A stretch of 64,000 bases of DNA from Tabrizicola caldifontis. GTDB taxonomy: Bacteria > Pseudomonadota > Alphaproteobacteria > Rhodobacterales > Rhodobacteraceae. A program made the translations under genes and the position numbers. The notes beneath the pieces are model-generated. The model saw nothing but the letters and a program-made list of their open reading frames with translations, was not told where the DNA came from and made no database searches. The stretch spans positions 62,001-126,000 of the forward strand of contig NZ_SIJH01000014.1 of assembly GCF_004762095.1 (NCBI RefSeq), given 5' to 3'. Below, in pieces: positions 1 to 64,000 of this stretch (position 1 is its first letter; every line of letters starts with the position of its first letter).

Positions 1-1
1 G

Positions 2-325
2 GGCAAGTCGATGGCAGGCCTGTGGGAGTTTCCCGGTGGCAAGGTGGAACCCGGCGAGACGCCCGAGCAAGCGCTGATCCGCGAGCTGAAAGAAGAACTT
101 GACATCGACACGTGGGCCTCGTGTCTGGCGCCGCTGACCTTTGCCAGCCACAGCTACCCGGACTTTCACCTGCTGATGCCGCTGTTCGCCTGCCGCCGCT
201 GGCAAGGCACGGTGCGCGCGACCGAAGGGCAGAACCTTGCCTGGGTCAAGCCCAATGCCCTGCGCGACTATCCCATGCCGCCGGCGGATCTGCCGCTGAT
301 TCCGATTCTGCGCGACTGGCTGTGA
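2..325 (+). CDS. mutT: 8-oxo-dGTP diphosphatase MutT-like Nudix hydrolase (5' partial)
   Basis: The reading frame is already open at the window edge and ends in TGA at 323-325, so the N-terminus lies outside. What remains carries a full Nudix box: GGKVEPGE, then RELKEELDI, fitting the G-x5-E-x7-RE-x2-EE pattern that binds Mg2+ in nucleoside diphosphatases. The tail (W..PNALRDYPMPPAD, then L-I-P-I-L) is typical of MutT proteins that hydrolyse 8-oxo-dGTP and prevent A:T to C:G transversions. An internal ATG at 11 falls inside the conserved fold and is not a credible start. It converges with infB. MutT is the likeliest family member, but other Nudix substrates cannot be excluded from a fragment. 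Confidence 0.82.
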   Translation, partial: GKSMAGLWEFPGGKVEPGETPEQALIRELKEELDIDTWASCLAPLTFASHSYPDFHLLMPLFACRRWQGTVRATEGQNLAWVKPNALRDYPMPPADLPLIPILRDWL

Positions 326-363
326 CCTGCCGCCCGTGGCGCCGGGTCATCGGTCCTCCCATT

Positions 364-397
364 AAAAAGGGCGCCAGGCCAGATGGCCGGGCACCCT
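364..397 (-). terminator. Rho-independent terminator of the rimP-infB operon
   Basis: On the minus strand a GC-rich hairpin (outer arms AGGG/CCCT at 368-371 and 394-397, inner arms GGCCA/TGGCC) is followed directly by a TTTTT run. It sits just downstream of the infB stop at 404. The outer part of the stem is imperfect. There is no T-run on the plus strand, so it should not stop mutT transcription. Confidence 0.72.
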
Positions 398-403
398 ATC
401 GGT

Positions 404-2989
404 TCAGGCCAGCGTGCGCTGCACTTCCTCGCGTTCGAAGATCTCGATCACGTCACCCGGACGGATGTCCTCGTAGCGTTCGAAGGCCATGCCGCATTCC
501 TGGCCGGAGACGACTTCCTTAACCTCGTCCTTGAAGCGCTTGAGCGTCTTCAGCGTGCCTTCGTGAATCACCACGTTGTCGCGCAGCAGACGAACGCCCG
601 CCGACCGACGAGCCACCCCCTCGGTGACCAGGCAGCCCGCCACGTTGCCGACGCCGGTGATGCGGAAGACCTCCTTGATCGTCGCGTAACCGATGAAGTT
701 TTCGCGCACTTCGGCCTTCAGCAGGCCCGAGGCCGCCTTCTTGATGTCGTCCACCAGGTCGTAGATGACCGAGTAATAGCGGATCTCGACCCCTTTCTGG
801 TGCGCCGACTGGCGGGCGCTGGCATTGGCGCGCACGTTGAAGCCGATGATCGGGGCCTTGGACGCCTCGGCCAGGCCCACATCGGTGTCGGTGATCGCAC
901 CAACGCCCGAATGCAGCACCCGCACGCGCACTTCCTCGTTGCCGATCTTTTCCAGTGCCTGGACGATCGCTTCGGCGCTACCCTGGACGTCGGCCTTCAC
1001 CACCACCGGCAGTTCGGCGACCGAAGCATCTGCCTTCGCCTTGGCCATCAGCTGTTCCAGCGTGGTCGCAGCACCTGCCGCAGCGCGTTTGTCCTTGGCC
1101 GCCTTGATCCGGTAGTCGGCGATCTCGCGCGCCTGGGCTTCGGTTTCGACCACGTTCAGCGTGTCGCCGGCCGACGGTGTGCCGGAAAGCCCCAGCACCT
1201 CGACCGGAACAGAGGGCCCGGCTTCGGACACGGTCTCGCCCTTGTCGTTGATGAGCGCGCGAACCTTGCCCCACTGTTCGCCGACGACGAAGATGTCGCC
1301 CTTGCGCAGCGTGCCGTTCTGCACCAGCACCGTTGCGACCGGGCCCCGGCCCACATCGAGCTTGGCCTCGATCACCGCGCCCGCGGCCGCCCGGTTCGGG
1401 TTGGCCTTCAGTTCCAGCAGCTCGGCCTGCAGCGCGATCGCTTCCAGCAGGTCGTCAAGCCCCTGGCCGGTCTTGGCCGAGACTTCCACGTCCTGCACGT
1501 CGCCTGACATGGCCTCGACCACCACTTCGTGCTGCAACAGGTCGGTGCGCACTTTTTGCGGGTTGGCGTCGGGCTTGTCGATCTTGTTGATCGCCACGAT
1601 CATCGGCACCTTCGCCGCCTTGGCGTGGTTGATCGCCTCGACTGTCTGCGGCATCACCGCGTCATCGGCCGCCACCACCAGCACCACGATGTCCGTAACC
1701 TGCGCCCCGCGCGAGCGCATCGAGGTGAAGGCCGCGTGGCCCGGCGTGTCGAGGAAGGTGATGACCTGACCATTCGCTGTCTTCACCTGGTAAGCGCCGA
1801 TATGCTGGGTGATCCCGCCGGCCTCGCCCGACGCGACATTGGTTTTGCGCAGGGCGTCCAGAAGGCTGGTCTTGCCGTGGTCCACATGGCCCATGATCGT
1901 CACGATCGGCGGGCGCGGACGCAGGTCTTCCGGCCTGTCCTTGACCGTGTCGATCACCTGTTCCACGTCCGCGTCCGACACGCGGACGGCCTTGTGGCCG
2001 AATTCCTCGATCACCAGTTCGGCAGTGTCGGCGTCGATGGTCTGGTTCATGGTGACCATCATGCCCATTTTCATCAGCGCCTTGACCACGTCGGCGGCAC
2101 GTTCGGCCATACGGTTGGCCAGTTCGCTGACCACGATGGTTTCCGGCAGCTGCACTTCGCGGCTCTGCTTCTCGGCCTTGTGGCCCAGACCCATCGCCTT
2201 CTGGCGGGCCTTTTCCTGCTTGCGCTTGATCGCGGCCAGACTGCGCTGGCGGCCGCCCTCGTCCGAGATGGCGTCCGACAGGGTCAGCTTGCCCGACCGG
2301 CGGCCTTCGTCGCCGCGCTTGGCGCTGCGGTCGCGCTCGCCTGCGCGTTCGTCCTTTTCGCGGTCGGTCTTGCGCGGGCTAACACCCGGCTTGCCGGCGG
2401 CAGGGCCGCGGGCTTCCTCGGTCGCGGCCGGGGACGGGGGCGGGGACGCACGGTCTGCGGGCTTTGCCGCAGGCTGGGGCGTGGCCGACCGGGCACGCGT
2501 GCCCAGAACCTCTGCCCGGCGTGCTTCGGCTGCAGCGGCCTTCGCGGCAGCTTCTGCCTTCGCAGCGCGTTCCTCTTCCTCGGCCTTCAGGCGCAGGGCT
2601 TCCGCGCGCTCGCGCTCTTCACGCTCCTTGGCCTCGATCTCTTCGCGGCGGCGGGCGCGGTCTTCCTCGCGTGCGCGTTCCTCTTCGGCGCGGCGCGCGG
2701 CCTCTTCGGCCTCGCGCGCCTTGGCGGCGCGAAGGGCGGCGAGGCGCCGTTCCATCTCGGCATCGGAGATCCCCGCAGGACGCTTCGACGGGTCTCCCCC
2801 GCCAGCCGCAGACACAGGCGTACCAGCCCCGGGCGCGCCAGGCTTGGTTGCCGTCGGCACCACCACGCGCTTGCGCTTGGTTTCGACCACGACGCTCTTG
2901 GTCCGGCCGTGACTGAAGCTTTGCTTCACCTGTCCGGAACGGGGGGCGCCCCCAATGCCAAGAGGTTTCTTGCCGTCTGTATCGCTCAT
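404..2989 (-). CDS. infB: Translation initiation factor IF-2
   Basis: This 861-residue protein has the normal bacterial IF-2 layout. A long, charged, low-complexity N-terminal region (about residues 60-230, rich in Ala, Glu, Arg and Lys) leads into an IF2_N segment, then the GTPase domain with G1 GHVDHGKTS near residue 365, G3 DTPGH and G4 NKID. The C-terminal beta-barrel and initiator-tRNA-binding domains end in [10 protein letters not shown]-2 brings fMet-tRNA to the 30S subunit and promotes 50S joining. The ATG overlaps the upstream YlxR stop codon by ATGA, indicating translational coupling. It is the last gene of the operon, before a terminator. Confidence 0.98.
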
Positions 2990-3630
2990 GCGTTCTTCGT
3001 ATCCTTCATGGCGGTCCCGCCGCCCAATTGCCCACCCGCCTGCACCCGCAGGCCGGTCAGCCTTGCCGCTTCCTCTACAACACGGGTCCTGAGTCCACCA
3101 GCCGCAAGCGCCGCGTGTATCGCACGTTCGCGCCCGAATGCCAAACCGATTTCCCCAGCCGTCAGACAGCCGATGAAGCCGCCTGCGCCATCAGGCGCGT
3201 GAAGCTTCGTCTTGCCGCGTTCCGACCCGTCGCTGGCCTGGATCAGCGTCGCCGCCTGCCCCTTTACCAGCCAGTCCTTGACCTTCTCATAACCAGTCAC
3301 CGCCGCACCTGCCTTGCGGGCCATCGACAGCAGTTCCACCACCCGCTGCGCCACAAGCCGTTCGACAAGATCGGTGAGCCCGTCGGGCACCTTCACCGGT
3401 TGCCGGGCCGCGCGGGCAAAAAGACCCTTGCCCGCAGCCTTCTCGATAAGCGCGCGATCGGCCGAGACATAAAGCCCGCGGCCCGGCAACCGGCCAAGCA
3501 CATCCGGCACGAGCACCCCGTCGGGTCCGACACAAAAGCGGATCAGCCCCGCCTTCGGCTGGCTTTCCCCGGACGCGATGCACCTGCGTTCCGGTTCGTT
3601 CCTGTCCTTTTCCCGGCCGCCGCGCGTCAA
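2986..3630 (-). CDS. YlxR/DUF448 RNA-binding protein with C-terminal L7Ae-like domain
   Basis: The N-terminal half carries YlxR hallmarks ([29 protein letters not shown]). The second half ([21 protein letters not shown] region) resembles the L7Ae/L30e RNA-binding fold. This two-domain form is common in alphaproteobacteria. I chose a TTG start at 3630, giving 214 residues, because it lies just after the nusA stop (3653) and about 6-8 bases behind a GGGGA stretch. The only upstream ATG in frame (3717) lies well inside nusA. The 3' end overlaps infB by four bases. YlxR-type proteins are implicated in RNA metabolism; the exact role here is unknown. Confidence 0.88.
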
Positions 3631-3652
3631 CGCGTGTCCCCGAGGCCTGAAA

Positions 3653-5263
3653 TCAGGCCTCGGCCTCCTCGTCGGCATCGGCCTCGTCGGCGGGCTCTTC
3701 CAGCTCTGCCGGATCAACCCAGCCCAGCATGACCCGTGCGGTCATGATCAGGTTCTGCGCCTCTTCCAGCGACACGTCGAACTTTTCCAGGATGCCTTCG
3801 TCCTTCTTGCGGACGCCATTCTCGGTCGTCCAGCCGCCGGCCAGTTCCCAGTCGGCACAGGTGGCGAAATCTTCCAGCGTCCTGATTCCATCCTGGGCCA
3901 AAGCTTCCAGCATCTGCGGGGTCAGCCCTTCGAAGTTGGCAAGGCTGTCCTCCAGCCCCAGCTTGCGGGCGTTTTCCATCGCCTTGGCATTGGCCGCTTC
4001 CAGGTAGTCGCGGGCGCGGGCCTGAAGCTCGGCTGCCGTCTCCTCGTCGAAGCCGTCGATCGACAGCAGTTCGTCGATATCGACATAGGCGACTTCCTCG
4101 AGGTTGGTGAAGCCCTCGGCCACCAGCAGCTGCGCCATCATCTCGTCTACGTCCAGCGTGTCCATGAACAGCTTGGTGCGCTCGGCGAATTCGGCCTGAC
4201 GGCGCTGCGATTCCTCGGCCTCGGTCAGGATGTCGATGTCAAGGCCGGTAAGCTGGCTGGCCAGACGGACGTTCTGACCGCGACGGCCGATGGCCAGCGA
4301 AAGCTGTTCGTCCGGCACCACGACCTCGATCTTGCCGGCCTCTTCGTCGATCACGACCTTCGACACCTCGGCCGGTTGCAGCGCGTTTACAAGGAACGTG
4401 GCCGGATCCTGGTTCCACGGGATGATGTCGATCTTTTCGCCCTGAAGCTCGTTCACCACGGCCTGCACGCGACTGCCGCGCATGCCGACGCAGGCGCCGA
4501 CCGGGTCGATCGAGTTGTCATAGCTGATGACGGCGATCTTGGCGCGGCTGCCCGGATCGCGGGCCACGGCCTTGATCTCGATGATGCCGTCGTAGATTTC
4601 CGGCACCTCCATCTTGAAAAGCTCGGCCATGAACTGCGGGTCGGTGCGCGAAAGGAAGACCTGCGGCCCCCGTGGTTCGCGGCGCACGTCCTTGATATAG
4701 CAGCGGATGCGGTCGCCGATGCGGTAGGATTCGCGGCCGATCTTCTCGTTCCGGCGCAGGATGCCTTCGCCGCGGCCGATATCGACGATGATGTTGCCGT
4801 ATTCCTCGCGCTTGACGGCGCCGTTGATGATGGTGCCCTTGCGGTCCTTGAATTCCTCGTACTGGCGGTCGCGTTCGGCCTCGCGCACCTTCTGCAGGAT
4901 GACCTGCTTGGCCGACTGCGCGGCGATACGGCCCAGATCGACGGGCGGAACCTCGTCCACGATCTCGTCGCCGACCTTGGGATCGGCCAGGTAGGACTTC
5001 GCCTGTTTCACCGTCAGCTGTGCGTGGTGGTTTTCCACCGCGTCATCCTCGACCACGGTGCGGACGCGGGTAAAGGTGGCGCGGCCGGTCTTGCGGTCGA
5101 TCTTGACGCGGATGTCCATTTCCGCGCCGTAGCGCGACTTGGCGGCCCGGGCGAGGCTGTCCTCCATCGCCTGGATCACCAGATCCGGGTCGATCATCTT
5201 CTCGCGCGCCACGGCTTCGGCAGTCTGCAGAAGCTCCAGCTGGTTGGCAGAGGTGATTGCCAT
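3653..5263 (-). CDS. nusA: Transcription termination/antitermination factor NusA
   Basis: This 536-residue protein has the expected order: an N-terminal RNA polymerase-binding domain, an S1 domain around residues 130-200, KH domains ([12 protein letters not shown] and [13 protein letters not shown] segments), and two C-terminal helix-hairpin-helix acidic repeats (residues about 360-490). It closes with a very acidic tail ([15 protein letters not shown]). NusA modulates pausing, intrinsic termination and rRNA antitermination. It sits between rimP (11-base gap) and ylxR. The C-terminal repeats are usual in proteobacterial NusA and absent from many Gram-positive ones. Confidence 0.98.
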
Positions 5264-5274
5264 GGGGTCTCTCC

Positions 5275-5880
5275 CTAGTGTTTCGTCTCGGGGGCGGACC
5301 CGTCGTCCTCGTCCCCGTCAATTTCCTCGATCACGTCGAACTGGCCCTCGGTAGGTTCGGCCACCTTCTTCTGGCGCAGCATCTCGGCGATCAGTTCGTC
5401 GGTCAGGATCAGCTTGGCATCCGAAAGCCAGTCGAACTTCAGCCCGATGGTGACCTCCTTGCCGCCGTCCTCGATGGTGATCAGCACCTCGTCGCCTTCC
5501 ACCCCTGCCAGATGGCCCTTGAAGCGGCGGCGGCCGTCGATCAGTTCGGTCGTCTCGACCCGGGCTTCCCAACCCTTCCAGATCTCGAAATCCTTCAGCC
5601 GGGTCAGCGGTCGGTCGATGCCGGGGGAGGAGACCTCGAGGATATAGGTATCCTCAAGCGGGTCTTCCACATCCAGCACGGCGGAAACGGCGGTGGAAAT
5701 CTCGCCGCATTCGTCAACGCCGATCCCGCCCTCGGGCCGGTCGGCCATGATCTGCAACACGCGCGTCTTGCCACCCATCAGCCGCAGGCGGACAAGCTCG
5801 TAGCCCATGCCTTCGATCACCGGCTGGACGATGTCGGCCAGACGGCGGTCGATGGAGGTTTTCGCGACAAGATCGGACAT
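5275..5880 (-). CDS. rimP: Ribosome maturation factor RimP
   Basis: RimP takes part in 30S subunit maturation. The chosen ATG at 5880 gives 201 residues beginning [18 protein letters not shown], with GGAACC about ten bases upstream; the frame stays open 14 codons further. Family signatures include [12 protein letters not shown], the [11 protein letters not shown] segment and [14 protein letters not shown]. The C-terminus (from about residue 160) adds an acidic extension ending [14 protein letters not shown], making it longer than the roughly 150-residue E. coli protein. Such extensions are common in this class. It is the first gene of the rimP-nusA-ylxR-infB operon. Confidence 0.95.
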
Positions 5881-5969
5881 AAGGGTTCCAAAACGAAAAA
5901 GCGGACCAGGCGGCCCGCTCACATCTTCCGGTAGCTTCGGGTTTGGACCCCGAAACCGCTGTTGAAGCT

Positions 5970-5998
5970 CATATACGCCCTTGACCTTGGGGATGCAA
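5970..5998 (-). promoter_or_regulatory. Candidate sigma-70 promoter for rimP-nusA-ylxR-infB
   Basis: On the minus strand TTGCAT (5998-5993) and TATATG (5975-5970) are separated by exactly 17 bases and lie about 90 bases upstream of the rimP ATG. The match to TTGACA/TATAAT is moderate. This is a pattern match only. Confidence 0.5.
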
Positions 5999-6055
5999 GG
6001 CCGCTCTCCCTATCGCGGAACCTTTTCGCCTGATCGAGCCGTATTATCTTTTGTC

Positions 6056-6593
6056 ATGCCGATCACGAAGAGGCTGCCCATGGTGCCCGTCAACAGGGTT
6101 TGCGAGCCGTCCTATGCACTCAACATCCCCCAGTTCGAGGCGGCGGAACGACCGATCGGCTTCGCCATGGTCAACGCCATCATTGCCATCCAGCTGGATC
6201 TTCAGAGAACGGTAAAGCTCAGGCCCGAGGAATGCATGGTGTTTCTGGTCATCGTCGCCGCCACGGTCCAGCGATTCATGCGCGCCCCCCCCCGCAAGCG
6301 AGGCGCTGCTGACCCGCCAGCAGCTTCCGCCCGAGTATCGCGGCCACATCTCGCGCCGCCGGATTGCCGAAGCCCTTGATCTGCCGGTCGAAACGGTGCG
6401 CCGCCACGTTGACCGACTGTTGCAGCGGCAACTGGTGGTCGAAAGGGGGCGCGGGCAGATCTCGACCCCTGGCGGAACCCTCGCCAGGTTCAGCGAACAC
6501 GGCACGACCCTGTCGGTCGCGCGCCAGTTCCTCGGGGTGGTCAGGATGATGGACCGCCTCGGAGCGCTGTCGAGGCCGCGGACTACGCCCTGA
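6056..6593 (+). pseudogene. Frameshifted winged-helix/HTH regulator
   Basis: Two frames together encode one protein of about 178 residues. The first half starts at ATG 6056 (MPITKRLPMVPVNRV) and runs to the nine-C run at 6285-6293. The second half continues one base out of frame as ASEALLTRQQLPPEYRG, then a clear helix-turn-helix (SRRRIAEALDLPVETVRRHV) and wing (LVVERGRG). Removing one C restores a continuous frame to the TGA at 6591-6593. As read, the first half would end soon after the shift, at 6379, without the DNA-binding part. It is either a true frameshift, a phase-variable tract or a homopolymer sequencing error. The target is unknown. Confidence 0.72.
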
Positions 6594-6602
6594 TCCGGCC
6601 GA

Positions 6603-6626
6603 CGCCCCGCTGCGGCGGGGCGCCTT
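6603..6626 (+). terminator. Hairpin between the broken HTH gene and the convergent secreted-protein operon
   Basis: A perfect 8-bp stem, CGCCCCGC (6603-6610) with GCGGGGCG (6615-6622), encloses a TGCG loop and is followed by CCTTTG. It lies between convergent genes. The T-tract is short, so this is a weak terminator candidate. Confidence 0.5.
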
Positions 6627-6641
6627 TGCGGTCCAGCCGGA

Positions 6642-7139
6642 TTACTGGGCGGGCATCAGAACCGAAATGCGCCCTTCGGTATCCTCGGCCAGTTCGTCCC
6701 GGATCTCGGCGCCGCGGGAACAGAAGCGTGCAGTGTCATAGGCGGCGACTGCTGTAAGCCCCCCGAGGCTCATCGCATAGGCCCCCATCACCATGTCCAC
6801 CGCCAGATTGTTCTGGCCTTCCTCGGTCATCCCCTGAAGGCCGGACAGGATATCGGACATCACCGCCGCGAATTTCGTTTCATCGACGGCATAGCCTTCG
6901 CAGTTCTCGGCAAGGGCCCGCTGCTGCGCGACGATCAGAAGACGCAGGCCGTCGCCGGGCGACAACAGGCCCGATTCGTCGGTCATGATGCGCTCGAGCG
7001 CCTTGGTGTTCACCGCCTTCTCCATCCGGGCGACCGGATCGATGGTTGCGGGATCGACCGGGGTCTGGGCCTCTTCCGCCGACAGGGGCAGCGCGGCCAG
7101 CAGGCTTGCCGCCAGAACAAGGATATGACGAGACTTCAT
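6642..7139 (-). CDS. Small secreted protein of unknown function (165 aa)
   Basis: The ATG at 7139 follows a strong GGAAAGGA ribosome-binding site and opens a signal peptide (MKSRHILVLAASLLAALPLSA, cleavage near AEE). The mature part is mostly helical and acidic, with two cysteines (in AENCEGY and ARFCSRG) that could pair in the periplasm. It also has two glycine-rich helical stretches (VMGAYAMSLGGL). I recognise no catalytic motif. The upstream secreted-protein gene ends 23 bases before this start, so the two are probably co-transcribed. Export to the periplasm is inferred; function is unknown. Confidence 0.8.
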   Translation of the reverse strand: MKSRHILVLAASLLAALPLSAEEAQTPVDPATIDPVARMEKAVNTKALERIMTDESGLLSPGDGLRLLIVAQQRALAENCEGYAVDETKFAAVMSDILSGLQGMTEEGQNNLAVDMVMGAYAMSLGGLTAVAAYDTARFCSRGAEIRDELAEDTEGRISVLMPAQ

Positions 7140-7162
7140 GGTTTTCCTTTCCGTGCAGAGGG

Positions 7163-7456
7163 TCAGATACCGAAGATCCGCCGGGTCCAGCGGTAGGAGA
7201 AACGCCCGTCCTTGAAGCACTGTTTCGGCTTCGGCAGGCAGATCACGCCTTGGGCCGGGCTGAACGGATCGCCGTAACGGTCCTCGTCCCAGCCGTCCGG
7301 GTCGTTCCTGGCCTTGGCGACCGCAACGCCCAGGATCGCCAAGGCCGCAAGCGCGCGGGCAATGTCTTCCTTGTCGGCCTTGGCCGCAACGGGAACCGGC
7401 ATCGCCACCAGCGCCGCAACGGCCAGCGCGGCGACACCACCTTTCAGAACCCTCAT
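7163..7456 (-). CDS. Small secreted protein of unknown function (97 aa)
   Basis: Starting at ATG 7456, preceded by an excellent GGAGGAGG ribosome-binding site, the product begins with a signal peptide (MRVLKGGVAALAVAALVA). A helical stretch follows, with a second hydrophobic patch (ALAALAILGVAVA). The tail has two cysteines (GVICLPKPKQCFKDG) and an aromatic/basic end (RFSYRWTRRIFGI). The Cys-x7-Cys pair could form a small disulfide loop. It is the first gene of a likely two-gene operon. No known domain is recognised. Confidence 0.75.
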   Translation of the reverse strand: MRVLKGGVAALAVAALVAMPVPVAAKADKEDIARALAALAILGVAVAKARNDPDGWDEDRYGDPFSPAQGVICLPKPKQCFKDGRFSYRWTRRIFGI

Positions 7457-7593
7457 TCCTGATCCTCCTCCAGCTTCCACTCCGCAGTCCGCACTCCATG
7501 GCCCGACCCGGGCCTGGCGCAGCCGAAGGTAGCCAAGGGAATCATGTCATTCCTCAAGACATGACCCGGATCGGGTCATGTCCTGCCCCGGCC

Positions 7594-8220
7594 TCAGAGC
7601 CGGCGGAACACCATCACGAGGCCCCGATCGTCCTTGTGCGGATGCTCGGCGCCCTCGTAGATCGGGATGTCGCGCCAGGCGACCGGGGTGATCCGGCCAT
7701 GCGCCACTATGCGGGCAAGTTCCGAGCCGAAGCCGGCCCCGTCCAGCACCGGGCCGATGGTGCCGCAGGCAAAGACCGCGCCGGGGCGGGTGATGCGCAA
7801 GAGTTCCGCAAAACATTCCGGGCCGACATGGCCGTGGGTGAAGGTGCCGCAACTGACCACCGCGTCGTAGCTCGCGTCGGGGATGTCCAGGGCCTTGGTC
7901 AGGTCGCCCAGCATCAGCTTCCGGTAAAGGCCCTTCGGTCGTGCGACCTCCAGCATCTCGGGCGTGATGTCCAGCGCGTCCACCGTCAGTCCGCGCAGGT
8001 GCTCTGCCACCAGGCCGGTGCCCGCGCCGATGTCCAGGATCTCGGCCCCTTGCGCGATCTCGTCCTTCAGGATCGCCGCGATCTCGCGCGGGGCGATGTA
8101 GCCCCAGGCCGCGCCGAAGCTTTCGTCATAGGTGGCCGCCCAGTCGCCATACATGCGCCGGGCGTCCTCGGGGCCGTCGATCCGGTAGGCGGTGTCAAGA
8201 TCGTAGCTGCCGTCGTCCAT
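7594..8220 (-). CDS. Class I SAM-dependent methyltransferase (type 11)
   Basis: This 208-residue protein has a Rossmann-type methyltransferase core. Motif I is ILDIGAGTGLVAEHL, followed by an acidic post-motif strand (VDALDITPEMLEVAR) and motif IV (YDAVVSCGTFTHGHV). The N-terminal segment (MYGDWAATYDESF) matches small-molecule methyltransferases that open with a YDxWAxxYD element. The reading frame runs open far upstream, but the ATG at 8220 starts exactly at the conserved domain and is preceded by AAAGGGAGA. The substrate cannot be deduced. It stands alone, divergent from tamA. Confidence 0.87.
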   Translation of the reverse strand: MDDGSYDLDTAYRIDGPEDARRMYGDWAATYDESFGAAWGYIAPREIAAILKDEIAQGAEILDIGAGTGLVAEHLRGLTVDALDITPEMLEVARPKGLYRKLMLGDLTKALDIPDASYDAVVSCGTFTHGHVGPECFAELLRITRPGAVFACGTIGPVLDGAGFGSELARIVAHGRITPVAWRDIPIYEGAEHPHKDDRGLVMVFRRL

Positions 8221-8373
8221 CGTGGGTCTCCCTTTCGGTTGCCCCTTGATGGCGTGGCCGCATGACACCCCGGTGACAGGCGCAGGAAGCCACCACCCGG
8301 CCCAGCCGGCGGATTGCCCCCTGCGGCGCAAGCTGCAATAGTTGTTGCGATCAGGAATGGAGGCCCGACGGAA

Positions 8374-10191
8374 ATGTCTGCCCGTCCCGGACAGCGTGTT
8401 CGCCGGTTTTTCCTTGCCCTTGCGGCAGCCTGGCTGTCCTGTGGCGCCGTGCAGGCGCTGGATCGGGTCGATGTTCAGATTCGTGGCGGCGACGAGGAGA
8501 TCGCGGCTGCGGTGAATGCCGCGTCGCAGGTTCGTGCCCTGCAAGCGCAGGGCCAGACCGACCCGCAGGATCTGCTGGCAGCCGCAAGGTCCGACTACGG
8601 GCGCATTCTTGCCGCGCTTTATGCGCGGGGGCACTATTCCGCAGTCATCCGCATTTCTGTGGACGGGCGCGAAGCGGCAGAGATTCGTCCGCTGGAAGGG
8701 CCGCGCAGCGTTTCCAACATCACCATCCTGGTTGATCCCGGCCCTACCTTCCTGTTCGGTGCGACACGGATTGTGCCGCGCATTGCAGGGGGCGAGCTTC
8801 CCGCCGGGTTCGGCACCGGCCGGCCAGCCGAAAGCGGCGTGGTGGCGGATGCGGTCGATCTTTCCCTTCGCGCCTGGCGCGAGGCGGGCCATGCAAAGGC
8901 CGCAGTCGCAGACCAGCGTGTGGTCGCCGACCACGCGAGGGCGGTTCTTGATGTCGATGTCAGGCTCGACCCCGGCCCGCGGTTGCGCTTCGGGCCTCTG
9001 GCGATCACGGGTGAACAGCGGATGCGCGAGGCCCGAATCCGCAAGATCGCCGGCCTGCCCGAGGGCGCAACCTTCAGCGAAAGCGAACTGCGCCGGGCCG
9101 AGACGCGCCTTCGCCGGACCGGCATCTTCAGTTCGGTCGCCCTGGTCGAGGACGATGTCATCACCGCCCCCGATCTTCTTGGAATCACGGCACAGCTTGT
9201 CGAACAGAAACCGCGCCGCTACTCGCTGGGGGCCGAGATTGCCAGTCTGGACGGTCTGTCCCTGACCGGCATGTGGCTGCACCGAAACCTGCTTGGCGGC
9301 GGCGAGAGGTTGCGGCTTGACGGGTCGATCACGAACGTCGGTTCTGGCGCAAGCGGGATCGACTATGCGATCGGCGTGACCATCGACCGCCCCGCAACGC
9401 TGACACCCGACACAACGGCCGGGCTGCTGCTGCGTTACGAGCATCTGGACGAGATCGACTATTCCGCCGACACGGTCAATTTCGGCCTGGTCTTCTCGCA
9501 TGTCTTTTCGGAACAGCTGACCGCGCGCGCCGGGCTGACCTATTCCTACCAGAACGGACAGGATCCTGCTGGAAGCTTCAACTTCCGCAACCTTTCACTG
9601 CCCCTGGGCGTGATATGGGACCGGCGGGATGTTGCCACCGATGCGACAAGCGGCACCTATCTTGATGCCACCCTGCAGCCCTTTCTGGGTTTTGCGACCA
9701 CCGGCTCGGGCGTCCGCGTCACGGCGGATGGGCGCATCTATCGCCTGCTGGGCCAGACCGGCCGCCTTGTCGTTGCAGCCCGGCTGCAAGGCGGAGCGAT
9801 CTATGGGCCGACACTTCTGGACACGCCGCGCGACCTGCTGTTCTTTTCCGGCGGCGGTGGAACGGTTCGGGGGCAGCCCTATCGTTCGCTGGGCATTCCC
9901 GTGACCCGTGGCGTGTTCGATTTTCAGATCGGCGGCAAGTTCTTCGCGGCCGGGTCACTGGAACTGCGCGGCAAGGTGACCGAACGGATCGGACTGGTGG
10001 GCTTCATCGACGCGGGGACTGTCGGGCTGGACGGCATTCTGGATGGCCAGGCCGCAAGCCATGCCGGGGCCGGCCTGGGTCTGCGTTACGATACGCCCAT
10101 CGGCCCTATCCGGCTGGATGTCGCTGCCCCGATCAGCGGCACGACGGGCGACGGGGTGCAGTTCTACATCGGTCTGGGGCAGGCTTTCTGA
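8374..10191 (+). CDS. tamA: Autotransporter/translocation assembly outer-membrane protein TamA (Omp85 family)
   Basis: The 605-residue product starts at ATG 8374 (upstream GGAGG) with a signal peptide ending at AVQA, near residue 29. POTRA-like repeats follow (residues about 30-270; for example SVSNITILVDPGPTFLFGA and TRLRRTGIFSSV). A surface-antigen D15-type 16-strand barrel runs from about residue 300 and ends in Phe (IGLGQAF), the usual C-terminal signal for barrel insertion by BAM. With TamB it forms the TAM machinery linked to outer-membrane protein assembly and lipid transport. The stop overlaps the tamB start (TGATG). Confidence 0.93.
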   Translation: MSARPGQRVRRFFLALAAAWLSCGAVQALDRVDVQIRGGDEEIAAAVNAASQVRALQAQGQTDPQDLLAAARSDYGRILAALYARGHYSAVIRISVDGREAAEIRPLEGPRSVSNITILVDPGPTFLFGATRIVPRIAGGELPAGFGTGRPAESGVVADAVDLSLRAWREAGHAKAAVADQRVVADHARAVLDVDVRLDPGPRLRFGPLAITGEQRMREARIRKIAGLPEGATFSESELRRAETRLRRTGIFSSVALVEDDVITAPDLLGITAQLVEQKPRRYSLGAEIASLDGLSLTGMWLHRNLLGGGERLRLDGSITNVGSGASGIDYAIGVTIDRPATLTPDTTAGLLLRYEHLDEIDYSADTVNFGLVFSHVFSEQLTARAGLTYSYQNGQDPAGSFNFRNLSLPLGVIWDRRDVATDATSGTYLDATLQPFLGFATTGSGVRVTADGRIYRLLGQTGRLVVAARLQGGAIYGPTLLDTPRDLLFFSGGGGTVRGQPYRSLGIPVTRGVFDFQIGGKFFAAGSLELRGKVTERIGLVGFIDAGTVGLDGILDGQAASHAGAGLGLRYDTPIGPIRLDVAAPISGTTGDGVQFYIGLGQAF

Positions 10192-13100
10192 TGCGCGCCG
10201 CCGTGATCCTGTCGCTGGCCCTGCTTGCCCCGCCCGCCCTGGCGCAGGAGGACGACCGCGGCTTTCTGACCGCGTTTCTGGAAGACAACCTGTCCGACGC
10301 GGGACGCGAAGTCATCATCACCGGTTTCGAGGGGGCCTTGTCCGCCCAGGCGACGATCGAGCAAGTGACCATCGCCGACGATACCGGAATCTGGCTGACC
10401 ATTCGCGGCGTGACCCTGGACTGGAGCCGCTCGGCCCTTCTGTCGGGACAGGTCAATGTCAGCGAACTGTCGGCAAGAGAAATCATCCTCGACCGCCTGC
10501 CCGACACACCCGAAAGCACCATCTCGCCCGAGGCAACCGCGTTCAGCCTGCCCGAACTTCCGGTGTCGATCCGCATCGACCGTCTTTCCGCCGATCGCAT
10601 CGAGATCGCGCCCTCGGTCCTTGGCCAGCCGGTCGAGGGCAGCCTTGATGCGGCGCTGACCCTGGCAGGCGGCGAAGGGACCGCAAGGCTGAACCTGATC
10701 CGCACCGGCGATGGACCTTCGGGCGAGATCATCCTGGACGCCGGCTATTCCAATGCCACAGGAACATTGCAGATCGACCTGAGCGCGGCCGAGGGACCCG
10801 GCGGCATGGTCGTCAGCCTGCTGGACATTCCGGGCGCCCCGGCGGCCGAGTTCCGCATGCAAGGAACAGGCCCGCTGGAGGATTTCAGCGCAGATATCCG
10901 CCTTGCCACCGACGGGCAGGACCGGCTGGCGGGCGCCGTGACCCTGAAGGGCGGGGACAGCGGCTATCGTCTTCTGGCCGATGTCGCGGGAAACCTCGTG
11001 CCGCTGCTGGCCCCTGATTACGTGGACTTCTTCGGCAACGAGGTTGCGCTTGCCCTTGATGCCCTGCGCAGGCCCTCGGGCCGTCTGGAAGTGGATGCCT
11101 TTGCGCTGACCACGCGGTCCTTGCGGCTGACCGGAAGCGGAGCGCTGGCAGCGGATGGTCTGCCCGAGACGCTGGATATGCAGGGTACGCTTGCCGCGCC
11201 TGACGGCAACCCGGTTCTGTTGCCCTTCGGCCAGACGCCGACGCGCGTTGCCGGCGCCGACCTGACCCTGGTTGCGCGGCTTGGCAATGATGCGGGCTGG
11301 CGGGCATCCGTCGCGCTGCGCGGGCTGGACCGGGATGATCTTTCGGCGGAACGGATCTCGCTGGAAGGCTCTGGCCGGATCGGCCGAACGCCAGCGGGCA
11401 ATACCTTCGGCGGCACGCTGCGGCTGGCGGCGTCGGGCCTGGCCCCCGCCGATCGGGCGGTTGCCGATGCACTGGGGCCGGCATTGGACGGCAGTTTGCG
11501 CTTCCATGCCCTGCAGGGCAGCGGGGCGCTGACCCTTTCCGACATCTCGCTTGGCGGGGCGGGTTTTGCGGTCACGGGCAATCTTCGGCTGGAAGGGCTT
11601 CAGTCCGCACTGCGTACCTCGGGCCGGGTTATCCTGACTGCCGATGATCTGGGCCGCTTTTCCGGCCTGGCTGGGCGCCCCCTGGCGGGCAGCGGGACGA
11701 TCAGGCTGGAAGGTTCGGCCAGCCCGCTTTCAGGGGCCTTCGATGTGCAGGCCGAGGTCGAGGCCACCGACCTTCGCCTTGACATCGCAGCCATCGACCG
11801 GCTGCTTGCCGGACCGTCGAGGCTTGGCCTTTCGGCCCTGCGCGACACCAGTGGCACCACGCTGCGTGCGCTGGACATGACTGCCGGGCCCCTTCGCGCC
11901 ACGGCCAGCGGCAGGATCACCACCGGAAGGTCCAGCTTGACCGGCGAGATCCTGCTCTCCGACCTTGCGCCTCTTGGCCCCGGTCTGGGCGGCAGCGCCA
12001 GCCTTGGTGCCCGGTTCGACGGCACGCCGGAACGCGGCACGATCGCGCTGTCAGGCTTGGGACGGTCCTTGCGCACGGGCAAACCCGAGGCCGACCGGAT
12101 CCTGGCCGGGGAAAGCCGCCTTGCGGCCCAGCTGACGCTGCAGGACGGGCTGATCCAGATCGACCGTGCCAGCCTTGCGAATCCGCAGATCGACGCCTTG
12201 ATATCCGGACGGCTCGAGGAAGCGGTCCGACGGCTGACGATCACCGCACGGCTGGCGAATCTTGGCCTGCTGATCCCCGACCTTGCCGGACCGCTGGTCG
12301 TTTCAGGCGAGGCGACACAGGATGCGACCGGCTATTCGCTGAACCTCGGGGCGCGTGGTCCCGGCGGGGTCGATGCCCGGGTCAGCGGGCGGTTGGCGCA
12401 AAGCCTTGTCTCCGGCGATCTTGCGATCACTGGGACCAGTCAGGCGGGGCTGGCGAACCTTTTCATTTCGCCCAGGGCGCTGGAAGGCGCGACCCGTTTC
12501 GACCTGCGCATGAACGGCCCATTCCGGCTGGCGTCGCTTTCGGGCCGGGTCACCCTGGCGAACGGGCGCCTGTCGGATCCAGACCTCGGCGTGGCGCTGG
12601 AACGGCTGGAGGCCATGGCCCAGTTGCAGGGCGGCGAGGCGCAGGTTTCGGCCACGTCCCGGCTGTCGACGGGCGGAACCCTTCGGCTGGATGGTCCCGT
12701 CGGCCTGTCGGCCCCGTTTCCTGCGCGCTTCCAGATCGGACTTGAGAACATCCGCCTGATAGACCCCAACCTCTACGAGGCCTTCCTGCGCGGGTCGCTG
12801 TCCGTAAGCGGGCCTCTGACCGGCGGCGCGCTCATTACAGGTGCCCTGGCCGTTAGCGAGGCAGAGCTGCGCGTGCCGTCCACCGGTTTTGCCAGCACAG
12901 CCGCGCTGCTGGATGTTCGCCATGTCAACGAACCCGCTGAAGTGCTGGCCACCCGATTGCGGGCCGGGCTGCTGGGTGACGGCAAGGGCGGCGCCGGCCG
13001 GGATGGTGGTGCCCGCCCCTTCGGGCTGGATGTCATGCTGTCGGCCCCGGCGCGGGTGTTCGTGCGCGGGCGCGGAATCGACGCCGAGCTTGGCGGGCAG

Positions 13101-13712
13101 ATCCGCCTGATGGGAAGCTCGGCGCAGATCCTGCCGTCGGGGGCATTCAATCTGATCCGAGGCCGGCTGGACATTCTGGGCAAGCGCCTCGTCCTGTCCC
13201 AGGCGGATCTGCAACTGTCAGGCAGTTTCGTTCCGACCCTGCTGGTGTCCGCCCAGGCCGAGACCGACGGGGTCGTCAGCACCGTCACCATCGAAGGCCC
13301 GGCAGACGATCCTTCGGTCCGCTTCACCTCGGTCCCCGAACTGCCGCAGGAAGAGGCACTCGCGCGACTTCTGTTCGGACGTGCGCTTGACAACCTGTCG
13401 GTGCTGCAGGCCGCGCAGCTGGCCAATGCGATCGCGGTTCTCGCCGGACGCGGGGGCGAGGGCCTGGTCAACCGGCTGCGACAGGGTTTCGGCCTTGACG
13501 ATCTGGACGTGGCCACGTCGGAAGAGGGCCAGACCGCCCTGACTGCCGGAAAGTACATCAGCAAGAATGCCTACAGCGAGATCGAGATCGAACAGGCAGG
13601 CAAGAGCACGATCAGCCTTAACCTGGACCTCCGGCCCGGTGTGACGGTAAAGGGCAGGGTCAGCGACACTGGCGAAACCGGGATCGGCATCTTCGTCGAG
13701 CGCGACTACTGA
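10191..13712 (+). CDS. tamB: Translocation and assembly module inner-membrane/periplasmic protein TamB
   Basis: This 1173-residue protein begins with a signal-anchor (ILSLALLAPPALAQ). It continues as the long repetitive beta-rich region of AsmA/TamB proteins, with alternating GxLxLxG-type strands expected to build a hydrophobic-groove beta-taco. The TamB (DUF490) domain occupies roughly the last 350 residues (EEALARLLFGRALDNLS, then GVTVKGRVSDTGETGIGIFVERDY-type ending). It spans the periplasm and partners TamA. Its start shares one base with the tamA stop, so the two are translationally coupled. Length is normal for the family. Confidence 0.93.
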   Translation: MRAAVILSLALLAPPALAQEDDRGFLTAFLEDNLSDAGREVIITGFEGALSAQATIEQVTIADDTGIWLTIRGVTLDWSRSALLSGQVNVSELSAREIILDRLPDTPESTISPEATAFSLPELPVSIRIDRLSADRIEIAPSVLGQPVEGSLDAALTLAGGEGTARLNLIRTGDGPSGEIILDAGYSNATGTLQIDLSAAEGPGGMVVSLLDIPGAPAAEFRMQGTGPLEDFSADIRLATDGQDRLAGAVTLKGGDSGYRLLADVAGNLVPLLAPDYVDFFGNEVALALDALRRPSGRLEVDAFALTTRSLRLTGSGALAADGLPETLDMQGTLAAPDGNPVLLPFGQTPTRVAGADLTLVARLGNDAGWRASVALRGLDRDDLSAERISLEGSGRIGRTPAGNTFGGTLRLAASGLAPADRAVADALGPALDGSLRFHALQGSGALTLSDISLGGAGFAVTGNLRLEGLQSALRTSGRVILTADDLGRFSGLAGRPLAGSGTIRLEGSASPLSGAFDVQAEVEATDLRLDIAAIDRLLAGPSRLGLSALRDTSGTTLRALDMTAGPLRATASGRITTGRSSLTGEILLSDLAPLGPGLGGSASLGARFDGTPERGTIALSGLGRSLRTGKPEADRILAGESRLAAQLTLQDGLIQIDRASLANPQIDALISGRLEEAVRRLTITARLANLGLLIPDLAGPLVVSGEATQDATGYSLNLGARGPGGVDARVSGRLAQSLVSGDLAITGTSQAGLANLFISPRALEGATRFDLRMNGPFRLASLSGRVTLANGRLSDPDLGVALERLEAMAQLQGGEAQVSATSRLSTGGTLRLDGPVGLSAPFPARFQIGLENIRLIDPNLYEAFLRGSLSVSGPLTGGALITGALAVSEAELRVPSTGFASTAALLDVRHVNEPAEVLATRLRAGLLGDGKGGAGRDGGARPFGLDVMLSAPARVFVRGRGIDAELGGQIRLMGSSAQILPSGAFNLIRGRLDILGKRLVLSQADLQLSGSFVPTLLVSAQAETDGVVSTVTIEGPADDPSVRFTSVPELPQEEALARLLFGRALDNLSVLQAAQLANAIAVLAGRGGEGLVNRLRQGFGLDDLDVATSEEGQTALTAGKYISKNAYSEIEIEQAGKSTISLNLDLRPGVTVKGRVSDTGETGIGIFVERDY

Positions 13713-13742
13713 TCTGCTGGGGCGGCACCGGGAAGGCGGCCG

Positions 13743-14444
13743 TCAGTCGATCACCAGCTCGAATTCTCCGAACCCGGCGGCACCGCTGATCAGTTGGCGC
13801 GACTTGCGGATCGTCTGGCCTTCGAACCAGAAGTCATTGGTGATCTTGCCCTGCGCACGGGCGCATTCCTCGCGGACCTTCGTCACCCTGTGAGATCGCC
13901 CGAGAATTTCGATCACTTCCTGCCCGGCAATCGTCACCGTGCAGTCATAGGCGCGCCGGGTGGTCCGGTCGTCCGTCCCGAGGAAGAAATACTGCCGAGG
14001 GTGGGTTCCGCCAGGGGTCAGGAGCTGCGAAACCGTCGGGGCCTGCGACGACATCAGGTCGGGCCCAAGCCCGCGGGTCTGGATCAGCACTCCGTCGCGC
14101 AGCGTGAAGGTGGTGCCGTCGGTGGTTGACCAGGTGACCACATCGCCCTTGGTGTCGATCGGGGTGACAAGGGCATCTGTCGAACGCACCGGGATCACCA
14201 CGCGCAGGATCGGCACGCCGTATTTCTCAAGATCGGCCCGGGTCACCTTGGCAGTGGCCTTGGCCGGTGCCGCGGCAGCCCGGCGGCCGGGCAGTTGCGA
14301 AAGCGTTGCCTTGGCCACCGTGCCAAGGGTCGCCGTCATCGGCGACGGCTCTGACCGTTCCTTGCCGCAACCGGCCAGCAGTGCCAGCAGCAGAAGCCCG
14401 GCCGACAGCCGTTTGCAAAGCGTCAACGCCACACCCTTCCCCAT
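13743..14444 (-). CDS. YjbF/GfcB-family outer-membrane lipoprotein
   Basis: The 233-residue product has a lipoprotein signal with lipobox LLAGC (Cys26), followed by a Ser/Thr/Ala-rich linker. The folded domain has the YjbF/GfcB features: KYGVPILRVVIPVRST, DVVTWSTTDGTTFTLRDGVLIQTRGLGPDLMS, and a central DCTV..GQEVIEILGRSHRVTKVREEC segment with two Cys. YjbF proteins belong to exopolysaccharide/group 4 capsule loci (yjbEFGH, gfcABCD). Here only the YjbH partner is present. Its start lies within the 3' end of yjbH (22-base overlap), so expression is coupled. Confidence 0.85.
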   Translation of the reverse strand: MGKGVALTLCKRLSAGLLLLALLAGCGKERSEPSPMTATLGTVAKATLSQLPGRRAAAAPAKATAKVTRADLEKYGVPILRVVIPVRSTDALVTPIDTKGDVVTWSTTDGTTFTLRDGVLIQTRGLGPDLMSSQAPTVSQLLTPGGTHPRQYFFLGTDDRTTRRAYDCTVTIAGQEVIEILGRSHRVTKVREECARAQGKITNDFWFEGQTIRKSRQLISGAAGFGEFELVID

Positions 14445-16534
14445 TCCGTATCCAGCGCGGTGCCGTGGTATTCGCGTATCGTGTTGTAGATGCGCCCGTC
14501 CACATCGACCCGTGCGCCGCCATCGCCAAGTGCCGGACGCAGCGTTGCGCCAAGGCTGGTGCCGCCCTCGTTCCCCAGCGCCCAGTTCAGCGGAATCGAG
14601 AACCGGATCCCCTTGTCGAACCCTCCCTCGCCGAACTCCTCGGGGCTGACGTCGGTGACGGTGGCGAAGGCCCCGACCCGCCAGCCATTCGCGAACACCC
14701 GGTCGACCGACACGGTGGCGCCATAGTCGCCGGCAAGATACCTGCCGACATCCAGCTGGCCGATGAAGCCGTTGCCGAACTCGTAATAGGCCGAGACATG
14801 GCCGGTCACCACGTCATAGTCATATTCGTCGAAGCCCAGGCCGCCATCCGTGTCCCGTTGCCGCGTGTAGTTCAGTTCGACCCCAAGCGCGAGGCGGCTG
14901 TCCACGGGTTTCCACAGCAGTTCGCCCGAAATGCCGGCGTGCATCCGTTCCAGGTAGCCCAGCGTGACACGGGAATAGAGGTTCTCCGCCGGCCGTGCAT
15001 ACCAGGCAAGGGTCAGCTTCTCGATCCCGGGATCGGCGAATTTCGTGTAGCGAGAGCTGTCGGACCTGACATGCGGCAGATCCGAATCCGAATACTCGCC
15101 GGAACGGTCCACGTTGCCGAACAGGCGCTTGTAGACCGATCCCGAAAGCACCAGCCCGGGGCGAATGTCGTACGAGGCCCCAAGCCGAACCCCGACATCC
15201 CCCTTCAGCGGTTCGGACAGGCGGAACGCCGGGCGCAGGCCCCAGCGGAATTTCGGATAAAGCCCGTCGTCGCCCACGGCATTTGCCGCCAGCGGGCCGG
15301 CGTCCGACAGGATCACCTTCTGGCGCAGAAGCGTGGCGTTGTCGGCGGCGAATTCCAGCTGTTCCAGGTCGCTGCGGCGGATGGTGACCTTGGATGCCCC
15401 GATGCCATTCACGATCGGCACGATCTCGAACACCTCGACCGAGGCAGGCATCACATGGCTCAATGCGCGGGCGGTGCGGCCGATCGCCTGCGGTCCTGCG
15501 TCGATCCGACCGTTGCGGATGCGGATCTGCACGGTCTGGGCCGTGTAGGACAGGTTCTCGATGATGATGCCGTCCTTGGCCAGCCGCTTCGCCAGGTTCT
15601 GGCGCAGCACCGGCCCGGCATCGGGCTGGCTCACCCACTCGCCGTCATATGCATCGGGGTCCGCCGTCCGCGACGGCCTTGCCTTTACCGGCGTGGGTGC
15701 CGCGCCCATCACCCCACCCGTTGCCCGGGTTTTCGGGTCAAGCGTCAGATGGAAGGCAAAGCCGATCTCTGACCCATGCAGCGAATAGATGCCGTAGCGC
15801 GCCATCGGGCCGCGCTGATATTCGAAGCCGAAGTTGAACGGGCTGTCGCGTTCGATCAGACCCCGGTCTTCCTCCATCACATAGGCATCCGAGGAATATT
15901 CGCCCTTGAAGGTCCAGTTGTCGTTGATCCGGTATTCGATCCCGGCGAAGGGCGCCGCATCGCCCCTGAACCACTGTTCTGTGTTGGGCGTGCCGTAGTC
16001 GGACGGATCCAGCGGCGGACGGTCGCCGAAAGGCGCCCCGATCCCGCCGTAGGATCCCAGCCGGCCCCAGCCGAGACCCGCCGTCACCTTGAGCCGGTCG
16101 CCGAAGCTCTTGGTCGCCGCCACATATTCCGACGAATACAGGCCACGGCCGGTGAAATCGATCATCCCGATGGTCAGCGCAGGAAGGTAACGGCTTTCCT
16201 TCAGCAGCAGGTAGCGGATGTCGAAACTCTTGTCGGTAAGTTTCTCGGGGGCGTCCGGGACAAGTTCGTTCCAGTTGCGCCATGTCTGGAACCTGAAAGA
16301 GCCCGAGAGCCGTTCGGTGAACTGGAAGCTGATGGTCGCGCGGGTGATCGGCCCGGCCACAGCCAGGGAATAGATGAAGCGCGCATCCTCCTGCGCCTCG
16401 CCCGAGGGCATGTCGATCAGCCCGGTCGTGCCGTTCAGGTTCAGGGAATTGGGTATCTCGGCAAGGGCCGGAACGGTGAAAAGTGCCGTGCTGACGGCAA
16501 GCGAGGCGAGGATGCGGCTTGGCAAAGGCAACAT
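14423..16534 (-). CDS. YjbH-family outer-membrane beta-barrel exopolysaccharide protein
   Basis: Starting at ATG 16534 the 703-residue product has a signal peptide cleaved after VPALA (residue 25). Then comes the YjbH opening (NLNGTTGLIDMPSGEAQEDARF) and a first barrel-like half with short strands (FQFTERLSGSFRFQT). A periplasmic middle (VEVFEIVPIVNGI region) precedes a second barrel-like half ending IREYHGTALDTEWGRVWR. In E. coli, YjbH/GfcD act in exopolysaccharide export. The gene is first in a two-gene operon with the YjbF lipoprotein. The frame is open 19 codons further upstream, but only this start gives a clean signal peptide. Confidence 0.85.
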   Translation of the reverse strand: MLPLPSRILASLAVSTALFTVPALAEIPNSLNLNGTTGLIDMPSGEAQEDARFIYSLAVAGPITRATISFQFTERLSGSFRFQTWRNWNELVPDAPEKLTDKSFDIRYLLLKESRYLPALTIGMIDFTGRGLYSSEYVAATKSFGDRLKVTAGLGWGRLGSYGGIGAPFGDRPPLDPSDYGTPNTEQWFRGDAAPFAGIEYRINDNWTFKGEYSSDAYVMEEDRGLIERDSPFNFGFEYQRGPMARYGIYSLHGSEIGFAFHLTLDPKTRATGGVMGAAPTPVKARPSRTADPDAYDGEWVSQPDAGPVLRQNLAKRLAKDGIIIENLSYTAQTVQIRIRNGRIDAGPQAIGRTARALSHVMPASVEVFEIVPIVNGIGASKVTIRRSDLEQLEFAADNATLLRQKVILSDAGPLAANAVGDDGLYPKFRWGLRPAFRLSEPLKGDVGVRLGASYDIRPGLVLSGSVYKRLFGNVDRSGEYSDSDLPHVRSDSSRYTKFADPGIEKLTLAWYARPAENLYSRVTLGYLERMHAGISGELLWKPVDSRLALGVELNYTRQRDTDGGLGFDEYDYDVVTGHVSAYYEFGNGFIGQLDVGRYLAGDYGATVSVDRVFANGWRVGAFATVTDVSPEEFGEGGFDKGIRFSIPLNWALGNEGGTSLGATLRPALGDGGARVDVDGRIYNTIREYHGTALDTEWGRVWR

Positions 16535-16671
16535 GTGTCCGGAACCCTGGATACCCCATCCATCTATGCGAAGATAACCGGGGCAGGGCAAGGCCTAACG
16601 ACCGACAGCAGGCTTATCCACAGTAAACGTGGCGAAAAGCCCCGGCCCATGTGCTGCCGGTGCCACGCCGT

Positions 16672-17118
16672 TCAGGGCGCATCTTCAAGTCGCTGGCGCA
16701 GTTCGCGCAGCACCGGCAGAAGCGCGCGCACCCGGTCGGGGCCCAACGCCTGCACCACCTCGGCGATCAGGGGCACGACGGCTGCCACGGCGGAATCGCG
16801 CGCCGCCCGGCCCGAAGGGCTGATCGCGACGAACTTCTGCCGCGCGTCGTCCCAATCCGGGCGGATGTGGATGTGACCCGCCCATTCCAGCCGGGACAGC
16901 GTGTTCGTCATCGCTCCGCGCGTGACGTGGAACGCCTTGGCCAGCTGCGCCGGCGTGCGTTCGTCGTTGATCCGGGCCAGATGGTTCAGGACCGAGAAAT
17001 GCGACAGCTCCATCCCCTTGGGCAGCACCTTCGAGATCCGGTTCCGCGCCAGCTGGTCGGCCATGAACAGCTCGCCGAACAGCGCCACTGCGATGTCGTC
17101 GGTCTTGTCCGCGCTCAT
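16672..17118 (-). CDS. MarR-family transcriptional regulator
   Basis: This 148-residue protein has the MarR winged helix: SHFSVLNHLARINDERTPAQLAKAF as the first DNA-binding helices, TRGAMTNTLSRLEWAG as recognition helix, and a DWDDARQKFVAISPSG wing. The flanking helices form the usual dimerisation region. It overlaps the upstream nitrilase by ATGA, making it the last gene of comF-grxC-nitrilase-marR. A regulator in last position may autoregulate that operon, but no operator was identified. The ligand is unknown. Confidence 0.87.
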   Translation of the reverse strand: MSADKTDDIAVALFGELFMADQLARNRISKVLPKGMELSHFSVLNHLARINDERTPAQLAKAFHVTRGAMTNTLSRLEWAGHIHIRPDWDDARQKFVAISPSGRAARDSAVAAVVPLIAEVVQALGPDRVRALLPVLRELRQRLEDAP

Positions 17119-17948
17119 GGTCCTGCAAAGTCCCGGTCATGGGTCAGCGAGGGGACGCGGTGGCGCGCTTCGGCCACCCGGGAAAGGTCGAGATCGACCA
17201 GAGTCACGCCGGGTTCCGTACCCCCATCAGCCAGCACCTCGCCCCAGGGGGCGACGGCCAGGGAATAGCCATGGGTGCGCCGGCCCTTGCCAGCCGTTTC
17301 GGGGTGAAAACCGGTCTGCGCCGGGGCGAGGACGAAGCAGCCCGTCTCGATCGCCCTTGCGCGCAGCAGCGTTTCCCAGTGCGCCGCGCCGGTGATGTGG
17401 TTGAAGGCCGCAGGAACCGTCAGGATCTGCGCACCCGCCTGCGCCAGGCGGCGATAAAGCGCCGGGAAGCGGACATCATAGCAGACCGTCATCCCGATTC
17501 TGGCAAAGGGTGTCTCGGCCAGCACCGCACGGTTTCCCGGCCGGTAGCCGTCGCTTTCGCGATACACCTCGGTTTCCGAGACATTCACATCGAACATGTG
17601 GATCTTGTCATAGCGTGCCCGTACCTGGCCATCCGGCCCGACCAGCAGGCTGCGGTTCGCAAAGCGGCCGTCCGCATCATGGGTCAGAAGGCCCAGCGAG
17701 CCGATCAGCAGCCAGATGCCCGCCGCCTGAGCCTCGGCCCGAAGGGTGGCAAGCGTCTCGTCCGCTTCCTCATGCCGGAAGACGCTGCGTTGGTGGGCGC
17801 GGCTGGAGGACAGGCCATTGGTCAGCTCCGGGGTCAGGACGAACCCGGCCCCGGCTGCCGCCGCCTGCCGGACAAGCGCCACCGTGGCCGGCAGGTTGGC
17901 TGACGGATCGTCGGAGACGTTCAGCTGGACCAGCGCAGCCCGGATCAT
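17115..17948 (-). CDS. Carbon-nitrogen hydrolase (Nit1/NIT-type amidase)
   Basis: The nitrilase-superfamily catalytic triad is visible: Glu41 in TPELTN, Lys115 in YDKIHMFDV and Cys156 in VCYDVRFP. The 277-residue length and the KIHLFD-like motif place it near the Nit1/Nit2 omega-amidase group. Some members hydrolyse deaminated glutathione or alpha-ketoglutaramate. Co-occurrence with glutaredoxin (overlapping ATGA) suits a glutathione-repair role, which is inference. It also overlaps marR by four bases. Confidence 0.9.
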   Translation of the reverse strand: MIRAALVQLNVSDDPSANLPATVALVRQAAAAGAGFVLTPELTNGLSSSRAHQRSVFRHEEADETLATLRAEAQAAGIWLLIGSLGLLTHDADGRFANRSLLVGPDGQVRARYDKIHMFDVNVSETEVYRESDGYRPGNRAVLAETPFARIGMTVCYDVRFPALYRRLAQAGAQILTVPAAFNHITGAAHWETLLRARAIETGCFVLAPAQTGFHPETAGKGRRTHGYSLAVAPWGEVLADGGTEPGVTLVDLDLSRVAEARHRVPSLTHDRDFAGP

Positions 17949-18202
17949 GCGGCAAGAAGCGGGTCAAGCTTGCCCGCCGCCTCCAGCGCGTGCAGGTCGT
18001 CCGACCCGCCGACATGCGTATCGCCGATGAAGATCTGCGGCACGGTGTGCCGTCCGTGCGCGCGCTGGATCATCGCCTGCCGCAGACCGGGGTCGCGGCT
18101 GACGTCGATTTCACGGTAGGCCACACCCTTGCGGTCCAGAAGCCGTTTGGCTGCATGACAATAGGGACAGAACGGGGTGGTGTAGATTTCGACCGGGCGC
18201 AT
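17945..18202 (-). CDS. grxC: Glutaredoxin 3
   Basis: This 85-residue thioredoxin-fold protein has the dithiol active site CPYC at residues 12-15, the cis-proline motif TVPQIFI, and the glutathione-binding GGSDDL segment. It reduces disulfides or glutathionylated proteins in the cytoplasm with glutathione as donor. It lies between comF (33-base gap) and the nitrilase gene (4-base overlap), a common arrangement in Rhodobacteraceae. Confidence 0.95.
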   Translation of the reverse strand: MRPVEIYTTPFCPYCHAAKRLLDRKGVAYREIDVSRDPGLRQAMIQRAHGRHTVPQIFIGDTHVGGSDDLHALEAAGKLDPLLAA

Positions 18203-18235
18203 GGGAACCTCGCTGTGCGCCGCGACTATAGGGAT

Positions 18236-18958
18236 TCAGCCGTCTTTCGCAACGCGCGCAAGGGCCACAACACAGACAGACCGCGCATTTGCCGCATGCA
18301 GCGCCTCGGTCGCGGCGGCGAAGGTCGCCCCCGAGGTCATCACGTCATCGACCACAAGGATGTCGCGGTCCTCGACCAGCCGGCGACGGCGAGGCGGCAC
18401 CCGGAAGGCCCCGGCCAGGTTGGCGAGGCGGCCGTCGCGGGTCCGGCCGTCCTGCGTGCCCGTGTTGCGGCTGCGAACGAGCGCGTCCGGGCAGTGGTCC
18501 AGCCCCGCAAGCCCTGCTACCGCCTTCGACAGAAGTGCCGCCTGATTGTAGCGGCGGCGGAACAGGCGGCTCAAGTGCAGGGGCACGGGAACGACCAGCA
18601 TGCCCGGACGCAGGATCGGTGCCGCCGCGCGGTGCAGCCAGGCCCCGGCAGGGCGCGCAAGGTCCAACCGGTCGCCATGCTTCAGCGCCAGGATCAGCCG
18701 GCGCCCGTTGTCCTGATACAGCAGCGCCGCGCGGCCCTGACCCCAAGGCCGCGCGATGGTCATGCAGTCGTCGCAAAGGGCGGTCTCTCCCGGCTCGCCC
18801 CCCGGCAGGGGCAGGCCGCAGCGGTCGCAGACCAGCCCGACGATGAAGGGCGTCTCGCGCCAGCAGGCGCCGCAGAGGCCGAAGTCGGTCGTCACCGCCG
18901 CGTCGCAGCTGATGCATTGGGGCGGATACAGCAGATGCAGCGCAGCTTGCATTCCCAT
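18236..18958 (-). CDS. ComF-family phosphoribosyltransferase with N-terminal zinc ribbons
   Basis: The 240-residue product has two paired-cysteine clusters near the N-terminus (CISC..CGAC and CDRC..CDDC) forming a double zinc ribbon. A type I phosphoribosyltransferase domain follows, with PRPP loop RDILVVDDVMTSGATFAAA near the C-terminus. ComF proteins are associated with DNA uptake in competent bacteria and conserved elsewhere, but their reaction is not settled. The gene starts only 24 bases from the divergently transcribed methyltransferase-like gene. Residue 3 (ATG 18952) is an alternative start. Confidence 0.9.
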   Translation of the reverse strand: MGMQAALHLLYPPQCISCDAAVTTDFGLCGACWRETPFIVGLVCDRCGLPLPGGEPGETALCDDCMTIARPWGQGRAALLYQDNGRRLILALKHGDRLDLARPAGAWLHRAAAPILRPGMLVVPVPLHLSRLFRRRYNQAALLSKAVAGLAGLDHCPDALVRSRNTGTQDGRTRDGRLANLAGAFRVPPRRRRLVEDRDILVVDDVMTSGATFAAATEALHAANARSVCVVALARVAKDG

Positions 18959-18982
18959 ACCGTCCCCCTATGGTCCGGCGCG

Positions 18983-19822
18983 ATGACCACGCCGCCGCCC
19001 CTGACCGACCGCAACGCCCTTGCCCGCCACCGTGCCCGCGCCCAGGCCCTGCCGGGCCATGGCGAGGCCCTGTTCCTGCACCGCATCGCCCGCGCCGACA
19101 TCGAGGAAAGACTGGACGAGGTTAACAGAACCTTTACGGCCCCCGCTATCGTGACGCCTTTTCCTCATGTCTGGGCCGATTTTCCGGGCAACCCCCGGAT
19201 CGTGCCGGATCAAGAGGTGCTGGCCCTTGAACCGGGGGCGCACGATCTTGTGATCCACGCAATGGCCCTGCACTGGGCGAACGATCCGGTGGGCCAACTG
19301 GTGCAATGCCGTCGCGCCCTGCGCCCAGACGGGTTGTGCATCGCGGTGCTGCCGGGGGGCGAGACGTTGCACGAGCTGCGCGCGAGCCTGGCCGAGGCGG
19401 AAAGCCTGGTGACGGGGGGCCTGTCGCCCCGGGTGCTGCCGATGGGGGAAATCCGCGATCTGGGCGCGCTGATGCAACGCGCCGGACTGGCCCTGCCGGT
19501 GGCCGACAGCGTGACCCAGACGGTACACTACCGCGCGCTGGCTACGCTTTACGCCGACATGCGCAGCATGGGAGAGACGAATGCCCTGGCAGGTCGCCTG
19601 CGCCGGTTCACGGATCGTCGGGTGTTTGCCGCGGCCGAGGCGGTCTATCGCCGCGCGTTTTCCACCCCCCAAGGCCAGTTGCGCGCGACTTTCGAACTGG
19701 TGTTCCTGACCGGCTGGGCCCCGCACGAAAGCCAGCAGCAGCCGCTGCGGCCCGGTTCGGCCAGGGCAAGACTGGCCGAGGCGCTGCGTGTGCCGGAACA
19801 CCGGTTGCCCAAGGACGGTTGA
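18983..19822 (+). CDS. Methyltransferase-domain protein related to BioC/NDUFAF5, atypical motif I
   Basis: Starting at ATG 18983 (279 residues), the protein keeps the back half of a class I methyltransferase: HDLVIHAMALHWANDPVGQLVQCRRALRPDGL, then GGETLHELRASLAEAE, as in BioC/NDUFAF5 relatives. However, the region where the SAM-binding GxGxG loop should lie (residues about 50-75) shows no glycine-rich motif. It may be a methyltransferase-like hydroxylase or assembly factor, as proposed for NDUFAF5, rather than a true methyltransferase. It is divergent from comF and precedes hemH by 51 bases. Confidence 0.78.
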   Translation: MTTPPPLTDRNALARHRARAQALPGHGEALFLHRIARADIEERLDEVNRTFTAPAIVTPFPHVWADFPGNPRIVPDQEVLALEPGAHDLVIHAMALHWANDPVGQLVQCRRALRPDGLCIAVLPGGETLHELRASLAEAESLVTGGLSPRVLPMGEIRDLGALMQRAGLALPVADSVTQTVHYRALATLYADMRSMGETNALAGRLRRFTDRRVFAAAEAVYRRAFSTPQGQLRATFELVFLTGWAPHESQQQPLRPGSARARLAEALRVPEHRLPKDG

Positions 19823-19873
19823 CCCTGCCCGCCAAGCCTATATGTCCCGCAGGGAACATTCGGGATCATTCAG

Positions 19874-20977
19874 ATGCTTGACGCCAAATCCGCGCAGGAC
19901 ACCGACACCGACCTGGTCATGCCGGGGCAGGGACGCCTTGCCCACGCCCCCGCCGACCATCCTCCGGTCCGCAGGGCGAGGATCGGGGTGCTGGTCGCCA
20001 ATCTGGGCACGCCGGACAATTACGATTACTGGTCGATGCGCCGCTATCTGAACGAGTTCCTGTCGGACAAGAGGGTGATCGACTACGCCAGCTGGAAGTG
20101 GCAGCCGCTGCTGCAGCTGATCATCCTGACCAAGCGGCCGTTTTCGTCGGGGGCGAACTACAGGCAGATCTGGAACCACGAGCTGAACGAAAGCCCGCTG
20201 ATGACGATCACCAAGGCGCAGACGGCGGCGATCGCGGCGAAGCTGACCGAACGCCACGGGCCCGAGGTGATGGTTGATTTCTGCATGCGCTACGGCAACC
20301 CTTCCACCGAAAGCCGGGTGCGCGCGATGGTCGAGGCCGGGTGCGAGAAGATCCTGTTCTTCCCGCTTTATCCCCATTACGCCGGCGCCACTTCGGCCAC
20401 GGCGAACGACCAGTTCTTCCGTGCCCTGATGAAGGAGAAGCGCCAGCCCGCGGTGCGGACGGTGCCGGAATACTTCGAGCATCCGCTGTATGTCGAGGCG
20501 CTGGCCCGGTCGGTCGAGACGGCCTATGCGAAACTGGACCACAAGCCCGACGTTCTGGTGGCCAGCTATCACGGCATGCCGAAGCGTTACCTCATGGAAG
20601 GCGACCCCTACCACTGCCAGTGCGCCAAGACCTCGCGCCTGTTGCGGGAACGGCTGGGGTGGGAAAAGGGGTCGATCGACACCACCTTCCAGTCCGTCTT
20701 CGGCCCCGAGGAATGGCTGCGCCCCTACACGGTCGAACATGTGGCCGAACTGGCCAAGGCGGGCAAGAAGCGCATCGCCGTCATCGCCCCGGCCTTTTCG
20801 GCCGACTGCATCGAGACGCTCGAGGAAATCAACGGCGAGATCCGCGAGGCGTTCGAACATGCAGGCGGCGAGGAATTCACCTACATTCCCTGCCTGAATG
20901 ACGACCCGGCACATATCGAGGCGCTGGTTGCGGTGATCGAAGAAAATCTGACGGGCTGGCTGCCGCGCGGGCGCTAG
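19874..20977 (+). CDS. hemH: Ferrochelatase
   Basis: This 367-residue ferrochelatase inserts Fe2+ into protoporphyrin IX, the last step of protoheme synthesis. Family motifs are clear: VLVANLGTPDNYDYWSMRRYL at the N-terminus, FPLYPHYAGATSATAND, the catalytic-histidine segment VASYHGMPKRY, and the Cys-containing GDPYHCQCAKTSRL seen in alphaproteobacterial enzymes. The C-terminal SADCIETLEEI segment holds the conserved Glu. The first 30 or so residues are non-conserved. Its neighbours do not belong to heme synthesis. Confidence 0.97.
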   Translation: MLDAKSAQDTDTDLVMPGQGRLAHAPADHPPVRRARIGVLVANLGTPDNYDYWSMRRYLNEFLSDKRVIDYASWKWQPLLQLIILTKRPFSSGANYRQIWNHELNESPLMTITKAQTAAIAAKLTERHGPEVMVDFCMRYGNPSTESRVRAMVEAGCEKILFFPLYPHYAGATSATANDQFFRALMKEKRQPAVRTVPEYFEHPLYVEALARSVETAYAKLDHKPDVLVASYHGMPKRYLMEGDPYHCQCAKTSRLLRERLGWEKGSIDTTFQSVFGPEEWLRPYTVEHVAELAKAGKKRIAVIAPAFSADCIETLEEINGEIREAFEHAGGEEFTYIPCLNDDPAHIEALVAVIEENLTGWLPRGR

Positions 20978-20996
20978 CCCGCGCCCCACGTTTCCG

Positions 20997-21920
20997 TCAG
21001 ATCCGGCTAAGAAGGTCGAACACCAGATTCCGCATCCAGGCTGCAAAGGGCGACCTGTCGGTTCGCCGGTGCCAGACGCCGATCATCTGCGCGGGTGCGA
21101 TCTCTACCGGGGGCAGCCGGATCTCAAGTCTGTGGCTGGCGCGGACCCGCTCTGCCAGCTGGCGGGGCACCAGCGCGACAAGGTCGCTTTCGCTTACCAC
21201 GCGGCACACGGCCGAGAACAGCGGCACCGTTATGGCGATCCTGCGGCTGCGGCCCACCCGGGCAAGTGCCGCGTCCCCCATGCCGGAAAGCCTGCCCTCG
21301 GGCGAGAAGAGGACATGCGAAAGGGCACAGAAGCGGTCGATCGGAATGGTGGCGCCTTCGGCAAGATCGGCAAGCGCGGGGTTGCCTGAGCGGCTGATGA
21401 CCACGAAGGATGAGGTGAAGGCAGGGGCGGAAACCATCCAGTCCGGCACGGGTCTCTCGGGCAGAAGGGCCAGATCCGCGCCGCGCTGGTCGATGCTGGC
21501 CAGATAATCGGAAGGCACCAGATCGACCAGTTGCACTGTTACCCCGGGCGCCTCGCGCCCAAGCCGCGCCCCCAGTTCCGGCATCAGCATTTCGGCGAAG
21601 AAATCACTGCCCGCGATCTTGAACGCTCCGGTCGCCGTGTCGGGACGGAACGGTGCCTCGGGCGACAGCAGGGCCTGAAGGCGCTCAAGCTCGGCCTGCA
21701 GCGGTTCGGCCATCCGGGCGGCCCGTTCGGTCGCGACCAGCCGGTTCCCCTGCCGCACGAACAGGGGATCGTCCAGCGCCTGCCTGAGGCGCCCAAGCGC
21801 CCCCGAGACGGCAGATTGCGAAAGGCCCAGCTTCTGCCCGGCGCGGATCGTCGATCCTTCGCGGAGCAGGCAGTCGAGCACACGCAGGAGGTTCAGGTCG
21901 AAGGTAGCGAAATTGACCAT
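20997..21920 (-). CDS. LysR-family transcriptional regulator
   Basis: The 307-residue product has an N-terminal HTH (DLNLLRVLDCLLREGSTIRAGQKLGLSQSAVSGALGRLRQAL) of the NodD/SyrM-like LysR branch, then a substrate-binding domain. It is divergent from the cupin gene at 22026 (105 bases between starts). LysR proteins usually control the adjacent divergent gene, so the cupin is the likeliest target. The inducer is unknown. Confidence 0.92.
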   Translation of the reverse strand: MVNFATFDLNLLRVLDCLLREGSTIRAGQKLGLSQSAVSGALGRLRQALDDPLFVRQGNRLVATERAARMAEPLQAELERLQALLSPEAPFRPDTATGAFKIAGSDFFAEMLMPELGARLGREAPGVTVQLVDLVPSDYLASIDQRGADLALLPERPVPDWMVSAPAFTSSFVVISRSGNPALADLAEGATIPIDRFCALSHVLFSPEGRLSGMGDAALARVGRSRRIAITVPLFSAVCRVVSESDLVALVPRQLAERVRASHRLEIRLPPVEIAPAQMIGVWHRRTDRSPFAAWMRNLVFDLLSRI

Positions 21921-22025
21921 GCCGATAGCGCCTATTCAAAGGATCGGTTGGACGGATAGCCTGCGCCTCGTTTAGCCTGTCGTCAACGAAGGCGCCTTCG
22001 TTTCGAACCATGACGGAGCGAAACG

Positions 22026-22472
22026 ATGAAAGATATCTCCACGGATCCAGGCTGCGTCGAATGGCGCGGTGTGCAGTACAGGACCATTCTTTCGCCGGGC
22101 GAGAGCGGTGGCGCAATGTCGATCGTTGACAGCCATTCGCCGCAGGGCAGTGGCCCGCCCCGCCATGTGCATGAGGCCGAGGACGAGACTTTCGTGGTCC
22201 TCGCCGGATCCTGCCGCGTCTGGACAGCCGCGCGCCAGGCCGGCCTGCAGCCAGGTGAGGCCTTCTTCATCCCGCGCGGCACCGAGCATACCTTCCAGGT
22301 CGACGACCCGGCGGGCTGCAGGCATCTGGTCATTCTGACGCCGGGCGGGTTCGAGGGCTTCTTCACCGAGGCGGCCGCTGCCGGTCTGCGCATTCCCGAG
22401 GACATGGCCGCCCTGCAGGGCCTGGCGGCAAGGTTCCATCTGCGGTTCACCGGCCCGCCGCTGGATCTGTGA
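22026..22472 (+). CDS. Cupin-domain protein (small RmlC-like barrel)
   Basis: This 148-residue protein holds one cupin barrel. Motif 1 is G-PPRHVHEAEDETFVVLAG, with two His and a Glu that normally bind a metal; motif 2 includes PRGTEHTFQ with the fourth ligand His. No other domain is present. Such proteins include dioxygenases, isomerases and ligand sensors. Divergence from a LysR gene suggests inducible control, perhaps in aromatic or small-molecule metabolism. The reaction cannot be assigned. Confidence 0.88.
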   Translation: MKDISTDPGCVEWRGVQYRTILSPGESGGAMSIVDSHSPQGSGPPRHVHEAEDETFVVLAGSCRVWTAARQAGLQPGEAFFIPRGTEHTFQVDDPAGCRHLVILTPGGFEGFFTEAAAAGLRIPEDMAALQGLAARFHLRFTGPPLDL

Positions 22473-22508
22473 AACCGGCGCCGGCACGTATTGCGGCGCA
22501 GAAAGAAA

Positions 22509-22542
22509 ATCGGGCCGCAGCATGTCTGCGCTGCGGCCCGAT
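22509..22542 (-). terminator. Strong hairpin terminator between cupin and L,D-transpeptidase genes
   Basis: A perfect 12-bp inverted repeat (ATCGGGCCGCAG at 22509-22520, CTGCGGCCCGAT at 22531-22542) surrounds a 10-base loop. On the minus strand it is followed by TTTCTTTC, 22 bases after the L,D-transpeptidase stop. It may also slow plus-strand readthrough from the cupin gene. Confidence 0.8.
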
Positions 22543-22564
22543 GCTTTCGTATGGGGAAAACCCG

Positions 22565-23158
22565 TCAGATCAGCAGAACCTGCGTGCCGACCCGGGCATA
22601 TTCGAACAGCTCTTCCACATGTTCGTTGTAAAGCCCGATGCAGCCGTTCGATGACTTTCGACCGATCTTGCGCGTGTCGTGCGTGCCGTGGATGCGATAG
22701 TAGGTCCACGACAGATACAGGGCGCGGGTTCCAAGGGGATTGTCCTTGGCGCCACCCGGCACCATGTCCGGCCAATCCGGGTTGCGCTGCTTCATCGCGG
22801 GGGTCGGGCGCCATGGCGGGTTCACCACCTTCTGCACCACCTCGGTCCGGCCCCGGCGCGTCAGATCCTCGGACAGTGGCACAGAGGTCGGATAGAGCCG
22901 GTAGATCGACTGGTCCTCTGACCAGAAATGCAGGGCACGCGAGGTGATGTCGACAAGGATCGCCCCGTTGCGGGTGTTGTCGAAGTAGTCCTGCCATTGC
23001 AACATGCGGAAACTGGAAATGTTGTTGCGCACGCTGCTGGATGCCGGAGGGGTGAATTCGGTGGTCCCGTCCTGTGCCAGCGCCGGAAGCGCGGCAAGAC
23101 CGGCCATCCCGGCAGCCCCCCCCAACAGGGCACGGCGGCTGATGGACCCATTGGCCAT
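22565..23158 (-). CDS. Tat-exported L,D-transpeptidase (YkuD domain)
   Basis: Starting at ATG 23158, the 197-residue product has a twin-arginine signal (SISRRALLGGAAGMAGLAALPALA). A YkuD catalytic domain follows, with HGT (YRIHGTHD) and the Cys motif SSNGCIGLYNEHVEELF. L,D-transpeptidases make 3-3 peptidoglycan cross-links or attach proteins to the wall in the periplasm. The frame is open 23 codons upstream, but the Tat motif fixes the start. A second family member lies 0.7 kb away on the same strand. Confidence 0.9.
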   Translation of the reverse strand: MANGSISRRALLGGAAGMAGLAALPALAQDGTTEFTPPASSSVRNNISSFRMLQWQDYFDNTRNGAILVDITSRALHFWSEDQSIYRLYPTSVPLSEDLTRRGRTEVVQKVVNPPWRPTPAMKQRNPDWPDMVPGGAKDNPLGTRALYLSWTYYRIHGTHDTRKIGRKSSNGCIGLYNEHVEELFEYARVGTQVLLI

Positions 23159-23341
23159 GGCGGATACTCCTGCTCTGTCTCTGTTCAACTTTTCGCGGGA
23201 TATAGTCAGATGGGTCCCGTTCCGCAATTCAAACCGCCGTCATCCCTTGCCGATCGGCACGAGTCCCGTTTGAACCCCGATCCGGCTTCCGATATGACGG
23301 CGCGGACCGCCGCGAACTGCGGCAGAACAACGGTGGACGGA

Positions 23342-23854
23342 ATGGATCGACGTTTCCTGCTTCTGCAAGGTGCCGCGCTGGCTCTGGCGGCCTGTGCCCC
23401 GACAACCGCCCCGACCCTGGGGCCGGACGGCCGGCCGCTGCCGAAGGTTTACTGGATAAGGCCAGGCGACGAGGAAGAGGTTTCGTTCCGCCTGCTTGAT
23501 TCCGTGAACACCCTGCGCGCGGCGCGCTCGCTGCCGCCGGTGACCTTCGATGCAAGGCTGAACGCCGCCGCTGCGACCCATTCGCGCGACATGGCGGTGC
23601 AGAACCGTCCCTGGCACTTCGGATCTGACGGATCATCGCCGCTGACCCGCGTGCAGCGCGTCGGCTTCACCGGCCGTCTGGTGGGCGAGCTGATCTCGGA
23701 AACCTACGAGACCGAGCTGGAAACGCTGGCGACCTGGATGAACAATCCTGACACCCGAAACGTCATCATGGACCCATCGGCGCGGCTGATCGGCTTCGCA
23801 TGGTTCCAGGAGCCCAGCGGCAAGATCTGGTGGACACTGGTCACCGGCGCCTAG
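23342..23854 (+). CDS. CAP/SCP-PR1-domain lipoprotein
   Basis: The 170-residue product opens with a short lipoprotein signal (MDRRFLLLQGAALALAAC, lipobox Cys18). The CAP fold follows: LLDSVNTLRAARSLPPVTFDARL, the His-containing THSRDMAVQNR, and the WHFGSDGSSPLTRVQRVGF signature. A Glu (GELISETYETE) stands where the CAP cavity Glu is expected. Bacterial CAP proteins are extracytoplasmic; some bind lipids or act on cell walls. Its position between two L,D-transpeptidases suggests an envelope role, by inference. Confidence 0.87.
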   Translation: MDRRFLLLQGAALALAACAPTTAPTLGPDGRPLPKVYWIRPGDEEEVSFRLLDSVNTLRAARSLPPVTFDARLNAAAATHSRDMAVQNRPWHFGSDGSSPLTRVQRVGFTGRLVGELISETYETELETLATWMNNPDTRNVIMDPSARLIGFAWFQEPSGKIWWTLVTGA

Positions 23855-23858
23855 CATC

Positions 23859-23875
23859 CGGGCGCCGCTGGCGCC
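23859..23875. terminator. Hairpin between convergent CAP and L,D-transpeptidase genes
   Basis: GGGCGCC (23859-23865), loop GCT, then GGCGCCC (23869-23875) form a perfect 7-bp stem in the 38-base gap between two convergent stops. There is no T-run on either side, so termination is only plausible. Confidence 0.35.
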
Positions 23876-23892
23876 CATTCCCGTGCAGCCAT

Positions 23893-24390
23893 TCAGGGCA
23901 GGATGTGGATGGGGGTGCCCGGCTTGACCATCGAATAGATCACTTCCATCTCCTTGTCGCTGACCGCAATGCAGCCCTCGGTCCAGTCGCGGGCCGTGGT
24001 CGGACGCCGCGGTCCGCCGTGAATGAAGATGTCGCCGCCGGGGCTTTTGCCCTGAGCCTCGGCGAAGGCGCGGTCCGCCTCGTTGGGGTAGGAGATGCCA
24101 AGCGACAGATGGAAGCGCGAGTTCGGGTTCTTGTGGGTGATGAAGTAGCTGCCTTCCGGCGTCTTCCCGTCGCCTTCGAACTGCTTGTGCCCCTCGGGTG
24201 CAAATCCAAGTCCGACATCATATGACTTCAGCACCCGGTCCTTGTGAATGAGGTACATCTTGCGGTCGGTCTTGTGGACCTGGACCTGCGTGACCTCTGG
24301 CCCGCGATACTTCAGGAATTTCGTCTTGGGCGCGCACCCCGCAAGCCCCAGCGTAACCACCAGAAGGAGGAGAAGTCCTATCCCGCGCAT
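23893..24390 (-). CDS. L,D-transpeptidase lipoprotein (YkuD/YafK-like)
   Basis: With the start at ATG 24390 the 165-residue product has a lipoprotein signal (MRGIGLLLLLVVTLGLAGC, Cys19) and a compact YkuD domain. This has KMYLIHKDRVLKSYDVGLGFAPEG, IFIHGGPRR with the conserved His, and catalytic Cys in WTEGCIAVSDKEM. Short proteins of this type resemble YafK/DpaA-like murein L,D-endopeptidases or transpeptidases. Their sequence alone does not separate cross-linking from cleavage. It is convergent with the CAP lipoprotein gene. Confidence 0.87.
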   Translation of the reverse strand: MRGIGLLLLLVVTLGLAGCAPKTKFLKYRGPEVTQVQVHKTDRKMYLIHKDRVLKSYDVGLGFAPEGHKQFEGDGKTPEGSYFITHKNPNSRFHLSLGISYPNEADRAFAEAQGKSPGGDIFIHGGPRRPTTARDWTEGCIAVSDKEMEVIYSMVKPGTPIHILP

Positions 24391-24479
24391 GTCCCTGCCC
24401 GCTGCTCTTTTTTCCAAGTCCTACAGGAATCGGGCTTATCTGACCAGCCGGTCAGGCTGTCGCAGGGATCACGGGTTTG

Positions 24480-25697
24480 TCAGCCCGGCAGGCTGAGGCG
24501 GGCCACAAGCTCTACGTGCGTGGACCAGCGGAACTGGTCGATGACCTGCACCCAGTCCAGCCGGTAGCCGGCGGTGACCAGGGTCTTCGCATCGCGTGCG
24601 AATGTGACCGGGTTGCAGGACACGAAGGCGATCACCGGAACGCCGGATCGCGCGAGACGGTCAGTCTGCGCTTCGGCCCCGGCGCGGGGCGGGTCGATCA
24701 GGGCTGCGGTGAGGCCCCTCAGTTCGTCTGGCTCCAGCGGGCGGCGGAACAGGTCGCGGGTTTCCGTGCTGATGCGGTGCAGATCGGGTGTGTTGCGTGC
24801 GGCAAGGTCAAGTGCGGCAATCATTGCCGCGTCACCTTCGACGGCGTGGACCTCCATCACCTGTGCCAGCGGCAGGGTGAAGGTGCCGACGCCCGAAAAC
24901 AGATCGACGACGCGCTTCTGCGGACCCAGTGCCTGACGCACGGCCGCCAGGAGCGTGGCCTCGCCTTCGGCCGTGGCCTGCAGGAAGGCGCCGGCAGGGG
25001 GCACGACGGTGGCGGCTCCCATGGTCAGCGCGGGCCGATCGCGCAGCGCAACGGTTTCGCCGTCCCAGGTCAGACGCGACAGGCCGTGGGTTTCGACTAT
25101 GCGAGCCAGGTCCATCCGCAGTTCGGCGTCCAGGGGCTTGCCGCCGGTGACCACAACATCCGGGCCACCGCGCGTCAGGGTCACCTGCAACGACAGCTCT
25201 GCCGAACGCGAGCCCCCCGCGCGGACCAGGGCCTCGAGCCCCGGAAAGGCGGCAAGGATGCCGGGGTGAAGCAGCTGGCAGTCCGCGATGTCCACGATCG
25301 TTTCCGAGGCGCGGGCGTGAAAGCCGATCAGCACCCCGCCTCTGGTCCGCCGGGCAGACAGCGTCGCGCGCCGCCGGGATTTCGCGGGCGAGGTCGCCAG
25401 TGGCAGAAAGTCCGCGCGAAGCCCCTGGCCGGCAAGCGCGGTTTCGACGACCTGACATTTCCAGGCCGCGACAAAGGCATCCGAGGCATGCTGCAACTGG
25501 CAGCCACCGCAGGTCCGGGCATGGCGGCATGGCGGTTTCACGCGGTCGGGCGAAGGGGTGATGATCTTCGGCTCCAACAGCCGGTCACCATCAGGCGTGC
25601 CCTCGACCACTTCGCCCGGCAGGGTGCCGGGGACATAGATCGGGCCTGATGCAATTCCGTGGCCGAGGTGCCCGAGCCTTTCGATGGTGACGATCAC
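24480..25697 (-). CDS. TrmA/RumA-family class I RNA methyltransferase with [4Fe-4S] cysteines
   Basis: The 405-residue product has a small N-terminal TRAM-like segment (VTIERLGHLGHGIA) and a four-cysteine cluster region (CRHARTCGGCQLQH, plus an upstream Cys in the fold). The C-terminal methyltransferase domain has motif VVDLFSGVGTFTLPL, the DPPRAG loop, and the nucleophilic Cys in FVSCNPVTFARD. This is the uracil-C5 methyltransferase family that modifies rRNA or tRNA. Position and length resemble RlmD/RumA relatives, but the exact uridine is not assignable. Its start overlaps the upstream ABC transporter stop by four bases. Confidence 0.88.
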   Translation of the reverse strand: MIVTIERLGHLGHGIASGPIYVPGTLPGEVVEGTPDGDRLLEPKIITPSPDRVKPPCRHARTCGGCQLQHASDAFVAAWKCQVVETALAGQGLRADFLPLATSPAKSRRRATLSARRTRGGVLIGFHARASETIVDIADCQLLHPGILAAFPGLEALVRAGGSRSAELSLQVTLTRGGPDVVVTGGKPLDAELRMDLARIVETHGLSRLTWDGETVALRDRPALTMGAATVVPPAGAFLQATAEGEATLLAAVRQALGPQKRVVDLFSGVGTFTLPLAQVMEVHAVEGDAAMIAALDLAARNTPDLHRISTETRDLFRRPLEPDELRGLTAALIDPPRAGAEAQTDRLARSGVPVIAFVSCNPVTFARDAKTLVTAGYRLDWVQVIDQFRWSTHVELVARLSLPG

Positions 25698-27547
25698 TCT
25701 GCCGCTTCCGCCTGATCTTCCGTACCGATGAACCCGCCCGACTGGCGTTTCCAGTAGCGGGCGTAGAGGCCGTTCTTCGCCAGAAGCGCCTCGTGGCTGC
25801 CTTCCTCGACAATGCGGCCACGGTCAAGCACGATGATGCGATCCATTGCCGCGATGGTGGACAGCCGGTGCGCGATGGCAAGCACCGTTTTGCCCTGCAT
25901 CACCCGGCCAAGCGCCTCCTGGATCGAGGCCTCGACTTCCGAGTCCAGCGCCGAGGTTGCCTCGTCCAGCACCAGGATCGGCGCGTCCTTCAGGAAGGCG
26001 CGGGCCAGCGCGATGCGCTGGCGCTGCCCGCCGGACAGTTTGACCCCGCGTTCGCCAAGGAAGGCGTCATAGCCCTTGCGGCCCTGGTGATCGACCATCC
26101 CGGCGATGAATTCGTGCGCCTCGGCTGCTTTTGCGGCGGCGATGATCTCGGCTTCGGTCGCTTCGGGTCGGCCATAGGCGATGTTGTCGCGGGCGGATCG
26201 GTTGAACATCGCGGTTTCCTGCGTGACCATGCCGATCTGGCGGCGCAGGCTTTCCTGAGTGACGGACCGCAGGTCGTGGCCATCAATGGTGATGCGGCCC
26301 TGTTCGGGGTCGTAAAGCCGCAGAAGCAGAGAAACAAGCGAGGATTTTCCCGCACCCGAGGCGCCCACGATGGCCAGCTTCTCGCCCGCGCGGATGGTCA
26401 GGTCGATGTCCCGCACCCCGCCGCGTTCGCGGCCGTAGGCGAAGGTCACGCCCTCGAACCGGATGTCGCCCCTGACGCGGGGCAGGGGCCGGGCATCCGG
26501 AGCATCGGTCAGTGTGTGCGGCGCGGAAAGGGTGCGCATCCCGTCCTCGACCTCGCCGACCGAGGTGTAGATCGACATCAGCGTGAAGCTGACCCAGCCC
26601 GACATCTGTGCAATGCGCAACGCAATGGCCCCAGCGGCGGCGATGTCGCCGGCCGTGGCCTGCCCCTGCTGCCACAGCATGACGGTGCCCCCGATCAGCA
26701 GCACCGGCAACACCCCGGCCAGCAGCATGAGGCTGAACCGGAACCAGGTCGAGATGACGCCGAATTCCAGGCTGCGTTCGCGGAAGACCTCCATCGCGTC
26801 CAGCGCCACGCGGTCCTCGAAGGCGGCATGCGCGAACAGCTTCACAGTCTTGATGTTGGTGATCGTGTCCACGACCTGACCCGAAACCATGGCACGGGAG
26901 GAAGCGCGGGCGGCCGAGTTCTTCCTGACCATGGGCAGGAAGAAGCGGATCAGCAGGATATAGGCAACCAGCCAGACCATCAGCGCGATGGCGGCCTTGT
27001 AATCGACGGCGACCAGGAAGGCGACCGAACCGATGACCGAGGCCAGCGCGAAGCAGACGGTGTTGATGACTTCGGTCGCGACATCAGTGACGGCACGGGC
27101 GGCCTGCATCTGCTTTTGCGCGATGCGGCCGGCAAAGTCGTTGTCGAAGAAGGTGACGGACTGGCCCAGCGTCCAGCGATGCAGGCGGGACAGTACCAAC
27201 GGCATCACGTTCGGCCCGATGACGATCGAGTTCGAGGCCGAGGAGACGGCGAAGGCCAATGGTCTGAGGACCAGGTAGAAGGCGAGGAACCACAGCACCA
27301 GGTGCCAGTGTGCGGCAAAGAAATCGGCAGGGCCGGAGTTCACCGCGGCATCGATCACCCAGCCGAGGATCAGCGCGCTGACCACCTCGGTCACTCCGGC
27401 CAGAGAGGACAGCAGGCCCGCCAGCACCAGCATTGGCCAGGATCCCGCCAGCGACCAGCGCATGAAAGCGCCAAGGCGCTGCGGCGGGGGGCCGTCGGCG
27501 GGGCGGAAGGCGTCGATCAGGGAGCCGAGGCTTCGAAGCGCGCTCAT
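25694..27547 (-). CDS. ABC exporter, fused membrane and ATPase domains (downstream half of a tandem pair)
   Basis: This 617-residue protein has a six-helix ABC transporter type 1 membrane domain (about residues 30-330) and an ATPase domain with Walker A GASGAGKSSL, Q-loop region, signature LSGGQRQRIALARAF, Walker B ILVLDEATSALD and H-loop IAHRLSTIA. It belongs to the MsbA/multidrug/lipid exporter class. A paralogue lies 113 bases upstream on the same strand, suggesting a heterodimer or two related exporters. It overlaps the RNA methyltransferase start. The substrate is unknown. Confidence 0.9.
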   Translation of the reverse strand: MSALRSLGSLIDAFRPADGPPPQRLGAFMRWSLAGSWPMLVLAGLLSSLAGVTEVVSALILGWVIDAAVNSGPADFFAAHWHLVLWFLAFYLVLRPLAFAVSSASNSIVIGPNVMPLVLSRLHRWTLGQSVTFFDNDFAGRIAQKQMQAARAVTDVATEVINTVCFALASVIGSVAFLVAVDYKAAIALMVWLVAYILLIRFFLPMVRKNSAARASSRAMVSGQVVDTITNIKTVKLFAHAAFEDRVALDAMEVFRERSLEFGVISTWFRFSLMLLAGVLPVLLIGGTVMLWQQGQATAGDIAAAGAIALRIAQMSGWVSFTLMSIYTSVGEVEDGMRTLSAPHTLTDAPDARPLPRVRGDIRFEGVTFAYGRERGGVRDIDLTIRAGEKLAIVGASGAGKSSLVSLLLRLYDPEQGRITIDGHDLRSVTQESLRRQIGMVTQETAMFNRSARDNIAYGRPEATEAEIIAAAKAAEAHEFIAGMVDHQGRKGYDAFLGERGVKLSGGQRQRIALARAFLKDAPILVLDEATSALDSEVEASIQEALGRVMQGKTVLAIAHRLSTIAAMDRIIVLDRGRIVEEGSHEALLAKNGLYARYWKRQSGGFIGTEDQAEAAE

Positions 27548-27660
27548 GGGCGAGACGTAGGCCCGTCAGCCACAAAGGGCAAGGGTCGCCTGGTCGTGCG
27601 ACTTCGTCTCCTCATCGGGACGGCGCGCAAGGAGTGACGAAGCCATCGACGAGCAGAATC

Positions 27661-29508
27661 CTATCCCGCCGCGTTTTCCTCCAGCCCGATGAAGCCGCCG
27701 GACTGCCGCGCCCAGAAGCGGGCATAGAGACCGCCCTTGCGCAGAAGGTCTGAATGGTGGCCGTCCTCGACCACCCGGCCGTCCTCCAGCACCACGATCC
27801 GGTCCATCGCGGCGATGGTGGACAGGCGGTGCGCGATTGCGATGACCGTCTTGCCCTGCATCACCCCGTAAAGCGCGCCCTGGATTGCGGCCTCGGCCTC
27901 GCTGTCCAGGGCCGAGGTCGCCTCGTCAAGGATCAGGATCGGCGCGTCCTTCAGGATCACCCGCGCGATGGCGATGCGCTGGCGCTGCCCGCCGGAGAGC
28001 TTGACCCCCCGTTCGCCAACATGGGCGTCATAGCCGCGGCGGCCCTGCGGATCCTCAAGCGTCAGGATGAAGTCATGCGCCTCGGCCTGTTTCGCGGCGG
28101 CGATCATCATCTCTTCGGTCGCGTCGGGGCGGCCGTAGAGGATGTTGTCGCGCACCGACCGGTGCAGAAGCGAGGAATCCTGCTGAACCATGCCGATCTG
28201 GCGGCGCAGGCTCTCCTGTGTGACATCGGCGATGTTTTGCCCGTCGATCAGGTTCGCGCCCGATTCGGTGTCGTAGAAGCGCAGCATCAGCTTGACCAGC
28301 GTCGATTTCCCAGCGCCCGAGCGGCCGACGACGCCGATCTTCTCTCCCGGCCGGATGGTCAGCGTGACATCGCGCAGCCCCCCGAAGCCGCGGCCGTAGT
28401 GGTGGCTGACGCCCTTGATCTCGATGAGACCCTTCTCGAAACGCAGTGCGGGGGCGCCGGGCCGGTCCACCAGGGCGATCGGCTGGGCGATGGTCTGCAT
28501 GCCCTCGGCCAGGGTGCCGAGGTTCTGCGCCAGGTTGGTCGAGGCCCACATGATCCAGTAGGTCATCGAGTTGATGCGCAGCACCAGCGCCAGCGCCGCC
28601 GCGACCACGCCGACCGTTGCCGTGCCCTGCACCCAGAACCAGACCGCCAGCCCACCGACCCCCAGAATCAGAAGCCCGTTCAGGAAGGTCAGCGCCATGT
28701 CCATCCGGGTGACGATGCGCATTTCCGTCTGGAAGGTCTTGCGCGCGCGCTCGATGGCCTCCTTCGCGTAGTCCAGTTCCTGATCCTGATTGGCGAAAAG
28801 CTTCACCGAATGGATGTTGGTATAGCTGTCCACCACCCGCCCCGTGACCGCGCTGCGCGCCTCGGACGAGACGGTGGCGGCGGGCCCGGCGCGGCGGATC
28901 GTCCAGCGCATCAGAAGCACATAGCCGGCGAACCACAGAAGCAGCGGAACCATCAGCCGGGGATCGGCCTCGGCCAGCATCAGCAGCGCGCCGACAAAGG
29001 TGGCAGCGGCAAAGGCGGCCATGTCGAAGACCTGGAACACCGCTTCTCCTGCGGCCGGGGGGGCCTGCATGATGCGGTTGGCGATGCGGCCGGCGAAATC
29101 GCTTTCGAACCAGCCGACCGGTTGGCGCAGCACATGCCGGTGCGCCCGCCAGCGCATCATGGTGCCGAAGTTGGTCAGGATCGTGTTGTGCAAGAGGCTG
29201 ACCGAGCCCCCGGCGACCAGCGGTCGCAGGATCAGCACCACCAGCGCGACCAGCAGCAGTTCGGACCAGTGCGCGGCCAGAAAATCGGCCGGGGACTGGC
29301 CGGCCATCTGGTCCACCAGGCGGCCCAGATACCAGATCATCCCCACTTCCAGCACGGCATTGCCGACCGAGAACAGCCCGGCAAAGGCGAATACACCGCG
29401 GAAGGCGCGGACATAATCCTTCAGGAAGGGCCAGAGCCGCCGGGGCGGATTGTCGGTCTCCGCATAGTGTTGATACGGATCGACGAGGTTTTCGAAGAAG
29501 TGGAACAT
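27661..29508 (-). CDS. ABC exporter, fused membrane and ATPase domains (upstream half of a tandem pair)
   Basis: The 615-residue product (ATG 29508, MFHFFENLVDPYQHYAETD) has the type 1 ABC membrane domain followed by an ATPase domain: Walker A GRSGAGKSTLV, signature LSGGQRQRIAIARVI, Walker B ILILDEATSALDS, and switch His in IAHRLSTIA. A GTG start 20 codons upstream (29568) is possible, and neither start has a convincing ribosome-binding site. Both ATPase sites of this pair look canonical, unlike many heterodimeric exporters where one site is degenerate. Function as two homodimers is therefore equally possible. Confidence 0.88.
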   Translation of the reverse strand: MFHFFENLVDPYQHYAETDNPPRRLWPFLKDYVRAFRGVFAFAGLFSVGNAVLEVGMIWYLGRLVDQMAGQSPADFLAAHWSELLLVALVVLILRPLVAGGSVSLLHNTILTNFGTMMRWRAHRHVLRQPVGWFESDFAGRIANRIMQAPPAAGEAVFQVFDMAAFAAATFVGALLMLAEADPRLMVPLLLWFAGYVLLMRWTIRRAGPAATVSSEARSAVTGRVVDSYTNIHSVKLFANQDQELDYAKEAIERARKTFQTEMRIVTRMDMALTFLNGLLILGVGGLAVWFWVQGTATVGVVAAALALVLRINSMTYWIMWASTNLAQNLGTLAEGMQTIAQPIALVDRPGAPALRFEKGLIEIKGVSHHYGRGFGGLRDVTLTIRPGEKIGVVGRSGAGKSTLVKLMLRFYDTESGANLIDGQNIADVTQESLRRQIGMVQQDSSLLHRSVRDNILYGRPDATEEMMIAAAKQAEAHDFILTLEDPQGRRGYDAHVGERGVKLSGGQRQRIAIARVILKDAPILILDEATSALDSEAEAAIQGALYGVMQGKTVIAIAHRLSTIAAMDRIVVLEDGRVVEDGHHSDLLRKGGLYARFWARQSGGFIGLEENAAG

Positions 29509-29670
29509 TGTGGGGGAACCCGGCAGAAAGTGCAGCGATGGAATGATGCGGGGCCGGAACGCGACCACCGCGACGGGATCGGTCGACTCAGCCGAGGCGA
29601 GGCGTAATCCCGTGTTCCATGCCGGTCTCCTTCTCGGGCTGCGATCTGGTAGCCCAAGCGGGTCGCATTG

Positions 29671-30819
29671 TCACGCCCCTTTCAGCAGCTCCTCGCGGCT
29701 GGCGGTCAGGCCGGATGCCAGCCAGCGCGCCTCCAGTTCCTTCAGCCGGGCGCCCAGTGCCGCGCCTTGCAGGGCGGGAATCAGGTCGGCGGCGGTGACC
29801 GGAAAGGTCGCTGCCGCCCCGCGGGCGACCTCTGCCTGCCAGCCGGGGGGGAGAGGGGTGCCAAGGCAGGCTGCGCGGGCAAGTACCGCGTCGGCGGCCA
29901 GGTCCGCCCCGAGCTTCCAGCCCAGAACGGCGGGATCGGCTGCCGCGCCGATGGCGTTTCGCAGCGCGTCCAGATTGCGGGCCTCTGCCCGCGACAGACG
30001 AAGTGCCGCTGCGGGGTTCTCGCCGCCCAGAACAGCCAGCCGCCGCAACCAGCGCGGAGCGACGGCGGCATCAAAGTGGACCAGCGGTGCCAGCGCGCGC
30101 GGGTCAGCCCCGGGCAGGACGACCCGCAATACACCTGCCTGCGCCATGGCTGCCACGGCGGGCGCGGGATCACGCGCGGCAAGCAGCTTGCGCAGTTCGG
30201 CCGTGATGCGTTCGCGTGAAATCGCCCCCAATCCTGCGGACAGGGCCGCGCAGGCGGCCAGACCCTCTGGATCCAGGCCCTGATCGGGATCACCGTAGCA
30301 GGCATGAAAACGGAAGAAGCGCAAGATGCGCAGGTAGTCCTCGCGGATGCGGGTTGCCGCATCGCCGACGAACCGCACACGGCGCGCCAAAAGGTCGGGC
30401 AGGCCGCCCAGCGGGTCGATCACCCGGCCCAGCCGGTCGGCATAAAGCGCGTTCATGGTGAAATCGCGTCGCGCCGCGTCTTCCTCGATTCGCGTCGAAA
30501 AGGCCACTACGGCGCGGCGACCATCGGTTTCGATGTCGCGGCGAAAGGTCGTCACCTCGTGCGGCCGGCCCTCGGCCACGACCGTCACGGTGCCGTGGTC
30601 AACACCAGTGGGCACGACCTTGAAGCCGGCAGCTTCGGCGATTTCCGAGACGGTTGGGGGCGTCGCATCGGTGGCGATGTCCACGTCTGCAACCGGCACC
30701 TGCAGCAGGGCGTTTCGCACGCAGCCCCCGACCAGAAACGCCTGGTGGCCTGCGCCTTCCAGCGCGGCACACAGGGCCTGCGTTCCGGGATGTTCCAGCC
30801 AGTCGCCCGCGACCTTCAT
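29671..30819 (-). CDS. CCA tRNA nucleotidyltransferase / poly(A) polymerase family protein
   Basis: The 382-residue class II nucleotidyltransferase has the head domain with FLVGGCVRNALL and the catalytic DVDIATD acidic pair. HGTVTV and the RRDFTMNALYADRLGRVIDP segment typical of CCA-adding enzymes and poly(A) polymerases follow. The RNA-binding helical region (RILRFFRFHACYG) comes next. Alphaproteobacterial members usually serve as CCA-adding enzymes that repair tRNA 3' ends. The start overlaps the upstream Nudix gene by ATGA. Confidence 0.92.
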   Translation of the reverse strand: MKVAGDWLEHPGTQALCAALEGAGHQAFLVGGCVRNALLQVPVADVDIATDATPPTVSEIAEAAGFKVVPTGVDHGTVTVVAEGRPHEVTTFRRDIETDGRRAVVAFSTRIEEDAARRDFTMNALYADRLGRVIDPLGGLPDLLARRVRFVGDAATRIREDYLRILRFFRFHACYGDPDQGLDPEGLAACAALSAGLGAISRERITAELRKLLAARDPAPAVAAMAQAGVLRVVLPGADPRALAPLVHFDAAVAPRWLRRLAVLGGENPAAALRLSRAEARNLDALRNAIGAAADPAVLGWKLGADLAADAVLARAACLGTPLPPGWQAEVARGAAATFPVTAADLIPALQGAALGARLKELEARWLASGLTASREELLKGA

Positions 30820-31415
30820 GCCCGTGCCCGTTCTGCCAACCCTCGCAGGATACGCGCGGTGGCACCCCAGATGTAATAGGGGCCGTAGGGCACGGCGTAA
30901 TAGCGGCGCCAGACCCCCATCCAGCGGCGACGCTCGATGGCATATCGGGCTGGCGTCAGGACATGGTCGAGAGGAACCGTGAAGATTTCATCCACCTCGC
31001 CGTCCTCGGGCACGGGGTCGAAGGTGCCATGGATCAGGCCGACGAAGGGGGTGACGGCAAAGCCGGTGACTGTTTCGTGGACCGGCAGGGAGCCAAGGAT
31101 CTCGACACGGGTCGGGTCGAGGCCGATCTCCTCGTGCGTCTCTCGCAGGGCTGCGGCCTGTGGGCCGTCGTCCGAGGCATCCACCTTGCCGCCGGGAAAC
31201 GCGATCTGGCCGGGGTGATGCTTCAGCCGCGATGACCGCTTTGTCAGTATGACCCCGGCACCTTCGGGTTTCAGCCAGATCGGCACCAGAACCGCAGCCG
31301 GGCGCAGAGGCCGGTCCGGCGACGGACGGAGTCCGGGATTCAGATCGAAATCCGAGGACGGCCCAGCCTGGCGCGACAGGGCATCGCGCAGCCGGGCCTC
31401 GACCGGATCGGTCAT
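30816..31415 (-). CDS. CoA pyrophosphatase-type Nudix hydrolase (NudL/NUDT7-like)
   Basis: The 199-residue product carries the NudL-specific UPF0035 signature LTKRSSRLKHHPGQIAFPGGKVD merging into a Nudix box (ALRETHEEIGL). Members split CoA or CoA derivatives into 3',5'-ADP and phosphopantetheine. The ATG at 31415 overlaps the hslO stop (ATGA) and the 3' end overlaps the CCA enzyme start, so hslO-nudix-cca forms a tightly coupled operon. The motifs are intact, so activity is expected. Confidence 0.92.
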   Translation of the reverse strand: MTDPVEARLRDALSRQAGPSSDFDLNPGLRPSPDRPLRPAAVLVPIWLKPEGAGVILTKRSSRLKHHPGQIAFPGGKVDASDDGPQAAALRETHEEIGLDPTRVEILGSLPVHETVTGFAVTPFVGLIHGTFDPVPEDGEVDEIFTVPLDHVLTPARYAIERRRWMGVWRRYYAVPYGPYYIWGATARILRGLAERARA

Positions 31416-32398
31416 TCCGGCTTGACCGCTTCGAACCCGAGGGTCTTGGGGTCCAGCTCGTAATGCGCACCGCAGAACTGGCAGTCGGCGGTCACGACGC
31501 CCGCCTCGGTCGTCATCTTCGCGATGTCCTTCTGGCTGTAGATCGACATAGTGTTGCGGACCTTTTCCTCGCTGCAAGAGCAGCCGAAGCGCACCGGCTG
31601 GGCGTCGAACACCCGCGGGCCTTCCTGGTGAAACAGCCGCACCAGCAAGTCGGTAGGCGTGACCGAGGGACCGATCATTTCCAGTTCCTCGACGGTGTCG
31701 AGCAGCATGTTCGCGCGGTTCCAGTCGTCGGATGCCTCTCCGCCCAGGATGTCGGCATGGGTCAGAAGCCCGCCCTCGCCGCTGCCCTGCTCGGCGGCGA
31801 CACCGCCCGTCGCGGGCATGTGCTGCAGCATCACGCCGCCCGCCCGCCAGCGCAGGGGACGCCCGGGTTCGGCGCTTTCGCCGAAGGCCAGCGCAAATCG
31901 GGTCGGGATCTGTTCGGACTGGGCGAAATAGGTTTCGGCGCAGGCCGAAAGGCTGCCACCGGCAATGGGCGTGAAGCCCTGATAGGGCAGCATGCCTTCG
32001 CCCTGATCAAGCATCACGGCAAAGTAGCCTTCGCCAATCTGGCTGAACGGGTCGGCATGGGGATCAAGCCGGTCGGCATCATAACTGGCATAGGCGCGGA
32101 TGCGGGCAGGCTGGCCGTCCTCGGTCGGGCCGTAATAGTCGGTCGCGATCAGCCGGGCCGGGCCATTGCCGCGGACCTGAAGGGAAAGTTTCCAGCGCAG
32201 CTTGATGGTCTGGCCGATCAGCGCCGTCAGAAGCGCGGTCTCGGCCACCAGTGCCTCGATGACGGAAGGATAGGCGTGCTGTTTCAGCACCTGGTCCAGC
32301 ACCCCGTCCAGCCGCGCGACGCGACCGCGGATGCCCGAGGCGTCCAGTTGGAATGGCAGGACGGTATCGTCCCAGGCGATCTGTGAACCGGTAGACAT
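31412..32398 (-). CDS. hslO: Redox-regulated chaperone Hsp33
   Basis: The 328-residue Hsp33 holdase has the conserved core (LPFQLDASGIRGRVARLD, then PYQGFTPI) and the C-terminal zinc switch with CxC (FGCSCSEEKV) and CxxC (DCQFCGAHYELD). Oxidation of these Cys releases zinc and turns on chaperone activity under oxidative stress. An AGGAAA element precedes the start. It heads the operon with the CoA-pyrophosphatase and CCA enzyme genes and is divergent from a second Nudix gene. Confidence 0.95.
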   Translation of the reverse strand: MSTGSQIAWDDTVLPFQLDASGIRGRVARLDGVLDQVLKQHAYPSVIEALVAETALLTALIGQTIKLRWKLSLQVRGNGPARLIATDYYGPTEDGQPARIRAYASYDADRLDPHADPFSQIGEGYFAVMLDQGEGMLPYQGFTPIAGGSLSACAETYFAQSEQIPTRFALAFGESAEPGRPLRWRAGGVMLQHMPATGGVAAEQGSGEGGLLTHADILGGEASDDWNRANMLLDTVEELEMIGPSVTPTDLLVRLFHQEGPRVFDAQPVRFGCSCSEEKVRNTMSIYSQKDIAKMTTEAGVVTADCQFCGAHYELDPKTLGFEAVKPE

Positions 32399-32477
32399 GG
32401 GGGGTTTCCTGAAACTGCCAGTGTTGGCATATCGCGCCTATATAGGCAGCACAACCGACGGTCCAAGGGGGATGCGC

Positions 32478-32915
32478 ATGATCAGACGCCATGGCGAGCC
32501 GGTGAAACCGGGGCAGGGCTACATCCGCAGGCCTGGCGTCTATGCGATCCTTCTGCGGGGCGACCATATCCTGACCACCCACCAGGCCGAGCCGGTGCCA
32601 GAATTCCAGCTGCCCGGCGGCGGTATCGACCCCGGCGAACAGCCGATCCCGGCCCTGCACCGCGAAGTGCTCGAAGAAACCGGATGGCGGATCGCCGTCT
32701 TCCGGCGGCTGGGGGCATTCCGCCGGTTCACCTACATGCCGGAATACGACCTTTGGGCGGAAAAGGTCTGCACCGTCTATCTGGCGCGTCCGGTCCGCCC
32801 CCTTGGTCCGCCGTCCGAGCCGGGCCATGCCGCGATCTGGCTGCCGGTGGAAGAGGCGTTGGTGCGGCTCGGCAATGCAGGCGACCGGGCAATGCTGGCC
32901 GATGCGCTAGCCTAG
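32478..32915 (+). CDS. Nudix hydrolase
   Basis: The 145-residue product has a complete Nudix box (GGGIDPGEQPIPALHREVLEETGW). ATG 32478 is preferred to ATG 32472 because the AAGGGGG element ends right next to 32472 but sits six bases from 32478. The protein lacks further domains, and its substrate is unknown. It is the third Nudix gene in this window. Its 3' end overlaps the convergent receiver/phosphatase gene by nine bases. Confidence 0.88.
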   Translation: MIRRHGEPVKPGQGYIRRPGVYAILLRGDHILTTHQAEPVPEFQLPGGGIDPGEQPIPALHREVLEETGWRIAVFRRLGAFRRFTYMPEYDLWAEKVCTVYLARPVRPLGPPSEPGHAAIWLPVEEALVRLGNAGDRAMLADALA

Positions 32916-34178
32916 GTCCAGCACGACGCCGGACACGTCGTCGGCAAAACTTTCGCTGCCCGATTGCCGCGCCAGATCCCGGATCAGCGCTTCCAGAAGC
33001 TCGGCCCCGCCTAGTCCGGCCGAGGTCTTCAGGCTGGTCTTCAGGCTGGTCGTCAGGCCGTCTTCCCCGAAGTCGCGCCCAGAAGGCAGAGGACATTCGG
33101 TGATGCCATCCGACACCAGGATGAGCCGGTCACCGGGGGTGAACGGGATGTCTTCCCATTCGTATGTCGCGCCGGGAACCAGGCCGATGGGAAGCCCGCC
33201 CCGCCCCAGCCGCTGCACCGCGCCGGATTTGCGCAAAAGCATGGGGTGCGGATGGCCGGCCTGCACAAGGCTGATCTGCTGCGCCACGCGGTCGGCGACG
33301 GCAAAGACCATCGTGAAGTACTGTTCGACCTGAATCTCCTCCAGCATCAGGCGGTTGAACCGTTCGGCCACCGCTTCCGGCGGCAATAGGACATGGGCAC
33401 CCCGCGGCCCTTTCTGGAATGCCAGGTTCTGTTCGGGGGAAGATCCGGTCAGGAATCCGGCAAGGCGGGCCGTCATCATCGCCGAGGCAACACCGTGGCC
33501 GGAGACGTCGATCGAATAGACCGCCACGCGGTCGTCATCGACCCGGAAGCTGCCGACCAGATCGCCCCCCACCCGCCCCGAATTCCGCAAGAGCAGCGAC
33601 GCCCTTGCCCAGCCATAATCCCGCACCCGGTCGCGAACCAGCGTCTGCTGCAACTTCCGCGCTTCGATCAGGTCGCGGTCGAGCGAATCGTAAAGGTCCT
33701 GCAATTCGACAAGGGTTTTCGCGATGACCCGGTTCTTTGCCAGCAGCTCTGCCTGCATGGACAACATCCGCTCTCCCGCGCGAAGTCGGGCGCGAAGTTC
33801 GCTGCTGGCGACGGGCTTGGTCAGGAAGTCGTCGGCCCCGGCCTCAAGGCCATCGGCGATCTCGGCCTTTTCCGACTTGGAGGTCAGAAGCACGAAATAA
33901 CCGTAGTTCTCGCGCCCCAGATCCCGGAACCGGCGGCAGAATTCCAGGCCGGACATGCCCGGCATCATCCAGTCGCTGATGACGATATCCACGCCTTCCG
34001 TGGCGCAGAAATCCAGCGCGGCAAGCGCAGATTCGCGTTCCGTCACCCTGTAGCCCCAGCGTCGCAGCTGCATCGACAGGATGTGCCGCTGCGCCCGGCT
34101 GTCATCGACAATCAGCACATGACGCACCCCGCCCGCGACTGGCGTCATCCGATCGTCTGGCAGCGTGATGGACAGCAC
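32907..34178 (-). CDS. Response regulator with PP2C-type (RsbU/SpoIIE) phosphatase output
   Basis: With a GTG start at 34178 (after AGGAAGGGG) the 423-residue product has an N-terminal receiver: DD pair VLIVDDS, phosphoacceptor Asp69 in VISDWMMPG, Lys121 in FLTKPV. A coiled linker (about 125-185) follows, then a SpoIIE-like Ser/Thr phosphatase (GGDLVGSF, SIDVSGHGVASAM, LVSDGITEC, ending FADDVSGVVLDL). Such proteins dephosphorylate anti-sigma-antagonist proteins in partner-switching systems. No antagonist or anti-sigma gene is nearby. ATG 34148 is an alternative start. A divergent Hpt gene may supply its phosphoryl group. Confidence 0.9.
   Translation of the reverse strand: MLSITLPDDRMTPVAGGVRHVLIVDDSRAQRHILSMQLRRWGYRVTERESALAALDFCATEGVDIVISDWMMPGMSGLEFCRRFRDLGRENYGYFVLLTSKSEKAEIADGLEAGADDFLTKPVASSELRARLRAGERMLSMQAELLAKNRVIAKTLVELQDLYDSLDRDLIEARKLQQTLVRDRVRDYGWARASLLLRNSGRVGGDLVGSFRVDDDRVAVYSIDVSGHGVASAMMTARLAGFLTGSSPEQNLAFQKGPRGAHVLLPPEAVAERFNRLMLEEIQVEQYFTMVFAVADRVAQQISLVQAGHPHPMLLRKSGAVQRLGRGGLPIGLVPGATYEWEDIPFTPGDRLILVSDGITECPLPSGRDFGEDGLTTSLKTSLKTSAGLGGAELLEALIRDLARQSGSESFADDVSGVVLDLG
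33025..33060 (-). repeat. Three-unit 12-bp tandem repeat inside the phosphatase gene
   Basis: On the plus strand the unit GTCTTCAGGCTG occurs twice exactly (33025-33036, 33037-33048) and a third time with two mismatches (33049-33060). It encodes a repeated S-L-K-T stretch (TTSLKTSLKTSAG) in a loop of the PP2C domain. Copy change would add or remove four residues without a frameshift. Confidence 0.8.
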
Positions 34179-34342
34179 CGGCAACCCCTTCCTGACCGAA
34201 GGTCCAGTCTGGCCTTGCCTGTTTAACACTGGGTGAACGGTAAAATTGCAGGCGATTGCCACAGCCCTGTCGACTTCGGGCCCATCAAATGCTGGGTTCG
34301 CCACTTCACGCTGCTTGCGTGGACATCAGGGGGACTGCCGAC

Positions 34343-34690
34343 ATGATCGACTGGAAGCGGATAGAGGAACTGCGCTGCGAAATCGGCGTTGGCGGTCTTG
34401 CCGAGGTGGCCGACATGTTCCTGGAAGAGGCCGAGCAGGCCGTCCGCGCCCTGTCTGCCGGCCCCGCACCAGGCGAGTTGGAAGCGCATCTGCATTTCCT
34501 GAAAGGCAGCGCACTGAACCTCGGGCTCAGCGATCTTGCCGCGATCTGCCAGGACGGCGAACGCAAGGCCGCCGCGGGATACGGGGCGCTGGTCGATCTG
34601 GCGCAGGTGCTGAGGGTCTATCGCGCCTCGCGCGCGCAGCTGGTTGCAGGCTTGCAGGGTGGGGCGGTGTCTGAAGGCACGGCGGCCTGA
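34343..34690 (+). CDS. Hpt-domain phosphotransfer protein
   Basis: The 115-residue product is a single Hpt four-helix bundle. The phosphoacceptor is probably His51 in the HFLKGSALNLGL motif (consensus HxLKGS). An AGGGGG element precedes ATG 34343. It has no kinase domain, so it must shuttle phosphate between other proteins. It is divergent from the receiver/PP2C gene (164 bases between starts), the obvious candidate partner. It converges on ilvA with a 3-base gap. Confidence 0.87.
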   Translation: MIDWKRIEELRCEIGVGGLAEVADMFLEEAEQAVRALSAGPAPGELEAHLHFLKGSALNLGLSDLAAICQDGERKAAAGYGALVDLAQVLRVYRASRAQLVAGLQGGAVSEGTAA

Positions 34691-34693
34691 AGG

Positions 34694-35941
34694 TCAGATC
34701 AGGAATTCTGCCAGCGCCTCGTCGGCGGTGATGTCGCGGAAGGCAAGTCCCGCCGCATCCATCCGGTCGGTGAAATGGCGGAAATTGTTGGCATCCTTGG
34801 TTTCGATCCCGATCAGCACCGACCCGAAGTTGCGTGCCGATTTCTTCAGGTATTCGAACCGGGTGATGTCGTCGTCGGGGCCCAGGAGGTTCAGGAACTC
34901 GCGTAGCGCGCCGGGGCGTTGGGGCATGCGCAGGATGAAGTATTTCTTCAGCCCGGAATAGCGCTGGGCGCGTTCCTTGACTTCGGGCAGGCGCTCGAAG
35001 TCGAAATTTCCGCCCGACGTCACGCAGACAACGGTCTTGCCCCGGATCTCCTCGGCCAGTTCCGGCAGGACGTCGACAGACAGGGCACCGGCAGGTTCCA
35101 GCACGATGCCCTCGACGTTCAGCATTTCCAGCATCGTGACGCAGATGCGGTCTTCGGGGGCCAGATGCACCGCCTCGCGGGGGATCCAGGCAAGATGAGC
35201 GTAGTTGCTGTCGCCGATGCGCGCCACTGCCGCACCGTCAACGAAGCTGTTCACCCGGGGCAACCTGGTCGGGCCGCCCTCCCGCAGGGCGGCGGTCAGG
35301 CTGGCCCCGCCAAGCGGCTCGACGAACCGGAACCGGACCGAAGGCGCCACCTCGCGCATGTAGCGCGTGACACCCGAGGCCAGGCCGCCGCCGCCCACAG
35401 GCAGTATCACGAAATCCGGGGCGCGGCCCAGCTGGTCCAGGATTTCCACTGCCACGGAGGCCTGCCCCTCGATCACGTCGGGGTCATCGAAGGGCGACAG
35501 GAAATGCGCGCCCTGTTCCGCGCAGAAGGCCTGGGCCGCGGCAAGGGTCTGATCGAAGTAGTCACCGGTCAACTCGATGCGCACGTGGCCGCCGCCGAAC
35601 ATACGGGTCTTGTCGATTTTCTGCTGCGGTGTGGTGACCGGCATGAAGATGACGCCTTCCACCCCGAAATGCCGGCAAGCATAGGCAACGCCCTGCGCAT
35701 GGTTTCCCGCACTGGCGCAGACGAACTGGCGCTGCTCGGGCTGGCGGTCGCGCACCTTGCGCATGGCGTTGAAGGCACCGCGGATCTTGTAGCTGCGGAC
35801 CGGCGAAAGATCTTCACGCTTCAGCCAGATGTCGGCGGCGAATCGCTGCGACAGATGGTCATTCCGCTGCAGGGGCGTTTCGGGAAACAGTCCGCGCAGG
35901 GCCTTGGTCGTGCTTCGTGCGGCTTCCGGAAACGCTGACAT
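34694..35941 (-). CDS. ilvA: Threonine ammonia-lyase (threonine dehydratase)
   Basis: The 415-residue product (ATG 35941) has the PLP-lysine motif SYKIRGAFNAM, the ASAGNHAQGVAYAC loop and the GGGGLASGV phosphate-binding loop. A C-terminal ACT-like regulatory domain (KKYFILRMPQRPGALREFL, residues about 330-415) follows. It deaminates threonine to 2-oxobutanoate for isoleucine synthesis, and the ACT domain suggests feedback control. Length fits the single-ACT form common in alphaproteobacteria. Confidence 0.94.
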   Translation of the reverse strand: MSAFPEAARSTTKALRGLFPETPLQRNDHLSQRFAADIWLKREDLSPVRSYKIRGAFNAMRKVRDRQPEQRQFVCASAGNHAQGVAYACRHFGVEGVIFMPVTTPQQKIDKTRMFGGGHVRIELTGDYFDQTLAAAQAFCAEQGAHFLSPFDDPDVIEGQASVAVEILDQLGRAPDFVILPVGGGGLASGVTRYMREVAPSVRFRFVEPLGGASLTAALREGGPTRLPRVNSFVDGAAVARIGDSNYAHLAWIPREAVHLAPEDRICVTMLEMLNVEGIVLEPAGALSVDVLPELAEEIRGKTVVCVTSGGNFDFERLPEVKERAQRYSGLKKYFILRMPQRPGALREFLNLLGPDDDITRFEYLKKSARNFGSVLIGIETKDANNFRHFTDRMDAAGLAFRDITADEALAEFLI

Positions 35942-36048
35942 TGCGCTGCTATACCTTTGGTTTATACAGGTTGCCATATTCTTGCCACGATCGGCGCGTC
36001 GGATCGAAGGCCAATCCCATCATGCCATCCAGACAGGGAGTTCCGGCA

Positions 36049-36939
36049 ATGCGCAAGATGCAACTGACCACGGTGCTTGCGGCATCGCTTCTGATGTTTT
36101 CGCCGGCGGTTCCGGTTTTCGACCTGGATGCCGCAGGCGCTGCCCATGCCAAGGGCAATGGCAACGGCAATGGCAACGGCGGCGGGAACGGCAAGTCGGA
36201 GTCCAAGAAATCCGAGTCGAAGTCGGCCGAGAAGTCGAAGGGCAACTCTGACAAGTCGGCCAAATCCGCGGCGACGAAGAAGCCCAAGCCCGCCGCGGCA
36301 GAGGGGGCCAAGGCCGCCAAGGGCAAGCCAGTGAAGAACGGCGAACTTGCCCCGAACGAACTGGGCAAGATGAACGGCGCGATGAATGCCAACATCAACG
36401 CGGTCCTTGCTCATATCCGCAACGGCCAGACGACGAAGGGCCCGGTGGGGCTGCTGGCCGGTCTGGCGGTGGCGGACACTTCAGCTGCTGCGGCGGCAGA
36501 CAGGGCAGCCGAACTGGAGGCCCGTGCAGACAGCTTCGACGCCCTTCAGACAAAGGTCGAGGAAGCCGGGTTTGCATCCGTCGATGAATACCTGCAGGCC
36601 AAGGCTGACGGCACGCTGACCGAAGAACAGCTGGCGCTGTCGGGGGACATCGACTCGCTGATCGGCGATGTTGGCGGCACCGACGAAACCGGGCTGCAGC
36701 TCGCCGAGAGCCGCCCCTCGGACGATGACATCCAGGCTGCCCGTGACGCCGCTGCGGCTGCGGCCGAGACGGTGATCGCGGCAGAACAGGCAATACTCGA
36801 TGCCTGGAACAAGGACGGCGATGCCGTTGCCCTGCTGACAGCACTGCGCAACAAGCTGGCGCCGCACCAGGCCGCGATCGATGCCGCCGTTGCGCAGACT
36901 TCAGCGCCCGATGAAACGGCGGCCGTGGAGCCGGAATAG
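36049..36939 (+). CDS. Secreted low-complexity Gly/Asn-Lys-rich protein of unknown function
   Basis: ATG 36049 follows GGGAG. The 296-residue product has a signal peptide (MRKMQLTTVLAASLLMF), then a GNGNGNGNGGGNG run and a Lys/Ser/Ala-rich stretch (residues about 48-97). A folded helical region follows with NELGKMNGAMNANINAVLAHI, the VEEAGFASVDEYLQAKADG segment, and a C-terminal Ala-rich coiled-coil candidate ending VEPE. The basic, glycine-rich N-terminus could bind nucleic acid or polyanions outside the cell; that is speculative. It has no recognised domain and stands alone upstream of argG. Confidence 0.72.
   Translation: MRKMQLTTVLAASLLMFSPAVPVFDLDAAGAAHAKGNGNGNGNGGGNGKSESKKSESKSAEKSKGNSDKSAKSAATKKPKPAAAEGAKAAKGKPVKNGELAPNELGKMNGAMNANINAVLAHIRNGQTTKGPVGLLAGLAVADTSAAAAADRAAELEARADSFDALQTKVEEAGFASVDEYLQAKADGTLTEEQLALSGDIDSLIGDVGGTDETGLQLAESRPSDDDIQAARDAAAAAAETVIAAEQAILDAWNKDGDAVALLTALRNKLAPHQAAIDAAVAQTSAPDETAAVEPE
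36154..36177 (+). repeat. Short 12-bp direct repeat encoding Gly-Asn
   Basis: The unit GGCAATGGCAAC occurs twice in tandem (36154-36165, 36166-36177), followed by degenerate GGC/AAC copies. It encodes the alternating Gly-Asn run of the secreted protein. Confidence 0.75.
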
Positions 36940-37072
36940 GAATCGGTCATCATCGTGAAGTGACCCGCCAGATTCCGTTCCTTTCCGGGAAGCGCGTGCC
37001 GCGGCATCGGGGCGCGCGCCCTGCTTTTCACGGCATTGCCCGGCCTGCCGACCTGGCCATTCTTGCCCTTGC

Positions 37073-37105
37073 CCCGGTTTCGCTTTAAGCGCCAGCGAAA
37101 CCGGG
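37073..37105 (+). promoter_or_regulatory. Perfect 12-bp inverted repeat in the argG leader
   Basis: CCCGGTTTCGCT (37073-37084) and AGCGAAACCGGG (37094-37105) form an exact 12-bp stem with a 9-base loop, ending about two bases before the GGAG ribosome-binding site (37108-37111) and 13 bases before the argG ATG. There is no T-run, so it is not a classic terminator. It could be an operator or an RNA structure modulating argG translation. Confidence 0.6.
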
Positions 37106-37118
37106 ACGGAGTGCATCC

Positions 37119-38348
37119 ATGCAGAAGCCGAAGAAAGTTGTCCTCGCCTATTCGGGCGGGCTTGATACCTCGATCATCCTGAAATGGCTTCAGACGGAAT
37201 ACGGCTGCGAGGTCGTGACCTTCACGGCCGATCTGGGCCAGGGCGAGGAACTGGAACCGGCGCGGCAGAAGGCGCTGCTGCTGGGGATCAAGCCCGAGAA
37301 CATCCACATCGTCGATGTGCGCGAGGAATTCGTGCGCGACTTCGTGTTCCCGATGTTCCGGGCCAACGCGCTGTATGAAGGGCTGTATCTTCTGGGCACC
37401 TCGATCGCCCGGCCACTGATCAGCCAGCATCTGGTGCGCATCGCCCATGAAACCGGGGCCGATGCGATTGCGCATGGCGCAACGGGCAAGGGCAACGATC
37501 AGGTGCGGTTCGAACTATCGGCCGCGGCACTGGACCCGGCGCTCAAGGTGATCGCGCCCTGGCGGCTGTGGGATCTGACCAGCCGGACGAAACTTCTTGA
37601 ATTCGCCGAGGCGAACCAGATCCCGATTGCCAAGGACAAACGGGGCGAGGCACCGTTCAGCGTCGATGCGAACCTGCTGCACACCTCTTCGGAGGGCCGG
37701 GTGCTGGAGAACCCGGCCGAGGAATTCCCCAACTACGTGCTTCAGCGGGTCGTGCCCGTGGAAGAGGCCCCCGATGCGCCCGAAATGGTGGAGATCACAT
37801 TCGAGAAGGGCGATGCCGTTGCGATAAACGGCGAGGCGATGAGTCCGGCCACCATCCTTGCCCGGCTGAACGAACTGGGCGGCAAGCATGGCGTGGGCGT
37901 TCTGGATCTGGTGGAGAACCGGTTCGTCGGCATGAAGAGCCGCGGGGTCTATGAAACCCCCGGCGGCACGATCCTGCTGGAGGCGCACCGGGGAATCGAG
38001 CAGATCACCCTGGATTCGGGCGCCGGCCACCTGAAGGATTCGATCATGCCGCGCTATGCAGAGCTGATCTACAACGGCTTCTGGTTCAGCCCCGAACGCG
38101 AGGCACTGCAAGCCCTGATCGACAAGACCCAGGAACATGTTACCGGGACGGTGCGCGTCAAGCTTTACAAGGGGTCTGCCCGGACGGTGGCGCGCTGGTC
38201 GGATCATTCGCTTTACAGTGAAAAGCACGTCACCTTCGAGGAAGATGCCGGCGCCTACGACCAGAAGGATGCCGAAGGTTTCATTCGGCTGAACGCACTG
38301 CGGTTGAAACTGATTGCAACCCGCAACGCGCGCGTGGCGAAGAAGTAG
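37119..38348 (+). CDS. argG: Argininosuccinate synthase
   Basis: The 409-residue enzyme joins citrulline and aspartate with ATP to give argininosuccinate in arginine synthesis. Signature elements are [15 protein letters not shown] (PP-loop), the [13 protein letters not shown] segment, and the C-terminal [12 protein letters not shown] motif. A GGAG ribosome-binding site lies eight bases upstream, next to a strong inverted repeat. It is monocistronic here, with a hairpin downstream. Confidence 0.98.
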
Positions 38349-38362
38349 GCATAACCATCGGT

Positions 38363-38388
38363 CCGGGCCCCTTTTCTGGCGGGCCCGG
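38363..38388 (+). terminator. Hairpin downstream of argG
   Basis: CCGGGCCC (38363-38370) and GGGCCCGG (38381-38388) form a perfect 8-bp stem, 15 bases after the argG stop. No T-tract follows, so termination efficiency is uncertain. Confidence 0.45.
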
Positions 38389-38549
38389 TCGTCCCGCGGC
38401 GGCAATCCCTGCGTCCGGTGTTCGGGGCAGGGGCGTGTCGCAATGCGGCAGTCTTCAGGAAAGCAAGGCATCCCGTGAGCGGAAAGCCCTGGGCACAGAC
38501 ATGTCATGCCCGTGATGGCCAAAGCCTTTTCACCGTCGATGTCTGGAAG

Positions 38550-38625
38550 TGGTGAGCCGGACAGGATTCGAACCTGTGACCCGCTGATTAAAAGTCAGCT
38601 GCTCTACCAACTGAGCTACCGGCCC
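38550..38625 (-). tRNA. tRNA-Lys (anticodon TTT)
   Basis: On the minus strand a complete 76-base tRNA is readable: acceptor GGGCCGG paired with CCGGCTC, D-arm AGCTCAGTTGGTAGAGC, anticodon loop CTTTTAA flanked by CTGA/TCAG stem halves, and the T-loop GGTTCGAATCC. The discriminator A and CCA end are encoded (38550-38552). TTT identifies lysine. It lies alone between argG and dapF. Confidence 0.97.
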
Positions 38626-38636
38626 CACGAGGCGGC

Positions 38637-38665
38637 TGATTAGTCAGGCCCGCTCACAGGGTCAA
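38637..38665 (-). promoter_or_regulatory. Candidate promoter for tRNA-Lys
   Basis: On the minus strand TTGACC (38665-38660) and TAATCA (38642-38637) are separated by exactly 17 bases. The -10 element lies 11 bases upstream of the tRNA 5' end. Confidence 0.55.
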
Positions 38666-38721
38666 GGGCAAAAACGTGCTGTGTCTTTCAAAAGGTTCTC
38701 TGCGGGCGTATATGCCGGGGC

Positions 38722-39561
38722 ATGAAGGATACAAACAGCCAGACCGGCCTGCCGTTCATGAAGATGCACGGCGCAGGCAACGACTTCGTGGTGATCGACT
38801 CGCGCGGGCGCGCGACGGTCATGACGGCTGGCCTGGCAAGAGCCGTGGGTGACCGGAACCGTGGCGTGGGGTTCGATCAGCTGGTCGAGATCACCGATGC
38901 ACCGGGCGCCGATTTCGGGTTGGTGTTCTGGAACAGTGACGGCAGTCAGGCGGGGGCCTGCGGCAATGCCACGCGCTGCGTGTCGGACCATGTGATGCGG
39001 GGGCGGGGGATAGATCGGGTGACCCTGACCACCGCGCGCGGCGCGCTGCGGGCCGAACGGGCGGCGGATGGGCGCGTCTGGGTGAACATGGGGCAGCCGC
39101 AGCTGGACTGGCAGGCGATTCCCCTGGCGCAGAAGGTTGACCACCTGCATCTGCCATTGGCCGGCGATCCTGTGGCCGTGGGAATGGGCAACCCTCACTG
39201 CGTGCATTTCGTTCCGGATGCTGAAGCGGTGGACCTTGCCGCGCTCGGCCCGAAGATCGAGCATGATCCGCTTTTCCCGCAGCGAACCAATGTGGAATTC
39301 GCCACTCTGCTTTCGCCATGCCGCATGCGCATGCGCGTTTGGGAACGGGGTACTGGCATTACCCTTGCGTGCGGATCGGGTGCCTGTGCCACGGCGGTCG
39401 CGGCACATCTGCGCGGCATCAGCGGGCCACGTCTGGTGCTGGAGGTCGATGGCGGCACGCTCGAGGTTGACTGGCGCGATGATGGCGTCTGGCTGACCGG
39501 GCCGGTGGCGCGGGTTTTCGACGGGGTGCTTCTGCCCGAATTCCTGGCAGCCGTCGCATGA
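38722..39561 (+). CDS. dapF: Diaminopimelate epimerase
   Basis: The 279-residue enzyme converts LL- to meso-diaminopimelate for lysine and peptidoglycan. The N-terminal [13 protein letters not shown] motif and both catalytic cysteines are present, in [11 protein letters not shown] and [12 protein letters not shown]. The two symmetric halves are intact. The 3' end overlaps mtaB by ATGA, giving a coupled pair seen widely in alphaproteobacteria. Confidence 0.97.
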
Positions 39562-40829
39562 ACGCGCCCGCACATCCCGTGCAAGCGCCGGTCTTTGCCA
39601 CGCTTGGTTGCCGGCTGAACGCCTACGAGACCGAGGCGATGAAGGAACTGGCCGCAGCGGCGGGCCTGTCGGATGCGGTGATCGTGAACACCTGCGCCGT
39701 CACCGCCGAGGCGGTGCGCAAGGCCCGGCAGGAGATCCGGCGCCTGGCGCGGGAAAACCCAGGCGCGCCAATCATCGTGACGGGCTGCGCCGCGCAGACC
39801 GAGCCCGAGACCTTCGCCGCCATGCCCGAGGTGACCCGCGTCGTTGGCAACCACGAGAAGATGCAGGCCGCGACCTGGAAGGCCATCGCTGCGCCGGACC
39901 TGATCGGCACGACCGAGAAGGTGCAGGTCGATGACATCATGTCGGTGCGCGAGACGGCCGGGCATCTGATCGACGGCTTTGGTCGGCATCGGGCCTATGT
40001 GCAGGTGCAGAACGGCTGCGACCACCGCTGCACCTTCTGCATCATTCCCTATGGCCGGGGCAATTCGCGCTCGGTCCCGGCGGGGGTGGTGGTCGAGCAG
40101 ATCAGCCGGCTGGTGGACCGCGGTTTCAACGAGGTGGTGCTGAGCGGGGTGGACCTGACCTCCTGGGGCGCCGACCTGCCCGGCCAGCCGCGGCTGGGCG
40201 ATCTGGTGCGGCGGATCCTGAAGCTGACCCCGATCCCGCGCTTGCGGATCAGCTCGATCGATTCCATCGAGGCCGACCCTGCGCTGATGGAAGCGATCGC
40301 GACCGAGCCTCGGCTGATGCCGCACCTGCACCTTTCATTGCAGGCCGGCGACGACCTGATCCTGAAGCGGATGAAGCGGAGGCACCTGCGCGACGACGCC
40401 ATCCGCTTCTGCGAGGAGGCGCGACGGCTGCGGCCCGATATCGTCTTCGGGGCTGATATCATCGCAGGTTTCCCGACCGAGACCGAGGCGATGTTCCAGC
40501 GCAGTCTGGATCTGGTGATCGACTGCGGCCTGACCTTCCTGCATGTCTTTCCCTTCTCGCCTCGCAAGGGCACCCCTGCCGCGCGGATGCCGCAGGTGAA
40601 GGGGCCCGAGATCAGGGACCGTGCGGCACGGCTGCGGGCGCTGGGCGACCGGGTTCTGATGCAGCACCTTCAGGCGCAGGTCGGCCGGACGCACCGGGTG
40701 CTGACCGAAGGTCAGCGCATCGGCCGGACGGAACAGTTCGCCGAAGTCGTTTTTTCCGCCGATCAGCCCGAGGGCGCGATTCTTGACCTTTCCATCCGGG
40801 GCCAGGACGGCGCCCGGCTGCTGGCCTGA
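39558..40829 (+). CDS. mtaB: tRNA t6A37 methylthiotransferase MtaB-like
   Basis: The 423-residue product is a methylthiotransferase. The UPF0004 domain has three conserved Cys (LGCRLN, NTCAVT, TGCAAQ), the radical-SAM domain has CxxxCxxC in [11 protein letters not shown], and a C-terminal TRAM-type segment is present. MtaB adds the methylthio group of ms2t6A37 in tRNAs decoding ANN codons. The dapF-mtaB overlap is conserved; the assignment over MiaB rests on the short [11 protein letters not shown] neighbourhood and overall length. Two iron-sulfur clusters are expected. Confidence 0.9.
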
Positions 40830-40938
40830 TCGCGCTGCCCTGTCGCAAACGCCCGGCGATGGCGGGAAACCGAGATCGACAGGGCCGGCCGAATCGTCAT
40901 GATCGGGCGGGGCAGATGCCTTGTGAGGACCGGCAGCC

Positions 40939-42198
40939 GTGACCGATGAGGACCGCGCTTTCCTGACCGCCTTGTTCCGCTCTGCGGTGGCGGCGGCCGA
41001 CCCGGAACGGGCACTGGCCGCACATCTGCCCGCCCGGCCTCGGGGCCGCACGGTCGTCGTCGGCGCGGGCAAGGGGGCGGCGCAGCTGGCGGCGGCCTTC
41101 GAGCGGCTCTGGGACGGGCCGCTGGGGGGCGTGGTTGTCACCCGATACGGCTACGGCTGCCCGACGCGCAGCATTCGCGTGATGGAGGCAGCGCATCCCG
41201 TGCCCGATCCGGCGGGACTTGCGGCCTCGGCGGCGCTGTTCGACGCAGTTCGTGGCCTTGGCCCAGATGATCTGGTAGTGGCGCTGGTCTGCGGCGGCGG
41301 TTCGGCCCTGCTGCCCTGTCCGCCGGGCAACCTGACGCTGGAGGACGAGGTGGCGCTGAACCGGGCGTTGCTGGCCTCGGGGGCGCCGATCTCGGTGATG
41401 AATGCGATCCGCAAGCAGGTGTCGGGCATCAAGGGCGGGCGGCTGGCGGCGGCCTGCCATCCGGCGCGGGTGGTCACTCTGGTGGTTTCGGACGTGCCGG
41501 GTGATGATCCGGCCCAGGTTGCCAGCGGACCGACCGTGCCCGATGCGACGACACGGGAGCAGGCCCGGGCGCTGGTTGCCAGCTGGCGGATCGACCTGCC
41601 GCCGCGGGTGGCTGGCTGGCTGGCCGGAGACGCAGAGCCCGCGCCCCTGCCGGATGATCCGGTCTTTGCCCGCAATGAGGTGCATGTCATCGCCTCGGCC
41701 CGGCTGTCGCTTGAGGCCGCCGCGCAACGGGCCCTGGCGATGGGTGTTCCGGCCGTGATCCTGTCGGACGCCATCGAGGGCGAGGCGCGTGATGTGGGCC
41801 GGGTTCATGGCGCGATCGCCCGCGAGGTGGCGGCCCGCAACCGCCCCTTTCCGCGCCCCGTGGCGATCCTGTCGGGCGGAGAGACGACGGTAACCTTGCG
41901 CGGCAGTGGAAAAGGCGGGCGGAACAGCGAATTCCTGCTGGCCCTGGCGCTGGCGGCGGAAGGGGTGCCCCTTGCGGCACTGGCTGCGGATACCGACGGT
42001 ATCGACGGGTCCGAGGACAACGCAGGCGCCTTTGCCACCGGCGCCAGCGCAGCGCGGCTGCGGGCTCTGGGGCATGACCCTGCTGCGCTTCTGGCTGCCA
42101 ATGACGCCTACACTGCCTTTGCGGTCCTGGGCGACCTGTTCGTTCCCGGCCCCACCGGCACGAACGTCAACGATTTCCGCGCGATCCTCTTGCGCTAA
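40939..42198 (+). CDS. Glycerate 2-kinase (DUF4147/MOFRL family)
   Basis: The GTG start at 40939 gives 419 residues. The N-terminal DUF4147 part has [15 protein letters not shown] and [13 protein letters not shown]. The C-terminal MOFRL domain has [29 protein letters not shown] and [16 protein letters not shown]. These enzymes phosphorylate D-glycerate, usually to 2-phosphoglycerate; old annotations call them hydroxypyruvate reductase (TtuD). It lies just before the creatinase gene. A link through sarcosine-glycine-serine-hydroxypyruvate is possible but inferred. Confidence 0.9.
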
Positions 42199-42329
42199 TG
42201 GCGCGGCCATCTGCTGTCGGCTGACGGCTGGACCGGCGCAAATAGCAGGATTTCCATAACAAATTTCTGGCTGCTTCCCTGGGGCAGTAATGTCCGGCCA
42301 GCGCCTTCGAACAGGGAAAGGATCACGCG

Positions 42330-43544
42330 ATGACCGACGACATGCTGCATGTCATGGAATGGCACAATGGGGAGAAGGACTATTCACCCTTCTCCGACGC
42401 CGAAATGAAGCGCCGTCAGGATGACGTGCGCGGCTGGATGGCCGCGAACAACGTCGATGCGGCGCTTTTCACCAGCTATCACTGCATCAACTACTATTCC
42501 GGCTGGCTTTACTGCTACTTCGGCCGGAAATACGGCATGGTGATCACCCAGGATGCAGCGACCACCATCTCGGCCGGGATCGACGGCGGCCAGCCCTGGC
42601 GCCGGACCTTCGGCAACAACATCACCTACACCGACTGGCGGCGCGACAACTACTACCGGGCAGTCCGGCAGCTGACGCCGGGCGTCAAGCGGCTGGGGAT
42701 CGAGTTCGACCATGTCAGCCTTGATTTCCGCAATGCGCTGGAGGCGGCGCTGCCGGGGGTGGAGTTCGTCGATGTGTCCCAGCCCTCGATGTGGATGCGC
42801 ACCATCAAGTCGGCCGAGGAGCAGAAGCTGATCCGGACTGGCGCACGGATCGCCGACGTGGGCGGCTGGGCCGTGGCCAAGGCCGTCAAGGCGGGCGTGC
42901 CGGAACATGAGGTCGCCATCGCCGGGACCAGTGCGATGATCCGCGAGATCGCAAGTTCCTTCCCCTTCGTGGAACTGATGGACACCTGGACCTGGTTCCA
43001 GTCGGGCATCAACACCGATGGTGCGCACAACCCGGTGACGAACAAGAAGGTCAAGTCGGGCGAGATCCTGTCGCTCAACACCTTCCCGATGATCTTCGGC
43101 TACTACACCGCGCTGGAGCGGACGCTCTTCTGCGACCATTGCGACGACGCGAGCCTCGACATCTGGGAGAAGAACGTCGCCGTGCACCGCCGGGGCCTGG
43201 AGCTCATCAAGCCCGGCGCCAAGTGCAACGAGATCGCGCTGGAACTGAACGACATGTACCGCCAGTGGGATCTCCTGAAATACCGCAGCTTCGGCTACGG
43301 CCATTCCTTCGGCGTCCTTTCGCACTACTACGGCCGCGAGGCCGGGGTGGAACTGCGCGAGGACATCGAGACGGAACTGAAGCCCGGCATGGTGGTGTCG
43401 ATGGAGCCGATGGTCATGCTGCCGGAAGGCACGCCAGGGGCAGGCGGCTACCGCGAACACGACATCCTGATCGTGACCGAGACGGGCGCCGAGAACATCA
43501 CCGGCTTCCCCTTCGGACCGGAACACAACATCATCAAGAACTGA
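42330..43544 (+). CDS. Creatinase (creatine amidinohydrolase, M24 fold)
   Basis: This 404-residue protein reads like the Pseudomonas creatinase across its length. Matching blocks include FTSYHCINYYSGWLYC, IDGGQPWRR, TDWRRDNY, MDTWTWFQSGINTDGAHNPVT with the catalytic His233, FGYGHSFGVLSHYYGREAG, and the ending GFPFGPEHNIIKN. Creatinase hydrolyses creatine to sarcosine and urea without a metal, unlike M24 peptidases, using the same pita-bread fold. It sits next to creatininase on the opposite strand. A hairpin plus TTTT follows the stop. Other M24 proteins are less likely given this match. Confidence 0.95.
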   Translation: MTDDMLHVMEWHNGEKDYSPFSDAEMKRRQDDVRGWMAANNVDAALFTSYHCINYYSGWLYCYFGRKYGMVITQDAATTISAGIDGGQPWRRTFGNNITYTDWRRDNYYRAVRQLTPGVKRLGIEFDHVSLDFRNALEAALPGVEFVDVSQPSMWMRTIKSAEEQKLIRTGARIADVGGWAVAKAVKAGVPEHEVAIAGTSAMIREIASSFPFVELMDTWTWFQSGINTDGAHNPVTNKKVKSGEILSLNTFPMIFGYYTALERTLFCDHCDDASLDIWEKNVAVHRRGLELIKPGAKCNEIALELNDMYRQWDLLKYRSFGYGHSFGVLSHYYGREAGVELREDIETELKPGMVVSMEPMVMLPEGTPGAGGYREHDILIVTETGAENITGFPFGPEHNIIKN

Positions 43545-43567
43545 TCCCCCATCGGGACAGCGCGACA

Positions 43568-43592
43568 GGGGCCGGGTCATCCGGCCCCTTTT
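43568..43592 (+). terminator. Rho-independent terminator of creatinase
   Basis: GGGGCCGG (43568-43575), loop GTCAT, CCGGCCCC (43581-43588), then TTTTGCTT. It lies 24 bases after the creatinase stop. Confidence 0.85.
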
Positions 43593-43613
43593 GCTTGCAC
43601 CCCGCGACCGGTC

Positions 43614-43638
43614 AAAGAAAAAGGGGGCCGAAGCCCCC
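43614..43638 (-). terminator. Rho-independent terminator of creatininase with UUCG loop
   Basis: On the minus strand GGGGGC, loop TTCG, GCCCCC, then TTTTTCTTT. The stem arms are 43623-43628 and 43633-43638. It lies 23 bases after the creatininase stop. The UUCG tetraloop is unusually stable. Confidence 0.87.
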
Positions 43639-43661
43639 CAGGTCACCAGGAAGAAGCTTGC

Positions 43662-44438
43662 TCAGCCGAACTCGGCCCGCAGCGCGCCGACGATGCCCGC
43701 CGTGCAGACCTCAAGCAGGATGTGCCCCTTTTCGACCGAGGCGTCCTTCGGCGAGGACAGCGTGCCCGAAGGGGGCGTCCATTCCGGCTTGACCGGGTAG
43801 ACGTCATAGGGCGGGAAGGTCGCGGGCGCATGATCCACCGCGCGGTCGAGATGGACGTGTTCGGGATGCAGCGCCAGCATCAGCGATGTCTCCAGCACGC
43901 CGCCGTGTTCCACGTCCCAGCCGGGGAAGCCGCCAGGATACAGTCTGGCGATGGCCTCCTTGTGGACGAAATCCCAGTAGGACAGCACCACGATTTTCAT
44001 GTCGGTGATCCCGTCCCAGCGCAGTTCGCGCAGGGCAAGGTCGATGCCTTCGACGATGAACCAGGAATTCTCGAAATGGCCGTTCACAAGGCAGATCCTG
44101 CGCACGCCGTGGCGGGCGAATTCCTTGATCACGTCCTTCAGTGCCGCGACCAGCGTGGCACCGTCCAGGCTGGTCGTGCCCGGCAGGTGGTTCCCGCCAC
44201 CCGATTTCTGGTGCGACTTGTAGCCATAGGTGAAGGGCGGCGCGACGAGGGCTCCGATTTCAAGCGCAACACGGCGGGCGAATTCGGTGGGCAGAAGCAC
44301 GTCCACATGCAAGGGCATGTGGTGGCCGTGCTGTTCCATCGACCCGATCGGAATCAGGATCGGTGTCTGCCCGCCCTTCACGGCGGCGGCGTAGTCGGGC
44401 CAGGTCAGCTCCGAGGCGAAGGCGGTCGTGTGTTTCAT
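43662..44438 (-). CDS. crnA: Creatininase (creatinine amidohydrolase)
   Basis: The 258-residue product matches Pseudomonas creatininase: PIGSMEQHGHHMPLHVDVLLP with metal ligands Glu35, His37 and Asp46, YGYKSHQKSGGGNHLPGTTSLDGATL, LVNGHFENSWFIVEGIDLALREL with His121 and Glu123, and YWDFV.. WDVEHGGVLETSLML. The enzyme interconverts creatinine and creatine and is normally a Zn/Mn hexamer. ATG 44438 starts the conserved domain. It is divergent from a LysR gene. With creatinase it completes creatinine to sarcosine plus urea. Confidence 0.95.
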   Translation of the reverse strand: MKHTTAFASELTWPDYAAAVKGGQTPILIPIGSMEQHGHHMPLHVDVLLPTEFARRVALEIGALVAPPFTYGYKSHQKSGGGNHLPGTTSLDGATLVAALKDVIKEFARHGVRRICLVNGHFENSWFIVEGIDLALRELRWDGITDMKIVVLSYWDFVHKEAIARLYPGGFPGWDVEHGGVLETSLMLALHPEHVHLDRAVDHAPATFPPYDVYPVKPEWTPPSGTLSSPKDASVEKGHILLEVCTAGIVGALRAEFG

Positions 44439-44441
44439 GGT

Positions 44442-44506
44442 GGCCAAAATCTGCAAGGGTGATGGCGAAAATCTACGTTGCCGGAGGTGCATAAGGAAAA
44501 TAGATT
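44442..44506. promoter_or_regulatory. Repeat motifs in the divergent creatininase/LysR control region
   Basis: The 99 bases between starts hold a direct repeat GGC-N-AAAATCT at 44442-44452 and 44464-44474, 22 bases apart (two helical turns), and an inverted pair AATCTA/TAGATT with the second arm at 44501-44506. These are candidate binding sites for the neighbouring LysR protein; no consensus was tested. Confidence 0.4.
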
Positions 44507-44537
44507 GCCCCAATGCTTCCATTGGCGGGGCAAATCC

Positions 44538-45431
44538 ATGGCACTGATCACCAATCTGCCCACCGACCTGTTGCGCACCTTCATCGCGGTAGTGGAACTG
44601 GGGGGGCATTCCAAGGCCGGGGCGGTGCTGGGCCGCAGCCAACCTGCGATTTCCCTGCAGATCCGGCGGCTGGAGGAACTGGTGCGCGCGCCCCTGCTGA
44701 CGCAGGAGGGCCGCGCCATCCACCCCACCCCCGCAGGCGAGGCGCTTCTGTCCTATGCCCGCGAAATGGTGCGCATCAACGACGAGGCGGTGCGCTGTTT
44801 CCACCGTTCGGACATGACGGGCGTGCTGCGCATAGGCCTGCCCACTGATTACGCGGTGGCCTTCCTGCAGAACACCCTCACCACCTTCCTGCGCCACCAT
44901 CCGGACGTGGACCTGGAGATTCACTGCGACCTGAGCCGCGAGTTGCATCAGCTGCTGCGTTCGGACGACCTGGACATCATCGTTGCCACCATGCCTACGG
45001 CGCGAATGCCCTATCTGTCGCGCGCCTGGGTGGAACAGCCGATCTGGGCCGCGTCGGAAACCATGGCCATGGACGCATCGCGCCCGGTGCCGCTGGGCGC
45101 CCATCTGGAAGGCTGCGACTACCGCGCTCGAATGATCGACGCGCTGGACGGTGCGGGCCGGCGCTGGCGCATCGTCTATACCGGCCCTGGCATCTCAGGC
45201 CTTCAGAACGCGGTGCTGAACGGTCTGTGCGTGACGGCGTTGACCCAGGCCACCATGCTGCCCGGGATGCGCGAACTGGGCGAGGACGAGGGATTCCCGA
45301 AGCTGGAGCCGCTTCGGGTCGGGCTGTTCTACAAGCATCCACGCCTGTCTGCCGCAGGCCTTCAACTGGTCAGCGACCTTGTGGCCGGCCTGGAAAGCGT
45401 GGGCTCGGGCGTCAAGACCTTGCCGGGCTGA
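44538..45431 (+). CDS. LysR-family regulator of the creatinine/creatine locus
   Basis: Starting at ATG 44538 the 297-residue product has a LysR HTH (LLRTFIAVVELGGHSKAGAVLGRSQPAISLQIRRLEELV) and an effector domain (GVLRIGLPTDYAVAFLQNTLTTFLRHHPDVDLE). An in-frame TTG at 44478 is open but lies in the control region. It is divergent from creatininase and upstream of the ABC importer on the same strand. The natural hypothesis is induction by creatinine, creatine or a product; sequence alone does not show the ligand. Confidence 0.9.
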   Translation: MALITNLPTDLLRTFIAVVELGGHSKAGAVLGRSQPAISLQIRRLEELVRAPLLTQEGRAIHPTPAGEALLSYAREMVRINDEAVRCFHRSDMTGVLRIGLPTDYAVAFLQNTLTTFLRHHPDVDLEIHCDLSRELHQLLRSDDLDIIVATMPTARMPYLSRAWVEQPIWAASETMAMDASRPVPLGAHLEGCDYRARMIDALDGAGRRWRIVYTGPGISGLQNAVLNGLCVTALTQATMLPGMRELGEDEGFPKLEPLRVGLFYKHPRLSAAGLQLVSDLVAGLESVGSGVKTLPG

Positions 45432-45557
45432 CGAAATCGCGGGCCATATAACCGGCGCTTATCAATGGATTTCAAGAACCGATTTTGTTCTCGCCTTCCG
45501 GTCTCCTAACGTCGCAGCCACGAACACGGCCTTGCGGCTGAAACGGGGAGTATCGGA

Positions 45558-46682
45558 ATGACCAAGACCGAGGTGATTGCAAAGGGCCTGACGCGCCGGG
45601 CACTTCTTGCGTCCGGGGCAGCCGCGCTGGCCACGCCCATGCTGTCGCGCCGCGCCTTCGCCGCGCCGACCGAGTTGACGATGCTGGCCTGGTATGGCCA
45701 CGCCGAGCCCGACATCGTGGCCGAGTTCGAGGCCGAGAACAACGTCAAGTTCGTGCCGAAATACTACACCGGCGGTGACAACATGCTGGGCCTGATCTCG
45801 CAATCGCCGCCCGGCACCTTCGACGTGATCCTGTCGGATGCCGAATATGTCCAGGCGCTGAACGCGGCGGGCTATGTCGAGGAGCTGGACCCGGCCGACT
45901 ATGCGCTGGATGAATACTTCCCCGAATTCCAGCAGTTCCCGGGAAACTGGCAGGACGGCAAGCTGTTCTCGCTGGTCACGCGCTTCGGGTTCCTCGGCGT
46001 GGCCTACAACACCGACGCGCTGACCGAGGCCGAAGCTGCGACCTACAATGTGTTCTGGGCCGAAAAGCTTAAGGGCAAGGTCGGCCATTTCGACTGGCAC
46101 CTGCCCAACCTCGGGCAGATGAGCCTTCTCAACGGCAACCCCGCCCCCTACGACATCGACGAGACCGCCTGGGAGGCGGTCAAGGAAAAGACCATGTCGC
46201 TGCGGCCCCAGATCGGCGGGTTCTTCGACTATGGCGGCACCTTCTCGTCCTTGAACGACGGGCAGATGCTGGCCTTCTGCGGTATCGGTGACTGGATCAC
46301 CGGGGTTCTGGAGAAGAACGGCGCCAAGGTGCGCACCGTGATCCCGGAAGAGGGCGGGCTGCAATGGTCGGAATGCTTCTCGATCGGCAAGGGTTCGCAG
46401 AAGGCGGATCTCGCGAAGAAGTGGATCCAGTACATCACCTCGGCCAAGGGTCAGGCAAAATCGGCCCAGATGGCGGCCTATCCGGCGCTGATCCCGAACG
46501 CGAAGGGCTGGGAGGTCCTGCAGGCCGAGAACCCGGATGAAGCCAGGCGTCAGGGCATGACCAAGGACGCCGGCAACGTGATGGACATGATCCGGGCTGG
46601 CCGGATCAAGTATCGCGAATGGCCCATCCAGCAGGATCTTGAGACCTGGAACGACTTCTGGTCCGAATACAAGGGTGCCTGA
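45558..46682 (+). CDS. ABC transporter substrate-binding protein, polyamine/PotD type
   Basis: The 374-residue product has a twin-arginine-like signal ([26 protein letters not shown]). A type II periplasmic binding fold follows, with PotD-like opening (LTMLAWYGHAEPDIVAEFEAENNV), NLGQMSLLNGN, and ending WSEYKGA. A long leader with a GGGGAG ribosome-binding site precedes ATG 45558. It begins the importer operon (2-base gap to the permease). Creatine and creatinine carry guanidino groups, so a cation-binding PotD-type protein is a reasonable receptor; this is inference. Confidence 0.9.
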   Translation: MTKTEVIAKGLTRRALLASGAAALATPMLSRRAFAAPTELTMLAWYGHAEPDIVAEFEAENNVKFVPKYYTGGDNMLGLISQSPPGTFDVILSDAEYVQALNAAGYVEELDPADYALDEYFPEFQQFPGNWQDGKLFSLVTRFGFLGVAYNTDALTEAEAATYNVFWAEKLKGKVGHFDWHLPNLGQMSLLNGNPAPYDIDETAWEAVKEKTMSLRPQIGGFFDYGGTFSSLNDGQMLAFCGIGDWITGVLEKNGAKVRTVIPEEGGLQWSECFSIGKGSQKADLAKKWIQYITSAKGQAKSAQMAAYPALIPNAKGWEVLQAENPDEARRQGMTKDAGNVMDMIRAGRIKYREWPIQQDLETWNDFWSEYKGA

Positions 46683-46684
46683 CC

Positions 46685-47617
46685 ATGGTGCCTGAGCCCC
46701 AGGCCCTGACATTGCCGGCTGGCGGGGCTTCCCTGCCGGCCGGCGCCCCATCAGCCGGAGTGCGCCCGACGATGCGACGCAGGATTTCCCTTTACGGCAT
46801 GACCTTCGCACTGCCGCTTCTGATCTGGCAGATCCTGTTCTTCTTCTTTCCGCTGGTCTTCCTGGTCGCCCTGTCGTTCTGGACGGTCAGGAACTTCGCC
46901 ATGCAGCCCGATTTCGACACGGTGAACTGGGCGACGATGTATGGCCGCACGGTCTTCTGGCAGGCCTACGGCACGACGCTGGCGCTGGCCGCCGCGGCAT
47001 CCGTTCTGACCAGCTTGCTGGCCTTTCCCGCCGCCTATGCCATCGCCTTCAAGCTTTCTGACAGCGCCCGGCGCTGGGCGATCTTCCTGATGGTGATCCC
47101 CTTTTTCACCAGCTACCTGGTGCGCGTCTATTCCTGGCAGATCTTCCTGTCGGACAATGGCATCATCAATGTGATCCTTGGCTGGGTCGGCCTCGGGCCC
47201 TTCCCGATGCTGAACACGGTCTTGGCCACGATGATCGGCTACCTCACGCTCAGCTTCCCGCTGGTCGTCCTTCTGCAACTCTTCAGCCTGGCCTTCATCG
47301 ACCGCACCCTGATCGAGGCCGCGCACAACCTGCGCTGCGGGCGCGTCCGCACCGTGTTCGAGGTGGTCATCCCCTCGGCCCGCACCGGCCTGGTCATTGC
47401 AGCGCTCTTTGCCTTCATCCTGTCGTTCGGCGATTTCGTAAGCCCGATCTACCTGGGCGGCGGTGACCCGACGACCCTGTCGATCCTGATCACCGACACC
47501 ACAAAATCCGGCCAGCAGTGGCCCCGTGCAGCAGTCATTGCACTGACCATGATCGGCACGCTGATGGTCGTGGCCTTCGCTGCCGTCAAATTCGCCTACA
47601 AGGGGAAATCGACATGA
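46685..47617 (+). CDS. ABC transporter permease, PotB/PotH type
   Basis: The 310-residue protein has about six membrane segments starting near residue 36 (TFALPLLIWQILFFFFPLVFLVALSF). It carries the EAA-type cytoplasmic loop (EAAHNLRCGRVRTVFEVVIPSA) that docks the ATPase. The N-terminal 30 residues are Pro/Ala-rich and poorly conserved, so ATG 46772 is an alternative start. It overlaps the next permease by four bases (ATGA). Substrate specificity resides in the binding protein. Confidence 0.9.
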   Translation: MVPEPQALTLPAGGASLPAGAPSAGVRPTMRRRISLYGMTFALPLLIWQILFFFFPLVFLVALSFWTVRNFAMQPDFDTVNWATMYGRTVFWQAYGTTLALAAAASVLTSLLAFPAAYAIAFKLSDSARRWAIFLMVIPFFTSYLVRVYSWQIFLSDNGIINVILGWVGLGPFPMLNTVLATMIGYLTLSFPLVVLLQLFSLAFIDRTLIEAAHNLRCGRVRTVFEVVIPSARTGLVIAALFAFILSFGDFVSPIYLGGGDPTTLSILITDTTKSGQQWPRAAVIALTMIGTLMVVAFAAVKFAYKGKST

Positions 47618-48435
47618 GCGGTGCCGCCGATCTGAACCGCAACCGCGCGGTGGACTGGGCGCTGATGGTCTACATCCTGCTGGCCTATGCCTTCGTCTTC
47701 GCCCCCATCGCGGCAAGCTTCGTCTTCAGTTTCAATTCCGACCGCTTCCCCTCGCTGCCGCTGGGAGAGTTCTCGCTGGAATGGTATCGTGCGGTGGCCA
47801 ACGACCCGCTGGTCTGGCAGGGCGCGCGCAACACCCTTCTGGTGGGTGTCGCGGTCGGCGTGATCTCGACCGTTCTGGGCTTCGGGGCGGCCTACACCGA
47901 CTATCGTTACCGGTTCGCGGGCAAGCAGGTCTATCTGGCCCTGGCGCTGCTGCCGCCGACGATTCCCGTGGTCATCCTGGGGCTTGCGATGCTGGCCTAT
48001 CTGTCCCGCATCAACCTGTCGGGCAATGCGCTGTCGGTCATCATCTCTCATGTCGTCGTCTGCGCCCCCTTCGCCATGGCGATCATCCGGCTGCGCCTGT
48101 CGCAGATGGACCCGGCGCTGGAGCCCGCCGCCTGGAACCTCGGCGCCTCGGAATGGGCAGCGATGCGGCATGTCATCATTCCGTTCTGCGCGCCCGCGAT
48201 CCTTGGCGCGCTCTTCATCACCATGGCCGTCTCGTTCGACGAATTCGCCGTGGCCTGGTTCGTCTCGGGCCTGAACGAGACGCTGCCCGTCAAGGTGCTG
48301 GGCTTCCTGCAAGGTCAGGTCAGCCCGCGGATCAACGCGATCGGCACCTTCGTCTTCATCCTTTCCATGAAGCTTGTGATCCTGGCACAGCTGCTGCTGT
48401 CCGGTCGCAGCGCCAGGGTGCCCGAAAAGGAGTAG
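47614..48435 (+). CDS. ABC transporter permease, PotC/PotI type
   Basis: Starting at ATG 47614 the 273-residue product has six membrane segments (ALMVYILLAYAFVFAPIAA first) and an EAA loop near residues 170-185 (EPAAWNLGASEWAAMRHVIIPF). The F-N-S-D-R segment after TM1 is typical of PotC-like permeases. It pairs with the preceding permease to form the membrane channel. Five bases separate its stop from the ATPase start. Confidence 0.92.
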   Translation: MSGAADLNRNRAVDWALMVYILLAYAFVFAPIAASFVFSFNSDRFPSLPLGEFSLEWYRAVANDPLVWQGARNTLLVGVAVGVISTVLGFGAAYTDYRYRFAGKQVYLALALLPPTIPVVILGLAMLAYLSRINLSGNALSVIISHVVVCAPFAMAIIRLRLSQMDPALEPAAWNLGASEWAAMRHVIIPFCAPAILGALFITMAVSFDEFAVAWFVSGLNETLPVKVLGFLQGQVSPRINAIGTFVFILSMKLVILAQLLLSGRSARVPEKE

Positions 48436-48440
48436 GCCCC

Positions 48441-49520
48441 ATGACCCGCGATACCCTGGTTTCCTTCGAAGGTGTGGTGAAACGTTTCGGTGCCTTCGTC
48501 GCCGTGCAGAAGCTGGATTTCGAGATCAAGAAGGGCGAGTTCCTGGCGATCATGGGCTCGTCGGGCTGCGGCAAGACCACGACGCTGCGGATGCTCGCGG
48601 GGCTCGAGGCGCCGACCGAGGGCGTGATCCGCCTTGCCGGCAAGCCGATCAACGACCTGCCGACCTGGTGCCGGGACACACCTATGGTCTGGCAGAGCCT
48701 TGCGCTGTTTCCCTTCCTGAACGTCCGCGAGAACGTCGAATTCGCGCTGAAGATGCGCGGCGTGGGCAAGGCGGAACGGCGGCGGCGGGCCGAACACTGG
48801 CTTGAACGGATGCAGATCGCCGAATTCGCCGAACGCAACATCTCGCAGCTTTCAGGAGGCCAAAGGCAGCGGGTGGCGCTTGCGCGGTCCTTGGTGGTGG
48901 AGCCAGAGATCCTGCTTCTTGACGAGCCGCTTTCGGCGCTCGACGCGGCGCTGAAGGTCCGGATGCAGTCGGTGCTGAAGAACCTGCAGCGCGAGACCGG
49001 GATCACCTTCGTCTATGTCACGCACAGCCAGTCCGAGGCCTTTTCCATGGCCGACCGCGTGGTGATCATGAGCCGGGGCAAGATCGAACAGATCGGCACA
49101 CCGCAGGAAATCTACCGCACCCCGCGCACGCGGTTCGTGGCGGATTTCCTGGGATCGTCAAACCTTTTCACGGGTACCGTCCGCAAGGCTGGCGCAGGGC
49201 TGGAACTTGACAGCCCGGTCGGTCGTCTGCGGCTTGCCGGCGGGGCTGAGGCCGGAACGTCGGCCACGATCACGGTTCTGGATACCAAGACCCATCTCAG
49301 CGTTGCCCCGCCGGCCGGGAATGTGAACGCGGTGCCGGTCAGGGTGATCGGCGAGGAATTCGTCGGCGCGACCGCGACAGTCTATCTGGAGACGGCGCAG
49401 GGCCAGGAAATCCGGGTGCAGAAGGGACATGACGAACTGGCCGACCTGCCCCTTGGCATCGGTCAGCCACTGTTTGCCTGGTGGATGCCCGAAGATGCCC
49501 ATCTTGTCGCGGAAGGCTGA
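48441..49520 (+). CDS. ABC transporter ATPase, PotA/PotG type
   Basis: The 359-residue product has Walker A GSSGCGKTTTL, signature LSGGQRQRVALARSL, Walker B ILLLDEPLSALDAAL and H-loop YVTHSQSEAF. A C-terminal TOBE domain (residues about 280-350) follows. It energises the preceding two permeases. The substrate-binding protein, permeases and ATPase form one tight operon. Confidence 0.93.
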   Translation: MTRDTLVSFEGVVKRFGAFVAVQKLDFEIKKGEFLAIMGSSGCGKTTTLRMLAGLEAPTEGVIRLAGKPINDLPTWCRDTPMVWQSLALFPFLNVRENVEFALKMRGVGKAERRRRAEHWLERMQIAEFAERNISQLSGGQRQRVALARSLVVEPEILLLDEPLSALDAALKVRMQSVLKNLQRETGITFVYVTHSQSEAFSMADRVVIMSRGKIEQIGTPQEIYRTPRTRFVADFLGSSNLFTGTVRKAGAGLELDSPVGRLRLAGGAEAGTSATITVLDTKTHLSVAPPAGNVNAVPVRVIGEEFVGATATVYLETAQGQEIRVQKGHDELADLPLGIGQPLFAWWMPEDAHLVAEG

Positions 49521-49523
49521 GCC

Positions 49524-49718
49524 ATGATCCCCTTTCACAGCGCACGTCTTGGTCCCGCCATTGCCGATCTGGCGAAGGAAAGGCACGCAACAAGCCTGAT
49601 GTTTCTGCAGGGTGGCGGTATCAGCCCGGAGCAGCTGCGTCGGGTCCCTCTGCCCGGTTTCCCGTTCGCAGCCCTTCTGCGGCGACTTGCTTCTGGACTT
49701 GCCGGCAAAAAGCGCTGA
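49524..49718 (+). CDS. Possible small protein (64 aa) after the importer operon
   Basis: A start codon three bases after the ATPase stop opens a 64-residue frame (MIPFHSARLGPAIADLAKERHATSLMFLQGGGISPEQLRRV). It ends in a basic, hydrophobic tail (LLRRLASGLAGKKR). The tight spacing looks operonic, but no clear ribosome-binding site or known family is visible. It could be chance. Confidence 0.4.
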   Translation: MIPFHSARLGPAIADLAKERHATSLMFLQGGGISPEQLRRVPLPGFPFAALLRRLASGLAGKKR

Positions 49719-49759
49719 AAGGCTGATCCGGGCCCCACCGTTTCAGGGAAGGAATCGTC

Positions 49760-50779
49760 GTGACACGCCATGCCGATGAACAGAGCTTTCACAGCGCAAC
49801 GGCCGTGATTCCCCGCGGGGTGGCGCATTTCCGTCTGCCCGGCCCCGCCCCGACACGCGACTTCGCCTTTCTCGCCCTGCCGCGCTTCACGCTGCTGGCC
49901 TTTTCCTCGGCTGTCGAGCCGTTGCGTATCGCCAATCAGCTGACCCAGCTGCCGCTGTATCGCTGGCGGCTGGTCAGCATGGACGGAAAACCCGTCGAAA
50001 GCTCGGCCGGGGTGCGGATCGAGGTGGATCAGGGTCTGGCCCCCCTGGGACGAGAGGTCACGGTGGTGGTCTGTTCCGGCACCGATGCAAGCCAGGCTGC
50101 CGACCGCAAGGTGCTGAACTGGCTGCGCGACCATTCCCGGCGGGGCGGGGGGCTGGGGGCGATCTGCACTGGGGCCTATACGCTGGCCCGTGCCGGACTT
50201 CTGGGCGACGACACGCCTGCGGTCCACTGGGAAAACCGTCCGGCGTTCCGCGAGCTTTTTGATGTCGAGCCGCTGGAACAGATCTACGTGATCGGTCGCA
50301 AGCACTTTTCCTGCGCCGGCGGCGAGGCCGGGGTTGACATGATGCTGGCCCTGATCGCCCAGGACCATGGGCAGAAGCTGGCCGATGCCGTGGCCGAGAT
50401 GTGCCTGCACAGCCGCCGGCGCGAAGCGAACGTGACTCAGAAAAAGGTCTATCCCGCCCCGATGACAGCCCGCCACCCGGCCATCGCCCGGGTGATTGCG
50501 GCAATGCAGGAAAACATCGCGACCCCGCTGGATCAGGACGAACTGGCTGCGATCTTCGGCCGTTCGCCCCGGCACCTGGAGCGGGTATTCAAGGCGGTGC
50601 TGCAGGAAACGCCGAAAAGCTACTATCTTGGCCTGCGTCTGGAAGAGGCGCGCAATCTGCTGGCCGACACCACGATGTCGATCCTGGAGGTCGCCATCGC
50701 CACGGGCTTCAATTCCCGCTCAAGTTTTTCAAAGGCCTATCGCAGCCGGTTCGGCATAAGCCCCTCTCGCTATCGCTAG
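49760..50779 (+). CDS. GlxA/GbdR-type transcriptional regulator (DJ-1/GATase-like plus AraC HTH)
   Basis: GTG 49760 follows GGGAAGGAA. The 339-residue protein has an N-terminal class I amidotransferase-like domain (FAFLALPRFTLLAFSSAVEPLRIAN, then the elbow GAICTGAYTLA) and a C-terminal AraC HTH pair (residues about 235-335; LAAIFGRSPRHLERVFK and ILEVAIATGFNSRSSFSKAYRSRFG). Such GbdR/CdhR/SouR-like regulators commonly control betaine, carnitine, dimethylglycine or sarcosine catabolism. That fits the sarcosine produced by this locus. The ligand itself is not shown. Confidence 0.92.
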   Translation: MTRHADEQSFHSATAVIPRGVAHFRLPGPAPTRDFAFLALPRFTLLAFSSAVEPLRIANQLTQLPLYRWRLVSMDGKPVESSAGVRIEVDQGLAPLGREVTVVVCSGTDASQAADRKVLNWLRDHSRRGGGLGAICTGAYTLARAGLLGDDTPAVHWENRPAFRELFDVEPLEQIYVIGRKHFSCAGGEAGVDMMLALIAQDHGQKLADAVAEMCLHSRRREANVTQKKVYPAPMTARHPAIARVIAAMQENIATPLDQDELAAIFGRSPRHLERVFKAVLQETPKSYYLGLRLEEARNLLADTTMSILEVAIATGFNSRSSFSKAYRSRFGISPSRYR

Positions 50780-51618
50780 CGTCGGTCGTTCGCGGGATCC
50801 AGCGCGTGGCCCGAGGCCGGGCCACGCAAGGGCTGCACCAGCATCCGGTCCAGCCATAGATCGCGCGGGGTGCGGAACTGTTCGATCCCGATCTGCATCC
50901 CTTCGTGGCCCTTGGCAGGCTGGGCGATGTAGGTGCCGAAGAGCCGATCCCACCAGGGAAACGAGAAACCATAGTTCGAATTCGTCTCGCGCGGGTCGAT
51001 GGAATGATGCACGCGGTGCATGTCGGGTGTCACCAGAACCCAGCGCAGCATCCGATCCACCCCGCGTGGCAGGGCGACGTTGCCATGGTTGAACAGCGCG
51101 GTCGCGTTCAGGATCACCTCGAAGGCCAGCACTGCCACTGCCGGCGCCCCGATTGCGCCGACGACCGCCAGCTTGATGAGCATCGACAGCAGGATTTCGA
51201 CCGGATGAAAGCGCAGGCCTGTCGTGGCATCGAAATCCAGGTCGGCATGGTGCATCCGGTGCAGCCGCCACAGGCCCGGCACGGCGTGAAAAAGGACGTG
51301 CTGCAGGTAGATCGCCAGATCCAGAATCAGGATCGAGACGAGGATCGCAACCCAGACCGGCAGGTCCAGCCGGTTGAACAGACCCCAGCCCTGCGCCTCG
51401 GCCGCGGTCGCAAGCCCGACCGCCAGAACGGGAAAGGCCAGCCGCAGGATCGCCGTATCCAGCACGACCAGCGCAAGGTTGTTGGTCCAGCGGATGACGC
51501 GGGGAATTTCCAGCCGCCGGCGGGGGGCGGCCAGTTCCCACAGCATCATCGCCACCAGAACCGACAGGAAGGCCCCAAGCCGGATCGTCACTTCATGGGC
51601 AAGCAGATAGCCGATCAT
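50776..51618 (-). CDS. Sterol desaturase/fatty acid hydroxylase superfamily membrane protein
   Basis: The 280-residue integral membrane protein has several hydrophobic helices and the His-box pattern of diiron hydroxylases: QHVLFH, LWRLHRMHHADLDFD, HGNV and HRVHHSIDP. Family members hydroxylate or desaturate sterols, hopanoids, carotenoids or fatty acids; which applies is unknown. It converges on the GlxA-type regulator with a four-base overlap and is not obviously linked to either neighbouring module. Confidence 0.88.
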   Translation of the reverse strand: MIGYLLAHEVTIRLGAFLSVLVAMMLWELAAPRRRLEIPRVIRWTNNLALVVLDTAILRLAFPVLAVGLATAAEAQGWGLFNRLDLPVWVAILVSILILDLAIYLQHVLFHAVPGLWRLHRMHHADLDFDATTGLRFHPVEILLSMLIKLAVVGAIGAPAVAVLAFEVILNATALFNHGNVALPRGVDRMLRWVLVTPDMHRVHHSIDPRETNSNYGFSFPWWDRLFGTYIAQPAKGHEGMQIGIEQFRTPRDLWLDRMLVQPLRGPASGHALDPANDRR

Positions 51619-51650
51619 CCCTGTTTCCTGTCGGCGAAAGGGGCATCTGT

Positions 51651-52058
51651 CTAATGCTTTGTGACACCCGTTCCCTGTTCCAGGTCGGCTAGGATCGGGC
51701 AGTCCGGCCGGTCATCGCCGCAGCAGGCATCGGCCAGGTGGCGCAGGGTGTCGACCATCGCCTGCATCCCGGCAATGCGGTCCTGCAGCTCGGCGATCTG
51801 GGTGGTTGCGATGTGCTTGACATCGGCACTGTGCCGCGACCGGTCGCGCCAGAGGGCAAGCAGTTCCTCGATCTTCTCGACCGAGAATCCCAGGTCGCGC
51901 GCGCGGCGGATGAAGCGCAGGATCTGCACCTCGGTCTGGCCATAGACGCGGTAGCCGGATGCGGTGCGCCCGGCGGCGGGTATCAGGCCGATGGATTCGT
52001 AGTAGCGGATCATCTTTGCCGAGACGCCCGAAGCTTTCGCTGCCTGTCCGATGTTCAT
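51651..52058 (-). CDS. cueR: Cu(I)-responsive MerR-family regulator CueR
   Basis: The 135-residue product has a MerR HTH (MNIGQAAKASGVSAKMIRYYE), a dimerisation helix, and the Cu(I) loop with Cys112, Cys113 and Cys120 (ACCGDDRPDCPI); Cys112 and Cys120 match the E. coli CueR ligand positions. CueR bends promoters with long 19-bp spacers to activate copper export genes. It follows copA with a 12-base gap, so the regulator is likely co-transcribed with its target. Both matching promoters lie upstream of copA and copZ. Confidence 0.95.
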   Translation of the reverse strand: MNIGQAAKASGVSAKMIRYYESIGLIPAAGRTASGYRVYGQTEVQILRFIRRARDLGFSVEKIEELLALWRDRSRHSADVKHIATTQIAELQDRIAGMQAMVDTLRHLADACCGDDRPDCPILADLEQGTGVTKH

Positions 52059-52070
52059 GGTGTGGCTCCT

Positions 52071-54536
<2,466 letters not shown>

Positions 54537-54569
54537 GGCGGCGGTCCTTTCCTGAGGCTTCCGCAGACC

Positions 54570-54600
54570 CAGATAGGCCTTCCCATCATGGGAAGGTCAA
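54570..54600 (-). promoter_or_regulatory. CueR-type promoter of copA
   Basis: On the minus strand TTGACC (54600-54595) and TATCTG (54575-54570) are separated by 19 bases containing the dyad CTTCCC-ATGAT-GGGAAG. Spacer length and dyad are those of MerR/CueR targets, and the -10 ends about 33 bases upstream of the copA ATG. Confidence 0.9.
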
Positions 54601-54638
54601 GGGGCCTTTCGACATGCCGCCATCACGGGCTTGTGCTC

Positions 54639-54669
54639 TTGACCTTCCAACGGTTGGAAGCCCTATCTC
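54639..54669 (+). promoter_or_regulatory. CueR-type promoter of copZ
   Basis: TTGACC (54639-54644) and TATCTC (54664-54669) are separated by 19 bases containing the dyad CTTCCAA-CGG-TTGGAAG. It faces away from the copA promoter; the two -35 elements are 38 bases apart. The -10 ends about 32 bases upstream of the copZ GTG. Confidence 0.9.
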
Positions 54670-54701
54670 ACGCTGACGAGGCAACACGAACGGAGACAGT
54701 C

Positions 54702-54890
54702 GTGCAATTCCACATCGAAAACATGACCTGCGGCGGCTGCGTCCGCGGTGTGACGCGGGCGATCCATTCGGTGGACCCCACGGCCGAGATCAACGCCGAT
54801 CTGGCCACGCACAAGGTAGAGGTCGCCACCCAGGCTCCGCGCGAGCAGCTGGTCGCCGCGCTGACCGATGCCGGGTTCCAGCCCGCCTGA
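54702..54890 (+). CDS. copZ: Copper chaperone CopZ-like heavy-metal-associated protein
   Basis: The GTG at 54702 (after GGAG) gives a 62-residue single HMA domain with metal motif NMTCGGC (Cys10, Cys13) and the ferredoxin-like end ([12 protein letters not shown]). CopZ carries Cu(I) to CopA. Promoter architecture and divergence from copA support a copper role. The long open frame upstream of the GTG runs antisense through copA and is not part of the gene. Confidence 0.92.
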
Positions 54891-54910
54891 AAGGAAACAG
54901 GGAGACAGAG

Positions 54911-55351
54911 ATGCAGAAGAAGATACTCGCTGCTTCGGCAGCCGTGGCAGCCATCGTCGGCGGACTTGCACTTGCGCAGACGATGGACCATTCGATGATG
55001 GACCATTCCGCCATGGATCACTCTGCCATGGGAATGGCGGACATGGGCGTCGCCAGCGCCGGCCATGCAGCGATGATCCCGCCGGAACTGGCCGGCAACC
55101 CGGCTGTAGTGGCCTATGCCGCCGCCATGGACAGAATGATGGCGGACATGATGATCCCCTATACCGGGGATGCCGATGTCGATTTCGTCCGCGGCATGAT
55201 CCCGCATCACGAGGCCGCCGTCGCCATGGCGCGGATCCAGCTGGAACACGGGACCGATCCCGAGATTCGCAAGCTGTCGGAAGAGGTGATCGCGGCGCAG
55301 GAGGCCGAGATCGCCATGATGAAGGCTTGGCTGGCGGCCCGGGGGCTGTAG
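54911..55351 (+). CDS. DUF305 secreted metal-binding protein
   Basis: The 146-residue product has a signal peptide ([21 protein letters not shown]). A His/Met-rich stretch ([22 protein letters not shown]) follows, then a DUF305 helical domain with [14 protein letters not shown]. Met/His clusters and DUF305 proteins such as CopM bind periplasmic Cu. It lies 20 bases after copZ, likely in the same CueR-controlled unit, and would sequester copper exported by CopA. Confidence 0.9.
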
Positions 55352-55408
55352 GTCACGGCGCGTTCATCGCTTCCTTGCGGTCGCTCTTCGCCCGTCCAGG
55401 AGCGGCGG

Positions 55409-56101
55409 TCAGGGCAATTCGGCGATCACCGCGCGGGCTGCCGCCGCCGGGTCGGTGGCCTGCCAGATCGGCCGGCCCACAACGATGTGATCCGCCCCTG
55501 CGGCGATGGCCTGGCGTGGCGTGGCGGTGCGCTTCTGGTCACCCGTTGCCGCCCCCGCCGGGCGCACCCCGGGGGTGACGATCAGCCTGCCCCGCGACTG
55601 CGGCAGCGCGCGGATCATGGCCGCCTCCTGCGGGCTGGCGATCACGCCATCCGCCCCTGCCTCGAATGCGCGGGCGGCGCGTTCGAGGGTGATGTCGCGG
55701 ATATCGCCGGGCTTGATCAGGTTTGCGTCCAGATCGGCGCGGTCAAGCGAGGTGAGGATCGTCACGGCAAGGATCTTGAGCCCGCTGCCGCCCTTGCCGG
55801 TCGCGGCAGCCGCAACGACCTGGGGGTCGCCGTGGACGGTAAGGAAGTCAAAGTCGTATTGCGCAAGGCCCCGCACCGCCGCCTCGATCGTGGCGCCGAT
55901 GTCGAACAGCTTCATGTCGAGGAACACGCGCTTGCCCTGTTCCTGCTTCAGCTGGTTGGCCAGTGCAAGGCCGCCCCCCGTCAACATGCCGAGGCCGATC
56001 TTGTAGAAGCTGACTGCGTCGCCGATCCTGGCCACGAGGTCGAGGCCCTGCACCACATTCGGCACATCCAGCGCCACGATAAGTCGGTCATCCGCAATCA
56101 T
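55409..56101 (-). CDS. pyrF: Orotidine 5'-phosphate decarboxylase
   Basis: The 230-residue class I enzyme makes UMP. It has the DRLIVALDVPN opening and the catalytic charged network VFLDMKLFDIGATI (Asp-x-Lys-x2-Asp). The phosphate-binding end (VTPGVRPAG, then IVVGRPIW) is also intact. ATG 56101 is chosen over the upstream GTG at 56113 because GGAG lies six bases before it. It is convergent with the copper genes and divergent from the ROK kinase. Confidence 0.97.
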   Translation of the reverse strand: MIADDRLIVALDVPNVVQGLDLVARIGDAVSFYKIGLGMLTGGGLALANQLKQEQGKRVFLDMKLFDIGATIEAAVRGLAQYDFDFLTVHGDPQVVAAAATGKGGSGLKILAVTILTSLDRADLDANLIKPGDIRDITLERAARAFEAGADGVIASPQEAAMIRALPQSRGRLIVTPGVRPAGAATGDQKRTATPRQAIAAGADHIVVGRPIWQATDPAAAARAVIAELP

Positions 56102-56180
56102 CTGCGTCTCCACGATGGGGTCGTGGCGGTTTGACGGGGCCTGCCTGGCCTGTCAAGACTGGCGCAAACGGAGGGGCGGG

Positions 56181-57053
56181 ATGATCCTGGCATTCGATAT
56201 CGGTGGCAGCCGGATCAGGGCGGCGGCGTGGGACGGGCGGCTTCAGCCGCTGGGCGAGGTTCCGACCCCTGCGCAGGACAAGGCGGCCTTCGCTGCGGCG
56301 ATCGCGGGCTTTGCCAAGGGGCGGGCCGCCTCTGGCATCGCCATTTCGATTGCCGGTGTGGTGGATCCGGTGACGGGGGTCGGGAAGGTGGCCAATATCC
56401 CTGCCATAGACGGCCTGGCGCTGGGTCCGGCCTTGCAGGAAGCCACCGGCCTGCCGGTCATGGTGCTGAACGATGCCGACTGCTTTGCCCTGGCCGAGGC
56501 AGGCCACGGGGCGGGAAAGGGGCATGGCACGGTGTTCGGGGTGGTTCTGGGCACGGGCGTCGGCGGTGGGCTGGTGATCGGCGGGCGGGTGGTCACGGGC
56601 GAGGGCGGTTATGCCGGGGAATGGGGACACGGCCCGGTGATCCGGGGGGAATTCGCCTTTCAATGCGGCTGCGGGCAGGTGGGCTGCATCGACCCGATCG
56701 GCGGTGCGCGCGGGCTGGAGCGGTTGCACCGCAAGCGCACGGCAATGGTTCTGGACTCGGAGGCGATCATTGCCGAATGGCTGGCGGGTGATGCCGAGGC
56801 CGGGAAAACCATGGCGCTCTGGCGCGAGCTGGTCTCGGGCCCACTGGCGATGGTGGTGAATGTCGTCGGCGCCGATGTGGTGCCGGTGGGCGGGGGCCTC
56901 AGCCGGGCGCCGGGGCTGGTTACCTGGCTGGACGAAGCGGTGCGGGCGGGCATCCTGCGGCGGACCACGGCGCCGCTGCTGGTGCCGGCCGTATGCGGGG
57001 CAGATGCGGGACTGCTGGGCGCAGCCATCGCAGGGCAGGCGGCATGGGGGTGA
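56181..57053 (+). CDS. ROK-family sugar kinase (N-acetylglucosamine kinase-like)
   Basis: ATG 56181 follows GGAGGGGCGGG. The 290-residue protein has the ROK ATP loop ILAFDIGGSRIRAA, the DADCFALAEA segment, GTGVGGGLV, and the zinc signature EWGHGPV..CGCGQVGC with clustered cysteines. NagK-type ROK kinases phosphorylate N-acetylglucosamine from peptidoglycan recycling; glucose or other sugars remain possible. It overlaps cutC by ten bases. Confidence 0.9.
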   Translation: MILAFDIGGSRIRAAAWDGRLQPLGEVPTPAQDKAAFAAAIAGFAKGRAASGIAISIAGVVDPVTGVGKVANIPAIDGLALGPALQEATGLPVMVLNDADCFALAEAGHGAGKGHGTVFGVVLGTGVGGGLVIGGRVVTGEGGYAGEWGHGPVIRGEFAFQCGCGQVGCIDPIGGARGLERLHRKRTAMVLDSEAIIAEWLAGDAEAGKTMALWRELVSGPLAMVVNVVGADVVPVGGGLSRAPGLVTWLDEAVRAGILRRTTAPLLVPAVCGADAGLLGAAIAGQAAWG

Positions 57054-57769
57054 CGACCAGGGGCGTGATCGTCGAGGTCTGCGTGGACAGTTCGGCGGGT
57101 CTCGCGGCGGCGGTTGCGGGCGGTGCGGACCGGATCGAGCTGTGTTCCGCGCTGGCGCTGGGCGGCTTGACGCCCTCGGCCGGGTTCATCGCCGAAGCGG
57201 CCGGATGCGGTGTGCCGGTCATGGCGATGATCCGGCCACGGGCAGGGGGCTTCGTCTGGACGGAGGCGGAACTGACGGTGATGGAGGCCGATATCGCGGC
57301 GGTACGGGCGGCCGGGCTGGCGGGCGTGGTGCTTGGGGCTTCCTTGGCGGACGGGCGGCTGGACGGGCCTGCGCTGCGACGCTTGATTGTTGCGGCCCGA
57401 GGGCTGGATCTGACGCTGCATCGCTGTTTCGATCTGGTTCCGGATATGGACGCCGCGCTGGAAGAGGCTGTCGCGGCAGGGTTCCGGCGCATCCTGACTT
57501 CGGGCGGGGCGCCGACGGCGGCAGAGGGGGCGGTGCGGATCGAGGCGCTGGTCCGGCAGGCGTCGGGGCGGGTCGCGATCATGGCAGGGTCGGGGGTGAC
57601 GGCCCGGACGGCAGCTCTGCTGACAAGTCTTGGCGTTCGCGAGGTGCATTCGTCATGCTCGGAAACCGTGCGGGTTGCGGGTAATGGTCCGGCAATGGGT
57701 TTCGGGCCGGAAATGGAGCGCCGGACCAGTGCCGCGCTGGTCAGGGCCCTGAGGCTGGCTGTCGGGTAA
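57044..57769 (+). CDS. cutC: CutC-family protein
   Basis: The 241-residue TIM-barrel protein has the CutC signatures VEVCVDSSAGLAAAVAGGADRIELCSALALGGLTPS (split across beta-strands 1 and 2), MIRPRAGGF, LHRCFD and ILTSGGAPTA. CutC was linked to copper homeostasis in E. coli, but its biochemical role is disputed. It lies 1.7 kb from the copper operon yet overlaps a sugar kinase rather than sharing the CueR control, so a copper link here is unproven. Confidence 0.9.
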   Translation: MGVTTRGVIVEVCVDSSAGLAAAVAGGADRIELCSALALGGLTPSAGFIAEAAGCGVPVMAMIRPRAGGFVWTEAELTVMEADIAAVRAAGLAGVVLGASLADGRLDGPALRRLIVAARGLDLTLHRCFDLVPDMDAALEEAVAAGFRRILTSGGAPTAAEGAVRIEALVRQASGRVAIMAGSGVTARTAALLTSLGVREVHSSCSETVRVAGNGPAMGFGPEMERRTSAALVRALRLAVG

Positions 57770-57778
57770 GGAGCAGGG

Positions 57779-58552
57779 ATGAACATCACAATGACATTCG
57801 AGCGTCCCGAGGAAGGGCCGGGATCCGGACCGTTGACCGTGGGCTGGTTCCTGACGCAGGACAAGGGGGCGGTGCTTTACGACCCGCCCGAACGGGTGGC
57901 GATCCGCCCGCCGAACCGGGCGCATGCCAAGTCGGCCAGCCGCTGCCCGGCGGTGATCCAGCTGGAAAGCCGATACTTCATGGTGAAATGCCCGTTCGAC
58001 CTGCACATCGGCTTTCAGCGTGACGACAAGGGCAGGGCCGTGCTGGTCAACCGGGCGGGGGCGGCAAGCCCGGTGCGCCCGGCCAAGCTGAACGAGGTGC
58101 TGACCCTGGTGAACGAAGCGGAATGGCGCTTCCCGGATCGGCCAACGCTGCAGCTGCAACTGCCTTACTGCTTCATCGCCGACGAGCCGGTCTACCTCAG
58201 CCAGTTGTCAGCCTTTGCGCATTACCGCCCCGATCCGCTGCCCGGCACGATCTTCGGTGGGCGCTTTCCGGTCTCGGTCTGGCCGCGGCCGCTGATGTGG
58301 GCCTTCGAATGGCACGAGCCGCAGAAGGATCTGATCCTGCGTCGGGGCGAGCCCTTATTCTATGTGCAGTTCGAGGGGATGGACCCTTCGCGTCCGGTGC
58401 AACTGGTAGAGGCGGAGAAGACACCGGAGCTGATGGCCTATCTGGAAAAGCTGTCGGGTGTGGTGAACTACGTCAACCAGACGTTCAGCCTGTTCAAGGC
58501 GGCCGAGGAACTGCGGCCGAAAAGGCTGCTGGTGCCCCTGTCGCGCCAGTAG
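57779..58552 (+). CDS. Conserved-looking protein of unknown function (257 aa)
   Basis: The gene starts nine bases after cutC (AGGAGCAGGG upstream), so it is likely in the same operon. The cytoplasmic, non-repetitive product has no signal peptide or membrane segment. Noticeable blocks are RCPAVIQLESRYFMVKCPFDL with two Cys, LPYCFIADEPVYLSQLSAF, PRPLMWAFEWHEPQK and a C-terminal basic helix. Codon use resembles the neighbours. I do not recognise the family. It could be an enzyme accessory or virion-like protein, but nothing in the surroundings decides this. Confidence 0.75.
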   Translation: MNITMTFERPEEGPGSGPLTVGWFLTQDKGAVLYDPPERVAIRPPNRAHAKSASRCPAVIQLESRYFMVKCPFDLHIGFQRDDKGRAVLVNRAGAASPVRPAKLNEVLTLVNEAEWRFPDRPTLQLQLPYCFIADEPVYLSQLSAFAHYRPDPLPGTIFGGRFPVSVWPRPLMWAFEWHEPQKDLILRRGEPLFYVQFEGMDPSRPVQLVEAEKTPELMAYLEKLSGVVNYVNQTFSLFKAAEELRPKRLLVPLSRQ

Positions 58553-58826
58553 GAACGGTCCCGGCAAGGATCGCACGAACCTTCGCCCTGCTGCGGATCA
58601 ACCGCACGCAGGAATTTGCGCCGCGTGCGAGGCCGGCCTGCACCGGATCGATGCGCGCAAGCCGGACAGGCCCAGGACAGGAAGGAACCGCGTGTGGGGC
58701 GCAATGGGCTTTACCAGACCGGGGCCGGGGCCATAAGGTTGCCTGGCTTCGTGATCGGCTGTGTCGTCAGGGGAAGACCGTCAGATGTCGCCGCATTCCG
58801 AGCCATGACATGAAAGGAGAATACCC

Positions 58827-59669
58827 GTGCATCCGGCTCTTGAAAGGGGCGGCGTTGCCGTCATCACCGGCGGGGCATCCGGCATCGGGCTGGCCGCCGC
58901 CAGACATCTGGCCCGCCAGGGCCTGCGGGTCTGTCTGGCCGATCTGGGGGACGCGCGGCTTGCCGCGGCACGGGCCGCGCTGCTGGCCAAAGGGGCGGCC
59001 GAGGACGCGGTGATGACGGTGCCGACCGACGTGGGCGAGCGTGCACAGATCGCGGCGCTGGCCGATCGCGTGACCTCGACCTGGGGGGCGGTCAACTTCC
59101 TGATGAACAATGCCGGCATGCAGCCCGGCAGCTCGATCTTCGATGCCGAGGGCAACTGGGACCGCATCATCAATGTGAACATGCTGGGCGTCATCCGGGG
59201 GTCGCAGATCTTTGCGCCGGGGATGATTGCATCGGGGCAGCCGGGACTTATCGTCAACACCGGGTCCAAGCAGGGTATCACCACGCCGCCGGGTGATCCG
59301 GCCTACAATGTCTCGAAGGCCGGGGTGAAGGTGTTTACCGAGGCGCTTCAGCACGCATTGCGCAACACGGCGGATTGCAGGGTCGAGGCGCGGCTGTTCA
59401 TTCCGGGCTTCGTGTTCACGCCGCTGACCGCCGCTGGCCGGACCGAGAAACCTGCCGGCGCCTGGACGCCGGATGAGGTGGTGGCGTTCCTTTTCGCCGC
59501 TCTGGAGCGCAGCGATTTCTACATTCTCTGCCCCGACAACGAAGTCGATCGCGCCACCGATGAAAAGCGCATCCTCTGGGCCGCCGGCGACATCGTCGAA
59601 AACCGCCCGCCCCTGTCGCGCTGGCATCCGGAATACAGCGAGCTGTTCAAGGAATGGCTGAAGATCTGA
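58827..59669 (+). CDS. Short-chain dehydrogenase/reductase
   Basis: The GTG at 58827 has AAAGGAGA eight bases upstream. The 280-residue SDR has the cofactor loop TGGASGIGLA, NNAG motif (FLMNNAGMQP), a catalytic Ser in VNTGSKQG and YNVSK for Tyr/Lys. It is the first gene of a cluster with two PLP enzymes, perhaps oxidising or reducing a hydroxy or keto intermediate. Cofactor choice and substrate are unknown. Confidence 0.9.
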   Translation: MHPALERGGVAVITGGASGIGLAAARHLARQGLRVCLADLGDARLAAARAALLAKGAAEDAVMTVPTDVGERAQIAALADRVTSTWGAVNFLMNNAGMQPGSSIFDAEGNWDRIINVNMLGVIRGSQIFAPGMIASGQPGLIVNTGSKQGITTPPGDPAYNVSKAGVKVFTEALQHALRNTADCRVEARLFIPGFVFTPLTAAGRTEKPAGAWTPDEVVAFLFAALERSDFYILCPDNEVDRATDEKRILWAAGDIVENRPPLSRWHPEYSELFKEWLKI

Positions 59670-59706
59670 TCCTGGCCTGTCGCCAAGCACCGGAAAGAAA
59701 AGCAAC

Positions 59707-60771
59707 ATGCCCGCTACCCTCGACAGTATCGAGACCCCGGCCTTCGTCGTGCGCGAGGCTGTCGCCCTCCACAACATCACGGCGTTCCAGCGTCATTGCG
59801 ACCGGGTGGGTCTGGCGCTGCGCCCCCACATCAAGACGCACAAGCTGATCCGCTTCGCGAGGGCCCAGATCGAGGCCGGTGCGCGCGGCATCACCTGCCA
59901 GAAGATCGGCGAGGCAGAGGTCATGGCCGATGGGGGGCTGGACGATATCCTGATCACCTACAACATCCTTGGCCCACAAAAGCTGGCCCGGCTGCGTGCC
60001 CTGTCGGACCGTCTGGCGCATCTTGCCGTGGTGGCCGACAATGAAACCGTCGTCGCGGGGCTTTCCGGGGCCTTCGCGGGTGCATCGCGCCCGCTGGAGG
60101 TGCTGGTGGAATGCGACACGGGCGGCCGGCGCTGCGGCGTCCAGAGCCCCGCCGAAGCCCTGTCGCTGGCCCGGCGGATTGCCGAAGCCCCGGGGCTGCG
60201 CCTGGGCGGGCTGATGAGCTATCCCGCCGCCGGCGGAGCCGCCGAGGCGGCAGCGTTCCTGACCGAAGCGCGCGACCTGCTGCTGCACGAGGGGATGCAG
60301 TGTCGGGTCGTAAGTTCAGGGGGGACGCCCGACATGTGGCGTGCCGAACCGCATGGCGTGCTGACCGAATACCGGGCGGGAACCTATATCTACAACGACC
60401 GTTCGCTGGTGCAGCGCGGCACCTGCACCTGGGACGATTGCGCGGGGCACGTCCTGGCCACGGTTGTCAGCACCCCAACACCCGACCGCGCGGTAATCGA
60501 TGCCGGGTCGAAGGCCCTGAGTTCGGACCTGCTGGGGCTGACGGACCACGGGCATGTCCTGGGCCATCCGGAAATCCGGATCACCGGGCTGAGCGAGGAA
60601 CACGGCGTGCTGCTGGTGGATCCTGCACGGCCGCTGAAGATCGGGCAGAGGATCCGCGTCGTGCCGAACCATGTCTGTGTCGTCTCGAACCTTTTCGACC
60701 GGATCTGGATCGAGGCCGAGGATGGAAGCCTGGAAGAGGTCGCGGTGGATGCGCGCGGATGCGTCACCTGA
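59707..60771 (+). CDS. D-threonine aldolase/D-serine dehydratase-like PLP enzyme (first copy)
   Basis: The 354-residue fold-type III PLP enzyme has the PLP-lysine motif RPHIKTHK (Lys43) and the barrel segment VLVECDTGGRRCGV. A C-terminal metal site follows: NHVC (His322, Cys324), the His-x-Cys ligand pair of DSD1/D-threonine aldolase enzymes. Such proteins cleave D-threonine-like amino acids to glycine and aldehyde or dehydrate D-serine. A truncated RidA gene follows 39 bases later. Choice between aldolase and dehydratase cannot be made from sequence alone. Confidence 0.9.
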   Translation: MPATLDSIETPAFVVREAVALHNITAFQRHCDRVGLALRPHIKTHKLIRFARAQIEAGARGITCQKIGEAEVMADGGLDDILITYNILGPQKLARLRALSDRLAHLAVVADNETVVAGLSGAFAGASRPLEVLVECDTGGRRCGVQSPAEALSLARRIAEAPGLRLGGLMSYPAAGGAAEAAAFLTEARDLLLHEGMQCRVVSSGGTPDMWRAEPHGVLTEYRAGTYIYNDRSLVQRGTCTWDDCAGHVLATVVSTPTPDRAVIDAGSKALSSDLLGLTDHGHVLGHPEIRITGLSEEHGVLLVDPARPLKIGQRIRVVPNHVCVVSNLFDRIWIEAEDGSLEEVAVDARGCVT

Positions 60772-60810
60772 CACCCGAGACAGGCACCAGATACGGGGAG
60801 ACAGCGGAAA

Positions 60811-61173
60811 ATGACCAGCAGACGTTACGGATCGGGCCCAAGCGGCGCCGGCAAGCAACCCTTGCCCTTCGCCCGCGCGGTCTGGCCGGACGGCTGGCGT
60901 TATGTCTCGGGCCAGGTGGCCTCGGAAAACGGCGAGATCGTCGGGGGCGGCATCATCGCCCATTCCCGTCGCGCGATCGAGAAAATGACCGCCATCCTGC
61001 ATGAGGCCGGCTATGGCATCGAGGATGTGGTGCGGGTCGGCGTCTTTCTGGACGACCCCCGCGATTCCTGGAGCTTCAACGCCGTATATGCCGAATGCTT
61101 CGGCGAGAATTCGCCCGCCCGTGCTGCCGGATAGTCGCGGATGATGTTCGACTGCAAGATCGGGATCGACTGA
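60811..61173 (+). pseudogene. RidA-family enamine deaminase, prematurely terminated
   Basis: The frame reads a typical RidA protein (MTSRRYGSGPSGAGKQPLPFARAV, VSGQVASENGEIV, EDVVRVGVFLDDPRDSWSFN) up to SPARAAG, where a TAG (61132-61134) ends it at 107 residues. The normal family continues about 20 residues. The downstream codons in the same frame still read SRMMFDCKIGID, matching that missing end. The usual CVQ step before it is replaced by AG-stop. The lost tail holds the last beta-strand and the conserved Glu near the active site. It is probably inactive; a sequencing error is possible. Confidence 0.75.
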
Positions 61174-61276
61174 GGGGCCTTCAGGGCCGACCGCAAGGTC
61201 GCTGCGCAATAGACATCGGGTCAACGTGTTGTTTACTGTCCTGCGCGGAGGCGGACAGAACCAAGGAGTTGACGCG

Positions 61277-62194
61277 ATGGAAAGCCGATGGCTGGAAGAT
61301 TTCCTTAGCCTGGTCGATACGCGCAACTTCTCGCGGTCAGCCCAGGCGCGCTATACGACGCAGCCTGCCTTCAGCCGCCGCATCAAAAGCCTGGAGGAAT
61401 GGGTCGGCGCACAGCTTTTCAACCGCAGCACCCAGCCCATCACGTTGACCCTGTCGGGCGAGAGGTTTCGTCCGGTGGCCGAGGATGTGCTGCGCCGCCT
61501 GTACCAGGGGCGCGAAGAGGCCAGGCGGATCGGGGACGTCTCGTCACAGACCATCCGTTTTGCGGCGACCCACAGCCTGTCGCTGAACTTCTTCCCGGGC
61601 TGGCTGCGCGCGCTGGAGGTGCGCAGCCATACGTTCAACACGCGGTTGGACACAAGCCAGTTCAACGATTGCATCCACATGATGCAAAGGGGCGATTGCC
61701 AGTTCCTGATCAGCTACACCCATCCGGTGATCCCGATGCACCTGCCGCCGGAACATTTCAGCGCAAAGCTGGTGATGCGCGACAGGCTGGTGCCCGTGAC
61801 CCTGCCCGACAACCGGGGCCAGCCGGTCGATCGCCTTCCGGGAACCGAGGACGAGCCGGTGCATTACCTCGCCTATACCGAAACCTCTGCGATCGGCCGC
61901 GTCGTCGAACACGTGATCGCCACCTGCTAAGAGCCCCTGCACCTGAAGCGGGTCTTCGTCTCGCAAATGGCGGCCGTACTGAAGGCGATGAGTTCGGAGG
62001 GCCGGGGCACGGCCTGGTTGCCGGAAAGCCATCTGACGCGCGAATTTGCCGAGGGTTCGCTGGTGCGGGCGGGAGATGAACGGTGGAACATTCCGGTGGA
62101 CGTGCGGGTGATTCGGTCGCGCGATCCCCTTCCCGAAATGGCCGAGGAGCTTTGGGCGCTGCTGCCGGGGGACGAGGATACCGACTGGGGTTGA
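61277..62194 (+). pseudogene. LysR-family regulator interrupted by one in-frame TAA
   Basis: The frame opens at ATG 61277 after AAGGAG and shows a LysR HTH (WLEDFLSLVDTRNFSRSAQ, TQPAFSRRIKSLEEWV) and an effector domain, until TAA at 61928-61930 (after VEHVIATC). The same frame then continues EPLHLKRVFVSQMAAVL, AWLPESHLTREF and a C-terminal stretch to TGA 62192-62194. Without the stop it would be 305 residues, normal for the family. The break removes the last 87 residues. It looks like a single-codon nonsense mutation. It would be the natural regulator of the flanking PLP genes. Confidence 0.85.
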
Positions 62195-62310
62195 TGCACC
62201 ACAGGCATGATGCCTGCCGCAGCTTGCATTGGCCAGCATGGCGGTGGCCGGTCTAGCTTTCGGGGGTAGCCCCGATCGGATGCGGGGCAGATCCTGCCCC
62301 GGAGACTGTT

Positions 62311-63456
62311 ATGACCACCCTTGCCAGTCTTGAAACCCCCTGTCTGATCCTTGATCGGGGTAGGCTGGAGCGCAACGCTGCCCGGATGACGGCGCGTTTC
62401 GCCGGCACCGGGGTGAAGCTGCGACCGCACATGAAGACGGCCAAATCCATTGATGTGGCGCGCATCGCGCTGGCCGGGAACTTCGGGGGTGTCACCGTCT
62501 CGACCCTGAGGGAGGCGGAATATTTCGCAGACCACGGGATCGACGACATCATCTATGCCGTGGGTCTTGTTCCCGACAAACTGCCCCGCATGGCCCGGTT
62601 GATCCGGCGCGGGGTGCGCGTAAGCGGGATCACCGATAGTCTGGCTCTGGCCGAGGCGATCAGCCGGGCCGCCGTCGCCGAGGGCGTCGTGGCAGAACTG
62701 ATGATCGAGCTTGATTCCGGCGAGCGTCGCGGAGGCCTTGCCGCCGGAAGCGACGCGATCGTGGAACTGGGCCGGGCGCTGCACGATCTGCCAGGCACGC
62801 GGCTGGGAGGTGTGCTGACCCATGCCGGCAATTCGTATCAGTGCCGCAGTCTTCAGGCCTTGCAGGATGTCGCCGAGCAAGAGCGGCTGACCGCCGTGAC
62901 CGCCGCTGCGCAGCTACGTGCGGCCGGTCTGGCTTGCCCTGTGGTCAGCGTCGGCTCGACCCCCACGGCGACGCACGGTCTGTCGCATGAAGGGCTGACC
63001 GAGATGCGCTGCGGCGTCTACCTGTTCGGGGATGTCTTTCAGCACGAGATCGGATCGCACGCGCTGGACGACATAGCGGTTTCCGTGCTGGCAACCGTGA
63101 TCGGCCACCGGCCCGACCTGAACGCGGCGCTGATCGATGCGGGCGCGCTGGCACTGTCAAAGGACCGCAGCACAGGCGCCCCGGGGCTGCCCGAGGATGT
63201 GGGTTTCGGCATGATCATGGACGAAACCTGTTCGCACCGTATCGGGCGTGTGCGCGTCGGTCATGTCTATCAGGAACACGGGATGCTGGTCTGCGACGGC
63301 CCCTTCCCCTTTGACCAGCTGCAAGTCGGCACACGTGTGCGCGTACTGCCCAACCATGTCTGCATGACGGCGGCCATGTATGATGGCTACCGCGTGCTTG
63401 ACCCGGCCGACCCGCGGCGCGTCGCGGATTACTGGCCGCGCGCCAACGGCTGGTGA
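62311..63456 (+). CDS. D-threonine aldolase/D-serine dehydratase-like PLP enzyme (second copy)
   Basis: The 381-residue protein is a diverged paralogue of the first copy. The PLP lysine is Lys42 in RPHMKTAK, ELDSGERRGG replaces the ECDTGGRRCG segment, and the His-x-Cys metal pair is NHVC (His349, Cys351). A long central part ends ADYWPRANGW. It follows the broken LysR gene and precedes an SDR. The two copies may act on different D-amino acids. Confidence 0.9.
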   Translation: MTTLASLETPCLILDRGRLERNAARMTARFAGTGVKLRPHMKTAKSIDVARIALAGNFGGVTVSTLREAEYFADHGIDDIIYAVGLVPDKLPRMARLIRRGVRVSGITDSLALAEAISRAAVAEGVVAELMIELDSGERRGGLAAGSDAIVELGRALHDLPGTRLGGVLTHAGNSYQCRSLQALQDVAEQERLTAVTAAAQLRAAGLACPVVSVGSTPTATHGLSHEGLTEMRCGVYLFGDVFQHEIGSHALDDIAVSVLATVIGHRPDLNAALIDAGALALSKDRSTGAPGLPEDVGFGMIMDETCSHRIGRVRVGHVYQEHGMLVCDGPFPFDQLQVGTRVRVLPNHVCMTAAMYDGYRVLDPADPRRVADYWPRANGW

Positions 63457-63498
63457 TCAGCCGGACCGCATTCGTCACCACGCAACGGGAGCACTGAA

Positions 63499-64000
63499 AT
63501 GGGCGTCTTCGATCGCCTTCGTCTGGACGGCAAGACTGCATTCATAACGGGTGGAAGCCGGGGCCTTGGACGCGAGATCGCCCTTGGCCTGGCCGAGGCG
63601 GGGGCCGACATCACCATGGCAGCCCGAACCGCGGACAGTCTGGCGCGGACGGCGGCAGACATCCGGGCGCTGGGCCGGAAGGTCACGACGATCGTCGCCG
63701 ACATGGCTGACCCCGCAACCTGCGAGGCCGCCTGCACCGCCGCCCTGGACCGGGCGGGGTGTTTCGACATCCTCGTCAACAACATCGGCGGCCGCCGGGT
63801 CAACATCGGGCTGGAGGAAATGGAGCTGCAGCAGTGGCACCAGCTTCTGGACCTGAACCTGACCTCGACCTTCCTGTGCTGCAAGCACATGGGCGGAGCG
63901 ATGATCCGGCGCGGCACGGGCGGGCGGATCATCAACCTGGCCTCGATCAACGCGATGGTGGCCGGGCGCAATATCCAGGGCAGGCATTACGAGGCAGCCA
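63499..64000 (+). CDS. Short-chain dehydrogenase/reductase (3' partial)
   Basis: ATG 63499 (CGGGAG upstream) begins an SDR that runs off the window after 167 codons. It has the NAD(P) loop TGGSRGLGRE, NNIGG where the usual NNAG stands, catalytic Ser in LASINAM and the start of the Tyr motif (HYEA). The frame is not closed. It lies 42 bases after the second PLP gene, consistent with one operon. Substrate unknown. Confidence 0.88.
   Translation, partial: MGVFDRLRLDGKTAFITGGSRGLGREIALGLAEAGADITMAARTADSLARTAADIRALGRKVTTIVADMADPATCEAACTAALDRAGCFDILVNNIGGRRVNIGLEEMELQQWHQLLDLNLTSTFLCCKHMGGAMIRRGTGGRIINLASINAMVAGRNIQGRHYEAA

Follow-up and report, generated by a model that had tools for sequence, protein, structure and literature searches.

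Which substrate is taken up by an ABC importer that is encoded next to creatininase and creatinase and is usually labelled "spermidine/putrescine ABC transporter"? Creatininase opens creatinine to creatine in a reversible reaction; creatine is then split by creatinase into sarcosine and urea. The Pseudomonas pathway employs the same two enzyme families (creatininase 1j2t and creatinase 1chm) and yields the same sarcosine and urea, whereas the locus of Tabrizicola caldifontis considered here has its own ABC importer and LysR-type elements. The creatine carrier CreT belongs to the MFS, and the creatinine carrier CrnT is not known to be an ABC system. According to the accessible portion of PMC8864220, these two carriers of Corynebacterium glutamicum provide a dedicated entry tied to the degradation enzymes, as proposed here, although under the control of AmtR instead of a LysR-type protein; the same portion locates the gene of an MFS carrier upstream of the creatinase gene in P. 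putida NBRC 14164 and leaves open how Roseobacter denitrificans, which is devoid of CreT, takes up creatine. Our searches of open-access PMC papers brought up no description of an ABC importer through which bacteria take up creatinine, and none is named in the accessible portions of PMC6742649, PMC3141670, PMC4158056 and PMC12625717.

The reading that we favour, with a probability of roughly three in four, is that the locus constitutes a LysR-controlled module for the import and degradation of creatinine. If true, it would correct the polyamine label on the importer records, offer one candidate answer to the question, raised in the accessible portion of PMC8864220, of how this nitrogen is acquired by bacteria that lack CreT, and provide a compact set of receptor, regulator and binding element usable for creatinine sensing.

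Gene order and degradation enzymes

The window, i.e., the whole stretch of DNA analysed, comprises 64,000 nt (contig NZ_SIJH01000014.1, positions 62,001–126,000 of the forward strand) of a 3.48-Mb genome. All eight genes of the locus are intact open frames in it (Table 1): creatinase and creatininase lie tail to tail, and next come the gene of a LysR regulator, the genes of a complete ABC importer and that of a GATase-AraC regulator. The upstream glycerate kinase and the downstream fatty-acid-hydroxylase gene were rejected as module parts, being unmatched in every other fetched module locus (flanks up to 10 kb).

Table 1. Coordinates of the genes and regulatory features in the window
Feature	Position	Strand	Evidence
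LysR-type element (T-N11-A) before creatinase, 56 bp from start codon	42229..42273	-	third-best window match, leave-one-out matrix; R2 E 1.2e-5
Creatinase (creatine amidinohydrolase), 404 aa	42330..43544	+	851 bits to 7yto; H233; PF00557, PF01321
Terminator-like hairpins, both strands, between convergent enzyme genes	43567..43639	.	hairpin scan; 43567-43589 (+), 43639-43622 (-)
Creatininase (creatinine amidohydrolase), 258 aa	43662..44438	-	TIGR04448 371 bits > 235; 379 bits to 1j2t
LysR-type element common to creatininase and LysR	44491..44535	+	conserved intergenic block; best window match; R2 E 1.5e-5
LysR-family regulator, presumably the module's activator/sensor	44538..45431	+	PF00126, PF03466
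LysR-type element before importer operon, 65 bp from start codon	45448..45492	-	second-best window match; R2 E 3.0e-4
Solute-binding protein, Tat-like RR signal, putative creatinine receptor	45558..46682	+	
ABC permease 1	46685..47617	+	PF00528; PotH/PotB-like, below cut-off
ABC permease 2	47614..48435	+	PF00528; PotC/PotI-like, below cut-off
ABC ATPase with TOBE domain	48441..49520	+	PF00005, PF08402
GATase1-AraC regulator, putatively accessory	49760..50779	+	PF12833 and PF01965; same place in 4 genus-mates

The creatininase exceeds the TIGR04448 equivalog cut-off (371.1 against 235 bits) and, aligned to the solved 1j2t, retains E35, H37, D46, H121 and E123, which we take to be its five metal ligands. 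The creatinase matches the solved enzymes over its full length (591 bits to 1chm) and keeps H233, presumably the catalytic histidine, within GINTDGAHNP. Both genes belong to these families and are predicted to encode the corresponding activities. The original prediction had described a compact creatinine/creatine locus with a dedicated importer, in which a creatininase with five metal ligands adjoins a creatinase with His233; the enzyme families and the linkage of receptor and creatininase described below uphold it, and the two genes converge. The number of hairpins in the region (9, against 6.3 ± 2.3 in shuffles) makes those between the enzyme genes statistically weak, although their position is apt. 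A promoter scan stayed at chance level.

The downstream steps had been expected to lie outside the window, and soxA (sarcosine oxidase) and ureC (urease) are indeed found elsewhere in the genome. A second creatinase-like gene (C12:246616), with no importer genes nearby and no element, was rejected as a part of the module; together with a Roseibium-type receptor (C7:109273, 46%), it makes other entry routes possible. A search of the genome for the NCS1 carrier of the Azoarcus locus, run without a positive control, gave no match.

The importer and its receptor

The importer is complete, as had been claimed: the binding protein, the ATPase and both permeases are all encoded. Its description as PotFGHI-like stands for the fold, since the nearest solved folds of the receptor are PotD, YdcS and PotF, and the subunit make-up is that of PotABCD and PotFGHI. 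It fails for the ligand: identity to PotD/PotF-type receptors is 17–18%, the receptor scores far below the NCBIfam equivalog cut-offs for PotD and PotF (43.3 of 582 and 32.1 of 636 bits, respectively), and the acidic PotD ligand residues E36, E171 and D257 (accessible portion of PMC4096761) correspond, by sequence alignment, to G47, N184 and E272, so that one of three is still acidic. Judged by its sequence, the importer is only distantly PotD/PotF-like, with "polyamine-type" holding for fold and not for ligand. The receptor is predicted to be specific for creatinine. Among the plasmid records in the matches listed (n = 20), 15 carry product names and 11 of these 15 say spermidine/putrescine, in genera that include Paracoccus, Mesorhizobium, Microvirga, Leisingera and Azoarcus.

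A shared LysR-type element

A 45-bp T-N11-A element of the LysR type, new here, precedes creatinase, the creatininase/LysR pair and the importer. It forms the conserved block in an alignment of 40 distinct intergenic rows (of these, L013 and L034 contain gaps and did not enter the matrix), and its positions T11 and A23 are invariant in 47 sites. The LysR protein, whose two domains score above cut-off, most likely starts at 44538 rather than at the TTG at 44478, because the conserved element fills 44491–44535. When the whole 64-kb window is scanned with a leave-one-out matrix, the three elements of the locus are its top three matches. A hold-out model (R2), from whose construction the window and four fetched genus-mates were excluded, matches the 3.48-Mb genome exactly three times, each time at the module. 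It recovers 11 of 12 sites in these genus-mates, but L124 and L187 each yield just one of their two sites.

Across loci, the best score 20–160 bp before a start, in the orientation known from the matrix scan, was compared by rank with scores elsewhere in the locus, known sites being masked. By this test the element is present before all promoter-proximal copies of creatinase (34/34) and of the receptor gene (28/28), and before none of the copies lying behind creatininase (0/3 and 0/7, respectively); it is absent before the ATPase (0/33) and AraC (0/7) genes, and a site of rank 3 or better also occurs at one of 35 TM1 starts. The shared element would thus represent a LysR-type regulatory site of three units, to which the LysR protein is predicted to bind.

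According to the favoured reading, the binding protein with its Tat-like signal would capture creatinine and the two permeases and one ATPase would bring it in, whereupon creatininase would convert it to creatine, and creatinase would convert creatine to sarcosine and urea. The sarcosine oxidase and urease encoded elsewhere could finish the pathway. The LysR protein, seated on the elements of creatinase, creatininase/lysR and the importer operon, may switch on the three units together when creatinine or creatine is present, with the AraC protein as a possible second, local regulator.

Linkage of the importer to creatininase

Named creatinase loci were compared in a set made up of the top 80 among at least 592 creatinase matches, a sample biased to near relatives, in which creatinase is present by construction of the search. 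In this set, the receptor occurs in 28 of 31 loci with creatininase and in none of 49 without it, the LysR protein (at least 45% identity) in 31/31 and 0/49, respectively, and another complete importer (all four parts at least 45%) in 26 of the 49 creatininase-free loci, of which only 34 have at least 4 kb on both sides of creatinase. Two of the three receptor-less creatininase loci (L006 and L010) stop at a contig end after LysR, and L010 still has an element beyond LysR. Wherever both occur, receptor and creatinase lie within 2.9 kb. Of 385 genomes surveyed across the class, the own genome among them, 12 have the receptor, 11 creatininase and six both, always on the same contig with no more than 4.5 kb between them (Fisher p 9e-8 by genome and 2e-6 by genus); a receptor of at least 74% occurs in 8 of 148 genomes (own included), all with both enzymes adjoining. 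The same gene set is kept in at least three gene orders; Paracoccus aminovorans JCM 7685 carries the module on its plasmid IV (L190). The loci are related, so that the counts are not independent events. The importer thus tracks creatininase rather than creatinase, and the original prediction, which would have suffered had the importer been unlinked to the enzymes in relatives, passed this check. Separately, L064 has two parts of the other importer, at a contig end.

These counts bear on the alternative that the importer takes up creatine, with the part of creatininase confined to balancing creatine against creatinine or to a side supply. Creatinase does accompany the importer in the eight closest genomes as well as, by construction, in the 80-locus set, and the reversibility of creatininase would suit such a role; however, the lack of the receptor from all 49 creatininase-free loci of that set, 26 of them with another complete importer, and its persistence in L187 beside a CodA-type deaminase with no creatinase leave creatine uptake with a small chance.

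Sister loci and other readings

Importer homologues without creatininase were found in L123, L124, L126, L158, L161, L185, L187, L188, L189, L221 and L222 (neighbour proteins were examined 10 per batch, a subset of those seen; the duplicates L121 and L160 were left out of one locus comparison). The receptor residues are kept in the creatininase-linked loci and in L187, and altered in L125, L127, L163 and L164, which have a creatininase-family gene without a typical creatinase. Since the accessible portion of PMC6742649 counts cytosine deaminase among creatinine-hydrolysing enzymes, creatinine would be a substrate common to the creatininase route and that of L187. A receptor of broad specificity, accepting creatinine as one of several small cyclic amides and amidines alongside N-methylhydantoin and cytosine-like bases, would fit the D-hydantoinase, cytosine deaminase, nucleoside deaminase, polysaccharide-deacetylase-family hydrolase and amidase of the sister loci, but appears unlikely, as L125, L126 and L189, with their deaminases and hydantoinase, differ in receptor residues, which suggests separate specificities. 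Finally, an ordinary polyamine importer placed beside the enzymes by chance, for which the usual label and the nearest solved folds speak, was rejected as very improbable on the linkage, the element common to enzyme genes and importer, and the missed cut-offs and lost ligand acids (E36 and E171).

Beyond the creatinine module itself, we tentatively consider, as rather doubtful, that LysR gene, element and importer form a portable creatinine-acquisition cassette joined to differing degradation routes. In most loci seen, its partners are creatininase and creatinase; Rhodovulum P5 (L187) has a CodA-type deaminase in their place, and L124 combines a small deaminase with a hydrolase of the polysaccharide-deacetylase family (PF01522) that resembles PuuE only weakly. 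The L124-type hydrolase also follows the importer in L123, L158 and L161, where no element was found, and L185 and L188 have similar hydrolases with an amidase; the Azoarcus locus (L186) holds enzymes and importer without the window-type LysR or element. If such a cassette exists, the deaminase- and hydrolase-based routes would be undescribed ones for creatinine or N-methylhydantoin, and might bear, for instance, on Roseobacter litoralis, an organism able to grow on creatinine although no enzyme for the first step has been recognised in it (accessible portion of PMC3141670).

The GATase-AraC regulator

The last gene had been described as a GbdR-like AraC/GATase regulator; the GATase1 and AraC domains are present, as in CahR (known here by a reference-list entry only) and GbdR, but identity with GbdR was rejected, the score of 294 bits lying below the cut-off of 480. 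The gene lies downstream of the ATPase in the genus-mates L116, L118, L119 and L120 (73–77%) and in L121 (45%). Closer copies (82–88%) lie elsewhere in 12 genus-mates, 10 of them without an importer match of at least 74%; in four of five gene lists these copies adjoin what we take to be a tex-like gene, the fifth list ending at a contig end, and the tex-like gene of the own genome is on another contig (C4:57693). The AraC gene thus accompanies the module in some relatives and not in others, has no element in front, and may encode a second, local regulator. A GATase-AraC gene beside creatinase is also found in Azoarcus (L186) and Burkholderia vietnamiensis G4 (L191).

Enzymes and downstream steps

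The creatinase aligns over its full length with solved creatinases and carries H233, and the creatininase, which scores 371 bits against a TIGR04448 cut-off of 235, contains E35, H37, D46, H121 and E123. These residues are the catalytic histidine and the five metal ligands, respectively, both of which the original prediction had noted. Judged by these comparisons, both enzymes belong to known families and are unexceptional within them; the nearest named creatinases (among the best 80 of at least 592 matches) come from Paracoccus and Defluviimonas. The two genes are convergent, with terminator-like hairpins in the gap between them.

Sarcosine oxidase and urease, missing from the window and expected elsewhere, have counterparts on other contigs: three proteins exceed the soxA cut-off, which is reached in none of 14 control genomes, and one exceeds that for urease alpha, so the pathway could be completed by the genome's own genes. 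A whole-genome scan placed no match to the element described below at any of these genes. The genome also encodes a second creatinase-like M24 protein (57% identity), with neither importer genes nor element nearby.

Features of the module and of related loci (L, fetched loci; C, contigs of the genome itself)
Feature	Location	Strand
Window, in a 3.48-Mb genome	C6:62001-126000	
Module	window 42330-50779	
Creatinase	within module	+
Creatininase	within module	-
LysR	within module	+
Four-gene ABC importer	within module	+
Receptor (solute-binding protein)	window 45558-46682	+
GATase-AraC	window 49760-50779	+
Second creatinase-like protein (L114)	C12:246616-247797	
soxA-type proteins	C52:150537; C5:74066; C2:65489	
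Urease alpha	C1:198517	
Roseibium-type receptor, own genome (L226)	C7:109273-110328	
Roseibium-type importer	L049:5288-11230	
Second importer, Microvirga	L032:11398-12586	
Deaminase locus, Rhodovulum sp. P5 plasmid	L187:6859-12971	
Permease with matrix match, Gemmobacter lanyuensis	L048:284-2011	

Linkage of the importer to creatininase

Among the best 80 of at least 592 creatinase-encoding stretches, selected by creatinase, 31 have a creatininase (at least 60% identity) nearby. The co-occurrence of importer and enzymes in relatives, proposed as a check, is borne out here: a window-type receptor (at least 55%) occurs in 28 of these 31 loci, against 0 of the 49 without creatininase, and LysR splits likewise (31/31 and 0/49). 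Two of the three receptor-less creatininase loci (L006 and L010) run out at a contig end soon after LysR, and the third (L034) shows no receptor in 1.9 kb more sequence. The absence is well tested in 34 of the 49 creatininase-free loci, since in these creatinase is flanked by 4 kb or more in either direction, and wherever both genes occur the receptor is no more than 2.9 kb away. The same gene set is found in differing orders (e.g., L004, L014 and L032).

Because the 80 loci had been picked by creatinase, an evenly drawn class survey of 385 genomes was added, in which (at E<=1e-50) the receptor occurs in 12, creatininase in 11 and both in 6, the genome itself included, always on one contig and within 4.5 kb (Fisher p of 9e-8 with genomes as the unit and 2e-6 with genera). 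Among 148 relatives, receptors of at least 74% identity were found in 8 genomes (own included), and both enzymes adjoin in all 8.

A shared LysR-type element

A conserved block lies in the gap between creatininase and LysR. A 45-bp matrix, built leave-one-out from these blocks at other loci, was used to scan whole loci on both strands, and in the 64-kb window it scores highest on that block (51.4); second (13.3) comes a site 65 bp in front of the receptor gene and third (5.0) one 56 bp in front of creatinase, the fourth-best score being -4.6. Across 38 loci, the site preceding a creatinase with its own promoter is among the locus top three in 34 of 34 (first in 32); for the receptor, the count is 28 of 28, with 26 in first place. 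Genes running behind creatininase on the same strand need no promoter of their own, and there the site precedes neither creatinase (0/3) nor receptor (0/7). Operon-internal and other control starts bear it once in 35 for the first permease gene, and never for the ATPase (0/33) or AraC (0/7). The main sites keep a constant orientation relative to the gene, at listed distances of 48-136 bp (medians 56 and 64). Eight positions do not vary across 47 sites, T11 and A23 among them, giving T-N11-A, the consensus of LysR-type boxes.

A hold-out model, trained without sites of the window or of four fetched genus-mates, although other named training loci may include the same genus, gives exactly three matches at E<=10 genome-wide, all in the module (1.2e-5, 1.5e-5 and 3.0e-4). 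It recovers 11 of 12 sites in the four genus-mates and finds none in the loci L041, L049, L081 and L114. Azoarcus (L186) retains the enzymes and importer with both LysR and element absent; thus, the gene link outlasts this control. In Gemmobacter lanyuensis, a matrix match precedes an amino-acid permease of the D-serine/D-alanine/glycine type (763 bits, cut-off 732).

Importers in other settings

A different, complete ABC importer of Roseibium type occurs in 26 of the 49 creatininase-free loci and in none with creatininase, its hosts with creatinase including Roseibium, Stappia and Hoeflea. In L049 it lies directly 5' of creatinase, and it is a candidate creatine importer. In the Microvirga locus, a second importer has an element match in front of it. 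The receptor of this importer shares 39% identity with the Roseibium type, and the importer may take up creatine under the same control. A receptor of this type (46%) is also encoded in the T. caldifontis genome.

Homologues of the window-type importer also occur without creatininase. For instance, the Rhodovulum plasmid carries a LysR (49%), two matrix matches and the importer, with a CodA-type cytosine deaminase standing where creatininase and creatinase would be, possibly a creatinine deaminase locus. In four creatininase-free loci (L123, L124, L158 and L161), the importer is followed by a polysaccharide-deacetylase-family hydrolase, and then by a small deaminase in three of them (L124, tested against Pfam; L158, judged by eye; L161, a weak match); L124 additionally has a LysR (46%) and the element. 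In L185 and L188, creatininase and a clear element are absent, and an importer homologue (55-63%) adjoins an annotated amidase, a polysaccharide deacetylase and a urea-carboxylase-associated protein.

The second regulator

The GATase-AraC gene lies downstream of the ATPase in four genus-mates (73-77%) and in L121 (45%), loci at which the window's outer neighbour genes were not found. More similar copies (82-88%) stand at other places in 12 genus-mates, 10 of which have no importer match of at least 74%, and near a tex-like gene in four of five gene lists; in T. caldifontis itself, the module gene is the only copy above 43% identity. From this distribution we infer that the gene has moved or was copied, in either direction. 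GATase-AraC genes also adjoin creatinase in Azoarcus and Burkholderia vietnamiensis G4. CahR is reportedly a creatine-responsive regulator, and a similar role is plausible, by analogy, for the module's AraC.

Naming and known transporters

PMC8864220 describes CreT as an MFS protein for creatine and CrnT as a transporter for creatinine, and reports growth of Roseobacter denitrificans on creatine without CreT; according to PMC3141670, creatinine supports growth of Roseobacter litoralis, in whose genome the first enzyme was not found. Among the papers listed by full-text searches of open-access PMC, none was seen to describe a creatinine or creatine ABC importer. Taken with its LysR-type elements, the module's importer appears to be a variant of the PotABCD-type ABC importers that serves creatinine uptake and has as yet no name. 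The polyamine-type assignment describes the fold, and the evidence does not support a "spermidine/putrescine" label for creatininase-linked receptors. "Spermidine/putrescine ABC transporter substrate-binding protein" accounts for 11 of 15 named products among the 20 plasmid records listed. Relatives of creatinase were found in 418 plasmid records, with Klebsiella contributing 264 and Acinetobacter 101; across the full set of records, the best-matching place is 60-80% identical in 279 cases and below 60% in 127.
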